A DNA stretch of 51,835 nucleotides from Desulfovirgula sp. (GTDB lineage Bacteria; Bacillota; Desulfotomaculia; Desulfotomaculales; Desulfocucumaceae), in assembly GCA_020725625.1 (NCBI GenBank), contig DYET01000168.1:1-51835 (forward strand), in the 5' to 3' direction. Of this stretch, positions 1 to 51,835 are shown piece after piece. Within the stretch, counting starts at the first letter, position 1. Each line of letters opens with the position of its first letter. The notes beneath the pieces were generated by a model, which was not told the origin of the DNA, did not search any database, and was given only the letters and a program-made list of their open reading frames with translations. A program made the position numbers and the translations under genes.

Positions 1-107
1 CGGGGTCCGGGTTTCAATCCGGCTGCAGGACCTGCGGCTGAACCGGCTCTAAGCTCGTTCCCAAGGCCTCATCAAGCAGCAGGCGGTGCTCTCCCGTCTC
101 TACACGC

Positions 108-320
108 TCATACAAACGCCTTCGGTATGTTACTTCTCATTATTTCCTCCAGCCTGGTCAGCTGCATGTAATGGCGGGCCTCGATTTCCGACGAAACAGT
201 CAGCATGCGGCGGACGTAATCTTCCCTGTACTGTGGGGGCCGGGCCAGCCCCCCGGTGCAATCAAACCCTTCGGAGTAACACTTGTGGACGGGCTTCTGT
301 AAGCAGCCGGCGCATTTCAC
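108..320 (-). CDS. Short cysteine-rich protein, DUF1847-like N-terminal remnant
   Basis: The 70-residue reading frame starts with GTG and opens with closely spaced cysteines (KCAGC, then KCYSEGFDC). It continues with EARHYMQLTRLEEIM, which resembles the N-terminal part of DUF1847 proteins, presumed metal-binding. As I recall that family it is about 200 residues long, so this would be only its first third. A stop follows, and no continuation is evident in the 107 bases left in the window, although another frame stays open to about position 15. It begins 30 bp after the iron-sulfur subunit gene on the same strand and is probably cotranscribed. It could be a decayed gene or a real small protein; the family call is from memory. 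Confidence 0.4.
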   Translation of the reverse strand: MKCAGCLQKPVHKCYSEGFDCTGGLARPPQYREDYVRRMLTVSSEIEARHYMQLTRLEEIMRSNIPKAFV

Positions 321-350
321 CGTGCATCACCCTGCTCAAGTATTTTCGGA

Positions 351-1001
351 TCATTCCACCGCCACGGTGGGAATGTCAATCCTCTTGGGACAGATCTGGG
401 CCAGGAGTTCCCTGAAGGTCATCAGGCCCTCCCCGGTCAGGCCGGCTATTTTAAGCCTTCCGGGGCCGAGGGCGTCCCTCGGGTCCACTGCCAGGCGGAT
501 GTTTTTTACCAGCGCCGCGGGGCTGACCCGCCCGGCCGGCTGCATCCCCGCGTCGCAAATCCCGCAGAGTATGCAGGTGGCCGGGCCCTCCGCCAGCCGG
601 GCCGCCTTGGGATCGACCCGGCCGTCGTGCCCGGGCAGGGCCAGCACCCAGGGGATGACCTGTTTTAGGGCCTCAAAAAACGGGTCCAGGTCCACCACCA
701 GGTCCTTCAGCTGCCTGAACCCCGGCAGGGGCTTCAAAGACAGCCTGCCCCCATCCCCGATCAGATCGCCCACCAGGGTTTGGCAGGCCAGCCGGGGCCG
801 GTCCTGGATGATCATGGCGCAGGAACCGCAGATGCTGCTGCGGCAGGACCGCCTGAAGGACAGGCCGGGGTCCTCGTGCCAGGCCTTGAAAAGTACGTCG
901 AGAACAGTCTCGTGCTGTTCCCAGGACAGCACGTATTCTTTGAGGTACGGGCAGGTGTCGGCCTTCGGGTCGAAGCGGGATACGCTTAGGGTGAGGTGCA
1001 T
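351..1001 (-). CDS. Fumarate reductase/succinate dehydrogenase-like iron-sulfur subunit lacking [3Fe-4S] ligands
   Basis: A 216-residue homologue of SdhB/FrdB, which passes electrons from the flavoprotein through [2Fe-2S], [4Fe-4S] and [3Fe-4S] clusters to quinone. The N-terminal ferredoxin domain keeps C53, C58, C61 and C73 for [2Fe-2S]. The C-terminal domain keeps CILCGIC (C143, C146, C149) and C204 in CPK, the four [4Fe-4S] ligands. The three cysteines that bind [3Fe-4S] in the family are absent: one is Met153 and the pair before CPK is missing from the TFRELLAQI stretch. The protein is shorter than the usual 230-250 residues. The start ATG has an AAAGGGGG site and lies 1 bp after the flavoprotein stop. 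No membrane cytochrome gene is adjacent, so the electron acceptor is uncertain. Confidence 0.88.
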   Translation of the reverse strand: MHLTLSVSRFDPKADTCPYLKEYVLSWEQHETVLDVLFKAWHEDPGLSFRRSCRSSICGSCAMIIQDRPRLACQTLVGDLIGDGGRLSLKPLPGFRQLKDLVVDLDPFFEALKQVIPWVLALPGHDGRVDPKAARLAEGPATCILCGICDAGMQPAGRVSPAALVKNIRLAVDPRDALGPGRLKIAGLTGEGLMTFRELLAQICPKRIDIPTVAVE

Positions 1002-1002
1002 C

Positions 1003-2685
1003 CTAATACCCCCTTTCCTGGGGCGGGTACCTGGTGATGGAAACGCTGCCGGTTCCGAATACGGGCCCCTTCTCCCCCTTTTTGATCAGCGTGTGATTCA
1101 GCCAGTTACGGTCGTCCCTTCCGGGAAAATCAAGGCGGAAGTGGGCGCCCCTGCTCTCGGTGCGCCTTAAAGCCGCCGCGGCGGTTATTTCACTCAAATC
1201 AAGCAGGTATCCCACCTCCAGATGCTCGGTCAGCTGGTAATTGAAGGGGGCTTCCTTCACCGGCACCCGTAGGGCGCTGTAACGACGACGCAGGCCGGCC
1301 AGTTCTTCCCGGGCTTCCTTAAGTTCTTCCCCGGTCCTGAAGACTCCCACCTTTTCGGTCATTGTGCGGTTCAATTCCCGGCGGATGACGAAGACGGAAT
1401 CGCCCTCCACTTCCGGCCTGGATTGTCCGAAATTGGCCAGCCACCTTTCCATGGCGGCGTCCAGGGAGTCTTTCGGGGGCGGGGCCAAGCCGGCCGACCC
1501 GGCCAGGTAAGCCGCCCTCCGGCCGGCGCGCCGCCCGAAGACCACAGTTTCCAAGAGGGAGTTCCCTCCCAGGCGGTTTGCCCCGTGCACGCTGACGTTG
1601 GCCGCCTCACCGGCGGCCAGGAGGCCGCCTATATTGGTTTCGCAGTTCAAATTCGTCCTGATGCCTCCCATGCTGTAGTGCTGGGCCGGCTCGATGGGTA
1701 TTGGCGCGGCGCTGGGTTCGACGGCGGCGTACCGGCGGGCCAGGTCCTGAACCTGGGGCAGCCTTTCGGATATTTTCTCCGCACCAAGGTGGGTGAGGTC
1801 CAGGTGCACGTAACTGCCCTCCACTCCGCGGCCTTCTTTTATCTCCTGGAAGATGGACCGGGAAACTACGTCCCGGGGGGCCAATTCCATTTTCTGCGGG
1901 GCGTATCCTGCCATAAACCTTTCGCCGTGCACGTTGCGCAGGTAGCCCCCCTCACCCCGGGCGGCCTCTGAAATCAGGATGTTGGTGCCGTAGAGAGTGG
2001 TGGGGTGAAACTGAACGAACTCCATGTCGGCCAAAACCGCGCCTGCCCGGTAGGCGATGGCCATCCCGTCGCCGGTGTTGGCGTGCCCGTTGGTGGTTTT
2101 CTGGTATACCCTGCCGTAACCGCCGGTGGCCATGATCACAACCTTGCACCGGATTACCTCGGTCCGCCCGGAGGCCAGCTGGTAAACCAGAAGGCCGGCC
2201 ACCGACCCGTTTTCAATCAGCAGGTCCACCAGGTACCATTCGGGGTAAATCCTAATCCCGGCCTTCACGGACTGCTCATAGAGGGTGTGCAGCACCACGT
2301 GGCCGGCGAAGTCGGCCGCGTAACAGGCCCGGGGGTAGCCGGCCCCGCCCAGTGAACGCTGGGCGACCCGCCCGTCACCGGTCCTGGACCAGGGCACGCC
2401 CATGGTTTCCAGGTCCCTGATCACCTCGGGCCCTTCCGAGCACAATATTTCGATGGCGTCCTGGTCGCCGATGTAATCGCTTCCCTTGACGGTGTCGAAA
2501 ACATGGTTCTCCACCGTGTCGTCATCGCCCATGGCGGCGTTGAATCCGCCCTGGGCAGCACCGCTGTGGGACCGGGTGGGGTAAACCTTGCTGACCACCG
2601 CCACGTCTGCTCCGGGGGAGGCCTCGACGGCGGCCATCAGGCCGGTCAGGCCTCCCCCCACGATGACAATGTCATGGGTAATCAT
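1003..2685 (-). CDS. Fumarate reductase/succinate dehydrogenase-like flavoprotein subunit
   Basis: A 560-residue FAD protein of the SdhA/FrdA family, which interconverts a saturated and an unsaturated dicarboxylate. Seen: the dinucleotide fold GGGLTG (residues 10-15), [10 protein letters not shown] with H40 at the place of the flavin-linking histidine, FHPTTL, the [10 protein letters not shown] active-site segment, HYSMGGI, and the FAD-binding SLLETVVFG region. Length is near the family's usual 570-600. It is the fifth gene of the minus-strand operon, 58 bp after the MmgE/PrpD gene, and nearly abuts its iron-sulfur partner. Succinate/fumarate is the default substrate. The neighbours (divergent SucCD-like ligase, CitE-like lyase) leave room for a substituted succinate such as methylsuccinate; that is inference. 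Confidence 0.9.
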
Positions 2686-2743
2686 TCATGCACCTCCTGC
2701 TGTAGTCTTGCAGCCGGAATGCCGCCGGCCCGAGGGCCGGCAG

Positions 2744-4087
2744 CTAAAACGGCAGGGCCGAGGATACGTCGGAGACTGCCGCCAGGTTGCGGCACAGTTC
2801 CATCATGCGCCTGGCGGTTTCTTTCCCCCACGGCCCGGATGCCAGGGAAAGGAATTTTTCTTCCAGTTCCCTGGTAGTCACCGGGTTTTCCGGGTCTCCC
2901 CGGGGGTAGTCGGTATGACCTTGCAGAACCTGGCCCGACCGGATCCCGATCCTGACTGACGCCGGCCATAGTTCAGGATGGCGGGCGTTCAGGGCCGGGT
3001 CCACCTCCAGATCCACTTTTTCCATCAGGGAGCGGATGACCGGATCCGTCAGGGTTGAACCGTTGAATTCTTCCGGGCCGCAGCGTCCTTCCTTGATGGC
3101 CAGGGACACGCAGAAGGGCAGGCTGAACTTGGCGGCGTACGGGCTCTCCGGCGTGTAGTTGGCGGTTATGTCCAGGGCCGTCTTGTACGTCGAGACGCGA
3201 ATCCACCGCACGTCATCCGGCCTTATCCGGTGCCTCCGGGCCAGGTCAATGGCCGTGTCCACGGCTGGATGGGTATGCCGGCAGGAGGAATGGATTTTGT
3301 AGGAAATCTCCTCTATCTTGTAGCGGCCCGTGCCCAGGCCGTCGGTGATGCGGTTAAAATCGACATCGGCGGCGGTGGCCCGGCAGAAGCCCCGCTCCCC
3401 CTCAAGGATCCGGCTGGCCCCGGTAAATCCGCGGCGGGCCAACAAGGCGGCCAAAAGGCCGTTCATGGCCGCCTTGCCCGGGTGCAGATGCTTGGACATG
3501 GCCCCGTCGGCCAGAAATTCCCACAGCCCGGCGGCCTGGGTGCCGGCGTTGCCCAGGGCCCAGGTCACCCTGTCGGCCCCCAGGTTGAATATTTTTGCGG
3601 CCGCGGCTGCGGCCCCGAAAGTGCCGCAGGTTCCGGTGGTGTGCCAGTAATGGTAGTGGGACGGGGTGATCGCCTCGGCCACCCGTATGGCCACCTCGTA
3701 GCCCACCACCACGGCGGCAATCAGGTCCCTGCCCCCGGCATGGACCTTTTCAGCCGCCGCCAGGGCGGCCGGGATGACCGGGGCGGCCGGGTGGATGATG
3801 GACGTCCTGTGCACGTCGTCCAGTTCCACTATGTGCGAAATCGCCCCGTTTACCAGCGCGGCGTTGAGGCATGAAGTCCTGCCGCCCCCGGCCAGCAGGG
3901 TGGCCTCGGGGGTGCCCCCCAATTCCTCCACCACCCCCAGGATCATCTGGGCCGGGGACTGCCTGCCGCCGGCTGCGGCCGATCCCATCCAGTCCATAAC
4001 GGCCAGGGAAGCCATGTCCACGGCGGTCCGGGGAAGGTTGTCGAAGCGGGTCTTGCATATGAAATCCACAATTTTTGACGTAATCAT
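2744..4087 (-). CDS. MmgE/PrpD family protein
   Basis: A 447-residue member of the MmgE/PrpD family, soluble enzymes acting on small di- and tricarboxylic acids: 2-methylcitrate dehydratase, cis-aconitate decarboxylase and iminodisuccinate epimerase are known members. Family traits seen are the MASLAVMDWMGSAAAG opening helix, AALVNGAISHIVELDD, HPAAPVIPAALAAAE, GYEVAIRV, HKH-type basic segments (SKHLHPGKAAMNGLLAALLA) and KIHSSCRHTHPAVDTA. It lies 42 bp after the SucD-like gene and 58 bp before the flavoprotein. In this operon a hydratase/dehydratase step between an unsaturated acid and its hydroxy acid fits best, but the family alone does not fix the reaction. An ATG start next to the previous gene end is plausible. 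Confidence 0.85.
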   Translation of the reverse strand: MITSKIVDFICKTRFDNLPRTAVDMASLAVMDWMGSAAAGGRQSPAQMILGVVEELGGTPEATLLAGGGRTSCLNAALVNGAISHIVELDDVHRTSIIHPAAPVIPAALAAAEKVHAGGRDLIAAVVVGYEVAIRVAEAITPSHYHYWHTTGTCGTFGAAAAAAKIFNLGADRVTWALGNAGTQAAGLWEFLADGAMSKHLHPGKAAMNGLLAALLARRGFTGASRILEGERGFCRATAADVDFNRITDGLGTGRYKIEEISYKIHSSCRHTHPAVDTAIDLARRHRIRPDDVRWIRVSTYKTALDITANYTPESPYAAKFSLPFCVSLAIKEGRCGPEEFNGSTLTDPVIRSLMEKVDLEVDPALNARHPELWPASVRIGIRSGQVLQGHTDYPRGDPENPVTTRELEEKFLSLASGPWGKETARRMMELCRNLAAVSDVSSALPF

Positions 4088-4129
4088 CGGGCTTATTCAC
4101 CTGCCTCTCGATCTTTGAGGATCGGCCTT

Positions 4130-5026
4130 TTATTTAAGCACCCTGCGCAGTTCATCGATAATCTGGTCGAAATGGTCGACAACATGGGCCCCGGCCCTCT
4201 TAAGCCTTTCCATCTTGGCGGAGGGTTTCCCCCGGCCTCCGGAAATAATCGCCCCGGCGTGGCCGAACACCGTTCCCTCCGGCATGCCCTCGGTGAACCG
4301 GCCGGCCACATAGCTGAACAGCGGCTTGGTAAAACCGCCTTTCTCGATGAAGTCGGCGGCCTCCTCCTCCTGGCGGGTGCCGGGCTCGGAAAAGGTTACT
4401 ACGGCCTCGGTGCCGGGGTCGTGTTCGAACAGTTCGAGGAGATCCCTGATTGTGCTGCCGATAAGGGCGTCCCCGCCGATGCTGATGCTGGTGCTGACGC
4501 CGTAGCCGGCCCTTTTCACCATCCAGGAAGTTTCGGCCGTCATTCCGCCGCTGCGGGAGATCACTCCCACCCTTCCGGGCACAAAGCAGCGTTCCACGTT
4601 GTCCCCGCCGATGGCCCCCAGCTTTACCCGGTCCGCCGGGTTGATTATGCCCACGGAGTTGGGGCCGATGACCCTGACCCCGGACTGTCTCGCCGCGTAA
4701 AGAAAACGCACGGCGTCCCTCTGGGGAATGTTTTCGGTAATGATTACCAACAGCTTAATGCCGTTGGCGATGGCCTCCATCACGGCATCATAGGCAAAGG
4801 CCGGCGGCACGTAAATCAGGGAGGTGTCGCAGCCGTGCCGGCGGACTGCCGCCTTGACCGTGTCGTATACCGGCACGCCGTGAATTTCCTGGCCTCCCCT
4901 GCCCGGGGTGACGCCGGCCAGAATCTCCGTGCCGTAATCCAGCATGTGCCTGGTCACCATGGAGGCCTCCCGCCCGGTGATGCCCTGGATCAGTATTCTT
5001 GTTTTGTCGCTGATCAGTATCGCCAC
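4130..5026 (-). CDS. SucD-like acyl-CoA synthetase alpha subunit
   Basis: A 298-residue homologue of succinyl-CoA synthetase alpha, which binds CoA and carries the phosphohistidine. Seen: the CoA-binding Rossmann part (ILIQGITGREAS), GVISRSGGMTAE, SIGGDALIGST, and the phosphohistidine loop GHAGAIISGG. It departs from canonical SucD: GPNCPG is GPNSVG, and the GEIGG segment that contacts the histidine is SEPGT. The gene follows the beta subunit by 1 bp, so the two are translationally linked. Because both subunits are divergent and a CitE-like lyase lies upstream, the substrate may be a hydroxy-dicarboxylate such as malate or citramalate rather than succinate; I infer this from context only. Confidence 0.85.
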   Translation of the reverse strand: MAILISDKTRILIQGITGREASMVTRHMLDYGTEILAGVTPGRGGQEIHGVPVYDTVKAAVRRHGCDTSLIYVPPAFAYDAVMEAIANGIKLLVIITENIPQRDAVRFLYAARQSGVRVIGPNSVGIINPADRVKLGAIGGDNVERCFVPGRVGVISRSGGMTAETSWMVKRAGYGVSTSISIGGDALIGSTIRDLLELFEHDPGTEAVVTFSEPGTRQEEEAADFIEKGGFTKPLFSYVAGRFTEGMPEGTVFGHAGAIISGGRGKPSAKMERLKRAGAHVVDHFDQIIDELRRVLK

Positions 5027-5027
5027 T

Positions 5028-6263
5028 TCAGTTTCCCTCCCGCCGCAGGTATCCCGGGTAGGCCGCCCCCATCCGCCGGACCATGCGGGCGGCGGCCTCG
5101 GTCATGGTGATTTCCTCGCCGTAATACTCCACCCCGGCGGCGGTGAATATTTCCCTGGCCGCGGAGTCGTTGACGCCGGCCTCGCGCACCACCACCGGGA
5201 AGGTGGACGGGTCGATGCCCAGATCGTTAAGGGCCCTGACAATACCCCGGGCCAGGACGTCAACCTGAGTGTTGTTGGTGATGTTGTGGGCCGCAAAGAG
5301 CCCCTTGACCCCGGGCTTGGTCAGGATGCCCCTGGTCAGTCCGTATACCTTCTCCTCCGTGGGGTTGCCGCCCACCTCGCTGTAGTTGGCCGGCCTGCCC
5401 CCGTTGGCGACCAGGGCGTCAAACAGGAGCAGGCTGCCCCCGCCACCCCCGCACATGAAGCCGATGTCACCCCCGGGCATCTCGGTGTACCGGGCGGTGC
5501 CACGGTAAGGGTCGGCCTCGTTGACCTCCACCATGCGCTTTTCCAAATCGGTGAGGGGTCTCCAGGCCCGCTCGCTGCCCAGCTGGACCATTTCCGAAAG
5601 TTCAGGGTGCCGGTACATGGCGCTGTCGTCCACGCTCATCACCGAGGCCGCCACGGCCAGTTCCCCGGAAGACGTTACGGCCAGCGGGTTGACCTCCAGC
5701 AGGGAGGCGTCGGTCCGTTCGAAGAGGTGGTAAAGCTTTACCAGCAGTGCCGTGGCCGCTAATATCAGCTTGCCTCCCACCCCCAGGTCCGACCAGATCT
5801 CCTTGGCCTGGAAATCGGCCATCCCCAGCAGGGGGTCGATGTGCCTTACGGCTACGCTGCCAGGGTGAGCACGGGTTATTTCCTCCACGTCCACGCCCCC
5901 CCTGGTGCTGGCTATCACCACCGGCATCTTTTTTTCCTTGTCGTAGGTAAAGGACAGGTACCACTCCTCCCTGATGTCCAGCCTTTCTTCCACCAGAACC
6001 TTCTCCACCGGAAAATTGCCCACGGTCATCCCCAGGAGTTCGCCCGCCGCGGCCCCGGCTTCGCCCGGGCCGCCGGCGAACTTGACGGCCCCGGCCTTCC
6101 CCCGCTTGCCCACAGGAACCAGCGCCTTGACCACCACCGGGCTTCCCAGCCCGGCGGCAATCCGCTCAGCCTCCTTCGGCGCGGCCGCCACGCCTCCATT
6201 GGGTACCTTCAGTCCCAGCTTCCTGATCAATTCCTTGCTGTGGTGCTCCAGCAACTTGCCCAA
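5028..6263 (-). CDS. SucC-like acyl-CoA synthetase beta subunit, divergent
   Basis: A 411-residue ATP-grasp protein related to succinyl-CoA synthetase beta, longer than the usual 385-390. Family features: the N-terminal HSKELIRKLGLKVPNG helix, VVKALVPVGKRGKAGAV, RGGVDVEEI, and LLEVNPLAVTSSGELAVAASVMSVDD for nucleotide and metal binding. The C-terminal ligase domain is unusual: a glycine run GFMCGGGGGSL replaces GCMVNGAGLA, and AAHNITNNTQVD replaces the conserved VNIFGGIMRCD loop. It lies 33 bp after the CitE-like gene. Together with the SucD-like partner it should form a CoA ester from a carboxylate, ATP (or GTP) and CoA; malate-CoA ligase is a known relative with this gene arrangement. Exact substrate unknown. 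Confidence 0.83.
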   Translation of the reverse strand: MGKLLEHHSKELIRKLGLKVPNGGVAAAPKEAERIAAGLGSPVVVKALVPVGKRGKAGAVKFAGGPGEAGAAAGELLGMTVGNFPVEKVLVEERLDIREEWYLSFTYDKEKKMPVVIASTRGGVDVEEITRAHPGSVAVRHIDPLLGMADFQAKEIWSDLGVGGKLILAATALLVKLYHLFERTDASLLEVNPLAVTSSGELAVAASVMSVDDSAMYRHPELSEMVQLGSERAWRPLTDLEKRMVEVNEADPYRGTARYTEMPGGDIGFMCGGGGGSLLLFDALVANGGRPANYSEVGGNPTEEKVYGLTRGILTKPGVKGLFAAHNITNNTQVDVLARGIVRALNDLGIDPSTFPVVVREAGVNDSAAREIFTAAGVEYYGEEITMTEAAARMVRRMGAAYPGYLRREGN

Positions 6264-6296
6264 TTGTAAGTCACCTCTTTTTTATGAAAAAGCTGG

Positions 6297-7190
6297 TTAA
6301 AACTCAATTCCCAGCGCCCTGGCCGCCTCCAGCACCTTCCGGGCGCGCATGGCCACCGGCTTTTCAATCAGCTTCCCGTCCAGCTGGGCCACGCCGCTCC
6401 CTGCGGCCAGGGCGGCTTCGTAGGCCTCGACCACCTTAAGGGCCCGGGACAGTTCACCCCCGGTGGGTGAAAAGACGTTGTTGACAGCCTGGATTTGCCC
6501 CGGGTGAATGACCAGCTTGCCCTGGAATCCGAGGCTGCGCGCCACCCGGCAGTCGGCGGCCAGCCCCTCGGCGTCCTTCACATCGGTATAAACCGTGTCG
6601 ATGGGGCCTTCCAGGCCGGCGCTCCTGGAGGCCACCGCCAGCGCGGACCGGGCATAGAAGATTTCCATTGACTCCCTGGTCAGGTCGATGCCCATGTCCA
6701 GGGTATAGTCCACGGCGCCGAAGCACAGCCTCTTCAGCCTCGCCGCGCAGGCGGCGATCCCGCCGGCGTTTTCAATGCCGCGGGCGCTTTCCACCAGCGG
6801 AACCAGGTCGATGGTTCCGGCCTCAATGCCGTGGTAGTCCTCCAGCAGCCCGAGAAGCCAGTCTACCCTGGCAACTCCCTCGGCCGTCTCGGCCTTGGGA
6901 AGCATGATACCCTCCGGGAGGGCACCCACCACCGCCAGCATGTCGGCCATGAAAAAGCCGGTGTCGGGAGGGTTCACCCGCACCCACAGGACCCTTCCGT
7001 CCCGGGGGCGGCCCAGCACGCCGGCTACCAGTTCCCTGGCCTCCGCCTTACGCGAGGCGTCCACGGAGTCCTCGAGGTCCAGCACCACCACGTCGGCCCC
7101 CAGCCCCAAGGCCTTTTCCATCTTTCGCAGGTCAATCCCGGGTGCGAACAGGACGCTCCTACAAATTCTCAACCCTTCGACCCCCCACAT
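6297..7190 (-). CDS. CitE-like HpcH/HpaI family lyase
   Basis: First gene of the operon; product about 297 residues of the CitE-like branch, Mg-dependent TIM-barrel lyases that cleave (or condense) malyl-, methylmalyl- or citramalyl-CoA. Motifs: RSVLFAPG, VVLDLEDSV, LWVRVN, MLPKAE, LVESARG, FGAVDYTLDMG (metal site), GPIDTVYTD and KLVIHPGQI. Stand-alone CitE-like enzymes use CoA esters, which fits the SucCD-like ligase next door. The frame is open upstream to a TTG at 7223, but a sigma-54 promoter occupies 7220-7235 and would start transcription near 7209. The start must therefore be ATG 7190 or, with a GGGGGG site 8 bp upstream, TTG 7172, which is four codons before RSVLF. I give 7190 conservatively. 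Confidence 0.87.
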   Translation of the reverse strand: MWGVEGLRICRSVLFAPGIDLRKMEKALGLGADVVVLDLEDSVDASRKAEARELVAGVLGRPRDGRVLWVRVNPPDTGFFMADMLAVVGALPEGIMLPKAETAEGVARVDWLLGLLEDYHGIEAGTIDLVPLVESARGIENAGGIAACAARLKRLCFGAVDYTLDMGIDLTRESMEIFYARSALAVASRSAGLEGPIDTVYTDVKDAEGLAADCRVARSLGFQGKLVIHPGQIQAVNNVFSPTGGELSRALKVVEAYEAALAAGSGVAQLDGKLIEKPVAMRARKVLEAARALGIEF

Positions 7191-7219
7191 TGTTTTGCAA
7201 TATGGAGAATATTGCATAC

Positions 7220-7235
7220 GCAACTTTCATGCCAA
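7220..7235 (-). promoter_or_regulatory. Sigma-54 (-24/-12) promoter
   Basis: On the minus strand this reads TTGGCATGAAAGTTGC, against the consensus TTGGCACGNNNNTTGC. The invariant GG (7233/7232) and GC (7221/7220) have the required spacing, and only one defined position differs. It faces the CitE-like operon and predicts a transcription start near 7209. The nearby sigma-54 activator gene (12467-14065) supports the assignment. Confidence 0.82.
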
Positions 7236-7306
7236 CCCTGACCAAAGCGGCCGGGCGCGACCCGGGGGCTTCTTTGCTTGATGCATTCCCCGGTTCGCCG
7301 ATCCAG

Positions 7307-7407
7307 TTTCAATTGTGAAATACCTCTCCCGGGTCAATGCTTCCGTTTATAGCTCCAGGATACTTTCAAATTTGAAACGGCCCTCACGGGACATTTCAGC
7401 AATGTAA
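7307..7407. promoter_or_regulatory. Three TTTCA-N4-TGAAA dyads, probable activator sites
   Basis: Two perfect dyads TTTCA-N4-TGAAA lie at 7307-7320 and 7364-7377; a third with one mismatch (TGTAA) is at 7394-7407. They sit roughly 70-190 bp upstream of the sigma-54 promoter at 7220-7235, the usual place for enhancer-binding activators. Site-to-site spacings are 57 and 30 bp. I infer they bind the regulator encoded at 12467-14065. They also precede the plus-strand promoter at 7449 and could affect that operon. Confidence 0.6.
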
Positions 7408-7448
7408 TTCAAGCGCCACTTTGATCCGGATCGGCATTTAATAAAACG

Positions 7449-7477
7449 TTGACAGTGGAGTTGGACTGGGATAACCT
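7449..7477 (+). promoter_or_regulatory. Putative sigma-A promoter of the AGPS-like operon
   Basis: A perfect TTGACA (7449-7454), a 17-bp spacer, and TAACCT (7472-7477) as a weak -10. It faces the plus-strand operon starting at 7566. The 7,240-7,565 interval holds this, the dyads above and no gene. Confidence 0.5.
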
Positions 7478-7565
7478 GAAACTGGATTTAAAACGATTTT
7501 TCAAAAGCCGGCATTTTGCAGCAGGCTGTCGGCGATGCGGCAATGCCAACCGGGGGTGAACAGGA

Positions 7566-9152
7566 TTGCGGCGCTGGAACGGCTGGGGAGAAGAAAAAAA
7601 GGAATATCCTCTGAATGAGAACATGAAGCGCTTTCTGTCCGGTCACGTGGGCCCGGGCAGGCAGCCCCGGGACGCTTCCCTGGAGGAAGTGCTGGCCGCC
7701 GTGCCTCCTGGAAGGCTGCCCGCTCACCGGCTGGTCAGCACCGACCCGTTGGAACGGCTGAGGCATGCCCGGGGGCAGAGCCTGCCGGACTGGATCGCCC
7801 TGAGGTCCGGCAGGGTCGGCCGCTTCCCGGACGGGGTGGCTTATCCGAAAACGGGCGAAGAGGTAAGGGAACTGATCGAATTCGCGGCCCAAAGCGGTTC
7901 CGTGATCATCCCGTACGGCGGCGGAACAAGCGTGGTGGGCCACGTCAACGTGGCCAGCGACCTGCCCGCGCTGACGGTGGACATGAGCAAAATGAACCGG
8001 CTGCTGGACCTGGACCGGGAAAGCAACCTGGCTGCGTTCCAGGCCGGGGTGCGCGGGCCGGAACTGGAAGCCCTGATCCGGGCCGAGGGGTACACGCTCG
8101 GCCATTACCCACAGTCCTTCGAGTATTCCACCCTGGGCGGCTGGGTGGCCAGCCGGTCCAGCGGGCAGCAGTCGCTCGGGTACGGCCGCATCGAACAGCT
8201 TTTTGCCGGGGGGCGGCTGGAAACGCCCCGGGGCAGGCTGGATCTGCCGGTTTTTCCAGCCAGCGCCGCGGGTCCTGACCTCCGCCAGCTGGTTCTGGGA
8301 TCTGAGGGCAGGTTCGGCATTCTGACCGAGGTTACCGTGCGGGTCCGGCGGATTCCGGAAGCCGAGGAGTTTTCCGCCGTTTTTTTTCCTGATTTCACCT
8401 CGGGAATCGGCGCCGTCCGGGACCTCGTCCGCCGGCGCCTTCCCCTGGTCATGCTGAGGCTCAGCACGGCCGCGGAGACCCGCACCACCCTGGCCATGTC
8501 CGGGAAGCCCCGGGCGGTGGCCTGGCTGGAAAAATACCTCGGCCTCAGGGGAGCCAGGGGGGAAAAATGCCTGCTTATTTTCGGTGCGGCGGGGATGAGG
8601 GACGAGGTAGGATTTGCCAAAAAGCGGCTGGGACAGTTCGTTTCCAGGTACGGCGGGGTGCTGGTGGGTCCGGTCCTGGGCCGGGAGTGGCATAAAACCC
8701 GCTTTAAAACCCCTTATTTGAGAAACAGCCTGTGGGAGGCCGGATACGCCGTGGACACGTTGGAAACCGCAGTCCCCTGGTCCAAAGTGGCGGGCCTGGA
8801 GGGGGATCTCTCCGGCAATCTCAGCCTTGGCCTCCTGCCGGAAGGGGAAAAGGTGCACGCCTTCAGCCACCTGTCGCACGTCTACAACGACGGCTGCAGC
8901 ATTTACACCACCTTTGTTTTCAGGCTGGCGGACGACCCGGAGGAAACCCTGGAACGCTGGCAACGGCTGAAAGGAATTGCCTGCCGGACTATCGCGGCGC
9001 ACGGGGGAACCATCAGCCACCAGCACGGGGTGGGTACCGACCACAAGCAATACCTGCCGGCGGAGAAGGGGCCCCTGGGAATGGAACTGCTGCGCCGGGC
9101 CGGCGGGGTTTTGGACCCGGGCGGGACGATGAACCCGGGCAAGCTTTACTAG
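7566..9152 (+). CDS. FAD-binding oxidase, alkyl-DHAP synthase-like
   Basis: A 528-residue vanillyl-alcohol-oxidase-fold flavoprotein closest in motifs to alkylglycerone-phosphate synthase, which swaps the acyl group of acyl-DHAP for a fatty alcohol in ether-lipid synthesis. Seen: PYGGGTSVVGHV (FAD pyrophosphate loop), GHYPQSFEYSTLGGWVASRSSGQQS, the C-terminal SHLSHVYNDGCSIYTTF, and HGGTISHQHGVG, the His-rich motif typical of AGPS. The next genes encode glycerol-3-phosphate dehydrogenase and an FGGY kinase, so DHAP/glycerol phosphate is the common theme. Start: TTG 7566 has GGGGGTGA just upstream; ATG 7623 is an alternative. A related 2-hydroxyacid oxidase (GlcD type) is less likely given the C-terminal motifs. 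Confidence 0.8.
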   Translation: MRRWNGWGEEKKEYPLNENMKRFLSGHVGPGRQPRDASLEEVLAAVPPGRLPAHRLVSTDPLERLRHARGQSLPDWIALRSGRVGRFPDGVAYPKTGEEVRELIEFAAQSGSVIIPYGGGTSVVGHVNVASDLPALTVDMSKMNRLLDLDRESNLAAFQAGVRGPELEALIRAEGYTLGHYPQSFEYSTLGGWVASRSSGQQSLGYGRIEQLFAGGRLETPRGRLDLPVFPASAAGPDLRQLVLGSEGRFGILTEVTVRVRRIPEAEEFSAVFFPDFTSGIGAVRDLVRRRLPLVMLRLSTAAETRTTLAMSGKPRAVAWLEKYLGLRGARGEKCLLIFGAAGMRDEVGFAKKRLGQFVSRYGGVLVGPVLGREWHKTRFKTPYLRNSLWEAGYAVDTLETAVPWSKVAGLEGDLSGNLSLGLLPEGEKVHAFSHLSHVYNDGCSIYTTFVFRLADDPEETLERWQRLKGIACRTIAAHGGTISHQHGVGTDHKQYLPAEKGPLGMELLRRAGGVLDPGGTMNPGKLY

Positions 9153-9192
9153 GTGTCCCGGGCCGCCCGGGCCTTGCCGCGGGGATAAAGGA

Positions 9193-9231
9193 CCGCCGGC
9201 GCCCGGGCCGGTGAACGGGGCGGCTTTTTTT
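9193..9231 (+). terminator. Hairpin with T-run between AGPS-like and glpD-like genes
   Basis: GC-rich inverted repeats (CCGCC/GGCGG enclosing CCGGC/GCCGG) are followed by seven T residues at 9225-9231. It may attenuate transcription into the downstream dehydrogenase gene. Confidence 0.5.
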
Positions 9232-9259
9232 CAGGACACGAAAGGGCGGGGTGGATAAA

Positions 9260-10849
9260 ATGCCTGAACCTGCATGGCGGCAGTCTGCCTGGGCGGAAAT
9301 CGGGGGCCCCTGGGACGTCGCGGTAATCGGCGGGGGCATTACCGGGGCGGGCATTCTACGGCTGGCCGTAAACATGGGTTTGAGGGCCCTGCTGGTGGAA
9401 CAGAACGACTTCGCCTGGGGCACCTCCAGCCGGTCCGGCAAGCTGGTGCACGGAGGACTGCGCTACCTGAAGCAGGGCCAGATCGGCGTTACCCGGCATT
9501 CAGTCAGGGAAAGGGAGCGACTAATCCGTGAGGCGCCGGGGCTGGTGGAACCGATGGAGTTCCTGCTGCCCGTATACGGGGGCCAGGGCGCCCTGCGGGC
9601 AGCGTACCGGCTGGGCCTCGGAATATATGACCTCCTGGCCGGGCGCAAGACCCGCAGGTCCTTGAGTCGCGAAGACTTTGCCGGGGCGGTGCCCGCCGTC
9701 GACGCCAGGAGACTCGAGGGCGGCCTGGGCTACCAGGACGCCCGCGCCGACGACGCCCGCATGGTGCTGCGCCTTATTTTTGAAGCGGCGGCCGACGGTG
9801 GCCGGGCTCTCAACTACGCCCCGGTCACCGACCTGCTGCTTGCCAAATCCGGGCGGGTCTGCGGGATAGTGGTTCAAGACCGGTTAACGGGCAAGACCGC
9901 TGAGGTCATGGCGGGGGTGGTAATCAACTCCACCGGTGCCTGGGCCGACAGGCTGCGCCTCCGGCTGGGGCGCGCGCCGGTAATCAGGCCGCTGCGCGGC
10001 AGTCACCTTGTTTTTTCCCGACGAAGTCTGCCCCTGGACCCGGGTGTAAGTTTTCTGCACCCCCGGGACCGGCGTCCGGTTTACGTTTTCCCCTGGGAGG
10101 GAGTGACCCTGGTGGGCACCACCGACCTGGACTGCACGGGCGACCTGGATGCCGATCCCTCGATTTTGCCCGGTGAAAAGGAATACCTGCTTGAGGCCGT
10201 GCACAGGTTCTTCCCTGCCCTGAACCCGCGGGAAGGGGAATTGTTATCCTCCTTTACCGGTATCCGGCCGGTGGTTGGCAGCGGCAAAAAGGACCCCTCC
10301 AGGGAGGCCAGGGACATGCTGGTGGTTGACGATGAAGGGCTGCTGACGGTCACCGGCGGAAAGCTGACAACCTTTCGCCTGCTTGCCTTAAGGGCGCTGG
10401 CGGCGGCCGGCGACAGGCTGCCCATCGACCTGTCGGCTCTGGAAAAAAAGAGAGTATACCGGGAAAACGACCCGGCACAGGTGGAAATTTCCGGGCCCTG
10501 GTTGAGGCTGGCCGGGCGGTACGGGCGGATGGCCCGGCGGCTGGCCGAAGAGGCCGCCGCCGGCGATCTGGAGGAAATACCCGGAACGGTCTACCTCTGG
10601 GCCGAATTGAAACACGCCGCCAGGCACGAGATGGCGGTTCACCTGGAGGATTTGATGCTGCGGCGGCTGCGCCTGGGGCTGGTGCTGCCGGATGGCGGGG
10701 CCGGTCTCCTGGAGCGGGTGAAGGGCATCGTCTGCCCGGCCATGGGCTGGGATGAGGCCGGGTGGAGGGACGAATGCGCCAGGTATCTGGAAGTTTGGCG
10801 CCGGGCCTACAGCCCCGGCGGGGAAGGGGGAAGCGGAGGTGCCGGCTGA
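9260..10849 (+). CDS. FAD-dependent glycerol-3-phosphate dehydrogenase (GlpD/GlpA type)
   Basis: A product of about 529 residues oxidising sn-glycerol 3-phosphate to DHAP and passing electrons to quinone or a partner subunit. Seen: FAD loop VAVIGGGITGAG, family signature VEQNDFAWGTSSRSGKLVHGG, LRYLKQGQIG, YQDARADDARMV, VINSTGAWAD, VGTTDLD, FTGIRPVVGSG and VTGGKLTTFR. The C-terminal helical domain is present, so the length matches GlpD. GTG 9251 is possible but lies inside the ribosome binding site GGGCGGGG, so ATG 9260 is preferred. The kinase gene begins inside its last codons, implying coupled translation. Confidence 0.88.
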   Translation: MPEPAWRQSAWAEIGGPWDVAVIGGGITGAGILRLAVNMGLRALLVEQNDFAWGTSSRSGKLVHGGLRYLKQGQIGVTRHSVRERERLIREAPGLVEPMEFLLPVYGGQGALRAAYRLGLGIYDLLAGRKTRRSLSREDFAGAVPAVDARRLEGGLGYQDARADDARMVLRLIFEAAADGGRALNYAPVTDLLLAKSGRVCGIVVQDRLTGKTAEVMAGVVINSTGAWADRLRLRLGRAPVIRPLRGSHLVFSRRSLPLDPGVSFLHPRDRRPVYVFPWEGVTLVGTTDLDCTGDLDADPSILPGEKEYLLEAVHRFFPALNPREGELLSSFTGIRPVVGSGKKDPSREARDMLVVDDEGLLTVTGGKLTTFRLLALRALAAAGDRLPIDLSALEKKRVYRENDPAQVEISGPWLRLAGRYGRMARRLAEEAAAGDLEEIPGTVYLWAELKHAARHEMAVHLEDLMLRRLRLGLVLPDGGAGLLERVKGIVCPAMGWDEAGWRDECARYLEVWRRAYSPGGEGGSGGAG

Positions 10850-12392
10850 GCTTATCCTGTCCATAGACGCGGGCACCCAGAGCGTCAGGTGCATACTTTT
10901 CGACCTCGAGGGCAACCCCGTGGCCCTTCAAAAGGAGCCCCTGCCCCCCTGGGAAGTGCCGGTTCCGGGCTGGGCTGAACAGGACGCGGAAGTGTACTGG
11001 GAAAAGCTGTGCTCCGCCGCGGGCAGGCTGTGGCGGGACAATCCCGGGCTTAAGGAAGCGGTGCGGGGTGTAACTCTGACCTCCCAGAGGGGTACGGTAG
11101 TAAACGTGGATGCAGCCGGCAGGCCTCTCAGACCGGCCATTCTCTGGCTGGACCAGCGAACGGCGGGCGTTGTTCCGCCCCTGGCCTTGCACTGGCGGGC
11201 GCTGTTTAAAGTCCTGGGCCTGGGCGAAACCATTTCCTACCTGCAGTCCCAGGCCGAGGCCAACTGGATAAAGGCCTGTCAGCTGGAAACCTGGGACCGC
11301 ACGCACAAATTCCTGTTTCTTTCCGGTTACCTGACCCACAGGCTGACGGGCAACTTCGCCGACTCGACCGGCTGCCAGGTGGGCTACGTGCCCTTCGACT
11401 ACAAGAGGCAGCAGTGGGCCGGGCCGTCGGACTGGAAATGGCAGGCCCTGTGCGTGGAGCGGGTGAAGCTGCCGGACCTGGTCATGCCGGGAGGGGAGCT
11501 TGGCCGGATCAGCCGGCCGGCGGCTGAGGCAACCGGCATCCCCGCAGGACTGCCGCTGCTGGCAGCCGCTGCCGACAAGGCCTGCGAGGTTCTGGGATCG
11601 GGCTGCCTGGGCCTGCATCAGGGAAGCATCAGTTACGGCACCACGGCCACCATCAATGTCACTTCCTCCCGCTACATCGAGCCGCTGCCGCTCATTCCCC
11701 CGTATCCAAGCGCCATACCGGGCAGCTACAACCTGGAAGTCCAGGTCTACCGGGGATTCTGGCTGGTTTCCTGGTTTGTCAGGGAATTCGGATTTCCGGA
11801 AAGATTGGCTGCGGAAGAAAAAGGCGTGGACCCGGAGCAAGTCCTCGATCGGGAAATCGCCGACATCCCGCCCGGGTCCATGGGCCTCATCCTGCAGCCC
11901 TACTGGTCCCCTGGGCTGAAAGTGCCCGGACCGGAAGCCAAGGGGGCGGTTATCGGGTTCCGGGACGTCCACACCCGGGGGCACCTGTACCGGGCCCTGC
12001 TTGAGGGCCTGGCCTACGCCCTGAGGGAGGGCAGGGAAAGGATAGAAAGGCGGACCGGGCGGGAAATCAGCGAACTGCGTGTTTCCGGGGGCGGTTCCCG
12101 GAGCCGCCAGATGCTGCAGATTACCGCCGATGTCTTCAACCTCCCGGCCACCAGGCCGCACACCTGGGAAACCTCGGCCCTGGGGGCGGCCGCGGTGGCC
12201 GCTGTGGGCATGAAATACTACTCCGATTTCCGGTCCGCGGCCGGGGCCATGGTGAGAATCAGGGACACCGCCGATCCCGTTCCGGAACACGCCAGGGTTT
12301 ACGACGATTTGTACACCCGGACCTTCAGGCCCCTGTACGGGCGCCTTAAGCCCCTGTACAGGGCAATCAGGGGGATGAACCTGGAACTGTAA
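10839..12392 (+). CDS. FGGY family carbohydrate kinase (glycerol/xylulose kinase type)
   Basis: A 517-residue two-domain ASKHA-fold kinase. Motifs: LSIDAGTQSVRCILFD (phosphate 1 loop), GWAEQDAEVYW, LWLDQRTA, a KFLFLSGYLTHRLTG segment, and the C-terminal adenosine-binding region RVSGGGSRSRQMLQITADVFNLP. The start is GTG 10839, preceded by GGAAGCGGAG and overlapping the dehydrogenase stop by 11 bp; the longer open frame lacks family similarity before this point. Operon position after a GlpD-like protein suggests glycerol as substrate, but FGGY substrate specificity cannot be read from sequence by eye; xylulokinase or another polyol kinase is possible. Confidence 0.85.
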   Translation: MPAELILSIDAGTQSVRCILFDLEGNPVALQKEPLPPWEVPVPGWAEQDAEVYWEKLCSAAGRLWRDNPGLKEAVRGVTLTSQRGTVVNVDAAGRPLRPAILWLDQRTAGVVPPLALHWRALFKVLGLGETISYLQSQAEANWIKACQLETWDRTHKFLFLSGYLTHRLTGNFADSTGCQVGYVPFDYKRQQWAGPSDWKWQALCVERVKLPDLVMPGGELGRISRPAAEATGIPAGLPLLAAAADKACEVLGSGCLGLHQGSISYGTTATINVTSSRYIEPLPLIPPYPSAIPGSYNLEVQVYRGFWLVSWFVREFGFPERLAAEEKGVDPEQVLDREIADIPPGSMGLILQPYWSPGLKVPGPEAKGAVIGFRDVHTRGHLYRALLEGLAYALREGRERIERRTGREISELRVSGGGSRSRQMLQITADVFNLPATRPHTWETSALGAAAVAAVGMKYYSDFRSAAGAMVRIRDTADPVPEHARVYDDLYTRTFRPLYGRLKPLYRAIRGMNLEL

Positions 12393-12466
12393 CGGACATT
12401 TGGTCCCAGGCAGGCCGCGGTTAACCCGGCCGGGTCTCTCAGGGGCCGGGAAGGTGGCTGCAAAAT

Positions 12467-14065
12467 TCACACCATTCCGTACCGTTTCATCTTGCGCCAG
12501 AGAGTCACCGTACTGACGCCCAGTCTTGCGGCGGCCAGGCGCCTGTTCTGCCCGGCGTCGCTGAGGGCGTCGGCGATGGCCCTTTTTTCTGCCTCCCGGG
12601 CCGCGCTGCCGAGGTTTACAGGTGCCGCCGTCTTTTCAGGACCGGCGGCTGTTTGGCCGAATTTCTTGTCCACGTACTCCCGGATTACCGCCGGCAGGTG
12701 TTCCGGCATGATGGTCTCCCGGTCGCACAGATTCATGGTGCGCTCTACGCAGTTCTGCAACTCCCGGACGTTGCCCGGCCAGTTGTACCTTTCCAGGTAA
12801 CGGGCGGCCTCCTCGCCGATCCTCCGCACCGGGCTGCCGAACATCTGGTTGAAGCGCTGCACGAAATGCCTGGCCAGGTAGATGATGTCCTCCACCCTTT
12901 CCCGGAGCGGCGGGATCCTGAGGTCCACCACGTTCAGCCGGTAGAAAAGGTCGTCGCGGAACTTGCGGTCCTTGACCAGCTGCATCAGGTCCCTGTTAGT
13001 GGAGGCAATTATCCTGACGTCCACGGGAACCGGCTCTTTGCCCCCGATGCGGACCACTTCCCGCTCCTGGAGCACCCGCAGCAGCTTGGCCTGAAGGTCG
13101 TAGTCCATTTCGCCCACCTCGTCCAGCAGCAGCGTGCCGCCCTCGGCCTGCTCAAAGAGACCCACCTGTCCGCCTTTTCTGGCTCCGGTGAAGGCCCCCT
13201 CCTCGTAGCCGAAAAGCTGGCTTTCCACCAGGCTGGCCGGGAGGGCGCCGCAGTTGACGGCCACGAAGGGGCCGGCCCGGCGGGGACTGGATCTGTGGAT
13301 TGATTGGGCGAAGAGTTCCTTCCCGGTTCCGGTCTCGCCCCAGATCAGGACGGTGGACTGCCCGGCGGCAATCTGGACGGCCTGTTCCTTGCACCTCCTG
13401 ATGGCCGGGCTGCGCCCGACGATATCAGCGAAGGTGTAGCGCTGCTGCCACGGATAGGCCGACGCCGACTCAATGATTTTCTTTTTCTGCCTGACCGCCA
13501 TGACGTTGTTGAAGCCGATGCCGAACTTGTCGGTAATCGGAATGCGCACCGCCTGGGCCCCGTCCTCCAGCAGCGAGGGCCCGAACACCGGCCTTCTCCC
13601 CTGCATGGCCTCCTTGCCCAGGGCGGTATACTCCCCGGCACCCCTGGAGGAATAGCCGTCGGGACCGAAGCTGGCCAGGCGCAGCCCCTCCCGGTCGAAC
13701 ATCACGGCCTCGCCCCCGGCCACCATGGCGATGAATGGCAGGGCCTCCTCAATGTTCTTTTCCAGTTCCTTTTCACGGGCCAGCCGTTCGTTGTCCACGG
13801 CCGCCAAAATGTAGTCGCCCAGCGGCAGGAACCAGGCTCGGGACCCGCGAACCGGGCCGTATTCGACGGTTCCCGGATCGGCGGCCGATCCCGCAAAATA
13901 CCCGGCCAGCCTGTCCGCCTCCGGCCCGGGAATATCCTGGCCAGAGGTGTTCACCGCTTTGACGGCTTTGCCTCCCCGGTCCAGCACGGCGGCGTAACCT
14001 CCGGTTACCCGGGCTATGTGAACCAGTGACCGGCACAGCTTGTTCAACAGATCCCGGTCGTCCAT
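12467..14065 (-). CDS. Sigma-54-dependent enhancer-binding transcriptional regulator
   Basis: About 532 residues: an N-terminal sensory region (1-200, PAS/GAF-like but not clearly assignable), an AAA+ domain with Walker A GETGTGKE (about 243-250), GAFTGA loop (290-295) that contacts sigma-54, Walker [14 protein letters not shown] and arginine finger region [11 protein letters not shown], then a Fis-type HTH ([21 protein letters not shown]) at the C-terminus. The start ATG 14065 has AAGGA nine bases upstream; the upstream in-frame ATG 14074 and the longer frame are less well placed. It lies convergent to the kinase gene and is likely to act at the sigma-54 promoter of the CitE-like operon. The effector is unknown; a dicarboxylate would be logical. 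Confidence 0.9.
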
Positions 14066-14255
14066 GAAAACCATTCCTTGCTTGCTTGGGTTTTTATAAG
14101 CCGCCTGGATACATTTTATCACGCCGCTGTAAGGTTGTGTCGGGGAATTTCCCGGACAGGAGCTTTCAGGGAGGATTTTCATTTTCCGGCACGGAATAAT
14201 AGTAACAACCGGGCCCGCGCTCGTGTCAACATTTTAAAAATATGGAGGAATCCTG

Positions 14256-15119
14256 ATGGACAAGAAAAAAGCCAGTGTTTTGACCTTTCGCGAAATGAAG
14301 CGGGAGGGCAGGAAAATCACCATGGTCACTGCCTACGACTACGCCATGATGTCGCACGTGAACAGGTCCGACATCGACCTGGTTCTGGTCGGGGACTCGC
14401 TGGCCATGACCATGCTGGGCTATGAGAGTACCGTGCCCGTGGACATGGACACCATGATCATCTTCCAGCAGGCTGTTTCCAGGGCCGGCAGGAACACCTT
14501 CCTGGTGGGGGATATGCCCTTCATGTCCTACGAGATAAGCATCGAAAAGGCGGTGGAAAACGCCGGCAGGATCATGAAGGAGGGGTTCATGGACGCGGTT
14601 AAGCTGGAAGGCGGCCGCCGCGTGGCCGACACCGTGGCCGCCATTGTCAGGGCCGGGATTCCGGTGATGGGTCACATCGGCCTGACTCCCCAGAGCGCTT
14701 CACAGCTTGGCGGGTTTACCGTCCAGGGCCGGGACGTCTCCGGGGCCGTGCAGTTGGTGAAGGACGCCCTGGCTTTGGAGGAGGCCGGGGCTTTTGCCGT
14801 GGTCCTTGAAGCCGTTCCCGCCCCGGTGGCCGCCATGATCACCGAAAAGCTGGGCATACCGACCATCGGCATCGGCGCCGGCCCGCACTGCGACGGACAG
14901 GTTTTGGTCATCCACGACCTGCTGGGCCTTTTCGACCGGTTCGTGCCCAGGTTTGTCAAACAATACGCCGCAATGGGGGCCGAGATCCGGAAGGCCCTGG
15001 ATGCCTTCGCCGGGGAGGTGCGCGGCGGGCAGTTCCCAGCCACCGAACACAGCTTTTCCATGAAGGACGAAGTTGTTCAGGGAATTATGGACCGGCTGAA
15101 AAAGGAGGGTATTTTGTAG
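14256..15119 (+). CDS. panB: 3-methyl-2-oxobutanoate hydroxymethyltransferase
   Basis: 287 residues. PanB transfers a hydroxymethyl group from methylenetetrahydrofolate to 2-oxoisovalerate, giving ketopantoate for pantothenate and CoA synthesis. Seen: ITMVTAYDYAMM, VLVGDSLAMTMLGYESTVPVDMDTM, GDMPFMSY, AVKLEGG, VMGHIGLTPQS, EAVPAPVAAMITEKLGIPTIGIGAGPHCDGQVLVIHDL (as separate segments) and a normal C-terminus. ATGGAGGAATCC precedes the ATG. The stop is followed immediately by the GTG of panE. Confidence 0.95.
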   Translation: MDKKKASVLTFREMKREGRKITMVTAYDYAMMSHVNRSDIDLVLVGDSLAMTMLGYESTVPVDMDTMIIFQQAVSRAGRNTFLVGDMPFMSYEISIEKAVENAGRIMKEGFMDAVKLEGGRRVADTVAAIVRAGIPVMGHIGLTPQSASQLGGFTVQGRDVSGAVQLVKDALALEEAGAFAVVLEAVPAPVAAMITEKLGIPTIGIGAGPHCDGQVLVIHDLLGLFDRFVPRFVKQYAAMGAEIRKALDAFAGEVRGGQFPATEHSFSMKDEVVQGIMDRLKKEGIL

Positions 15120-16061
15120 GTGAAGATAGCCGTTATCGGGGCCGGGGCCATGGGATCCCTGTTCGGGGCGCACCTTGCCGCCGGCGGCAACCAGGTCGCC
15201 CTGGTGGATGTGTGGGAGGAACACGTGCGGACCATCAACGAAAACGGCCTGATCGTGGAGGAGGAAGGCAGGCTCCGGACCTACCGGCTGCCGGCGCTGA
15301 CCGACCCGGGGTCCCTGGGGCCGCAGGACCTGGTCATCGTTTTCGTGAAGTCTTACCACACCGCCACGGCGATTAGAAGCGCCAAGAACCTTTTCAGCGG
15401 CGGCACACAGGTAGTCACCCTGCAAAACGGGCTGGGCAATGCCGAGATTATCGCCGGAGAGGCAGCCGGAACGACGGTGATTGCCGGGACCACCTCCCAC
15501 GGGGCCACGGTGCTGGGCCCGGGCCGGATCAGGCACGCCGGGAAGGGTGAAACAGTCATCGGCAAAGTCAGCGGCGGGGCCGGCCGGCTGGGTGAAGTCG
15601 CCGCCGAGTTTAACCGCTGCGGCCTGGAAACAAGGATTGCCGACGACATAGCCGGCCTTCTCTGGGGAAAACTTTTGGTCAACGTGGGCATCAATCCCCT
15701 GACCGCCCTGTGCAAAGTCACCAACGGCAGCCTGGTGGAAATGGAAAGCACCCTCCGGCTGATGGAAATGCTGGTAGGGGAAGGAGAGGCGGTGGCACGG
15801 GCAGTGGGGGTGGCACTGCCATACTCCGACGCCCTCGGGAAGGTAAAAAGCGTCGCCCGGGCCACGGGGTCCAACCGGTCTTCAATGTGGCAGGACATAG
15901 AGCGGGGCCGCCCCACCGAGGTCGACTTCATCAACGGCGCTGTGGTCAGGGAGGGTGAGAAAGCAGGTGTTCCCACCCCTTGCAACCGGGTGGTCACCCT
16001 GCTGGTCAAGGCCCTTGAGGAAAAATGCAGGGGCCGGCAACCGGGGGCCTTTACGGCTTGA
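15120..16061 (+). CDS. panE: 2-dehydropantoate 2-reductase
   Basis: 313 residues; NADPH-dependent reduction of ketopantoate to pantoate. The N-terminal Rossmann motif KIAVIGAGAMGSLFGAHLAAGG is at residues 2-23 as shown in two halves (GAGAMG core), followed by FVKSYHT, LQNGLGN, and the catalytic-lysine segment LLWGKLLVNVGINPLTA. The C-terminal RSSMWQDIERGRPTEVDFING motif is complete. The GTG start directly abuts the panB stop, so the two form one transcript. panC and panD are not in the window. Confidence 0.93.
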   Translation: MKIAVIGAGAMGSLFGAHLAAGGNQVALVDVWEEHVRTINENGLIVEEEGRLRTYRLPALTDPGSLGPQDLVIVFVKSYHTATAIRSAKNLFSGGTQVVTLQNGLGNAEIIAGEAAGTTVIAGTTSHGATVLGPGRIRHAGKGETVIGKVSGGAGRLGEVAAEFNRCGLETRIADDIAGLLWGKLLVNVGINPLTALCKVTNGSLVEMESTLRLMEMLVGEGEAVARAVGVALPYSDALGKVKSVARATGSNRSSMWQDIERGRPTEVDFINGAVVREGEKAGVPTPCNRVVTLLVKALEEKCRGRQPGAFTA

Positions 16062-16073
16062 AGATAAAACAGG

Positions 16074-17417
16074 CTATTTCCCGAAATGCTTCTCCACAAA
16101 ACCCGTGTCCACTTCGCCCCGGAGGAAGAACTGGTTTTTTAACACCTCCCGGTGGAACGGGATGGTGGTGGCCACGCCATCGATGACGAATTCGTCAAGG
16201 GCCCGGGCCATCCTGGACACCGCCTCGTCCCGGTCCCGCCCCCAGGTGATCAGCTTGCCCAACATGGAGTCGTAGTACCGCGGCACGACCCAACCTCCGT
16301 AGGCCGCGCTGTCCACCCTGACGCCGGGACCTCCCGGCGGCACGTATCCGGAGATTCGGCCCGGGCAGGGGGCGAAGTTCCTGGCCGGGTCCTCGGCGTT
16401 GAGGCGGCACTCGATGGACCAGCCATTGATGGAAACATCCCCCTGGGTTAGGCCCAGACTTTCTCCCGCCGCGATTCTGATCTGTTCCTTGACCAGGTCG
16501 ACGCCGGTCACCATTTCGGTGACCGGGTGTTCCACCTGGATCCTGGTGTTCATTTCGATAAAGTAAAAGTTACCTTCCGGGTCAAGCAGGAACTCAACCG
16601 TTCCGGCGCCGTGGTAGCCCGCCGAACGGGCCGCCTCCACCGCCGCCCGGCCCATTTCCCGCCGCAGGGCTTCACACACGGCGGTGGACGGAGCCTCTTC
16701 GATTACCTTTTGGTTGCGTCTCTGGATGGAACAGTCCCTCTCCCCCAGGTGGATGACGTTTCCGGCCCTGTCGGCCAGGATCTGGAATTCTACGTGTCTT
16801 GGGCTTTCAACGTACTTTTCCAGGTAGACCAGGTCGCTGCCGAAGGCGGCTTTTGCCTCGGACCGGGCCGTCCGGATCGCTCTGACCAGATCCCGGTGTC
16901 CCCGGGCTACCCTCATTCCCCGGCCCCCTCCCCCCGCCGAGGCCTTGACAATCACGGGGTAACCAATTTCGGCGGCGGCTTTCAGGGCTTCTTCCTCGTC
17001 CTCCAGCGTCCCGGGAGACCCCGGCACCACCGGAACGCCGGCTCCGGCCGCGGCCTTCCTGGCCGCGGCCTTGTCGCCCATTTTTTCTATGGTCTCCGGG
17101 GACGGGCCGATGAAAACCAGGCCGTGTTCCTCCACCATCCTGGCAAAAAACGGGTTTTCGGCCAGGAACCCGTATCCGGGGTGAACGGCGTCGGCCCCGG
17201 AAATTATGGCGGCGCTGACGATATTCTTCATGTTTAGATAGCTTTCTGCCGGGGGTGGCGGTCCGATGCAAACGGCCCGGTCGGCGGCTCTGACCGGCAG
17301 GGAATCCCTGTCCGCCTCGGAGTAGACCGCCACGCTGGAAATGCCCATTTCCCTGCAGGCCCTGATGATGCGCAGGGCAATCTCTCCCCTGTTGGCCACC
17401 AGTATCCTCTTGAACAT
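16074..17417 (-). CDS. accC: Biotin carboxylase (AccC / pyruvate carboxylase subunit A)
   Basis: 447 residues, the canonical AccC length, carboxylating biotin with ATP and bicarbonate. Seen: [33 protein letters not shown]-grasp glycine loop [25 protein letters not shown], and [16 protein letters not shown]. The open frame extends 49 codons upstream, but that part overlaps the carboxyltransferase gene and lacks similarity, so ATG 17417 is chosen. It lies 11 bp after the OadA-AccB fusion gene; together they should make a two-component pyruvate (or other) carboxylase. The plus-strand panE ends 12 bp away in convergent orientation. Confidence 0.93.
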
Positions 17418-17428
17418 GCGGCACCCCT

Positions 17429-19315
17429 TCAGTGGCTGGATTCGATCAGAAACAGGGGCTGCCCGTATTCCACCGGCGACCCGTTTTCCGCCAGTATTTC
17501 CGCCACCCGGCCGGGCACCTCGGCCTCTACTTCGTTCATCAGCTTCATGGCCTCCACTATGCACAGCACCTGACCCCTGGCCACCACGTCGCCCACGCTT
17601 ACAAAGGGGGCCGCGTCGGGGGCCGGGGAGCGGTAAAAGGTGCCCACCATAGGGGACCTGACCTGATGAATCCCGTCCCCGGTCCGGATCGCCTCCGGCT
17701 GTATCTTCGTCTTATCCATGCCGTCTCCGCCTGCCTTTTCGCCGGCGGCCCGTACGGAAGGGCTGCTGTCGGCGTTCCGGTCCTCCCGGCCGGCGCCCTT
17801 CCTTATGGCCACCTTGAGGTTGTTGTTTTCCAGGGCCAGTTCCTGAATGTCGGTTTCGCTGATCAGCCGGACCAGTTCCTTAATTTCCTGCAGGTTCATG
17901 TCCAGGTCCTCCTCCGTGATGGGACTCTTAATCTTCCTGACGGCGGGCTTTCTTCCGGCCTCCGCCGGGTAGCCCGGCGTTCCGCGCCCGGCCCTGTATT
18001 CAAAAAATTTCCTGGCAATCTGGGGGAAAAGGGCATAACTCAGCCGGTCTTCTTCGCTTAAGGCCAGTTCCCCGGCCTCCTCCGCGGCCCTCGCCAGCCC
18101 CGGCTGCAGCAGGTCGGCAGGCCTGCAGGTGTGTTCAGGGCGCCCGGCCAGGATTTTTTTCTTTATTTTTTCGTCCACGGGGGCAGGGGGCCTGCCGTAA
18201 AGCCCCTGCACGTAGTTCCTTACCTCGCCCGGGATCAGCTTGTACCTTTCGCCGGCAATTACGTTAAGAACGGCCTGAGTGCCCACAATCTGGCTGGTGG
18301 GAGTAACCAGGGGCGGGTAGCCCAGTTCCGCCCGGACCCTGGGGATCTCCTCCAGCACCTCCGGCAGCCTTTTCAGGGCCTTTTGCTCCTCCAACTGGCT
18401 GATCAGGTTGGAAATCATGCCGCCTGGCACCTGGTGGTCGAAAACCCGCATGTCGTTGATTCTAGTCACCCCCCTCTCCTGGCCGTAATCCTGGCGCAGT
18501 TTTTCAAAAAGGCGGGCCACCTCGAAAAGCGCCGCCAGGTCCAGCCCGGTGTCGTAGGGGGTGTTTTTCAGCGCCCTGACCACGGTTTCCACGGGCGGCT
18601 GGGAAGCCCCGAAGGCCAGCGGCACGGAAGCGGTATCCACCACGTCGGCACCTGCCTCAATGCCCTTGATGTAGGCGCCCAGGGCCAGTCCGCCGATGTA
18701 ATGGCTGTGCAGCTGAACCGGGATCCCGACCCTCTCCTTGATCAGCTTCACCAGTTCGTAGGCGGCGTACGGGGCCAGAAGGCCGGCCATGTCCTTGATG
18801 CAGATTGAGTCGGCGCCGAGGCCGGCCAGGGCCGACGCCGTTTCAAGATAGTGTTCCGTGGTGTGCACCGGGCTTATGGTGTAGACCACCGCCGCCTGGA
18901 CATGGGTGCCCGCCCTTTTCCCGGCCTTGATGGAGGTTTCAAGATTTCTGATGTCGTTCAGAGCGTCAAAGACCCTTATGATATCGATGCCGTTTTCTGC
19001 GGCCTTAGCCACAAAGGCCTCCACCACGTCGTCGGGATAGTGCTGGTAGCCCACCAGGGATTGGCCCCGCAGGAGCATCTGCAGCGGGGTTTTCTTAATG
19101 CGGCCTTTCAGCTGCCTCAGCCTTTCCCAGGGGTCTTCGCCCAGGTACCTGAGACAAACGTCGAAGGTGGCCCCGCCCCACACCTCCATGGAATGAAATC
19201 CTATGTCGTCCATGATTCCGGCGGGCGCCAGCATGTCACGGGTCCTCATCCTGGTGGCCCACAGGCTCTGGTGACCGTCCCTCAAAGTCGTGTCGGTGAT
19301 GCCCACTAAAGGCAT
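17429..19315 (-). CDS. Fused pyruvate/oxaloacetate carboxyltransferase and AccB-type biotin carrier
   Basis: 628 residues. Residues 1 to about 450 are an OadA/PycB carboxyltransferase: [57 protein letters not shown] (the metal-bound carbamylated lysine segment) and LHSHYIGG. From Met473 to the end it resembles a whole Acc[18 protein letters not shown] opening, a charged linker, the thumb-containing [19 protein letters not shown], and EAMKLMNE with biotin-accepting K591. Family OadA proteins usually end in a shorter biotin domain, so this looks like fusion to a complete acetyl-CoA-carboxylase-type BCCP. With AccC downstream it most likely carboxylates pyruvate to oxaloacetate. The start is the ATG giving [11 protein letters not shown]. 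Confidence 0.9.
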
Positions 19316-19512
19316 GCGAATCCCTCCGCCTGATGTCAGTTGTAAAACTGGTATTTATTTCTGGTTTTGGGGTTTAAACCGTAGAGCAAATCATAATGAA
19401 AATTATATGGTATTATTAATCAATCTGAAAGTACTTTAACGCAAGTATACAATATAAGCAAAAAATATATATTATACTGAATACAAAGGACAATATAACA
19501 TTAGAGACTCCC
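19316..19512 (-). promoter_or_regulatory. AT-rich promoter region upstream of the carboxylase operon
   Basis: No gene. Unlike its surroundings this stretch is strongly AT-rich and contains two minus-strand TATAAT hexamers (19402-19407 and 19471-19476). Matching -35 boxes are weak, so the exact promoter is uncertain. The remaining interval to 19675 holds the spoIIIA terminator and small GC-rich hairpins only. Confidence 0.4.
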
Positions 19513-19538
19513 AAAACTAAAAGGCCGCCCGGGCGGCC
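19513..19538 (-). terminator. Rho-independent terminator of the spoIIIA operon
   Basis: The palindrome GGCCGCCCGGGCGGCC (19523-19538) followed on the minus strand by TTTTAGTTTT. It lies 137 bp downstream of spoIIIAH. Confidence 0.75.
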
Positions 19539-19675
19539 GGCCCAAAAAGCACCCCTGTCCAAACATCATTCCGGGGGCGGCGCTTTCTTATAAGGTTTAC
19601 CCGGTGCGGCCCCCACGGGGGCGTTTCCCGCGGACCAAAAAGAAAAGGCGGCGGGTGCCGTATTTGCCGCGGCGA

Positions 19676-20233
19676 TCAGCTTTTCGGGATGACCACGATG
19701 CTCTGTTCGCCGAAGCCGGTCTCCCTGGATACAAGTTCGATTATCTTGGCCTCCTCGGCCGGAGTTAAACCGCTGCTTTCCACCACGACGGTGACACCCT
19801 TCTGGTCGACGAAGGCCACGGCTTCCCTGTACCCTCTGGCCTTCAGCAGGTTTTCAACCCTTGCCTCCCCGGTCACGCTCCGGCTGAGGCCCAGAAGCTG
19901 CTCCTGGGCCAGCTGCCGGGTGTCTCCGGCCGCGGCCGGGCTGTTGATGATTTCCCTCAACAGCTCGATCTGCCGGCCCCTGGCCTTCTCGCGCTGCAGC
20001 CTGTATTCGACGAAAAAGCCGTCCTTCCCGGCCGGCACCGCCCCGGAATCGGCCGGGTCTCCGGTCCCCCCACCGGTCACGGCCGGGATCCCGTTTTCGG
20101 ACGGCAATCCTCCCGGCCCGGCCGGGAAATTGTAGAGTGCTCCGGCCAGCCCGCCGTATCCGATCAGCAGCGTCACCGTACCCAGGATAAAAAGCATGGT
20201 TAAAAATATCCGCTTGAATTTGAAAAACACCAT
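19676..20233 (-). CDS. spoIIIAH: Stage III sporulation protein AH
   Basis: 185 residues, last gene of spoIIIA. SpoIIIAH sits in the mother-cell membrane around the forespore and binds SpoIIQ to form the feeding channel. Seen: one N-terminal membrane segment (about 8-30, TMLFILGTVTLLIGYGG), a low-complexity linker, then the YscJ/ring-like C-terminal domain with LREIINSPAAAGDTRQLAQ and VVVESSGLTPAEEAKIIELV. The start ATG 20233 has GGGGGAAGGA just upstream; the longer frame adds 20 unrelated residues. Confidence 0.93.
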   Translation of the reverse strand: MVFFKFKRIFLTMLFILGTVTLLIGYGGLAGALYNFPAGPGGLPSENGIPAVTGGGTGDPADSGAVPAGKDGFFVEYRLQREKARGRQIELLREIINSPAAAGDTRQLAQEQLLGLSRSVTGEARVENLLKARGYREAVAFVDQKGVTVVVESSGLTPAEEAKIIELVSRETGFGEQSIVVIPKS

Positions 20234-20289
20234 CAAATCCTTCCCCCTGTTTCCCGGTTCCCGGCAACCGCAGTCATGTTGCCTTCCCT

Positions 20290-20922
20290 TCACCGGCCGT
20301 TAAGGACCGTTATCCGGTGCGGTTCGACGTTGAGAGCCACCCTGACCGCCTCGAACAGCCTTTCCTTGACCTGGGGGTTTCCGGCCCCGCTGGCAACCAC
20401 CAGTACGCCGGCGACCTTGGAGGCGCTTGCCATTTCCACCACCGGGGACTCGCCCTTGCCGTTCCTGGCCATGACCAGCTGGATGGTGTCGCTGTTTTCA
20501 TTTATGGTCCGGGTGCCGCCCCCCTGGTCTTTTTCAACGGTGGTTTTCCTGCCGGTGGTGGTGTTTGTGGCGTAGGTCTCCCGGCTTGATGCGGCCAGCC
20601 TCACTGTCACCCTGACGCTGCCCGACCCCTCTATGCTTTCGAGCATGGCCCTGATCCTGGCGGCCAGGGCTTCCTCCTCGGCGGCCATGGTTGATTTCTG
20701 AATGGTCACGTCCGCTGCGTACTCCCCGGCGGGTGCCCGGTTTTCCCCGGCCGGCGGGGTTGTCCGGCCGCCGCCGTTGCCCAGAACGATCAGGCTGATC
20801 CCGAGAAAGACTGCCCCGGCCAGCCAAATCATCTTCTTCCTGGTGATTTTCGGAGGCCCTCCGCGGTCGCCGGCACCGCCTGACAGCCTGTTCATCCAGC
20901 TGTTCAAACCGGACATCGACAT
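20290..20922 (-). CDS. spoIIIAG: Stage III sporulation protein AG
   Basis: 210 residues. SpoIIIAG forms the large ring of the SpoIIIA-SpoIIQ complex. It has a short N-terminal tail, a membrane segment (about 33-50, MIWLAGAVFLGISLIVLG), a linker, and the ring-building domain with ESIEGSGSVRVTVRLAAS and the C-terminal GVLVVASGAGNPQVKERL motif. AGGAGG immediately precedes the start; the second in-frame ATG two codons later has the better spacing. Confidence 0.93.
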   Translation of the reverse strand: MSMSGLNSWMNRLSGGAGDRGGPPKITRKKMIWLAGAVFLGISLIVLGNGGGRTTPPAGENRAPAGEYAADVTIQKSTMAAEEEALAARIRAMLESIEGSGSVRVTVRLAASSRETYATNTTTGRKTTVEKDQGGGTRTINENSDTIQLVMARNGKGESPVVEMASASKVAGVLVVASGAGNPQVKERLFEAVRVALNVEPHRITVLNGR

Positions 20923-20942
20923 GCACCTCCTTTTTTACCTTC

Positions 20943-21560
20943 CTAGTCCCTGAATTTTACCTTTACCCTGTCCGGGGGAAGATTGTAAAAATTGGCCACA
21001 ATCCGGGCCGCCCTCATGGCGTCCTCGTGGTCCTCCGGGGGCGGCCGGCCGCCCCCGGGCGGGTGGACACTGTCACCGCCCACGGCTACCGACACCGGCT
21101 CCACCGCCCCGACACCTTTCTCGCGGCTGAAAACAAGTATAATTTCCCGGATCCGACCAAAGTCTTTTCCGGCAGGGTCGTCCTGTATATTCAGATCAGC
21201 CCCCACCAGCCCCGCCTTTCCTCCGGCTCCCACCAGGGCGAGAATCTGCCTCTCTAGTCCCTTTTTGTACTGATCCGCGGCCAGCAGCCGGTTACGTTCT
21301 TCCAGCCGCCGGCCCTCTTCCAGGATGTCCACCGTTTTTTCCTGCCCATGCAGGCTGCGCCAGGCATAATCCTCTATCTCCCTGAACAGGCTGCCGCCCG
21401 AAAGCCCGTGCATTGCCTGTACCACGGCGACGATCACCATCAGGCCCATGACCATCCTGGTGAATCTTCTCATCTCTCCGACCGGCAGCAGCATCTCCAG
21501 GAGGACGGCCAGGATCACGATGATCACCAGGTTCTGCACCAGCAGGCGTAAAGTCTCCAT
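20943..21560 (-). CDS. spoIIIAF: Stage III sporulation protein AF
   Basis: 205 residues: two N-terminal membrane helices (LVIIVILAVLLEMLLPVG, with MVMGLMVIVAVVQAM after EMRRFTR) and a soluble C-terminal domain. These are the usual SpoIIIAF layout and conserved start (ETLRLLVQNLVIIV). It lies 20 bp before spoIIIAG. Its exact role in the channel is less defined than AG/AH. Confidence 0.9.
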   Translation of the reverse strand: METLRLLVQNLVIIVILAVLLEMLLPVGEMRRFTRMVMGLMVIVAVVQAMHGLSGGSLFREIEDYAWRSLHGQEKTVDILEEGRRLEERNRLLAADQYKKGLERQILALVGAGGKAGLVGADLNIQDDPAGKDFGRIREIILVFSREKGVGAVEPVSVAVGGDSVHPPGGGRPPPEDHEDAMRAARIVANFYNLPPDRVKVKFRD

Positions 21561-21686
21561 TTGCCCTCCGCCACCTCCGGATTATTCCTTGCAACCGGCC
21601 GTCCCGCGACAGGCCGGGGATCCGGCCCGCGGTCCGCAACCGGCCCCGGCCGGCGGCCAGCGGCCGGCGGATATAAGCAGGATGTT

Positions 21687-22847
21687 TCATCTCAGCATCA
21701 CCGACAGGTTTCCGACGGCCACCACAATAGTCATGGTGAAAAAGAAAAGCAGTCCGGCCGTGGCTACCACGGCGAAAACCAGCATCAGGCTGTTGCCCAG
21801 GTCGTTCAGGCAGCCAACAATCTGGCCGTCCTCCACCGGCTGGATAATAGCCCCGGCAAGCTTGTAAATCAGGGCCAGGCAGAATATTTTCAAGAGGGGG
21901 GTGATCATCATCGCTAAAACCACGATTACCCCGGCGATGCCCACTGCGTTTTTGATCAGCAGCGAGGAACTGACAATGGCCTCCAGGGCATCTGAAAACA
22001 TCCCCCCCACTACCGGCACAAAGGCGTCCGTGGCAAACTTGGCGGTTCGCAGCACAACGCTGTCACCCACCGCCCCGGCCACCCCCTGGATGGAGATCAC
22101 ACCCAGGAACACCGTGCTTATGACTCCCAGCAGCCCCATGGCCACCGTCCTGATCAGCCCGGCCAGGTTGGAAACCTTGAAATTCGGGGACAGGTGGCTG
22201 ACCAGGCCGAGGATGGCCGAGAAAAGGATCAGAGGGAGGACAATGTTCCGGATTAAGGTCGCGATCAGGGCTATGCTGACAAAAACCACCGGCTGGTAAA
22301 TGGCCGCCGCCGTGATTCCTCCCACCGCCACCAGCAGAGTCAGCAGGACAGGCAGGATGGCCTGCATGAAGGCGACCATCCTGTCCACCACTTCCCGGCC
22401 GGCGTCGACGGCCAGGGTGAAGGAACCGATGGCCAGGGTGACCAGCACCAGGTAGGTGACCATGTAGGAGAGCTGCCCGGTGGATCCCCGGTCGAAGGCG
22501 GCGGTCAGGTTCTGCAGCACCGCGCAGACAATGGCCAGGACGACAAGTTTGCCCAGCAGCGAAGAGTTGGCCACCACCTCCCTGAAGACGTAGGCCGCGG
22601 CGCTGCCGGCAATGTCCTGGGGCCTGAAACTGACATCGTTCCTTGCTATCCGGTAAACCAAATCCTTGAAATTGATCCCGGGAACAACCCCCTTTATTTC
22701 CCCGTCCAGCCTTTCAATGTACCTGTTTACCTCCGCCATGTCCAAGTCCGGCACGGGCTTGTCCCCCGCACCGGTCTGTCCGGCCGCCGCCGCGCCGGGA
22801 AGGGCGAGGATGATCAACACCAGCAGGACAACGAATTTTTTAAGCAT
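21687..22847 (-). CDS. spoIIIAE: Stage III sporulation protein AE
   Basis: 386 residues with a signal-peptide-like start (LKKFVVLLVLIILALPGAAAA), a short soluble part, and multiple hydrophobic helices through the last two thirds, as in SpoIIIAE, the polytopic membrane component of the complex. The YIERLDGEIKGVVPGINFKD region and RGSTGQLSYMVTYLVLV segment are typical. A gap of about 125 bp separates it from spoIIIAF, the largest in the operon. Confidence 0.92.
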   Translation of the reverse strand: MLKKFVVLLVLIILALPGAAAAGQTGAGDKPVPDLDMAEVNRYIERLDGEIKGVVPGINFKDLVYRIARNDVSFRPQDIAGSAAAYVFREVVANSSLLGKLVVLAIVCAVLQNLTAAFDRGSTGQLSYMVTYLVLVTLAIGSFTLAVDAGREVVDRMVAFMQAILPVLLTLLVAVGGITAAAIYQPVVFVSIALIATLIRNIVLPLILFSAILGLVSHLSPNFKVSNLAGLIRTVAMGLLGVISTVFLGVISIQGVAGAVGDSVVLRTAKFATDAFVPVVGGMFSDALEAIVSSSLLIKNAVGIAGVIVVLAMMITPLLKIFCLALIYKLAGAIIQPVEDGQIVGCLNDLGNSLMLVFAVVATAGLLFFFTMTIVVAVGNLSVMLR

Positions 22848-22869
22848 GAAATCACCTCATGACGCCCCT

Positions 22870-23256
22870 TCACGGCACAATCCTGATCAGAGAGTTGAGA
22901 ACGGCCACCACGATTGGGACGGCCAGTACAAGGACAAGTATCTTGGCCGCAAACTCGATTTTTGAGGCCACCGCCCCTTCCCCGGCGTCCCTGCAGATCT
23001 GGGCCCCGAAGTCGGCGATGTAAGCAATGCCCACGATTTTAAGGATGGTTCCCAGGTAGACCATGCTGAGATTAGCCCGGGAGGAGAGTTCCTTCAATAC
23101 ATCCAGGACCGACCCGACCTTGGCCAGCAGGGCCATGAAAATTATGATTCCCACGGCTATGCTCAGAAACAAGGCCATCTCCGGCTTGTTGTGCCTGATT
23201 ACCACCGCCAGCACAGCGGCCACCAGGCCCAGCCCGACCACCTGCAAAATGTCCAC
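22870..23256 (-). CDS. spoIIIAD: Stage III sporulation protein AD
   Basis: 128 residues, almost entirely hydrophobic helices (ILQVVGLGLVAAVLAVVI, ALFLSIAVGIIIFMALL, ILVLVLAVPIVVAVLN). The start is GTG 23256 after GGGGTAGGA; the frame upstream of it has no membrane-protein character. Related to SpoIIIAC next to it. Confidence 0.9.
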   Translation of the reverse strand: MDILQVVGLGLVAAVLAVVIRHNKPEMALFLSIAVGIIIFMALLAKVGSVLDVLKELSSRANLSMVYLGTILKIVGIAYIADFGAQICRDAGEGAVASKIEFAAKILVLVLAVPIVVAVLNSLIRIVP

Positions 23257-23287
23257 GGTCCTACCCCTTCCCGGCCGGCACGGCGAA

Positions 23288-23491
23288 TCAAAAAAGCTTG
23301 AATACCGACTTGACCTGTTCAAACAGGCTGCCCAGCTGGTAGATGACCCACGCCAGGACCACGGCCACGCCCCCCACGGTGGTTATGAAGGCATAGTCCT
23401 CCTTGCCGGCGCTCTTCAGGATCCAGTGCGCGGCAGCCACCAGTATGCCCACCCCGGCAATTTTAAAAATCAGATTTATGTCGGATCCCAA
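23288..23491 (-). CDS. spoIIIAC: Stage III sporulation protein AC
   Basis: 67 residues with two membrane helices (LIFKIAGVGILVAAAHWIL and YAFITTVGGVAVVLAWVIY), the standard size and layout of SpoIIIAC. It lies between AB and AD in the conserved order. Confidence 0.9.
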   Translation of the reverse strand: MGSDINLIFKIAGVGILVAAAHWILKSAGKEDYAFITTVGGVAVVLAWVIYQLGSLFEQVKSVFKLF

Positions 23492-23507
23492 AAGGCTTCC
23501 CCCCTGC

Positions 23508-24026
23508 TCAGTAGAGTAAAATGGCCGCCGCCGTCGATGCGCAGAATCCCAGGTAATTCCACATCCTGGTGTTCCTGGCCGCCTCTTCCTCGGCCCTGAT
23601 AATCTCCCTTTTCAGCTGCTCGCAGGCCAGCCTGAGGTGCTTGGCCTGATCCTCCCGGCCCGATATTCCAAGCGCCCTGCCGAGGCTTGCCAGTATGGAC
23701 ATTTCACGGCGGGTCAGGGAGTTCATCGTGTAATACCAGTCCAGCGACCTTTCCCAGGCCTCGGCCCCCGTACAGCCAGTCATCGACCGCAGTTCCCCGG
23801 CCGCTTTTTCAAAGAAGCAGGCCACACTGCGGTCTGAAACCGCTGCCACCCTTTCCAAAGCCTCGGCCAGCGGGGTGGCGGCGTATATGATTTCAGTCTC
23901 CAGCATTTGAATCGAGGCGAGGAGAGATTTCAGCTCGACGGGCCTCCTGGCGTACTCGCGGGCCACCAGTATGCCGGCAACTCCTCCGGCGCCCACCAGC
24001 AACACCGCTCCCAGCAGCTTCAGCAT
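23508..24026 (-). CDS. spoIIIAB: Stage III sporulation protein AB
   Basis: 172 residues: N-terminal membrane helix (LKLLGAVLLVGAGGVAGILV), YARRPVELKSLLASIQMLETEIIYAATPL in two conserved blocks, and a C-terminal membrane helix (YLGFCASTAAAILLY). Its start ATG 24026 overlaps the spoIIIAA stop by 7 bp, so the much longer open frame reaching 24503 is only read-through of noncoding frame within spoIIIAA. Confidence 0.92.
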   Translation of the reverse strand: MLKLLGAVLLVGAGGVAGILVAREYARRPVELKSLLASIQMLETEIIYAATPLAEALERVAAVSDRSVACFFEKAAGELRSMTGCTGAEAWERSLDWYYTMNSLTRREMSILASLGRALGISGREDQAKHLRLACEQLKREIIRAEEEAARNTRMWNYLGFCASTAAAILLY

Positions 24027-25039
24027 TTCGCCACCCCCGTTTTCGCCGCATCCTCTGCCCCGAAGACCTTCTCCACCACCCCGGCCCGACCTCTTCTGCC
24101 CAGCAGGACGTAGCGGTCCACCACTCCCAGCCTGAACAGATAATTTAGAGCGGGCCTTAAGGCTAACTCCTCCAGCGACGACCCGTGAACGGTAAAGATA
24201 ACCCTGACGCCGGCGTTGAGAACTTCCTCCAGGGCCCTGACGTCCTCTGCCCGCCCTATTTCGTCGGTGGCTATGACCGACGGGCCCATGGACCTGAGCA
24301 GCATGATCATCCCCTCGGCCTTGGGGCAGCCGTCCAGAACATCGGTCCGAACACCCACGTTCCGCTGGGGAATGCCCTGGTAGCACCCCGCTATTTCCGA
24401 CCTTTCGTCCACCAGCCCCACCGCCTGCCCGGGAAGGCCGTACTCCGGCAGCCCGTCGCTGATTATTCTGACGGCGTCTCTCAGGACCGTGGTCTTTCCG
24501 CAACGGGGAGGAGAAAAAATCATAGTGTGATGAATGGTTTTCCCATCCCGGTCGATAATCTTGGGCATCAGGCTGGCGGCAGCGCCGATTACCTCCCTGG
24601 ATATCCTGATGTTAATTCCGGAAATGTATTTGAGGGTTTTCACCCTTCCGCCCTCCAGCACCGCCTTCCCGGTTATGCCCACCCGGTGCCCGCCGGCGAT
24701 GGTGATAAACCCGTTTCTTATTTCCTCCTCCAGGGCGTACACGGAAGACCCGCTGATCAACTGCAGGCACCTGTTCACGTCCTCCTCGCCGACTGTGTAT
24801 GCCTGTCCCCTCCCCGCAGCCGGGGAACCGTCCGGGGAGATCATCACGTCCCCGCTGTCCAGCCCCAGCATCAGGGGCTTGAGGGTCCTGATCCTGATTT
24901 CCTCAACCCTTGACAGGATGTCGTCTCCGGCAGCCGAGACTATATTCCTGATCGCAGCCGGAAGCACCGCCAGAACTTCAGGCCAAGGGCCGCCCGGTCC
25001 GTTGCGGGAAGCGGGCCGGCCTGCGGCAGACAGTGACAT
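24020..25039 (-). CDS. spoIIIAA: Stage III sporulation protein AA (secretion-type ATPase)
   Basis: 339 residues; the ATPase of the SpoIIIA channel, related to type II/IV secretion ATPases. Seen: VEEIRIRTLKPLML, GYRTTVTGKAV-like GGHRVGITGKAVLEGG, RISREVIGAA, Walker A SPPRCGKTTVLRD, DERSEIAG, and ATDEIGRAEDVRALEEVLNAG. The GGAGGGGGAGGG site precedes ATG 25039. First gene of the eight-gene operon; expected to be under sigma-E in the mother cell. Confidence 0.94.
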   Translation of the reverse strand: MSLSAAGRPASRNGPGGPWPEVLAVLPAAIRNIVSAAGDDILSRVEEIRIRTLKPLMLGLDSGDVMISPDGSPAAGRGQAYTVGEEDVNRCLQLISGSSVYALEEEIRNGFITIAGGHRVGITGKAVLEGGRVKTLKYISGINIRISREVIGAAASLMPKIIDRDGKTIHHTMIFSPPRCGKTTVLRDAVRIISDGLPEYGLPGQAVGLVDERSEIAGCYQGIPQRNVGVRTDVLDGCPKAEGMIMLLRSMGPSVIATDEIGRAEDVRALEEVLNAGVRVIFTVHGSSLEELALRPALNYLFRLGVVDRYVLLGRRGRAGVVEKVFGAEDAAKTGVAKC

Positions 25040-25079
25040 GCCCTCCCCCTCCTAAGCTATCTATATTTTTTGCACTGGT

Positions 25080-25087
25080 AATTTATG
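25080..25087 (-). promoter_or_regulatory. Possible sigma-E type -10 element of spoIIIA
   Basis: The minus strand reads CATAAATT, 7 of 8 matching the sigma-E -10 consensus CATACAAT within its variable positions, 40 bp before the spoIIIAA start. The upstream region is an ATATATA run, so the -35 element cannot be fixed. Confidence 0.35.
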
Positions 25088-25110
25088 ACGTTGATAGGAA
25101 ATTATATATA

Positions 25111-25141
25111 AAAGCCCGGGAATTCATAATTCCCGGGCTTT
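25111..25141 (-). terminator. Terminator of the CoA-disulfide-reductase-like gene
   Basis: Perfect 14-bp stem AAAGCCCGGGAATT/AATTCCCGGGCTTT with a 3-base loop, followed on the minus strand by TATATATAATTT. It lies 49 bp downstream of the gene ending at 25190. Confidence 0.8.
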
Positions 25142-25189
25142 CAGGCATATCTGCCGCAGCTTTTTGGCTGTGGCACGGTTTTCCTGCTC

Positions 25190-26875
25190 CTAGTCCATTT
25201 CGTAGGGCCAGGCCTGTAGGCCCCCCTCCATGTACTTGATGTCCCTGAACCCCGCCCCGTGGAGGATGCGCAGAGCCTCGTAGCTCCTGACCCCCATGGC
25301 GCAGAGGAGGATGATTTCCTTGTCCCGGGGTATCTCGCCGAGGCGCTCCCGGATATCCCCCAGGGTGACCAGCATCACCCGGTCGTCCTCGAGGTGTTTG
25401 GCGCCGAACTGCTGCGCCGTGCGGACATCCAGAATGACAAAATCGTCCCCCCGGTCCATCTTGGCCTTTACTTCACCCGCGCTGACGGACGGGGCCAGGC
25501 CCTCCATCTTGTTGCGGGCGATGTTGGCGGTGTGCTGGGCCAGGTCGATGGGAGACGAGAAGGGCGGGGCGTAGCCCAGGTCAAAATCGAACAGGTCGTC
25601 CACGGTGGCGCCGAAGTGAATGGCGGCGGCCGCCACGTCGATTCTCTTGACTGCCTCGCCGGGCCCTATGGCCTGGGCGCCCAGTATCTTCCTGGTGTTC
25701 CCGTCAACTATCAGTTTCATCAGGACGAGGCCGTGGGCCGGGTGGTAGTGGGTGCGGTCGTGGGCAGAGTTGACCACAGTGACCACATTGAAGCCGAGAT
25801 CCTCGGCCTGCTGCTGTCCCAAGCCGGTCCTGCCCACGTTCCAGTTCAGCACCTTCATCACCGAGGTTCCCAGTACGCCCTTGAAAACGCTTTTCTTGCC
25901 CGTCACATTGTCCCCGGCCACCCGGCCCTGCCGGTTGGCGTAGGTGGCCAGCGGTATATAAACCTTCCTGCCCGAAACCAGGTGCAGGTTTTCCACGCAG
26001 TCCCCTACCGCATAAATATCCGGGTCGCTGGTCTGCAGGTGCCGGTTCACCTCGATGGCCCCGGTCTCGCCGATTTTCAGCCCGGCCTTCCTGGCCAGTT
26101 CCACGTTGGGCCGTACTCCGACGGCAACTATTACCATTTCGGCTTCCAGCCTTTCCTGGCCGGTAACCACGGCGGCCGCGTTGCCGTCCCCGTCCCCTTC
26201 AATCCTCAGCACCTTCTGTCCCAGGCGGAACTCCATTCCCTGCTCTTCCAGCCTTGCCGCCAGCACTTCGGCCATGTCCCTGTCCAGGATGCCCGGAAGG
26301 ATCTGGTCTTTCAGTTCAACCACGGTGGCAAACACGTTTTTCTCCCGCAGGGCGTCGGCGGCCTCCATGCCGATGAGGCCCGCCCCGATGACCACGGCCT
26401 CACTCACTCCCTCCAGGTGTTCCTTGATCTTAATTGCGTCCTCCGGGTGATTCAGGCGGAAAACCCCCTTCAGGTCAAGGCCCTCGATGGGCGGCACGAG
26501 GGGGACCGACCCGGTGGCGATGACCAGTTTGTCGTAGGGGATGCGGAACTCTTCCCCGGTTTCCAGGTTCCTGGCCAGAACCTCTTTCTTGGACCTGTCT
26601 ATCTCCACGGCCTCGTTTCCGGTCAAAACCCGGACACCCTTTTCCCTGCGGAAATAATCCGCGTCCCGTACAACGCCGTACGCGGTGGTAAACAGCTGTC
26701 CGAATTCCCTGACCGAACCTGCCAGGAAGAAAGGCATGCCGCAGCCTGCGTAGGAAATGTACCTGTCCCTTTCAATGATGGTTATATCGGCCTTTGGTGC
26801 CAGGCGCCGGGCCCTGGCGGCGGTCTTGGGGCCGGCGGCCACCCCCCCGATGATCACTATTCTTGGTTCGTCCAA
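25190..26875 (-). CDS. CoA-disulfide reductase-like FAD oxidoreductase with C-terminal rhodanese domain
   Basis: 561 residues. Residues 1 to about 450 are a pyridine-nucleotide disulfide oxidoreductase of the single-cysteine CoADR/NADH-oxidase/NADH persulfide reductase group: IIGGVAAGPKTAARAR (FAD), YAGCGMPFFLAG with the active Cys45, VIGAGLIGMEAADAL (NADH) and YAVGDCVE. A rhodanese domain follows (DFVILDVRTAQQFGAKHL, active loop LLCAMGVRS), as in CoA-persulfide reductases. It probably reduces persulfides or polysulfide with NAD(P)H, protecting against or using sulfane sulfur. The start is TTG 26875 with TAGGAGGGGG upstream. Confidence 0.9.
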   Translation of the reverse strand: MDEPRIVIIGGVAAGPKTAARARRLAPKADITIIERDRYISYAGCGMPFFLAGSVREFGQLFTTAYGVVRDADYFRREKGVRVLTGNEAVEIDRSKKEVLARNLETGEEFRIPYDKLVIATGSVPLVPPIEGLDLKGVFRLNHPEDAIKIKEHLEGVSEAVVIGAGLIGMEAADALREKNVFATVVELKDQILPGILDRDMAEVLAARLEEQGMEFRLGQKVLRIEGDGDGNAAAVVTGQERLEAEMVIVAVGVRPNVELARKAGLKIGETGAIEVNRHLQTSDPDIYAVGDCVENLHLVSGRKVYIPLATYANRQGRVAGDNVTGKKSVFKGVLGTSVMKVLNWNVGRTGLGQQQAEDLGFNVVTVVNSAHDRTHYHPAHGLVLMKLIVDGNTRKILGAQAIGPGEAVKRIDVAAAAIHFGATVDDLFDFDLGYAPPFSSPIDLAQHTANIARNKMEGLAPSVSAGEVKAKMDRGDDFVILDVRTAQQFGAKHLEDDRVMLVTLGDIRERLGEIPRDKEIILLCAMGVRSYEALRILHGAGFRDIKYMEGGLQAWPYEMD

Positions 26876-26963
26876 TTTTTCCCCCTCCTATCTAACTAGT
26901 CTGGCGCTGGGGATATTTTAAAGCCGCTCCCGGCAGCAAGTCAACATCCCGGGGGATATTTAA

Positions 26964-26988
26964 ATAAAAAAGCCGCCCTGCGGGCGGC
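26964..26988 (-). terminator. Terminator of the CD1247-type gene
   Basis: GCCGCCCTGCGGGCGGC hairpin (26972-26988) followed on the minus strand by a run of T (TTTTTTATTTAAA), 60 bp after the stop of the gene at 27049. Confidence 0.8.
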
Positions 26989-27048
26989 AGAATCAGGAAT
27001 TCAGTTTATTTTTTTCTCTCCGGTGCCTGCGGCCGGGAATACTTTTAA

Positions 27049-27498
27049 TTATATATCTTCATCCTCGGCCGCCTTCCGCCCGGTAATCTGCTCAGGCTCG
27101 TCGGCGGTCTGGAAGTTGTCGTCGTTTACAAACACCACCTCGTCGCAGTTGGGGCAGGTTACCTCGACCACATCGTCGTCTTCCGCCACCTCGGATTCGA
27201 AACAAACTATCTCCCCGCAGCGGGGGCACTCAACCTCGAGGTACTCCTCTTCGTCCGCGGAGTCCTCCCGCGTAATGCCGTATATGTCCTCCTCCAGCTG
27301 AAACAGGTCTTCGTCCACGCTCTCCAGGTAGTCTTCCAGCTGGTCCTGGGCTTCTTCCAGTTCCCCGAAGGACTGGGCCATTTCGTCCAGCACTTCGATA
27401 ATCCCGTTAAGTATGCGGCCTTCCTTGGATTCGGACGAAATATCCATGCCGGCCGACAAACCCTGCAGGTAAGCCACCCTTGATTTAAGGTCCCTCAC
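27049..27498 (-). CDS. CD1247 N-terminal domain-type acidic zinc-ribbon protein
   Basis: 149 residues, very acidic. The N-terminal RDLKSRVAYLQGLSAGMD helix and coiled-coil-like middle (EELEEAQDQLEDYLESVDEDL region) are followed by a CxxC pair (CPRCGE) and a second (CPNCDE) about 30 residues later, forming a probable zinc ribbon. This matches small CD1247-type proteins of Clostridia; function unknown. Single gene with its own terminator. Confidence 0.75.
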   Translation of the reverse strand: MRDLKSRVAYLQGLSAGMDISSESKEGRILNGIIEVLDEMAQSFGELEEAQDQLEDYLESVDEDLFQLEEDIYGITREDSADEEEYLEVECPRCGEIVCFESEVAEDDDVVEVTCPNCDEVVFVNDDNFQTADEPEQITGRKAAEDEDI

Positions 27499-27616
27499 CA
27501 GTGCAACCCCCTTTTTAAGTGCGGTCGGCAGTCAGCTACCGGTGCCGGGGCTGACGGCCTTGCCGATGTTAGTATCCCTCGGTCAAGGGGGTTTTAAACA
27601 TTTATTTCCTTAAAAT

Positions 27617-27643
27617 GACCGGGTTTGCGTGGCTTTCCCGGTC
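27617..27643 (-). terminator. Terminator of efp
   Basis: GACCGGG (27617-27623) pairs with CCCGGTC (27637-27643); ATTTTAA follows on the minus strand. It lies directly downstream of the efp stop. Confidence 0.6.
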
Positions 27644-27655
27644 CCGGCCGCCTTC

Positions 27656-28213
27656 TTACGCCCGCTTCAGGTACTGACCGGTCCTGGTGTCGATCTGGAG
27701 AACGTCCCCCACATTAATAAAAAATGGAACCTGGACCACATAGCCGGTTTCGAGAGTAGCCGGCTTTGATCCGCCGCTGGCGGTATCCCCCTTGATCCCC
27801 GGGGTGGTCTCAACCACCTTCAGCTCCACGAAATTGGGCAGGTCAACGCCGATAGGCCTGCCCTGGAAAAGCAGGATATTGATGACCATGTTCTCCTTGA
27901 GGTATTTGGTGGCGTCTCCCAGCTGTTCGGCGGAGAGCCCGGTCTGGTCGTAAGTCTCCATGTCCATAAAATTATAGACCGCCCCGTCGTTGTACAGGTA
28001 TTGGAACTCCCTCCGGTCCACCCTGGCCCGGGGAATTTTTTCGCCGGCGTTGAATGTTTTTTCGATCACCGCCCCGGTGCGGAGGTTTCTCAGTTTGGAC
28101 CTGACGAAGGCAGATCCCTTTCCCGGCTTGACGTGCTGGAAGTCCACCACTTGGTACACGTCGCCTTCCAGCTCGATGGTCAGGCCGGTTCTGAAGTCGT
28201 TGGTAGAGATCAA
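27656..28213 (-). CDS. efp: Elongation factor P
   Basis: 185 residues, the standard length. EF-P relieves ribosome stalling at polyproline. Seen: [16 protein letters not shown], the modified-lysine loop [33 protein letters not shown] across the domain I/II junction, and the C-terminal [15 protein letters not shown] and [11 protein letters not shown]. The start is TTG 28213 after AAAGGGGCTGA; the frame upstream is unrelated. It follows pepP, a very common arrangement. Confidence 0.95.
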
Positions 28214-28323
28214 TATTTCAGCCCCTTTCCCGGTTTTTAAAGCGTTTAAACCACAGGGCCCGGGAGAACACGGGCCGGGTCCGGTTCCACTGTCCCGCCG
28301 CCCCTGCGCCCTGAGGCAAAATA

Positions 28324-29427
28324 CTAACCGCCGCAAATCAAGAGATCTTCCTTGGGCGACGCAGTCAAAACACGGCAGCCATTTTTCCCCACCACCACCG
28401 TGTCCTCAATCCTCACCCCGCCCCACCCCGGCAGGTATATTCCGGGCTCCACCGTTAGCACCATTCCTCTTTTCAGTTCGGTATCATCCCTGGACGACAG
28501 GCGCGGGTTTTCGTGGACCTGCAGTCCCAGTCCGTGGCCGGTACTGTGGCCGAAATTTTCCCCGTAGCCGTGCTTCTGGATGACATTCCTGGCTGCCCTG
28601 TCCACCTCGGATGCCCGGACGCCTTCCCGGATTGCGCTTATCCCGGCCAACTGAGCCTCGAGAACAATTCCGTATACATTCTCCATTTTTTTGTCCCGTC
28701 TGCCCACCGCCACCGTCCGGGTGATGTCGGAACTGTACCCCTTGAGAACGGCGCCGAAATCCATGGTCAGCAGTTCGCCCCGCCGCAGCATCTTTTGGGA
28801 GGCCGTCCCGTGGGGCATGGCGGACCTGGGGCCGGAAGCCACGATCAGGGGGAAGGCGGCCCTTTCCGCGCCCCTTTGCCGCATGAAAAATTCTATCTCC
28901 AGGGCGAGTTCGGCCTCGCTGACTCCTTCCCGGACCAGGGGCAGGATGTGATTGTAGGCCATGTCCGCAAGCTTTGCGGCCCCGGCGATGATTTCCACCT
29001 CGCTGTCGTCCTTTACCGCCCGGAGGCTCTCTACAAAACCGGCCAGCGGCCTGACTTCGCATTCCCCGAGTTTCTCTTTAAGTTCGGTGAACTGATGGTA
29101 GGTTAGGTAATCCCCTTCACAACCCAAACGCCTGATATGTAAGTCGCCGCCCAGGCCAGCCAGGACTTCCGGAAGGGTGCCGGCAGCCGAAATAACCCTG
29201 CAGTGGGGCGATTGTTCCCTCGCCTGTTCATCGTACCTGAAGTCGGTGATCAGGCAGGCTTCCCTTTCGGTAATCAAAACGGCCCCGCTGGTACCGGTAA
29301 ATCCCGCAAGGTAGTACCTGTTCTCCGGCCTGGTTACTAAAAAGGCGTCCAGGTCTTCCTCGTCCAGCATTTGCCTCAGGCGGTCCATGCGATCAACCAA
29401 TGCCGCATCCTTCCTTGACTTGAGCAC
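28324..29427 (-). CDS. Xaa-Pro aminopeptidase (M24 family)
   Basis: 367 residues with a creatinase-like N-terminal domain ([19 protein letters not shown]) and a pita-bread metallopeptidase domain. Metal ligands: [18 protein letters not shown] (two Asp), GHSTGHGLG (His), [20 protein letters not shown] (two Glu). It removes N-terminal residues preceding proline. It lies between aroQ (6 bp) and efp. GTG 29427 is used as start; ATG 29388 is an alternative. Confidence 0.92.
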
Positions 29428-29432
29428 CGTTT

Positions 29433-29879
29433 CTATTCCCCGGCCCTTTTCCGAACCAGTTCAACGACGGCCCGCAGTCCCAGGAGGTAGCCGTCCATCC
29501 CCAGGCCGGTAATCACTCCCGCCGTAACTGGCGCGATTACTAGACGCCGGCGAAAATCTTCCCTGGCGTGGACGTTTGAAATGTGCACCTCCACCACCGG
29601 TACCGAAACTGAGGCCACCGCGTCCCGGATGGCAATGCTGTAATGGGCGAAGGCCCCGGGGTTGAGGATCACCGCGTCAAAGGTGCCGTCCGCCCCGTGG
29701 ATCCGGTCCACCAAATCGCCTTCGTGATTGGACTGGAAAAATACAACTTCGGCCCCCAGCCGCCCGGCCAGTTCCAGGACCTTTTCTTCAATCTGGTCAA
29801 GGGTGGCCCGCCCGTAAATGCCAGGCTCCCTCCTGCCCAGCATGTTCAGGTTGGGCCCGTTAAGCACCAGCACCTTCAT
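29433..29879 (-). CDS. aroQ: Type II 3-dehydroquinate dehydratase
   Basis: 148 residues, shikimate pathway. Seen: VLNGPNLNMLGRREPGIYG with the catalytic Tyr region, FFQSNHEGDLVDRIH, ILNPGAFAHYSIAIRDA and VEVHISNVHAREDFRR. The gene order aroQ-pepP-efp is typical of Firmicutes. Confidence 0.95.
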   Translation of the reverse strand: MKVLVLNGPNLNMLGRREPGIYGRATLDQIEEKVLELAGRLGAEVVFFQSNHEGDLVDRIHGADGTFDAVILNPGAFAHYSIAIRDAVASVSVPVVEVHISNVHAREDFRRRLVIAPVTAGVITGLGMDGYLLGLRAVVELVRKRAGE

Positions 29880-29983
29880 CCGGCTGTCCTCCAGATCGGG
29901 CAGTATTCCGGCACAGTTCCCCGCACCGGGAATATTTTAGCACAGCATGATGGAATTGGGAATTATAAAATAAAATTGGCCGG

Positions 29984-31315
29984 TTAATCACCGCTAAGGG
30001 CCATGTCGCTGATGAGCAGGGTGGGCGCGCCTCTTCCGCCGAAAAAAGTCAGGTCCCGGCCGACGCCCTCGACTTTTTTCATCATTTCGATGATGTTGCC
30101 GGCCAGGGCCACGCCCTTAACCGGATACGAGATGCGGCCGTTTTCTATAAACAGGCCAGAGGCACCCAGCGAAAAGTCTCCGGAGATGGGGTTGGCGGTG
30201 TGCATGCCCAGTACCTCGGTGACGTAAAATCCCTTTTCCAGGCAGCCGATCATCTCCCCAGGGTCCGCCGTACCCCTCTCGATGAAAAAATTGGTCGCGC
30301 CTACCTCGGGAGTGGACTTGAACGATCCCCGGACCCCGTTCCCGGTTGAATTTACACCGTCCCTGGCGGCGGTGTACGTGTTGTGCAGGAATCCCTCCAG
30401 GATTCCCCCGGCAACCAGTTTCGTCCTCGAGGTGGGCACTCCTTCGCCGTCGAAGGAGGCCGAGGCGATTCCGCCGGGCATGGAACCGTCGTCGGTGATG
30501 CTGACCACCTCCGAGGCAACCTTCTGCCCCGCCTTTCCGGCGAAGAGAGACCTGCCCTTCTGTACCGCCTCCGCCGTCAGGGCCGGGGCCAGCATGCCCA
30601 GAAAACCGGTGGCCACAAAAGGCTCCAGGACGACCGGTATCTTTCGGGACGGCACGGACCTGGCCCCCAGCATCCTGACCGCCCTGGCGGCCGCCTCCCG
30701 CCCGGCGGCCGGGCCGTCAAGGTCGTCGTACTTAAGGCTGTACTTCATGGCGAAGCCCGTCTGGTTTTCCTCTCCCTGGACGGCCACCAGGGAAATGTAT
30801 ATGCCGCAGTATGTCCCCCGGTAATTCAGGTCCACCCCCAGGCTGTTGATCAGGGTGACCTCGGTTTCCGAGTCGGTGTAAGACGAACCTTCGATAATTT
30901 TAACCCTTGGGTCGTATGTTCTGGCCGCTTCCTCCATGGCCCTGGCCAGTTCGATTTTCTCTTCCACCGTGGTGTCCATAATCCTGCGGTCGTAAAGATC
31001 CAGGTCCGGGTAACCGGCGGCCGGCCCGGGCATGACGCGGTACGGGTCTTCGGCGGTGCTGGCGGCGTTTACCAGCGCCTGGTCAACCACCTCCCGCACG
31101 CTTTCCGGGTTCAGGTCCGAGGTGTAGGCAAAGCCCACCCGGTTGCCCTTCATCAACCTTAAGCCGAGTCCCCTTTCCCCCGCCAGTTTCATGGTCTCCA
31201 CCCGGCCGTCGCGGACCTCGATGAAAAGCTCCCTGTTGTTGCTCAGGTATACCTCAGCCATATCGGCGCCCCTGCGTTTGGCCGAATCGATGGCCAGGCA
31301 GCCGAGGGATTTCAT
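29984..31315 (-). CDS. PmbA/TldE-type metallopeptidase-related protein
   Basis: 443 residues of the TldD/PmbA family, which with a TldD partner degrades or matures peptides. Family segments: ELFIEVRDGRVETMKLAGERGLGLR, GFAYTSDLNPESV, and the C-terminal GNGVRGSFKSTPEVGATNFFIE. The HExxxH motif of TldD is absent, so it is the TldE/PmbA half; no TldD gene lies in the window. Start ATG 31315 lacks a close ribosome binding site (GGAGGTGA is about 25 bp upstream); a longer frame up to 31453 lacks similarity. Confidence 0.85.
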   Translation of the reverse strand: MKSLGCLAIDSAKRRGADMAEVYLSNNRELFIEVRDGRVETMKLAGERGLGLRLMKGNRVGFAYTSDLNPESVREVVDQALVNAASTAEDPYRVMPGPAAGYPDLDLYDRRIMDTTVEEKIELARAMEEAARTYDPRVKIIEGSSYTDSETEVTLINSLGVDLNYRGTYCGIYISLVAVQGEENQTGFAMKYSLKYDDLDGPAAGREAAARAVRMLGARSVPSRKIPVVLEPFVATGFLGMLAPALTAEAVQKGRSLFAGKAGQKVASEVVSITDDGSMPGGIASASFDGEGVPTSRTKLVAGGILEGFLHNTYTAARDGVNSTGNGVRGSFKSTPEVGATNFFIERGTADPGEMIGCLEKGFYVTEVLGMHTANPISGDFSLGASGLFIENGRISYPVKGVALAGNIIEMMKKVEGVGRDLTFFGGRGAPTLLISDMALSGD

Positions 31316-31433
31316 GTCTGTGCTGCTGATAAAGGTCACCTCCGAGGGGGAAAACACGAATTCCCCGAATATTTCCCGCAAATAATAGCATAAGTAATAT
31401 TCCATATTTGCATACCTATTCCTCCGGCAAAAA

Positions 31434-31462
31434 GAAAAAACTGCTTTTGTCAAGCAGCTCCG
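31434..31462 (-). terminator. Terminator after the YabG-like gene
   Basis: The minus strand reads CTGCTT-GACAA-AAGCAG followed by TTTTTTCTTTTT, directly downstream of the stop at 31472. Confidence 0.75.
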
Positions 31463-31471
31463 GAAAAGCGT

Positions 31472-31687
31472 TCAATGCACCTGGGTGCTGGTGGTGGTCA
31501 GTGCGAAGAGATGCCTTGCCGAAACCGGCGCCAGTTCCTGAACCGCCGCTTCCATGATCAGGCTTGGATCCAGCAGGGCCAGTATGGCCACCCTTTCTCC
31601 CGTCTCCTGGTTTGTATAAAAGCCCAAAATACAAAACTGCATGTCCTCTCCGTATACTTTACGGGTGACAATGTCACCGATTTTCAT
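31472..31687 (-). CDS. Short YabG N-terminal-like protein
   Basis: 71 residues beginning KIGDIVTRKVYGEDMQFCILGF and continuing through VAILALLDPSLIMEAAVQEL, which resembles the first part of the sporulation protease YabG. Full YabG is about 290 residues; here a stop and a terminator follow at once, so the protease part is missing. The start ATG 31687 has GGGGGGAATC upstream; the longer frame to 31825 is not convincing. A possible sigma-K -10 (CATATGTTA on the minus strand, 31810-31818) is upstream but far. Confidence 0.6.
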   Translation of the reverse strand: MKIGDIVTRKVYGEDMQFCILGFYTNQETGERVAILALLDPSLIMEAAVQELAPVSARHLFALTTTSTQVH

Positions 31688-31987
31688 TACGATTCCCCCC
31701 AAGTTAGCAAACTGCCGGCCGGGGGATCCGCCCAGGCGGGTCCCTCCTTTTGCAAAAAATAATAACTCCCTGTATTTGCGGGCGTTAAAAATCCGATCTA
31801 CTTCATATTTAACATATGCCTTCAAGGGTGCAGTTGTGTATGTTGCTTTGATTTCATTGATATAAGATGGTCAAATCCCCTAAAGATCTGTTTCGACGGA
31901 AATTCTTAAGACGGACCCTGTATAATTTTTCTATTTTTCAAGGATACTAAAGCGAAAGGGAAAAAGCCAGGGGGAGGAGGAGATGCA

Positions 31988-32251
31988 GTGGACCCGACCG
32001 GTAATTTGGAAATGAACTGGGAAAGCTGGAAGAGGATGCTGGGCCAGGCGGTGGAGTTTGCTGAGGAAATCGGCATATCGAGGGACCGGATTGCTTCCCT
32101 GGCCCGCCAGGCCGGGGAGGTATTGGCCGAGAGCGTTCCGCCGGCGAACCCGGAGCAAAAGGTTTTAAAAGAGTTGTGGTCGGTCTCGGACCAGCAGGAA
32201 AAACAGGTGCTGGCCAACCTGATGACAAAGCTTTGCTCGGGATACAGGTGA
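31988..32251 (+). CDS. DUF3243 domain protein
   Basis: 87 residues starting at GTG 31988 after GGGGAGGAGGAG. The WESWKRMLGQAVEFAEEIG start, IASLARQAGEVLAESVPP and NPEQKVLKELWSVSDQQEKQ followed by LMTKLC match DUF3243 (YmfJ-like) proteins of spore-formers. Function unknown. A TATAAT at 31930-31935 may be its -10, with a poor -35. Confidence 0.75.
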   Translation: MDPTGNLEMNWESWKRMLGQAVEFAEEIGISRDRIASLARQAGEVLAESVPPANPEQKVLKELWSVSDQQEKQVLANLMTKLCSGYR

Positions 32252-32436
32252 CTTTTGGACCCCCGCGCAAACCGCGGAACGGCCGGGCAGGCGGGTCCCC
32301 CGGCCCCTTGCTTTTTTCTGCAGCAGGGGTGCCGCGGGCGGTCCACCCCAAGAATCCCTTTTTCCCGGCCTGATCCCTGTAGACCGCCGTACCATCCTGA
32401 AAATTATCCATCTTTTAATGTTGCGGATGTGATGAC

Positions 32437-32889
32437 TTGTCCTACCTGTTTGAAGCGGCCCTGGCCTGGTCCATGGTTTATTTTTTTGTGGACAGGAGAG
32501 TTTCCGGCCTTTGGAAGGCAGGCCTGATAGGGGTGGCCGTTGCGGTGGTGACGGATTATTTCGGTACGAAATACAACTTTTACGCCTTTACCGGGGGAAT
32601 CATCTATCTGGGAAGGCTGCCCCTTCTTCACGTCATCGGCATGTACCCCTGGACGTTGCTGTATCTGAACTGGCTTCCCGGGCGCTGGACGAAAAGGGTC
32701 ATGTACAACGCCTACCTCTCGGCAATCTTTCTGGCGGTTGAGGCCGTCATGCACAGCGCCGGGGCAATTGTCTACCCGAACTGGAAGATCTGGTACAGCT
32801 ACTTTTTGATCTTCTGGGGCCTTGTCCTTACGGCCTATCTGTCGGATTTCGTGATCAGCGGGGAGCGGCCCCGGACTTTTCCCGACTGA
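32437..32889 (+). CDS. Small integral membrane protein, CBO0543-like
   Basis: 150 residues with about five hydrophobic helices (AALAWSMVYFFVDRR, AGLIGVAVAVVTDYFG, LLHVIGMYPWTLLYL, AYLSAIFLAVEAVMHSAG, YFLIFWGLVLTAYLSDF). The layout resembles the CBO0543 family of Firmicute membrane proteins of unknown function. Start TTG 32437 with GGATGTGATG upstream. The 32,252-32,436 gap shows no gene. Confidence 0.65.
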   Translation: MSYLFEAALAWSMVYFFVDRRVSGLWKAGLIGVAVAVVTDYFGTKYNFYAFTGGIIYLGRLPLLHVIGMYPWTLLYLNWLPGRWTKRVMYNAYLSAIFLAVEAVMHSAGAIVYPNWKIWYSYFLIFWGLVLTAYLSDFVISGERPRTFPD

Positions 32890-33001
32890 ATTTTTTGGCC
32901 GCCCATGCCTTTATCTGCCGGACCGGGAAGGCCGCTGTGGAATTCGGGCGCCGGGGTCTTATCCGGAACATGGTGGGAAGGACGCGGACAAATATGGAAA
33001 G

Positions 33002-33042
33002 AAAAGCGCCGGTCGTCCCCTGCCCCGGGACCCGGCGCTTTT
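33002..33042 (-). terminator. Terminator adjoining attL, probably the original tRNA-Leu terminator
   Basis: AAAAGCGCCGG (33002-33012) pairs with CCGGCGCTTTT (33032-33042), giving a strong hairpin with a T-run on either strand. It ends 2 bp from the att core. Before integration it would have followed the tRNA-Leu 3' end directly. Confidence 0.75.
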
Positions 33043-33043
33043 G

Positions 33044-33102
33044 CTGGTGCGGCAGAAGGGACTTGAACCCCCACGGGCGTTACGCCCATAAGAACCTGAA
33101 TC
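33044..33102 (-). repeat. Left att core (59-bp copy of the tRNA-Leu 3' part)
   Basis: Identical over 59 bp to 51639-51697. It contains the tRNA 3' end including encoded CCA, T arm, variable arm and the 3' side of the anticodon arm, but not the 5' half, so it is not a functional tRNA gene. It marks the left boundary of the integrated element. Confidence 0.93.
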
Positions 33103-33111
33103 CGGCGTCAG

Positions 33112-33130
33112 TCATGCTATCATGTTATAC
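33112..33130 (+). repeat. Left copy of the ATGCTA-CATG motif
   Basis: Reads TCATGCTATCATGTTATAC and matches 50078-50096 in the promoter of the ribbon-helix-helix gene at most positions. Possibly a binding site for that protein next to attL. Confidence 0.4.
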
Positions 33131-33216
33131 GCTGTACCATGTAGTTAGAAATATCAAGGCTTCCGGGGTTTTCATCGTGATACCCTGTTATACGAAATTC
33201 AAGGTAATTATATTCA

Positions 33217-33238
33217 GGTTGCAACATCGGTTACAACA
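33217..33238 (+). promoter_or_regulatory. Paired GTTGCAAC-like sites, candidate left arm-type sites
   Basis: GGTTGCAACA and GGTTACAACA lie 12 bp apart, about 115 bp inside the att core. The same motif is paired 11 bp apart next to attR (51559-51580) and near 49695. Confidence 0.5.
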
Positions 33239-33283
33239 CCGGCCCCGCCTTGGTATTCCCTTAATATGATCCTGGCACCCAAT

Positions 33284-33605
33284 AAAAAATATATTAACCC
33301 CTTCCCCCAGAGAATAAGCTAAAATACCTCCGAAACCTCCGGTATATCCGAAGCCAGAAAATACGCGGCTTCCAGCCCCGGAGATATTTTTGTGGTATCT
33401 CCGGGATATCTCCGCAATATCTCCGGAGCGGCCGGGGAAGTAATCAAAAAAAATACACATTCCCCGCCCCCGGAGAATAACCGAAAAAACCTCCGGTATC
33501 TCCGGTATCTCCGAAGCCTTACGGGGCAAGGCTTTCAACCCCGGAGATATTAAAGGCCCCGGAGATAATATCTCCGAAGGCCCAAAGTATCTCCGGGGTA
33601 TATTT
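33284..33605 (+). repeat. Left TATCTCC/GGAGATA array
   Basis: Two tandem copies of a roughly 150-bp unit. Each begins with a C-rich block plus AGAATAA (33298-33326 and 33462-33487). Each continues with TATCTCCGG-type sites and GAAGCC...GGCTT inverted repeats, and ends in CCCCGGAGATAT. About ten exact TATCTCC/GGAGATA heptamers occur here. The array is noncoding and lies between the att core and the first minus-strand gene. A related array in opposite orientation is at 49470-49895. Confidence 0.85.
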
Positions 33606-33614
33606 AGGATAAAT

Positions 33615-34556
33615 TTAAGACCGCTTTTCCTTCAACTTTTTCTTAGGGTTGTTCTTCCGGGATTTTTTAGCATATGCCCTATTAGCGCAGGCCGGTTTAT
33701 CTTCAAGTAAATCGGTGCCCCGTATTGGAAGCCTGGGACAGCAAACCTGATTTTCTCTTGAAGGTTCAAACAAAGCACCACAGTATTTACACCGCTTTAA
33801 CACAGGTCCCCGAATTACCATGTCCCTAAATTGAACATAGGCTGCCGTAAGCAGTGATTCACATTTCATTCCGGGCAAGACCTTAAAACCTTTTTCATCC
33901 TGAACAATTTCCGCGCAGCCTATTGTTAACCGACCCTCCAGGCGCCTATTTATCTCCTTGCAAACATAAAATAATACCGCCTTCAATATTATATTCTCCG
34001 TGACCGGCGGCTTAATTGCCGGCCAGACATAAACACCCTGACCATCAATAAGAACGTCTGCCATAGGACCATCTGTTGTATCGCGCAGTACAACCTGAAC
34101 ACGATCCCTTAAACAATCTAAATTCCTTTTCTGGACCGCCTGGTATAAATTTAACAACTTTGCGGCCTGCCCCGCTTCCCGCTCAACAAACACCAAAGGA
34201 TCGCAATCCCTAAAATAAACCTCCAACTCCGGCCAATGGGTTGCAATTCCCAGCAACCCAAAATGTCGGGTAAAACCAATTACTTCACTTTCACTAAACT
34301 GTTCCCCGAGCCTTGCAAGGCTTGTAAACAAGAAGGCCCCTTCCTTTTTAAAAGGCTTCCAGTTGTATTCTTTCGCTCCACGGCTTGGCCGAATCACCTT
34401 GAGGGTATCCACGGGCGGGATAACCCCCTCCCAATGAACCCTGTCTTTTAAAGGGATGGGATTATGTATTTCGACCACCTCATATTTACTGCTGATAGGC
34501 CAGTTAAAATGATATTCCTGAAACTCCCACGGCTTGGTTTTGTTTTTTACAAACAT
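33615..34556 (-). CDS. Unknown protein with C-terminal zinc-finger-like motif
   Basis: 313 residues, not recognised overall. The C-terminus has KRCKYCGALFEPSRENQVCC and, after a short insert, ACANRAY, then a lysine-rich tail; this resembles a CGNR-type or treble-clef zinc finger with nucleic-acid-binding character. The N-terminal 220 residues show no motif I know. It is divergent from the HTH gene at 34644, sharing an AT-rich 87-bp promoter interval, so it may be early or regulatory. Its 3' end abuts the left repeat array. Confidence 0.7.
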   Translation of the reverse strand: MFVKNKTKPWEFQEYHFNWPISSKYEVVEIHNPIPLKDRVHWEGVIPPVDTLKVIRPSRGAKEYNWKPFKKEGAFLFTSLARLGEQFSESEVIGFTRHFGLLGIATHWPELEVYFRDCDPLVFVEREAGQAAKLLNLYQAVQKRNLDCLRDRVQVVLRDTTDGPMADVLIDGQGVYVWPAIKPPVTENIILKAVLFYVCKEINRRLEGRLTIGCAEIVQDEKGFKVLPGMKCESLLTAAYVQFRDMVIRGPVLKRCKYCGALFEPSRENQVCCPRLPIRGTDLLEDKPACANRAYAKKSRKNNPKKKLKEKRS

Positions 34557-34643
34557 ATGCGTAACCCCTTTTCTAACCTGTTACTAGATACAAGCACATT
34601 GTAGCATATATTTATAAGCATAACAAGATGGGAGGTTGATAAC

Positions 34644-34886
34644 ATGCTCAACTTAACTGTGGAGCGTGAAAAGCGCGGCTGGACAAAGAGCGAGCTAGCA
34701 CGGCGATCGGGAGTGCCGCTGGCGGAGATTTGTCGCATAGAAGGGGGCAAGATTTTTCCATATCCCGGGTGGCGCAGAAAAATAGCGCGGGCCATGGAAA
34801 TGCCAGAGAGTGAACTTTTCCAGGAGGTTGACGGCAATGAAAGCGTTAGAGAAAACGCAAGAAAATCCGGAACTTTTAACTGTTGA
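34644..34886 (+). CDS. XRE-family HTH regulator
   Basis: 80 residues; LTVEREKRGWTKSELARRSGVPLAEICRIEGGKI is a Cro/C1-type helix-turn-helix with the usual opening. GGAGG lies 10 bp before the ATG. Probably a repressor or control switch of the element, divergent to the gene at 33615. Its end overlaps the next gene by 50 bp in another frame. Confidence 0.8.
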   Translation: MLNLTVEREKRGWTKSELARRSGVPLAEICRIEGGKIFPYPGWRRKIARAMEMPESELFQEVDGNESVRENARKSGTFNC

Positions 34887-35100
34887 AGCGATGCAGAGGA
34901 TTCTAGATGTTTCAAGAGCAACGGCTTACTCATTAATCCACAGGCCCAATTTTCCGGTTTTATGGATTGGACGTTGCGCCCGAATACCCAGGCAAGCACT
35001 ATACAAATGGATTGAGCAACAAACAGGGGTTAAAAAAACAATTCAGGAGTTTAAAAATGAGCGATGTTTTCAAAACCACAAAACAGATACCAATTATTGA
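34837..35100 (+). CDS. Excisionase/MerR-type HTH DNA-binding protein
   Basis: 87 residues. TVEAMQRILDVSRATAYSLIHRPNFPVLWIGRCARIPRQALYKWIEQQ is a winged-helix HTH_17 (excisionase family) domain, seen here at about residues 12-60. Start ATG 34837 has AGGAGG nine bases upstream, although this overlaps the XRE gene. Such proteins act as Xis or as replication/regulatory factors. Confidence 0.75.
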   Translation: MKALEKTQENPELLTVEAMQRILDVSRATAYSLIHRPNFPVLWIGRCARIPRQALYKWIEQQTGVKKTIQEFKNERCFQNHKTDTNY

Positions 35101-35632
35101 CATTATAAGTCACTACTTGCCAGACGTTCGGTTACGATGTGCCGGGCAGACTTGTTCAGGCCGCTGCCCGTTCCATGATGATAAAAATCCATCATTTACA
35201 GTTTGGCCGGAATCAGGGCGTTGGAAATGCTGGAGCTGTAACATCGGTGGTGACAATATTGCTTTGGTTGCGAAAGCGTTAAACCTTAAACCTCTGGAGG
35301 CGGCCCGGACTATCGCCCGGGATTTCAACCTCCCGGCGCCGGGTGCCCACCGCCCGATGTCCCCGGAGGTTCAGCGAAGGTCCCAGGAGGTGGCGAGGGA
35401 AAGAGCGTTAAAAGCAGCTTTTGAATCAAAAGTCCGGGAATTGTATCTGACATTGGCCATGATTTACCGCTGCATTAACATGGTTTTCAATGGCCCGGAC
35501 CCGCCGCCGGCGGTGGCATACTGGGTCCATCGACTTCCAGAGATTGAATTTTTGCTTGACGAATTAATTATTAGGGATGAGGTCCGCCAGGTGGAGGCGG
35601 TCAGGGCGGCACGCAATTGGGGGTTGTGTTGA
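35057..35632 (+). CDS. CHC2 zinc-finger primase fragment
   Basis: 191 residues. Residues 28-66 have the DnaG-type CHC2 zinc motif: C33/C37 region with CPFH (C37, H40), DDKNPSF, then KCWSC (C58, C61) and GGD. The TOPRIM catalytic domain of DnaG is absent; the C-terminal part is helical. Start ATG 35057 has AGGAG 7 bp upstream. The stop overlaps the next ATG (TGATG), coupling it to the helicase-like gene; together they look like a replication module. Confidence 0.85.
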   Translation: MSDVFKTTKQIPIIDIISHYLPDVRLRCAGQTCSGRCPFHDDKNPSFTVWPESGRWKCWSCNIGGDNIALVAKALNLKPLEAARTIARDFNLPAPGAHRPMSPEVQRRSQEVARERALKAAFESKVRELYLTLAMIYRCINMVFNGPDPPPAVAYWVHRLPEIEFLLDELIIRDEVRQVEAVRAARNWGLC

Positions 35633-37494
35633 TGAGTTTGTCGGAAATTTTAACACAAGATGAACAGAATGAATACATGGGTCAATATTTAGATACTGAA
35701 GAAGAAAATAGTATGCAAGATGATGATGAACTTTTCCGTGCAATCTTGTTGTTAGCCGGTGATACTGTAAATGGCAAGGACGGACGCGGTTTTTCAAAGC
35801 ACGATAAAGAACTTGGACTGAAACTTGCAGAAACAATCCGTGACGGAGAAGAATTTTCAATTAATCTTAAACTACTTGCTTATAAGCTAGCCAAAAAATA
35901 CGAAAAACAATTATTCATAAACCATAATTTCGACTTCGGAAAAATATCTAAACCTGAACACGAATCAAAAGATAAAACAATAGAACAGCAGGAGGACAAG
36001 CGAACACAAGCTGAAATTTTAATAGATATTGCTAATAGTGCGGAACTATTTCATGACGAATTAAAAGATGCACACGCAGCGGTTGATGTTAACGGTCACC
36101 GTGAAATATACCCGGTAAGAAGCAAGCATTTTAAATTGTGGCTTACTGGGCAATTTTACAAACAAACAGAAAGGGCACCTTCCAATGAGGCACTATCTCA
36201 ATCACTGAATGCCATTGAAGCTAAAGGAGTGTTCGATGGTAAGGAAAGAAAGTTAAACTTGCGTGTTGCTGAATACAAGGGTGCATTTGCATATGATCTT
36301 GCGGATAAGCTTTGGCGTGTTGTAAAAATTATACCCAGGGAGTGGAAAATAGTAGATAAACCCCCGATTATATTTAGACGTTACAAAAACACGGCGGCAC
36401 AAGTTGAACCCGTCAGAGGCGGCGACTTACAAAAACTTCTCGACTTTGTAAATATAAAAGACCCGGGGGAGAAATTGCTCTTTCTTGTTGTTACTGCTTC
36501 ATATCTAATACCCGATATACCTCATCCCGTCTCAGTTTATGCAGGCGAGAAAGGGGCTGCGAAATCAACAATAATGCGCATGCAAAGACGCATTGTAGAT
36601 CCTGCTAACCGCGAGTTAATGATTTTACCTGCAGATAAGAACGAACTGGCTTTAACTCTGACGACGAACTACATGCCATGTTTTGACAATTTGGATAATC
36701 TCCAAAGCTGGCAGTCTGACATGTTATGCCAGGCGGCAACTGGCGGAGGGACAAGTAAAAGGGAATTATATAGCGACATAGATGAAGTTATTCTTTCGTT
36801 CTTGCGCTGTCCCGCATTAAACGGTATCAATGTGGTTGTGACTCGACCAGATTTACTAGACCGTAGCGTTATTTTTACATTAGACAGGATAAATCCTAAA
36901 CAGCGACAAGAAGAATCTGTTTTATGGAAAAAATTTGAGGAAGCCAGGCCCGCGATAATGGGGGGATTATTTGATACTTTAGCAAAAGCTATGAGCATCT
37001 ATCCCGAAATTCAGCTATCATCGCTGCCCCGCATGGCCGATTTTTGCAGGTGGGGGTATGCGATAGCCGAGGCCCTTGGCGCAGGTGGACAGATGTTTCT
37101 TAATGCTTATTTTGAAAACATAGGACGAGCAAATGACGAAGCGATATCAAACAACCCCATTGCTGCAGCCATAGTTGCACTAATGAATGAAAAAGCAAAG
37201 TGGGAGGGTACTCCTGCTGGACTACTTGAAGCACTGGAAAAAGTTGCTGAGATAGAAAAAATAAATACCAAGGCTAAAAGCTGGCCGCAAGCAGCTAATA
37301 CATTATCAAGGCGATTAAAGCACGTTAAAAGCAACTTACTTGATGCAGGCATTACATATACTATCGAGCGTGATAAGTCCAACCGAACTCAAATAGTCAT
37401 TATACAAGACGGAATATCTGTCAGTAGTGAAAATGATCAGATAGTAACAGGGGGCGGTGATGATATTGATTATCTCCCAGATCTCCCTTATTGA
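35632..37494 (+). CDS. P-loop ATPase, helicase-like replication protein
   Basis: 620 residues. Walker A is GEKGAAKST (305-313), followed by ALTLTTNYMPCFDNLDNL (Walker B-like segment) and VVVTRPDLLDRSVIFTLDRI with a candidate arginine finger. This is the arrangement in phage and plasmid ATPases next to CHC2 primases, probably superfamily-3-like. The N-terminal 150 residues are acidic and unrecognised. The gene is clearly AT-richer than its neighbours, suggesting separate ancestry. ATG 35632 overlaps the previous stop; the frame upstream begins only with TTG 35617. Confidence 0.75.
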   Translation: MSLSEILTQDEQNEYMGQYLDTEEENSMQDDDELFRAILLLAGDTVNGKDGRGFSKHDKELGLKLAETIRDGEEFSINLKLLAYKLAKKYEKQLFINHNFDFGKISKPEHESKDKTIEQQEDKRTQAEILIDIANSAELFHDELKDAHAAVDVNGHREIYPVRSKHFKLWLTGQFYKQTERAPSNEALSQSLNAIEAKGVFDGKERKLNLRVAEYKGAFAYDLADKLWRVVKIIPREWKIVDKPPIIFRRYKNTAAQVEPVRGGDLQKLLDFVNIKDPGEKLLFLVVTASYLIPDIPHPVSVYAGEKGAAKSTIMRMQRRIVDPANRELMILPADKNELALTLTTNYMPCFDNLDNLQSWQSDMLCQAATGGGTSKRELYSDIDEVILSFLRCPALNGINVVVTRPDLLDRSVIFTLDRINPKQRQEESVLWKKFEEARPAIMGGLFDTLAKAMSIYPEIQLSSLPRMADFCRWGYAIAEALGAGGQMFLNAYFENIGRANDEAISNNPIAAAIVALMNEKAKWEGTPAGLLEALEKVAEIEKINTKAKSWPQAANTLSRRLKHVKSNLLDAGITYTIERDKSNRTQIVIIQDGISVSSENDQIVTGGGDDIDYLPDLPY

Positions 37495-37858
37495 ACTAAT
37501 CAGACAACTATCCGCCCACGGCATCACCGTTAACCTGTCCGGCAACACTCTCCGGGTGGTCCGCCCTCCGGACTACCCAACGTGGGAGGATGTGCCCAGG
37601 GAGGCCCGCCCCCTGCTGGCCGAGCTAAAACGGCGCAAGGCTGAAGTGCTGGCCTTTCTTCAAGGAAACCATGCAAAGGAGACAGATCAACCGTCCACAA
37701 TTGAGGTAGCACAGAGAACCGTTATCCGAATCCACCCCATGCGCCAGGCTTGCCGGCTGGCCGGCCATTGCTTGAGAATGACAAGCGAGTGGGATTGCCG
37801 GCTGTTTGCGGTAAGTTTGGAACGGGGTTGGTGCCGGGAGCGAGTCAAAATCACCTGA
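37460..37858 (+). CDS. TubC N-terminal docking-domain-like protein
   Basis: 132 residues. Residues 8-70 (LIELIRQLSAHGITVNLSGN, then LRVVRPP and PLLAELKRRKAEVLAFL) match the TubC docking domain, which in polyketide/peptide synthetases joins subunits but also occurs in mobile-element proteins. The C-terminal 50 residues contain spaced cysteines (C..AGHC, DC, GWC) that could bind metal. No synthetase is nearby. The start ATG 37460 (or GTG 37457) overlaps the end of the ATPase gene; GGGGGC precedes it. Confidence 0.65.
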   Translation: MILIISQISLIELIRQLSAHGITVNLSGNTLRVVRPPDYPTWEDVPREARPLLAELKRRKAEVLAFLQGNHAKETDQPSTIEVAQRTVIRIHPMRQACRLAGHCLRMTSEWDCRLFAVSLERGWCRERVKIT

Positions 37859-37910
37859 AGCAATAAAAGAATACGAACACACATTTCAGTTGAAAGGCGG
37901 TGAAGATCCA

Positions 37911-38099
37911 ATGTCAACAAACACTATTGTTGCCCCTTATGTAGCTGCCGGAGAACGGCGGAGGAAGCGCAAGGACGCGGTTTTCCATTCCCGGGGATGC
38001 ATTTATGTGGCCAGAATGAAAAAGCCTTGGCGGAATTACCTGAATCGGGAGGATGCCAGGGCTGACGGTGGCCGCCCCTGCATGGTCTGTAGGCCATAA
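37911..38099 (+). CDS. Small Ada-like zinc-binding protein
   Basis: 62 residues. VFHSRGCIYVARM ... NREDARADGGRPCMVCRP follows the pattern of the Ada N-terminal methyl-acceptor zinc site (H.xxC, then GxRPCxxC). It has no other domain. ATG 37911 is preceded by AAAGGCGGTGA; an upstream TTG 37890 is less likely. Probably a metal-binding accessory protein; whether it acts on DNA is unknown. Confidence 0.6.
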   Translation: MSTNTIVAPYVAAGERRRKRKDAVFHSRGCIYVARMKKPWRNYLNREDARADGGRPCMVCRP

Positions 38100-38133
38100 A
38101 CCATAACCAAAGCAAAAGAGGTGAGTGTTACAG

Positions 38134-38859
38134 GTGGCCAAATATTACATTAAAAAGAAAGAACAAGCCAAAGCCAGGGCCGAACCGGATAACGCTATCA
38201 GCGCTGACACCGAAGTAATTGACTCGCTTCCAGCCCGGTTTAAGGATGTTCCGCCTCCTAACCGTTACGATGATGAAGTCAGGGAGGAAATCTGCAAGCT
38301 GGTTCTGGAGGCAGGGTTTACCATTAAGGCGGCAGCTGAAAAGTACGGCATCGCCCGGAACACATGTTCGGCAATAGTCAGGGAACACCTTGCCGAATAC
38401 GACATGATCGAAAACGTCCGTCTCGGCAGGAAATTCCACAAACTGGCCGACCGGGTTTTGAACGAACTCCAAGAGCGGGATCTTTCCTGTGCTTCCCCCA
38501 GCCAGCTTGGAGTTTTGGCCGGAATTGCTGTTGACAAAAAAACACAATTAATGGGTAAGACAGGCGACCTTTCGGGCGGTATAAGCTTGAAAATTGCGTG
38601 GGCGGACGGCTCCGGCGCGGTTGAGCTAACAGCCGGCCCTGCCAATTCCACCGGCCCCGGCAGCCTTGGCCCCGCCCCCTCTCCGGTTTTCCGGGTTCGC
38701 GCCGGCCGGGGCCAGGACGACCCGGGAGCGGACAGCAACCACGACATGGGCGGTAATCATGGCCCGGGCGAAGTTATCGACGTGGAGGCGGAACCGATTC
38801 CGGATTCGACCGCATCCCCTCCGCCAGACACAACGGACAACGAGGATGACTTATGGTGA
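38134..38859 (+). CDS. HTH protein resembling phage terminase small subunit
   Basis: 241 residues. A homeodomain-like HTH (LVLEAGFTIKAAAEKYGIARNTCSAIVREHL) at about 48-78, followed by helices ending in the VLAGIAVDKKTQLMG motif common in small terminase-type DNA-binding proteins, then an acidic proline-rich tail. GTG 38134 has AGAGGTG about 10 bp upstream; GTG 38125 also possible. No large terminase gene follows, so a packaging role is doubtful here. Confidence 0.6.
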   Translation: MAKYYIKKKEQAKARAEPDNAISADTEVIDSLPARFKDVPPPNRYDDEVREEICKLVLEAGFTIKAAAEKYGIARNTCSAIVREHLAEYDMIENVRLGRKFHKLADRVLNELQERDLSCASPSQLGVLAGIAVDKKTQLMGKTGDLSGGISLKIAWADGSGAVELTAGPANSTGPGSLGPAPSPVFRVRAGRGQDDPGADSNHDMGGNHGPGEVIDVEAEPIPDSTASPPPDTTDNEDDLW

Positions 38860-38889
38860 TAGAAACTGAAAAGAAAGGGTGATTTTATA

Positions 38890-39129
38890 ATGTCAGGTAG
38901 GTTTTGGGAAAACGAGGTTCCCCAAACAGCGGAAGGCCGCTGGCTGAAACTGGAGTATTTTCCACAACACGGCAAGTTAACCGTTACCAAAACTATCCGG
39001 CGAGACGGCGCGGTCAAACTTAAAAGCATAACAATGGACAAAAGAGATTTTCTGGAATCCCCGGAAATCGCTCAGTTGATGGAAACTGTTCTTAATAGTT
39101 GGAAGGAGAGTGGTGACAATGCCCGTTAA
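38890..39129 (+). CDS. Unknown small protein
   Basis: 79 residues, mixed charged, with AAAGGGTGA seven bases before the ATG. KLKSITMDKRDFLESPEIAQLMETVLNSW is unrecognised. It overlaps the next gene by 11 bp, so it belongs to the same operon. Confidence 0.6.
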   Translation: MSGRFWENEVPQTAEGRWLKLEYFPQHGKLTVTKTIRRDGAVKLKSITMDKRDFLESPEIAQLMETVLNSWKESGDNAR

Positions 39130-39862
39130 AGCCTCGGCAAAACTGGCGGCGCAGGCCCCCGGCCTCATCCCCGGCGTCCCGGTCCGCTTGGCCGCCTCGG
39201 AGCAGTACAGTCCCCCGGCAACAAAGCCCCAGGTAGATGTTAACGGCCTGGTTGCCAAAGCTGTCAATGAAGTTGTTGACCACCTGGCCGCATGGCAGGA
39301 GCAGGAAAAGAAACGTAAAAAATCCTTCCTTCCCCGGTCCAATCCCCGGCCGGAAATTGACCTGGTAGCCGTAACTGAATCGTTGAAGGAGGCCACAGTT
39401 GAGCAGTATAAGGTTTCCGCCGCCCGGTGTGAACCGCCCATACTGGACTTGACGGAACATCAGGAGGAAGTGGCCGGCCTCCAGGGGCAGGCGGTAAATC
39501 TATTTTGTAAGGAAGTCTTGCGGGTGGTCAGGGGCGATCCCGAACTTGAGAAGCAAGTCTATACGCTTTGCCCGTCCCTGGCCCCGCCACCGGAACCAAA
39601 CTTTAAGGTGTTAAAAGCCTTGCAGCGGGACTTTGACAAAAATTTAAAGGATATTGAAGAAGCATTTCACCGTCTAAGTATTGCCCTGGCCGCCCTTGAC
39701 GAACTGGCCGAAGCCGAGGCCAAGACCCTGGCCGGTACGAGTATGCCAACCTCACGGCGGATATGGGTGCAGGCGCAAGCAATCAGAGTACAGTTGGCCC
39801 GTAGACTGGAGGCCTGGGACACCAGCGGGAGGCCTTTTGAGATCAAGGGGGCGCGGTGGTAA
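39119..39862 (+). CDS. Unknown helical protein
   Basis: 247 residues from ATG 39119 (GGAGAG upstream). Mainly helical by composition, with a lysine/arginine-rich block (QEKKRKKSFLPR) after residue 60. No family recognised. It stands in the tail-gene position before the tape measure gene, but has no feature proving a tail role. Confidence 0.6.
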   Translation: MPVKASAKLAAQAPGLIPGVPVRLAASEQYSPPATKPQVDVNGLVAKAVNEVVDHLAAWQEQEKKRKKSFLPRSNPRPEIDLVAVTESLKEATVEQYKVSAARCEPPILDLTEHQEEVAGLQGQAVNLFCKEVLRVVRGDPELEKQVYTLCPSLAPPPEPNFKVLKALQRDFDKNLKDIEEAFHRLSIALAALDELAEAEAKTLAGTSMPTSRRIWVQAQAIRVQLARRLEAWDTSGRPFEIKGARW

Positions 39863-40086
39863 TGGGCGTTGTCTGTCGGAACTGCGGCGTTGAGGTTGAT
39901 GATGATCTTGTCGATGAGGCCGGGACGTGTTATGTCTGCCAGGAGTGCACGGTCAGGCTGAGCCTCCGGGAGCGGGCGCGGCGGGGATACCGTGTCCCCG
40001 CCATCCCTGCCCCGCGACCCTGGCCGGCGGGGTTAGGTGAAATGGCAAAAAGAATTTTGAAAGGAGTGCTATCTGATGGAAATTAA
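39862..40086 (+). CDS. Small zinc-ribbon protein
   Basis: 74 residues; ATG 39862 overlaps the preceding stop (TAATG). Two CxxC pairs (CRNCG and CYVCQEC) 17 residues apart indicate a zinc ribbon; the rest is basic and proline-rich. Function unknown. Confidence 0.55.
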   Translation: MGVVCRNCGVEVDDDLVDEAGTCYVCQECTVRLSLRERARRGYRVPAIPAPRPWPAGLGEMAKRILKGVLSDGN

Positions 40087-40312
40087 GGAACTAAACAAAA
40101 AACTGGATAATGCAGTCAGAATAAAAAATTCACTCTGGAAGCAGATAGCGGAGCTGCGCCCAAGGCTTGAAGCCGCCAAAAGCCAATACCGCCAGACAGA
40201 GAACGCCATGACCGCGCTGATGGATCAGTACCAGGCGGCCTCTGAGGAAGCGGAAAGCCTGCTGAGGGAAATCAGGACCACCTTGAACAGGATCAATCTG
40301 CACGGCAAGTAA
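40076..40312 (+). CDS. Short coiled-coil protein
   Basis: 78 residues, almost entirely a heptad-like amphipathic helix (LNKKLDNAVRIKNSLWKQIAEL). AAGGAGTGC precedes the ATG, which overlaps the previous gene by 11 bp. Unknown role; could be an accessory or tail-chaperone-like protein. Confidence 0.55.
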   Translation: MEIKELNKKLDNAVRIKNSLWKQIAELRPRLEAAKSQYRQTENAMTALMDQYQAASEEAESLLREIRTTLNRINLHGK

Positions 40313-40350
40313 GCTCCGTGAAGTAATGTGGTAAAGGGGTGACAATTAAT

Positions 40351-43300
40351 ATGCCTGGAGACGACAGCTTCATAAAGATCATCAGTAAAATCGGGATCGA
40401 TTTTTCCCAGGCCGTCCAGGGAACAAAGACCTTGGCGGAAGAACTGAACAAGCTGAACCGCCCCCTGGACGAGCTTGCCGCCCACGCAAAGCAGACGGCG
40501 GCCCAGGTTGCGGCGGCGTTTAATCAGACCGCCCAGGCCGGGGCAACGAGCATTACAAAACAAAACAGGCAGATATTACAGCAGAACACGGTATTCGCCA
40601 GGGATTACTTTACCTCCATCGAGAACCGGGCCAGACAACACCGGGCCTTTATGGACCGGCTGTTCTCCCCGCAAATGACCGCGCATCACCTTAACTGGTT
40701 GATCGCGGGCGTAGGCATCTATGGCACGTTTGAGGTATTGAAAGAAGGTCTTGTTGACGTGGAGAAGGGCATGAGGGGCCTTATGACGGTCCTGCCCGAG
40801 ATAGCCCACGACCAGGAGGTATATAATCAGGCCACCAAAGAGGCCATTGACCTGATGCAGAAGTACGGCGCCAGCGTGGATGAAGCGATGTCCGCCGGCC
40901 GGTCCTTCGGCAGAATGTATAAAGAGGTTGAAACCGTCATGGGCCTGGTAAACAACTCCATCCTCCTGAACGTCATTGATAACGTGAAGCTGGAGCAGGC
41001 CGTAAGGGGGAACGAGGCGGCCCTGGCCGTCTACGGCAAGGAGTTGAAATCTACCAACGAGGTTCTTGCCTTCAGCAGTAAATTCATGGACAGCCTCACC
41101 CGGCTGTCTCACGAGAGCATGGCCAGCGCCACCGACCTGATTGAAATTATCGAAAGGTCGGCGGCCGCCGCCAAGAACGCCAAGACAGATATTGACCAGC
41201 TTATGGGGGTAGGTGCTGCGGCGGTCCGGGCCACCGGCCTGCCGGGGGCGAACATCGGCAACATGCTTAAAACCGTATTCGCTCAACTGTCTGCCCCCAC
41301 CAGGAAGGTCCGGGAGGAAATCGAGCAGATAGGTGTTAAGCTTTATGACGCCAACGGGCAACTGAGATCCGCTTACGACATTATCCTTGACCTGGCCCGG
41401 GCGACCAAGGACGCCACCATCAGCCAAGACGAATTAAACGAGGCTATCCTCAAAGCCGCCTCCGGCAAATTCCAGTATTCCAAGCTGTCCTCCGTCCTTG
41501 GACAGTTTGATGAAATCGTTAAAAACACTTCCCGGAGCATTCACGCCCAGGGTATCACAATGCAGATGGCCGCCCAGCAGCTTGACACCATCGAACGCCA
41601 CGCCAAGATGTTGAAGGCCACCCTTCTTGATACTTTCTCCGGGGCCGGGGACGCTGGCCTGCGGACGGCCATTAAGGGTCTACTTGATACCCTGAATCAA
41701 CTCATTATGGGCTTCAACAATATTTCATCCACGGCCATAAACGCCTCTCTCGCCCTGGGAGCTGTCATTCTTGCCGGTAAGATGATATTCGGCATATACT
41801 CCAGGGTTCTCCCCGTCATAGGGTCCGTGACCGGCATCACCGCCCAGATCGCGGCGGCCTCCAACATGGCGGCCGCCGGGCAGATGTCCCTTGCCACGGC
41901 CACCAACGTCACCAATGCCGCCATGGGCAGACTGGCCGCCACAACAGCCCTGGCCACCGGGGGACTTACCCTTCTTCTGGGAGGACTTGCCTACCTTGTT
42001 TACAAGTCCGGTGAAGCCGAGAAAAAGCAGCTTGAGCTTAACCAGGCCGTCCAGGAGAACATACAACTGTCACAGCAGAAAATGATGCAGTACAACACGG
42101 AGGGAACCTTCCTGGAGCAGATGCGGGAACGCCACCAGCAGTTAACCGATCAGATAAACAGCGGGAAGCTGTCGGTCCAGGAACTGGCCGCCGCCCAAAA
42201 GGACCGGGCAGCCGTGGAAGAAGCCGTCTTGCTCCTGGTGGATGAGGACATTAAGAAAAAGATTGAGGCAAACGGTGTTACGCAGGAGGAAATCAATCTT
42301 GTTATAGAGTCCGTGAAGCAGAAAAAGCAGGCTGAACTGGAAAAAAACAAAGCCGAAATCAACGAAACGAACCAGAAGATCAGGGCCACCAACGAGCGGA
42401 TAGAGGCCATTAAGCGGGAACTGGAAGCCGAGAAAACGCTGTTGATGACCAAAAGTCCGGTGAGGCTTGGCATTGAGGCCGCCATACAGTTTAAGTATCC
42501 CGACCTGGCGAGGCTGCTGGGACTGGGCAAGGCTATGGGGTTGGGAGAGGAACTCAGGCGGCTTGAGAAGGATTATGCGGACGCGCAGAAGAGGTTAAGC
42601 GACCTTCAGATGTCCTTCATTCAGGGAATTGGGGACATAAGCCGGCTGGGCGGGGGCGGAATTGGCGATGAGGATAAATATAAACTCTCCGACTTTACCG
42701 ACCCCCTCCGCGAAGCCGCCAACAAAGCCAAGTTGACATTGGATGATTTTAACAACACTCTCCAATACACGGATACATTGATTCAGGGCGTCACCACCCG
42801 GGAGCGCATTTTCGACCTCCAGATGCGGGGCGAAACGGTTCCCACGCTGGAGCAGGCCAGGGGGAAATACGCACTGCTTAATGAGGTTATGGCCTTAAGC
42901 GCACGAAAGCAGGCGCAGTTGCACGGGGCCGCCAATGCCGCCCGGGAGCAACTTGCCGAGCTGAACGCCGAGATGGATGAACTGGTCCGGCGGCATGAAG
43001 CCGGTACGCTGTCAACGAAAGAGTTTAATGCCGCGGTGTCGGCCTTGCGGCCAACCATCCAGGCCCTGGAGAGGGATATTGCCCAGTATGGAAATGCGTG
43101 GTGGGAGGCCGAACTGAACTCTTACCAGGCCATGCGGACCATGAAAGATTTCTATATGGGTGCTCTTCAGAAGGAAAGAGATCTGGTCAAGGAAGCCTAT
43201 AGCGAGCGCATGCAACAAGTTGAGGACGAAATTGCCGCCGAGGAAGAAGCCGCAAAGGTTAAAATTGAATCCAAAGAAAAGCGGATCAAGGCCATAGACG

Positions 43301-44538
43301 ATGAAGTAAATGCCCAGATCAAGGCTATCCAGGCCCTTATCGACGCCCTGGACGTCCAGGATACGCAGTCAGACCGGGAGGAGGCCGAGCGGCAGCATAA
43401 CCAGAAGCTGGCCGACTTGCAAAAGCAGAAGCAGTACCATGAGTTGAGAACTGGCCTGGAACATGTCAAGGCTATTGATGAGATAAATCGGCAGATAGCG
43501 GAAGAAGAACACAACTGGCAGGTTAAGAAGCAGGACTGGGCTAGGGATGACCAAAGAAAGACTTACCAGAATCAGATTGACTCCATCAGAGACCAGGCCA
43601 GGGCCAGGCAGGACGCCATTCGCCAGGAAATAGACGATATTAAGAAGGCTTCCGACACTAAGAAAAGGGAACTACAAAGGTACTACGACGATGTGCAAAA
43701 ATTACTGAGTGACAAGAACCTTGAATTGATAGCTGGATTGGCGGCCGCTGACGACCAGTGGTATCAGCGGGGCCTTACCTGGATGCAGAGGTTGGCCCAG
43801 GGCATCCGGGACGGCGCAACGGTATTGCCCAGTGGGGCGCGGGACATTATCAGAGAGGCCGAAGAAGCAACCAAAGGCGGCGGTTCCACTAGCGGAGGCG
43901 GAACGTCCCGGGGGGCCGGGTCCACCGTGGCCACCATCGGCCCGGGACAGTACATTAACGAAAACGGCCGCACCTACATGTGGTCACGGCAACTGGCCTC
44001 CCTTCTTGGCAAGCCCGTCGAATGGAACGAAGCGGCTCAAATGGTCAAAATAGGAAGTAAATGGTTTACTCCCTGGAGAATTATTGACGATAAGGCGTAT
44101 GTCGGTATCCGGGACGTGGCGGAGGCGCTCGGGTATAAGGTCCGGTGGGAGGATCCCAACGTGATAATTTCTCAGGCCCACACCGGGGCTTATGTGGCCC
44201 GAAGCGGCATTGCCGAACTACTCAAGGGCGAGCGGGTGCTTTCACCGCAGCTTACGGTCAGCTTTGACAGGCTGTCGAACGTGCTGGCGAATTTCCCGAA
44301 TATCCCGGATAAGATTGCCCTTGCCGGGAGGATGCTGACCGCCGGGGAGATGGAACGGATAGCCAAAGGAATGACTGACCGGCTTATAGCCACCCTGGAA
44401 CGGCGGACGGGCATGCAGATTGACAAATTGTTAAACGTGGAGAACATGGATGTTGGGGACGGTGTGGATGCCGAAATCCTCAGCCGAGAACTGGTCAGGG
44501 CGGCTAACCTGTTGCGGACTGCCCGGGGCGGGGGATAA
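40351..44538 (+). CDS. Phage tail tape measure protein with copper-amine-oxidase N-terminal-like domain
   Basis: 1,395 residues from ATG 40351 (GTG 40339 also possible). The TP901-type core (ATDLIEIIERSAAAAKNAKTD, QLMGVGAAAVRATGLPG, NMLKTVFAQLS) is in the first 400 residues. Hydrophobic helices at about 455-560 and long charged coiled coils follow (around 590-700 and 960-1130). Near the C-terminus, after a GGGSTSGGG linker, a repeat-like segment (INENGRTYMWSRQLASLLG ... DDKAYVGIRDVAEALG) resembles copper amine oxidase N-terminal (stalk) domains, normally on cell-surface proteins. Tape measure proteins set tail length and enter the host envelope. Confidence 0.88.
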   Translation: MPGDDSFIKIISKIGIDFSQAVQGTKTLAEELNKLNRPLDELAAHAKQTAAQVAAAFNQTAQAGATSITKQNRQILQQNTVFARDYFTSIENRARQHRAFMDRLFSPQMTAHHLNWLIAGVGIYGTFEVLKEGLVDVEKGMRGLMTVLPEIAHDQEVYNQATKEAIDLMQKYGASVDEAMSAGRSFGRMYKEVETVMGLVNNSILLNVIDNVKLEQAVRGNEAALAVYGKELKSTNEVLAFSSKFMDSLTRLSHESMASATDLIEIIERSAAAAKNAKTDIDQLMGVGAAAVRATGLPGANIGNMLKTVFAQLSAPTRKVREEIEQIGVKLYDANGQLRSAYDIILDLARATKDATISQDELNEAILKAASGKFQYSKLSSVLGQFDEIVKNTSRSIHAQGITMQMAAQQLDTIERHAKMLKATLLDTFSGAGDAGLRTAIKGLLDTLNQLIMGFNNISSTAINASLALGAVILAGKMIFGIYSRVLPVIGSVTGITAQIAAASNMAAAGQMSLATATNVTNAAMGRLAATTALATGGLTLLLGGLAYLVYKSGEAEKKQLELNQAVQENIQLSQQKMMQYNTEGTFLEQMRERHQQLTDQINSGKLSVQELAAAQKDRAAVEEAVLLLVDEDIKKKIEANGVTQEEINLVIESVKQKKQAELEKNKAEINETNQKIRATNERIEAIKRELEAEKTLLMTKSPVRLGIEAAIQFKYPDLARLLGLGKAMGLGEELRRLEKDYADAQKRLSDLQMSFIQGIGDISRLGGGGIGDEDKYKLSDFTDPLREAANKAKLTLDDFNNTLQYTDTLIQGVTTRERIFDLQMRGETVPTLEQARGKYALLNEVMALSARKQAQLHGAANAAREQLAELNAEMDELVRRHEAGTLSTKEFNAAVSALRPTIQALERDIAQYGNAWWEAELNSYQAMRTMKDFYMGALQKERDLVKEAYSERMQQVEDEIAAEEEAAKVKIESKEKRIKAIDDEVNAQIKAIQALIDALDVQDTQSDREEAERQHNQKLADLQKQKQYHELRTGLEHVKAIDEINRQIAEEEHNWQVKKQDWARDDQRKTYQNQIDSIRDQARARQDAIRQEIDDIKKASDTKKRELQRYYDDVQKLLSDKNLELIAGLAAADDQWYQRGLTWMQRLAQGIRDGATVLPSGARDIIREAEEATKGGGSTSGGGTSRGAGSTVATIGPGQYINENGRTYMWSRQLASLLGKPVEWNEAAQMVKIGSKWFTPWRIIDDKAYVGIRDVAEALGYKVRWEDPNVIISQAHTGAYVARSGIAELLKGERVLSPQLTVSFDRLSNVLANFPNIPDKIALAGRMLTAGEMERIAKGMTDRLIATLERRTGMQIDKLLNVENMDVGDGVDAEILSRELVRAANLLRTARGGG

Positions 44539-44637
44539 CCGCGGCTTATTTTCGGGGAACGGTTACGGGTGGAATATGGGGGTGGGAGCATCACCCCGCC
44601 CCCGCCCGTGGAAATTAAAAAAGGAGAGTGACGCGTC

Positions 44638-46353
44638 ATGTCTTTTATAGCTTCAATAATTCTGAAAGACCGAATCATACAGGTGTCTGATTCCCGCATT
44701 GTCAGTGAAACGGAAAACAGCATGATTATTGAGGATGACAGCGCACAGAAGCTTTTTCAGTTAAAAAACAACATCGGGCTTGCATTTTGCGGCATCCAGC
44801 GTTACGGGACCATGACCATAGAAAAAGCTTTGGAATGCTTTAAGACGGCTGAAAATTTGAATCTGCCTCCTGTTCAGCTTGCCGATAAACTACGGGACCA
44901 CTTGGCCGAATACTGGGGAAATATCGGAAAGGGTGTATTTTGTTTTCACCTTTGCGGTTACTACCAGGGCCGCCCTTTCAATATCAGAAGATTTAATCCC
45001 CTCCCCCCTGCCCACTTGATTAACGAGGCGCACAACCCGGCACCGCCGTTTACACTTTTTATAAACGGGGCTGATGACGAAAGTATAGCCAGGGCTTTAA
45101 GCGGCCTGAGAGCGCCACATTTTACGCGAATACCCGCGGTTGACACCCTCAACCACCTGATAGATATAACCTTTCTGGTTATTGACCGGGTGCCATGCTG
45201 CGGCGGGGACGCGCAGGTGCAAATTATAACACCGAACGGGGTTGCAGATTTCAAATCCGTGAGGAAGCCCCCGTTAAGGGTTGTGCACGGAATGATCAGG
45301 GAAGGGACATATGGGTTAAAAGTTTCCGGCGATGGTGAAATATATTCCAGTACAATACGTACCGGCGAAGAAACCGATAAGACCTATGTAGCTATGGTTC
45401 CTCCCAACTACCTGCAAGTCTGGAGTGAGGTTGGGGGCATATCTAAAAAGCAACTTGAAATAGCGGCACACCCAGGCGGCGGAGGCGGTGGAATCGATTT
45501 CTATCGCGACGATAACTTTGCGGGCACAATTCAGGTAGATTCTTCCGGCTTCTTTATATCGGCGATAGGAAGCAACTTGAAACTAAGCGCTGCCAACGTC
45601 ATTGTGACGGATAACCTTGTTCCTGATACCCACTTGACCGGCCAGATAGGCACGGCTATCGCAGTTTGGGATTACGTCAGGGCCGCCAACATTGTATCCG
45701 CGGATCTTTGCTTTAAAGAAGAAGTCTGTCCTGTATGTGAACAGCCGTTCATTAAAGGTGATATTATCGTATTACTGGTAAAGGCCGTCCAGCCGGGGCA
45801 CATGACTGCAACCATTCCGATTCATGACAGGTGCAAGGACACGTCCAAAACCCTTACCTTTGAGGTCCAGGAAACGGAGACAAGATACCGGCTTGATGAC
45901 AGCGGGGAGGTAATTGCCTATTCCGTTCCTGCTTATATTGAGGAAGATATAGAAGTGATCAGGTTGAAGGAAGGGTATTCCCTGGACGAAATAACAGGGC
46001 AATTCAGGAAAAAGGCTTTCGTGACGGACGTGGCCCGGGAGGGATATTCCGCAAGGTTCAAATCAATTTATGACGATGCCGGGAGGTTATTGCCGCCAGC
46101 AAAGCGGGAAGTAGTGTTCTGTGACGAATTAACTGGCCGGGAAGTGGAACTGTCAAGCATCCTTAAACCTGTCGAAGTTTTCCCGGAGCGGCCGGCCACG
46201 AAGGACGAGGCTGTTGAGGTGGTTACGGTCAGGCGACGCAGGCCGGTGATGAAAACGGTGACGGTGGAGGTTGGAGGAGTGGCCGGCGCGGAGTCTCCCA
46301 CTACTGAGACTTCTGCTGAGGCTTCCGCCGAGCCTGATCCTAATCCGGCTTGA
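44638..46353 (+). CDS. Protein with proteasome-like Ntn-hydrolase N-terminal domain
   Basis: 571 residues. Residues 1-45 align with HslV/proteasome beta subunits: Ser2 (first residue after Met removal), S17-D18-S19 matching the catalytic Asp17 loop, K38 in AQKLFQL matching Lys33, then NIGLAFCGIQRYGTMTIEKALECF. The middle has a tail-fibre-like sequence (DSSGFFISAIGSNLKLS). A CxxC plus H-x2-C pair (C364, C367, H396, C399) suggests a zinc site; the C-terminus is acidic and low-complexity. GGAGAG precedes the ATG. Position directly after the tape measure gene suggests a phage-particle or host-interaction protein, but activity is unproven. Confidence 0.65.
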   Translation: MSFIASIILKDRIIQVSDSRIVSETENSMIIEDDSAQKLFQLKNNIGLAFCGIQRYGTMTIEKALECFKTAENLNLPPVQLADKLRDHLAEYWGNIGKGVFCFHLCGYYQGRPFNIRRFNPLPPAHLINEAHNPAPPFTLFINGADDESIARALSGLRAPHFTRIPAVDTLNHLIDITFLVIDRVPCCGGDAQVQIITPNGVADFKSVRKPPLRVVHGMIREGTYGLKVSGDGEIYSSTIRTGEETDKTYVAMVPPNYLQVWSEVGGISKKQLEIAAHPGGGGGGIDFYRDDNFAGTIQVDSSGFFISAIGSNLKLSAANVIVTDNLVPDTHLTGQIGTAIAVWDYVRAANIVSADLCFKEEVCPVCEQPFIKGDIIVLLVKAVQPGHMTATIPIHDRCKDTSKTLTFEVQETETRYRLDDSGEVIAYSVPAYIEEDIEVIRLKEGYSLDEITGQFRKKAFVTDVAREGYSARFKSIYDDAGRLLPPAKREVVFCDELTGREVELSSILKPVEVFPERPATKDEAVEVVTVRRRRPVMKTVTVEVGGVAGAESPTTETSAEASAEPDPNPA

Positions 46354-46384
46354 GCGATAATGAAGAGGTATATGGTGCCACTAT

Positions 46385-46428
46385 CCCCCCGCTTCCCGGT
46401 GTCAGGCCGGGGACGGGGGGTTGTTTTT
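46385..46428 (+). terminator. Rho-independent terminator after the tail-type genes
   Basis: CCCCCCG...CCCGG pairs with CCGGG...CGGGGGG (46385-46420) and is followed by TTGTTTTT. Confidence 0.8.
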
Positions 46429-46446
46429 ATCTTTGAAATGTAAAAG

Positions 46447-46490
46447 CGGGGATAACGAAAAAATTGTTGGTGTTAATTTCGTTATCCCCG
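46447..46490. other. Strong hairpin, followed by a second dyad
   Basis: A perfect 14-bp stem CGGGGATAACGAAA (46447-46460) with its complement at 46477-46490 and a 16-base loop, without a T-run. The dyad TAGACAT/ATGTCTA follows at about 46496-46514. The 46,429-46,813 interval contains no long gene; it holds these dyads, an AT-rich stretch, and the leader/hairpin below. Confidence 0.5.
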
Positions 46491-46625
46491 ACTACATAGA
46501 CATAAGTCATGTCTATAATATACTATTTTAAATAATTAAATCAATAGGACAAAAATAAAATATATTAAATTTCTCTTAAACATCTTGATGCTAGTTAATA
46601 TATATTGATATAATACACAAAAAGC

Positions 46626-46700
46626 AAAAGGGGTGATTTAAGTTGAAAACCATAAAACTATAGCGGGAAGGTCAGCCGCCAAGCAAGAACCTTCCCGCTA
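46626..46700 (+). promoter_or_regulatory. Candidate leader peptide and hairpin
   Basis: A ribosome binding site AAAAGGGGTGA (46626-46636) precedes a six-codon frame MKTIKL (TTG 46643 to TAG 46663). Its stop overlaps a perfect 12-bp stem TAGCGGGAAGGT (46661-46672) / ACCTTCCCGCTA (46689-46700). This resembles a translated attenuator or a structured RNA; function unproven. Confidence 0.35.
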
Positions 46701-46813
46701 AAGACACCCTGCCCTGAAGGGAGGATACCCTGTCCCTATTATACCATAACCCCCCCCGGGGGCCAAAAATCAAATAGTTGTTTATCCAAAAACCCAAAGG
46801 AGACTTGTCAATA

Positions 46814-46933
46814 GTGATAATCTTTATGAATCTGCCCGAAGGCGCCGAGTGGGTGTTTTTCAAAAAAGAAAATATCCTGGTGATTAACTCAAAATACCGC
46901 CCTGAAGGCCACACCAGCCCGGCGAAAAATTAA
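46814..46933 (+). CDS. Small protein, 39 residues
   Basis: GTG 46814 with AAAGGAG 10 bp upstream. The product is acidic/aromatic: residues include LPEGAEWVFFKKENILVIN. It is followed after 11 bp by another small gene, both in the same direction. Unknown function. Confidence 0.45.
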   Translation: MIIFMNLPEGAEWVFFKKENILVINSKYRPEGHTSPAKN

Positions 46934-46944
46934 ATTGGAGCGGG

Positions 46945-47070
46945 ATGGCCGTCAAGGATCTGGTGGAGGATTGCAGCCGATTGCGGTCAGGATGTTTGGA
47001 GTTGTATGGCAGGATAGGTGAGATTTTTTACAAGGTAAATGAGGCTCTTGCTGTCGTTAAGGGCCTGTAA
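46945..47070 (+). CDS. Small helical protein, 41 residues
   Basis: ATG 46945 with TTGGAG just upstream. The sequence AVKDLVEDCSRLRSGCLEL and a hydrophobic C-terminus suggest a short helix. Unknown function. Confidence 0.4.
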   Translation: MAVKDLVEDCSRLRSGCLELYGRIGEIFYKVNEALAVVKGL

Positions 47071-47119
47071 AGAGCTTATGGCGCCATTAACCTAAAATTA
47101 TTAGGAGGTTGAAATTAAA

Positions 47120-47533
47120 ATGCCGAATAATAATACTGTTCACACCGCATGGCGGACCTTCATCGAGACCCGCCAGGAAGAAGCTGGCCGGGGTATTGCT
47201 GATGACCCGCAGTTTTCCATATTGTTCAATGAATACCAGGAGACCATTGACGGCCTTGTCAGCGTCCTTCAGGGCGGGGTTGCTGTCTCCCCGGTGGAGC
47301 TGGTGGATCGGCTGGAGAAGATCCGGGACCTGAACGATGAGTTGATGGCGGCCGTTGAGGAGCGGTTTTACTTGGCCGGGTTGAAAGATGGGGTTGCTGT
47401 CGGGCAGGTGTTTCTGATTCAGGAGGGGGAGGATGATTACCTTCAACATACACTGGACGATTATTTGACGCTGGCCGTTGAAATTGCCCGAGAGTATGGA
47501 GAGGGTGACGGAGAAGGGTTAAAAGCATCTTAA
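47120..47533 (+). CDS. Unknown acidic protein
   Basis: 137 residues with AGGAGG before ATG 47120. It is helical and acidic; VEERFYLAGLKDGVAVGQVF near the C-terminus resembles a repeat found in several small Firmicute mobile-element proteins, not named here. Same direction and operon as its neighbours. Confidence 0.6.
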   Translation: MPNNNTVHTAWRTFIETRQEEAGRGIADDPQFSILFNEYQETIDGLVSVLQGGVAVSPVELVDRLEKIRDLNDELMAAVEERFYLAGLKDGVAVGQVFLIQEGEDDYLQHTLDDYLTLAVEIAREYGEGDGEGLKAS

Positions 47534-47588
47534 TCAACAACCCGATCTTCGGGAATTTTGAAAAAAATAAGTGTCAGGAGTGATTCAG

Positions 47589-48281
47589 ATGGCAGAAAGA
47601 AAACAACTTCGGAGTATCAATGAAGTATGGGAAGATCTTCTATGGCCCGGCGGTGGAATTATGGGGCCAGATCCAGAACAAAGTAGGAGACATAAAGCAG
47701 TTGCCGAGGTGTTATGTTGCATCCCGGAAGAAGATTACCAAAAACTTAGTAACGAGTTATTAGATCAGTTTCAATGGTTTATCCCACACCATGAAATCAG
47801 GGGGATGGTTTACCCCTTTTTTGCAGATATTTTTCCGGAAGAGGACCCAGAAACAAAGCTATCGCTAAAGCCATACGCACAGGTAATATATTTAAGCCCG
47901 GTTCTTGAAAAATCGGCATATGATATTGTTGTGGCCATAGTTGCCCATGAAATTGCCCATATTGTGCTCGGTCATAAAATAATGGTGGGAGCAGAATACG
48001 AGACCCAGGAACAAGAAGCGTTTGATTTAATTTGTAAATGGGGTTTTGAGAAGGAAGCAAAAAAACACCATGCCGGATGCAAGCGGAGAGAATCTTTAGA
48101 AGAAACAATGGTTCGTAAGGTTCTTGAGCCAGTAACCGGGAAGGAAAGTGTCAGGCTTGACAAAACCAGTCAAAAACGGGAACCGCTGGACGTCCCCCTG
48201 AAGAGAGTGGTAGACTTTAAGGATCAGGATGTTACTATCAAAAGAGATAATATAGATGGTCCTATAAAAAGGAGTCAATAA
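47589..48281 (+). CDS. HExxH zinc metalloprotease-like protein
   Basis: 230 residues. H120-E121-I-A-H124 in VAIVAHEIAHIVLGHK is a zincin motif, and EQEAFDLICKWGFE (E141/E143) supplies a likely third ligand, as in ImmA/M48-type gluzincins. The last 40 residues are basic with repeated PLK/IKR elements. AGGAGTGA precedes ATG 47589. It might cleave a regulator of the element, as ImmA does; no proof here. Confidence 0.65.
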   Translation: MAERKQLRSINEVWEDLLWPGGGIMGPDPEQSRRHKAVAEVLCCIPEEDYQKLSNELLDQFQWFIPHHEIRGMVYPFFADIFPEEDPETKLSLKPYAQVIYLSPVLEKSAYDIVVAIVAHEIAHIVLGHKIMVGAEYETQEQEAFDLICKWGFEKEAKKHHAGCKRRESLEETMVRKVLEPVTGKESVRLDKTSQKREPLDVPLKRVVDFKDQDVTIKRDNIDGPIKRSQ

Positions 48282-48326
48282 ACTCTGTTAAGCCGCCCTT
48301 CAGGAAGCCATAGAAGCCGCTTTGTG

Positions 48327-48363
48327 GCCCCCGGTAAGGGGATTATACCTGCCGGGGGCTTTT
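48327..48363 (+). terminator. Rho-independent terminator
   Basis: GCCCCCGG (48327-48334) pairs with CCGGGGGC (48352-48359), followed by TTTT. It ends the metalloprotease operon. Confidence 0.8.
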
Positions 48364-48464
48364 CGTTGGCTATGGGCGATTCTGGAAAGCCGTGAGCGGG
48401 GGCAGAATCGTGAAATAATGTAAAGGGAGGGATATAGGGACAACTGCAGAGCTTCCATATATGA

Positions 48465-48923
48465 TTAACGGCCTTCAGTAATCCAAATATGCGCTATACA
48501 GGGTTGGATGCTACCGTCCCATTCTTTGCCGTATATATCTTCCGGTCTTGGGTTGCCGAAAAAAAGCTCTTCTCTACTTATTTCAATATGGTTAGGTGAG
48601 ATAAACACTTTACCTTGTAATATATTCGACATACAAAAAACACCGCCAATAGGTTTGCCTTCTTTGTCGAGATAATCAACAGAAAGAAAAACGCCGGTTA
48701 TTATTTTATCGCTAATATTTTGAAATTTGACTGCCACTGTGCTATTGCTGGTTATGGTGTTTTCGCCGGGGGCTTTTTCTATGTAGCAGTCAATTATTTT
48801 AATATGTTTTGAAATTTCTTCCGGGTTGTCTATAAGCTGATCTTGAGTTTTGGAACATGCAGAAAGCCCAAGAAGCAACAGCAAAAGAAGCATGGGCAGG
48901 AATACCTTTTTCAAGCCAATCAA
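48465..48923 (-). CDS. Putative lipoprotein
   Basis: 152 residues with a type II signal peptide: basic start, hydrophobic PMLLLLLLLGL and lipobox LSAC with Cys23. The mature part has a beta-rich FxLYD-like pattern (STVAVKFQNISDKIITGVFLSVDYLDKEG in two blocks). No known function; anchored to the outer face of the membrane. It is the only minus-strand gene in this part of the element, so may be cargo. Confidence 0.75.
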   Translation of the reverse strand: MIGLKKVFLPMLLLLLLLGLSACSKTQDQLIDNPEEISKHIKIIDCYIEKAPGENTITSNSTVAVKFQNISDKIITGVFLSVDYLDKEGKPIGGVFCMSNILQGKVFISPNHIEISREELFFGNPRPEDIYGKEWDGSIQPCIAHIWITEGR

Positions 48924-48987
48924 CCCCTTTTGTTTATTATACCAATATATTTGATAACGTATAGGCCATACTTGGATTTACAGACAG

Positions 48988-49012
48988 AACTATGCCGCTT
49001 GGCGGCATAGTT
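48988..49012. terminator. Perfect hairpin upstream of the lipoprotein gene
   Basis: AACTATGCCGC/GCGGCATAGTT with a 3-base loop, followed by TTT on the plus strand. It may be a terminator or an operator. Confidence 0.4.
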
Positions 49013-49137
49013 TCAGGGGGCATAGAAAAGACCACAGAAGTAATTTATAGGCTCCCTTAAAACAAAACCGCGCGGCCTTTTGGGTTGTTAGCCCGTGGCC
49101 CGCGCTGAATGAAAATGACACAAAATGAAAGGTGGTG

Positions 49138-49218
49138 ATGAAAGGAGATGAATCAAAACCTACACCCAAGTATATTGTATGGGATTTACGGGGGAATGTC
49201 AAGGTTAGGCAAGGTTGA
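49138..49218 (+). CDS. Possible 26-residue peptide
   Basis: AAAGGTGG immediately precedes ATG 49138; the product begins MKGDESKPTPKYIVWDL and ends at TGA 49216. Overlapping frames here are open too, so this is uncertain. The 49,219-49,469 interval is G/C-rich and holds no gene I can support. Confidence 0.25.
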   Translation: MKGDESKPTPKYIVWDLRGNVKVRQG

Positions 49219-49469
49219 TTTTGGTTGTAAGGCTGATGAAGTCCTTTTTGTTGGACAAAACTGTCCGGGGGAGCTCTCCGCGGCCGGCGCGAACACCCCC
49301 CCCCACCGGGGGCGGCGGGAATTGTTTTGGGGTGGCCCTGGGGCGGCTGCTGGCCATGGGTCTGGGCGGCCCTGGGCCAGGAAAAGGATGTTTGCTGTTG
49401 GCGGCCTGGTCAGCGGTCCGCCGGCAGGAAATGAGGGAACTAAGACAAGACTAAAAGGTATCCCGGAGG

Positions 49470-49895
49470 TTCTTTAAGCTTCCGGAGATAATATCTCCGG
49501 GACTGGAAATATCTCCGGGGCTGGAAACCGTGACTTTGTTGGCTTTCGGAGATACCGGAGACACTGGAGATATTTTCGGAGACTATCTGGAAGATGCAAT
49601 ATTATTTTTTTGTATTGCTTCCACATGGTCCCTGCGTAAAATAAACTATCTTATGGTGTTACTGAAACCCTTGATATTCAAGGGTTTTTGTGTTGATGTT
49701 GCAATGATGTTGCAACCAGGCTTAACGGGAGATCGGATGCTCCCCGGAGATATTTTTGGAGATACCGGAGATATTATCTCCGGGGGTGAAAATATCTCCG
49801 GCCCCGGAAGCCTTGTCCCTGTTGGCTTTGGAGATACCGGAGATATTGGAGATATTTTAGCTTATTCTCTGGGGAAAGGGGTTAATATATTTTTT
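49470..49895 (-). repeat. Right TATCTCC/GGAGATA array
   Basis: Two units (about 49478-49595 and 49740-49895) in opposite orientation to the left array, each with several GGAGATACC/GGAGATATT repeats and a GGCTT(T/C) element. Between the units lies a terminator-like hairpin (49665-49689) and paired GTTGCAA sites. The last 43 bp (49853-49895) are the inverted copy of 33284-33326 with one mismatch. Open frames through it (Gly-Asp-Thr repeats) are products of the repeat, not genes. Confidence 0.85.
49665..49689 (+). terminator. Hairpin with T-run inside the right array
   Basis: AAACCCTTGA/TCAAGGGTTT with a TAT loop, followed by TT. Located between the two repeat units. Confidence 0.6.
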
Positions 49896-50070
49896 TTGTG
49901 TTTTTGGCCGGCAATATGGCATTTTATGTTAAAGTTGTCATAGTCTGCCAGGTTTATAGAAGGATTATAATGACATATCTACCATAATATACCACCTGCC
50001 CTTTGTATATTTTTTATACTTAGTTAGTGCGCAGACGAACAGGTTTTCCCGCCGCCATACAAATTATATA

Positions 50071-50099
50071 TTGACTACCATGCTACCATGCTATACAAT
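50071..50099 (+). promoter_or_regulatory. Sigma-A promoter with direct repeat operator
   Basis: TTGACT (50071-50076), 17-bp spacer, TACAAT (50094-50099). The spacer contains ACCATGCT twice in tandem (50077-50084, 50085-50092). It drives the ribbon-helix-helix and integrase genes. Tandem repeats inside a promoter are a usual operator for ribbon-helix-helix proteins. Confidence 0.75.
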
Positions 50100-50119
50100 T
50101 ATAGGAGGAGGTGATTGCG

Positions 50120-50308
50120 TTGACACTGGAAACCAAAATGGCAATTCGGGTCCCGGAAGAATGGCACCGCCAGGTCAAGGCTGAAGCTGCCTTGCGGGGG
50201 ACCACGGTAAGTAAGCTTATAAGGACTGCGGTTGATGAATGGCTGAAACAAAATCCGAGGGAGGCGGTTAAAGATGGCAAAGAAAACGAAAAAGCGGGCA
50301 AACGGTGA
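50120..50308 (+). CDS. Ribbon-helix-helix protein, candidate excisionase/autoregulator
   Basis: 62 residues. KMAIRVPEEWHRQVKAEA, RGTTVSKLIRTAVDEWL is an Arc/CopG-type fold: a short beta strand then two helices. Start TTG 50120 after AGGAGGAGGTGA; GTG 50111 lies inside the binding site. It overlaps the integrase gene by 35 bp. It probably controls its promoter and integration/excision. Confidence 0.75.
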   Translation: MTLETKMAIRVPEEWHRQVKAEAALRGTTVSKLIRTAVDEWLKQNPREAVKDGKENEKAGKR

Positions 50309-51473
50309 AGGTTCTATTTATCAGCGGTCCAACGGTACATGGGTTGCGCAAATAACCATCGGGCGCGATTCTGAGGGCAGGCCCAAAAGAACAAGTTTTT
50401 CAGGTAAAACCCGCAAGGAAGTACAGGAAAAGGTAAACAAGGCCCTTTCGGAACTACAAACCGGGACCTTTATTGAACCCACAAAAACAACCTTGGCCCA
50501 GTGGCTAGACACCTGGATGGAGGAATACAAAAAACCCAGCTTGCGCCCCACTACATACGAAGGTTACAACTTCATAATCAAGACCCACATAACACCGGCA
50601 ACAATCGGCAATATCCAGTTAAGGCACATACAGCCGAGTGATTTACAGCGGTTCTATAACGCCAAATTGGAGAGCGGTCGGGCGGACGGCAAGGGCGGGC
50701 TTTCCCCTAGGATGATCCGGTACATTCACGCAATCCTGCACGGCGCCCTGAAGCAAGCCGTCAGAGAGGGCCTGGTTATTCGCAATGTCACTGAGGCGGT
50801 AACGCTCCCCCGACACCAAAGGAAAGAGTTTACACCACTCACCCAGGAGCAGGTTATTAAATTCCTTAACTCAATTAAAAACGACAAGTTTTACCCGGCT
50901 ATCCTGCTTGACCTGGGAAGCGGGTTGAGACTTGGTGAACTGCTGGCCCTCCGGTGGCAGGACGTGGACCTAAAAAACGCAGTAATCAGGGTCAGGCAAT
51001 CGCTGGCATCAGTAAAAGGGCAATGGCTGTTCCAGGAGCCCAAAAGCGAGAAGTCCCGGCGCTCCATACCTATACCGAAAGATATAATCACCGAGTTAAA
51101 AGCGCACAAGGCCCGGCAGAACCAGGAGAAACTATTAGCCGGCACCGCCTACCAGGACCACGATCTTGTATTTGCAATGCCTGATGGCAACCCCTTAAAG
51201 GTAAGGTCGTTTCAGGAACACTTTGAAAAACTTCTTTCCAATGCCGGGATGCCCCGGGTGCGCTTCCATGACCTGCGCCACACCTACGCAACACTACTGC
51301 TGGAAGCGGGCGAACATCCCAAGGTTGTTCAGGAGCTTTTGGGGCACAGCCAGATAACAATGACACTGGACACTTACAGCCACGTCCTGCCGGAGTTGAA
51401 GCAGGCGGCGGCAGCAAAACTGGGTAATATCCTCCAGAAAAGAAAAAGCCCCTCTCAGGTTGGAGGGAAATAA
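50274..51473 (+). CDS. Tyrosine recombinase, phage integrase
   Basis: 399 residues: N-terminal AP2-like arm-binding segment (GEGSIYQRSNGTWVAQI), SAM-like core-binding domain (TLAQWLDTWMEEYKKPSLRP), and catalytic domain with R220 (GLRLGELLALRW), H332-x2-R335 (HDLRHTYATLLLEAG), the histidine of LLGHSQIT and Y368 in DTYSHVL. All key residues are present, so it should be active. It lies 165 bp from the att core, next to the intact tRNA, as is usual. Confidence 0.96.
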   Translation: MAKKTKKRANGEGSIYQRSNGTWVAQITIGRDSEGRPKRTSFSGKTRKEVQEKVNKALSELQTGTFIEPTKTTLAQWLDTWMEEYKKPSLRPTTYEGYNFIIKTHITPATIGNIQLRHIQPSDLQRFYNAKLESGRADGKGGLSPRMIRYIHAILHGALKQAVREGLVIRNVTEAVTLPRHQRKEFTPLTQEQVIKFLNSIKNDKFYPAILLDLGSGLRLGELLALRWQDVDLKNAVIRVRQSLASVKGQWLFQEPKSEKSRRSIPIPKDIITELKAHKARQNQEKLLAGTAYQDHDLVFAMPDGNPLKVRSFQEHFEKLLSNAGMPRVRFHDLRHTYATLLLEAGEHPKVVQELLGHSQITMTLDTYSHVLPELKQAAAAKLGNILQKRKSPSQVGGK

Positions 51474-51558
51474 GCTTAACACGCAAACATATAACGGAAC
51501 TAATATCAACCGCCAGGCTGGACCCCCGGCGGTTGATGCCTTTTACTGGTTTTTAAGA

Positions 51559-51606
51559 CGGTTGCAACACGGTTGCAACATTTTAATTGTCTGCAACCCC
51601 GTTGCA
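51559..51606 (+). promoter_or_regulatory. Right arm-type sites (CGGTTGCAACA repeats)
   Basis: CGGTTGCAACA occurs in tandem at 51559-51569 and 51570-51580, and an inverted pair (TGCAACCCCGTTGCAA) follows at about 51592-51607. Related pairs are near attL (33217) and at 49695. They are candidate arm-binding sites for the integrase. Confidence 0.55.
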
Positions 51607-51638
51607 ATTTATATAAAACCCTGAAAAGGTTGATTTTA

Positions 51639-51697
51639 CTGGTGCGGCAGAAGGGACTTGAACCCCCACGGGCGTTACGCCCATAAGAACCTGAATC
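51639..51697 (-). repeat. Right att core within tRNA-Leu
   Basis: 59 bp identical to 33044-33102, covering the 3' part of the tRNA-Leu gene up to the anticodon arm. Integration therefore keeps the tRNA intact on this side. Confidence 0.93.
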
Positions 51698-51727
51698 TTA
51701 CGCGTCTGCCAATTCCGCCACTGCCGC
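51640..51727 (-). tRNA. tRNA-Leu (anticodon CAG)
   Basis: 88 nt including encoded CCA (51640-51642). The acceptor GCGGCAG pairs with CTGCCGC, the anticodon loop is TTCAGGT with CAG and stem TAAGA/TCTTA, and the long variable arm GGGCG-TAA-CGCCC is typical of tRNA-Leu. The T loop TTCAAGT is present. It is the integration target of the element, which has separated the gene from the terminator-like hairpin now at 33002-33042. Confidence 0.95.
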
Positions 51728-51763
51728 CTGTTCAATTGTTACTTGCGCCCTTGCGCAAAATAT

Positions 51764-51793
51764 ATGTTAACACAAGGCCTCCGGTCGTGTCAA
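51764..51793 (-). promoter_or_regulatory. Promoter of tRNA-Leu
   Basis: On the minus strand TTGACA (51788-51793), 18-bp spacer, TAACAT (51764-51769), 37 bp before the tRNA 5' end. Confidence 0.65.
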
Positions 51794-51835
51794 CTGCCTT
51801 TTTTTAAGCGGTCTGCGTCAAGATTTAGTAGGTAG

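Follow-up and report, generated by a model that had tools for sequence, protein, structure and literature searches.

The 51,835-nucleotide contig of Desulfovirgula sp. analyzed here, referred to over its full length as the window, contains an integrated element of 18.6 kb, in which two clusters of TATCTCC/GGAGATA sites are arranged as mirror images, one towards each end. Each cluster is probably a replication origin built of iterons (or an origin paired with a cis-replication region), belonging to an integrative replicon of the satellite kind, similar to SaPIs and PICIs and to the ori/crr system of P4, relocated and mirror-duplicated around attP. In this reading, the known part is the iteron origin of a satellite Rep helicase; the new part is its relocation, mirroring and duplication.

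Two mirror-image iteron clusters in an integrated element

The window contains 30 TATCTCC sites, against 3.8 ± 1.8 expected: none of 100 shuffles reaches this number. Most sites, counted as TATCTCC/GGAGATA, fall in two clusters, which cover about 0.7 kb together: 10 are found at 33380-33594 and 13 at 49484-49854. The left cluster extends over 33297-33600, the right one over 49478-49895, and two tandem units are present in each (Table 1). When compared with its own genome, the interval 49470-49895 matches, on the other strand, both 33284-33390 (84% identity, E 8e-27) and 33468-33598 (77%, E 1e-22). A previous sequence-only reading had described more than 20 heptamers, distributed over four homologous units, two per cluster, with left and right pairs in opposite orientation, each unit combining a C-rich block and AGAATAA with GAAGCC/GGCTT dyads: the 23 clustered sites, the two opposite-strand alignments and the unit alignment bear out all these features. 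The same reading had named, as an observation that would speak against it, units scattered through the chromosome as intergenic repeats. Beyond the left cluster and short palindromic self-matches, the interval has no match in the 3.15-Mb host genome, and a scan of this genome for the spaced double-site pattern gives matches confined to the two clusters.

When the units are aligned, the consensus starts with GGAGATAnTATCTCC, followed by TATCTCCGG, a GAAGCC...GGCTT stem and three GGAGATA copies at 9-bp steps; it continues with TTTT, then TTATTCTCnGGGG, corresponding to the AGAATAA/C-rich block, and a T-rich tail. Individual units deviate from this order in places. Unit direction is given here towards the T-rich tail, "+" corresponding to minus in the sequence-only reading. 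AT-rich stretches lie between or beyond the units of each cluster: the gap between R1 and R2 has a GC content of 0.39, and the tail of L1 is common to the tail of R2 and to G001, a Peptococcaceae MAG of the same genus. The convergent arms of the units can fold into hairpins, with z scores from -2.8 to -6.5. An Rfam search reported a tRNA as its sole match. Searched directly against phage and plasmid collections, the right cluster gave no match; contigs retrieved from IMG/VR with exact patterns (TATCTCC pairs, palindrome) had neither comparable clusters nor the helicase, and a scan of IMG/VR with the conserved tail pattern gave no match.

The element is bounded by exact direct repeats at a tRNA-Leu (attL and attR in Table 1). 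Its clusters had been described as flanking it: they do lie towards both ends, but stop short of them. About 195 bp separate the left one from attL; between the right one and attR there are about 1.7 kb, which hold the RHH and integrase genes, starting about 0.2 kb downstream of the cluster. In the excised circle, the two clusters would point towards each other, separated by a segment of about 2 kb with int and attP. Four copies of a palindrome, GTTGCAAC, occur at 33218, 49709, 51561 and 51572 of the window; they are restricted to the surroundings of both att sites, plus one copy between R1 and R2, and are candidate integrase arm-type sites.

Table 1. Features of the integrated element, in window coordinates
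Feature	Position	Strand	Evidence or remarks
attL, 59-bp copy of tRNA-Leu 3' part	33044..33102		exact direct repeat with 51639-51697
AT-rich tail beyond L1, candidate melting region	33265..33296		AATATATTTTTTATTG on minus strand; GC 0.33 vs 0.50 for the element
Unit L1, left iteron cluster	33297..33427	-	84% identical to R2; geometry test 5/27 mismatches
Unit L2, left iteron cluster	33466..33600	-	77% identical to R2; geometry 3/27; 98% identical to G001
HTH regulator (HTH_31)	34644..34886	+	Pfam E 1.5e-7
HTH_17 excisionase/AlpA-like protein	34810..35100	+	Pfam E 8e-10; PHROG excisionase and regulator
CHC2 zinc-ribbon primase fragment	34967..35632	+	Pfam Zn_ribbon_DnaG E 1e-18; true start probably inside this ORF
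Initiator helicase (Rep-like), 625 aa, P-loop	35617..37494	+	AAA+/SF3-type core, C-terminal winged helix at about 512-597 (AlphaFold model)
TubC_N-like small protein	37457..37858	+	Pfam E 3e-5, just under curated cut-off
Unit R1, right iteron cluster	49478..49590	+	unit alignment; geometry 3/27 mismatches
Unit R2, right iteron cluster	49743..49895	+	matches to L1/L2, unit alignment; geometry 3/27 mismatches
AT-rich tail beyond R2	49896..49990		GC 0.29 over 49885-49990
Ribbon-helix-helix (RHH, Arc/ParG-like) protein	50111..50308	+	Pfam ParG E 4e-5, RHH_1 1.5e-4
Tyrosine integrase (int)	50274..51473	+	Pfam Phage_integrase E 6e-30
attR	51639..51697		inside intact tRNA-Leu(cag) gene (51640-51727, minus)

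The element also encodes, at 40339-44538, a 1399-aa phage tape-measure protein (PHROG E 1e-38). No capsid, portal or terminase was recognized among the element ORFs tested. The element may be either a decayed prophage or a satellite that carries a tail.

The initiator helicase and the arrays at its 3' end in relatives

The P-loop protein of the element has no match in Pfam, NCBIfam or PHROG, and a profile search of PDB sequences returned P-loop noise only. Its AlphaFold model, built from 15 sequences, has a mean pLDDT of 76, with values of about 90 for the bulk of residues 130-360 and of about 80 or higher for the winged helix. The top structural matches of the model are the SaPI5 primase-helicase structures 7ola (Z 19.6) and 7om0 (Z 19.1), with further matches to poxvirus D5/E5, ASFV primpol, PriRep1 (7pds, Z 13.3) and NrS-1: the predicted protein thus features the SaPI Rep/D5 fold along with a C-terminal winged helix. 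No relation to SaPI Rep was detected at the sequence level, the likeness being structural only. Helicases of the SaPI5-Rep/D5 kind bind origins via their C-terminal domain (PMC7581432) and, as cited in PMC4234260, a secondary source on this point, the winged helix of P4 alpha binds repeats. Of 113 genomes from the class, 14 have a homologue of the helicase, as do 19 of 398 sampled from the phylum, the own genome being counted in both; further homologues are on genome and viral contigs.

The search of the right cluster against 60 relatives led from the units to these helicases. Matches are limited to the left end of the element in G001, to Desulfallas sp. Bu1-1 (G057) and to a 28-bp stretch in G009. 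The Desulfallas matches (72-73%, E 9e-9 and 3e-9) are located in the last part of a primpol-helicase gene, where a homologue of the window P-loop protein is fused to a primpol domain, and the array is translated in frame (ENISGTSGISGTQAG...). This gene belongs to a compact 6.3-kb element (L014, 6508-12865), located between copies of tRNA-Arg(CCT), which contains little beyond an HTH_17 protein, the primpol-helicase with its terminal array, a TubC_N-like protein, whose gene adjoins the helicase as in the window, and an integrase. It is a candidate minimal model replicon.

Outside the genus, 42 distinct homologues were compared. In 24 of them the helicase gene ends in an array, a putative origin directly 3' of rep, made up of 4-13 copies of one 8-mer (at most 2-4 in shuffles); in the other 18, the repeated 8-mer test finds none. 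In the window and in G001 no array is in this position: the helicase terminates about 30 residues past the winged helix. The 3'-end array is usually the sole iteron cluster within about 10 kb of the helicase. The iteron word differs from element to element (TATCTCCGC, AGCTCCGG, AGCGTCCC, TAGCGTCAT, TATCGTCAT, GGACGATA and others); despite this, the layout >>(>) <<(<) >>(>) <<< is recurrent.

The layout was also evaluated by a motif-blind scan, in which any word was compared with its reverse complement placed d (30-37), d+9 and d+18 further on, mismatches being counted out of 27. All four window units score 3-5 mismatches, where the null has a minimum of 7 and a median of 12; most 3'-end arrays, including many with unrelated iterons, score 1-5. 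Window units and many of the relatives' arrays therefore feature a common geometry: > about 34-36 bp <, 9 bp <, 9 bp <. The arrays sharing this geometry include ones of quite different iteron sequence. The anatomy of the window units is that of a satellite iteron origin. The statement of the sequence-only reading, that the arrangement is not recognized from any described family, was in this respect too strong: its unusual part is the relocation and mirror duplication.

Pairing of helicase and iterons finds minor support in the correlation between iteron distance and winged-helix distance (Mantel r 0.20, p 0.01), which falls to r 0.15 (p 0.045) once the ATPase-domain distance is removed. In the window and in G001, whose helicase 3' ends lack an array, the link between helicase and clusters comes from homology.

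Probable displacement and duplication of the units, and their conservation

We infer that the ancestral state was one two-unit array at the helicase 3' end, from which the clusters of this lineage would have been relocated. The complete two-ended layout is seen in one genome; the G001 contig ends inside the element, with its right end unassembled, and the best integrase match in G001 is only 30% identical. Between G001 and the window, the units of the left cluster are 92-98% identical, and the stretch from attL to the left cluster is 95% identical; the helicase gene, in contrast, is 77% identical, and 52% at third codon positions. The conservation of att plus left cluster (33044-33600) may reflect, as judged from the alignments, either strong constraint or a recent modular exchange. 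Beside the left cluster, the ORF at 33615-34556 is not alignable at the DNA level with its G001 counterpart, although the two proteins have a similar cysteine-rich motif at their C-termini.

Clusters away from the helicase 3' end are also found in five satellite-like viral contigs (L139, L141, L143, L144, L145), where they are made of GCGTCCCC iterons. The displaced cluster adjoins int wherever int could be placed, and directly follows it in L144. In L139, L141, L144 and L145, the helicase 3' end bears sites of the same iteron family, too. In L144 the iteron regions are located at 1314-1430 and 7473-7579, and the contig reads as integrase, portal, capsid and terminase, with no tail genes noticed. 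Satellites with a second cluster near int are a partial precedent for the window layout.

In one further helicase gene (L048, G097:C112, at about 6085-6209), a complete GAAGCTCC-type iteron unit is located in frame inside the gene, with FVNLK on one side and LLLAYV, the next conserved stretch, on the other, and the 813-aa frame stays open. The 3' end of this gene bears sites besides the internal unit. On account of the int-proximal clusters and of this in-frame unit, origin units seem able to arise at new places within one element.

Proposed mechanism, alternatives and significance

In the proposed mechanism, the integrase would excise the element at the att sites, as suggested by the att repeats and the int gene. 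The C-terminal winged helix of the helicase, to judge from homology and fold, would bind the TATCTCCGG iterons on the convergent arms (>> spacer <<<), where facing hexamers may assemble; if SaPI Rep, P4 alpha and pRN1 are a guide, the helicase would open the AT-rich tail next to the iterons and be loaded to replicate the excised circle, with priming possibly by the CHC2 primase. In this lineage the array would be gone from the helicase 3' end, and two mirror-image copies at the ends would flank int and attP in the circle, both possibly active as origins.

SaPIs and PICIs are among the closest known systems. Their helicase carries a C-terminal DNA-binding domain, and two iteron sets lie beside an AT-rich stretch (PMC6092414, PMC7581432), as here; the primase beside rep and int at the element end are also shared. 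Further satellite traits of the window element are its specific att site, HTH regulators, Rep-like helicase and small size. The PICI origin is described as immediately 3' of rep (PMC6092414), and the array of most close relatives is right at the helicase 3' end, whereas in the window two full mirror-image clusters lie away from it, near both ends, and a tape-measure gene is present. The SCCmec helicase Cch2, of the D5/SaPI5-Rep type, has a C-terminal domain that likewise binds direct repeats located downstream of the gene encoding it, but these are three 5-nt iterons only, at one site (PMC7581432). In pRN1 and phage BIP-1 the origin lies 3' of the primpol-helicase gene, as do the arrays of the window relatives, but consists of one large stem-loop instead of iteron arrays; the pRN1 origin was shown experimentally to be still functional when displaced (PMC4234260).

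In P4 a single primase-helicase binds iterons in two separate regions, ori and crr, the latter being composed of two repeats of about 120 bp. In common with P4, the window has two separate regions and a helicase with a predicted winged helix. To our knowledge, the P4 iteron sequence is unrelated to that of the window; in addition, the window primase resides on a separate CHC2 protein, and the two window regions are alike and inverted.

The sequence-only reading had suggested protein-binding clusters, serving replication, end bridging or partition. The replication part is supported by the homologous arrays at the 3' end of homologous helicase genes in many related elements, a place known for SaPI/PICI origins. 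Partition would require the heptamers to be parS-like sites, forming a centromere bound by the ParG/omega-like RHH protein. Omega-type RHH partition proteins do bind heptad arrays, direct and inverted, and the RHH gene, with its Pfam ParG match, is located just to the right of the right cluster; yet the arrays track the helicase. The search for the RHH protein covered 14 genomes, of which 12 carry arrays and lie outside the genus: it is present only in the own genome and in G052, where it is on a contig other than that of helicase and array; it is absent from the remaining 11 of the 12, and no ParA-type ATPase was recognized among the element ORFs tested. RHH-bound partition was rejected on co-occurrence, and a centromere is highly improbable. 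Only slightly less so is a mobile or recombinogenic palindromic repeat, of the MITE/REP kind, spreading in the element with no replication role. The hairpin-forming ability of the units, and their presence at the helicase 3' end, near int, at the element ends and in frame within the G097 helicase gene, would fit such a repeat; set against it are the strong preference for the helicase 3' end, and element-specific iterons in constant geometry, as expected of coevolution with a cognate protein. As a dispersed chromosomal repeat it was rejected, the own genome holding just the four units, with no copies outside the element.

Two further readings keep an origin in place. Hairpins of the convergent arms, as single strands or cruciforms, might themselves be recognized, the iterons being merely stem sequence, as proposed for pRN1/BIP-1: the window folds are stable, and the origin of pRN1, a stem-loop of 100 nt located 3' of its primpol-helicase, has to be intact (PMC4234260). 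This is unlikely, tandem same-arm copies at 9 bp, the 18/9 asymmetry of arm spacing and partnerless single iterons fitting repeated protein sites better; it concerns the mode of recognition, and origin function itself is unaffected. A real possibility, though short of probable, and one overlapping with the preferred explanation, is that a single cluster is the origin, while the other is regulatory or auxiliary, as in P4 ori plus crr, or as a Rep-bound operator for int or copy number. P4 requires its cis-replication region besides ori; the displaced clusters of the five viral contigs share their iteron with the helicase-3'-end sites where readable, and the right cluster lies just upstream of the RHH-int genes. 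Against this division of roles, both window clusters share the full two-unit architecture and similar AT-rich tails, so that neither is singled out.

Going further than the iteron-origin reading itself, it is conceivable, if rather doubtful, that whole origin units are units of exchange, copied to new sites in the element, and that the two mirrored clusters around attP both work as origins, coupling excision to replication or letting converging forks finish int/attP last.

An unexplained repeat thus becomes a candidate origin open to testing, and leads to a wide family of initiator helicases, here from Firmicutes and IMG/VR contigs, whose window member is not matched by Pfam, NCBIfam or PHROGs. 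The mirror duplication raises the question why an integrated satellite places an origin towards each end. With the putative origins constant in geometry but divergent in iteron sequence, the family offers natural material for learning how a winged helix reads its iteron, and what keeps an element from firing the origins of its relatives.
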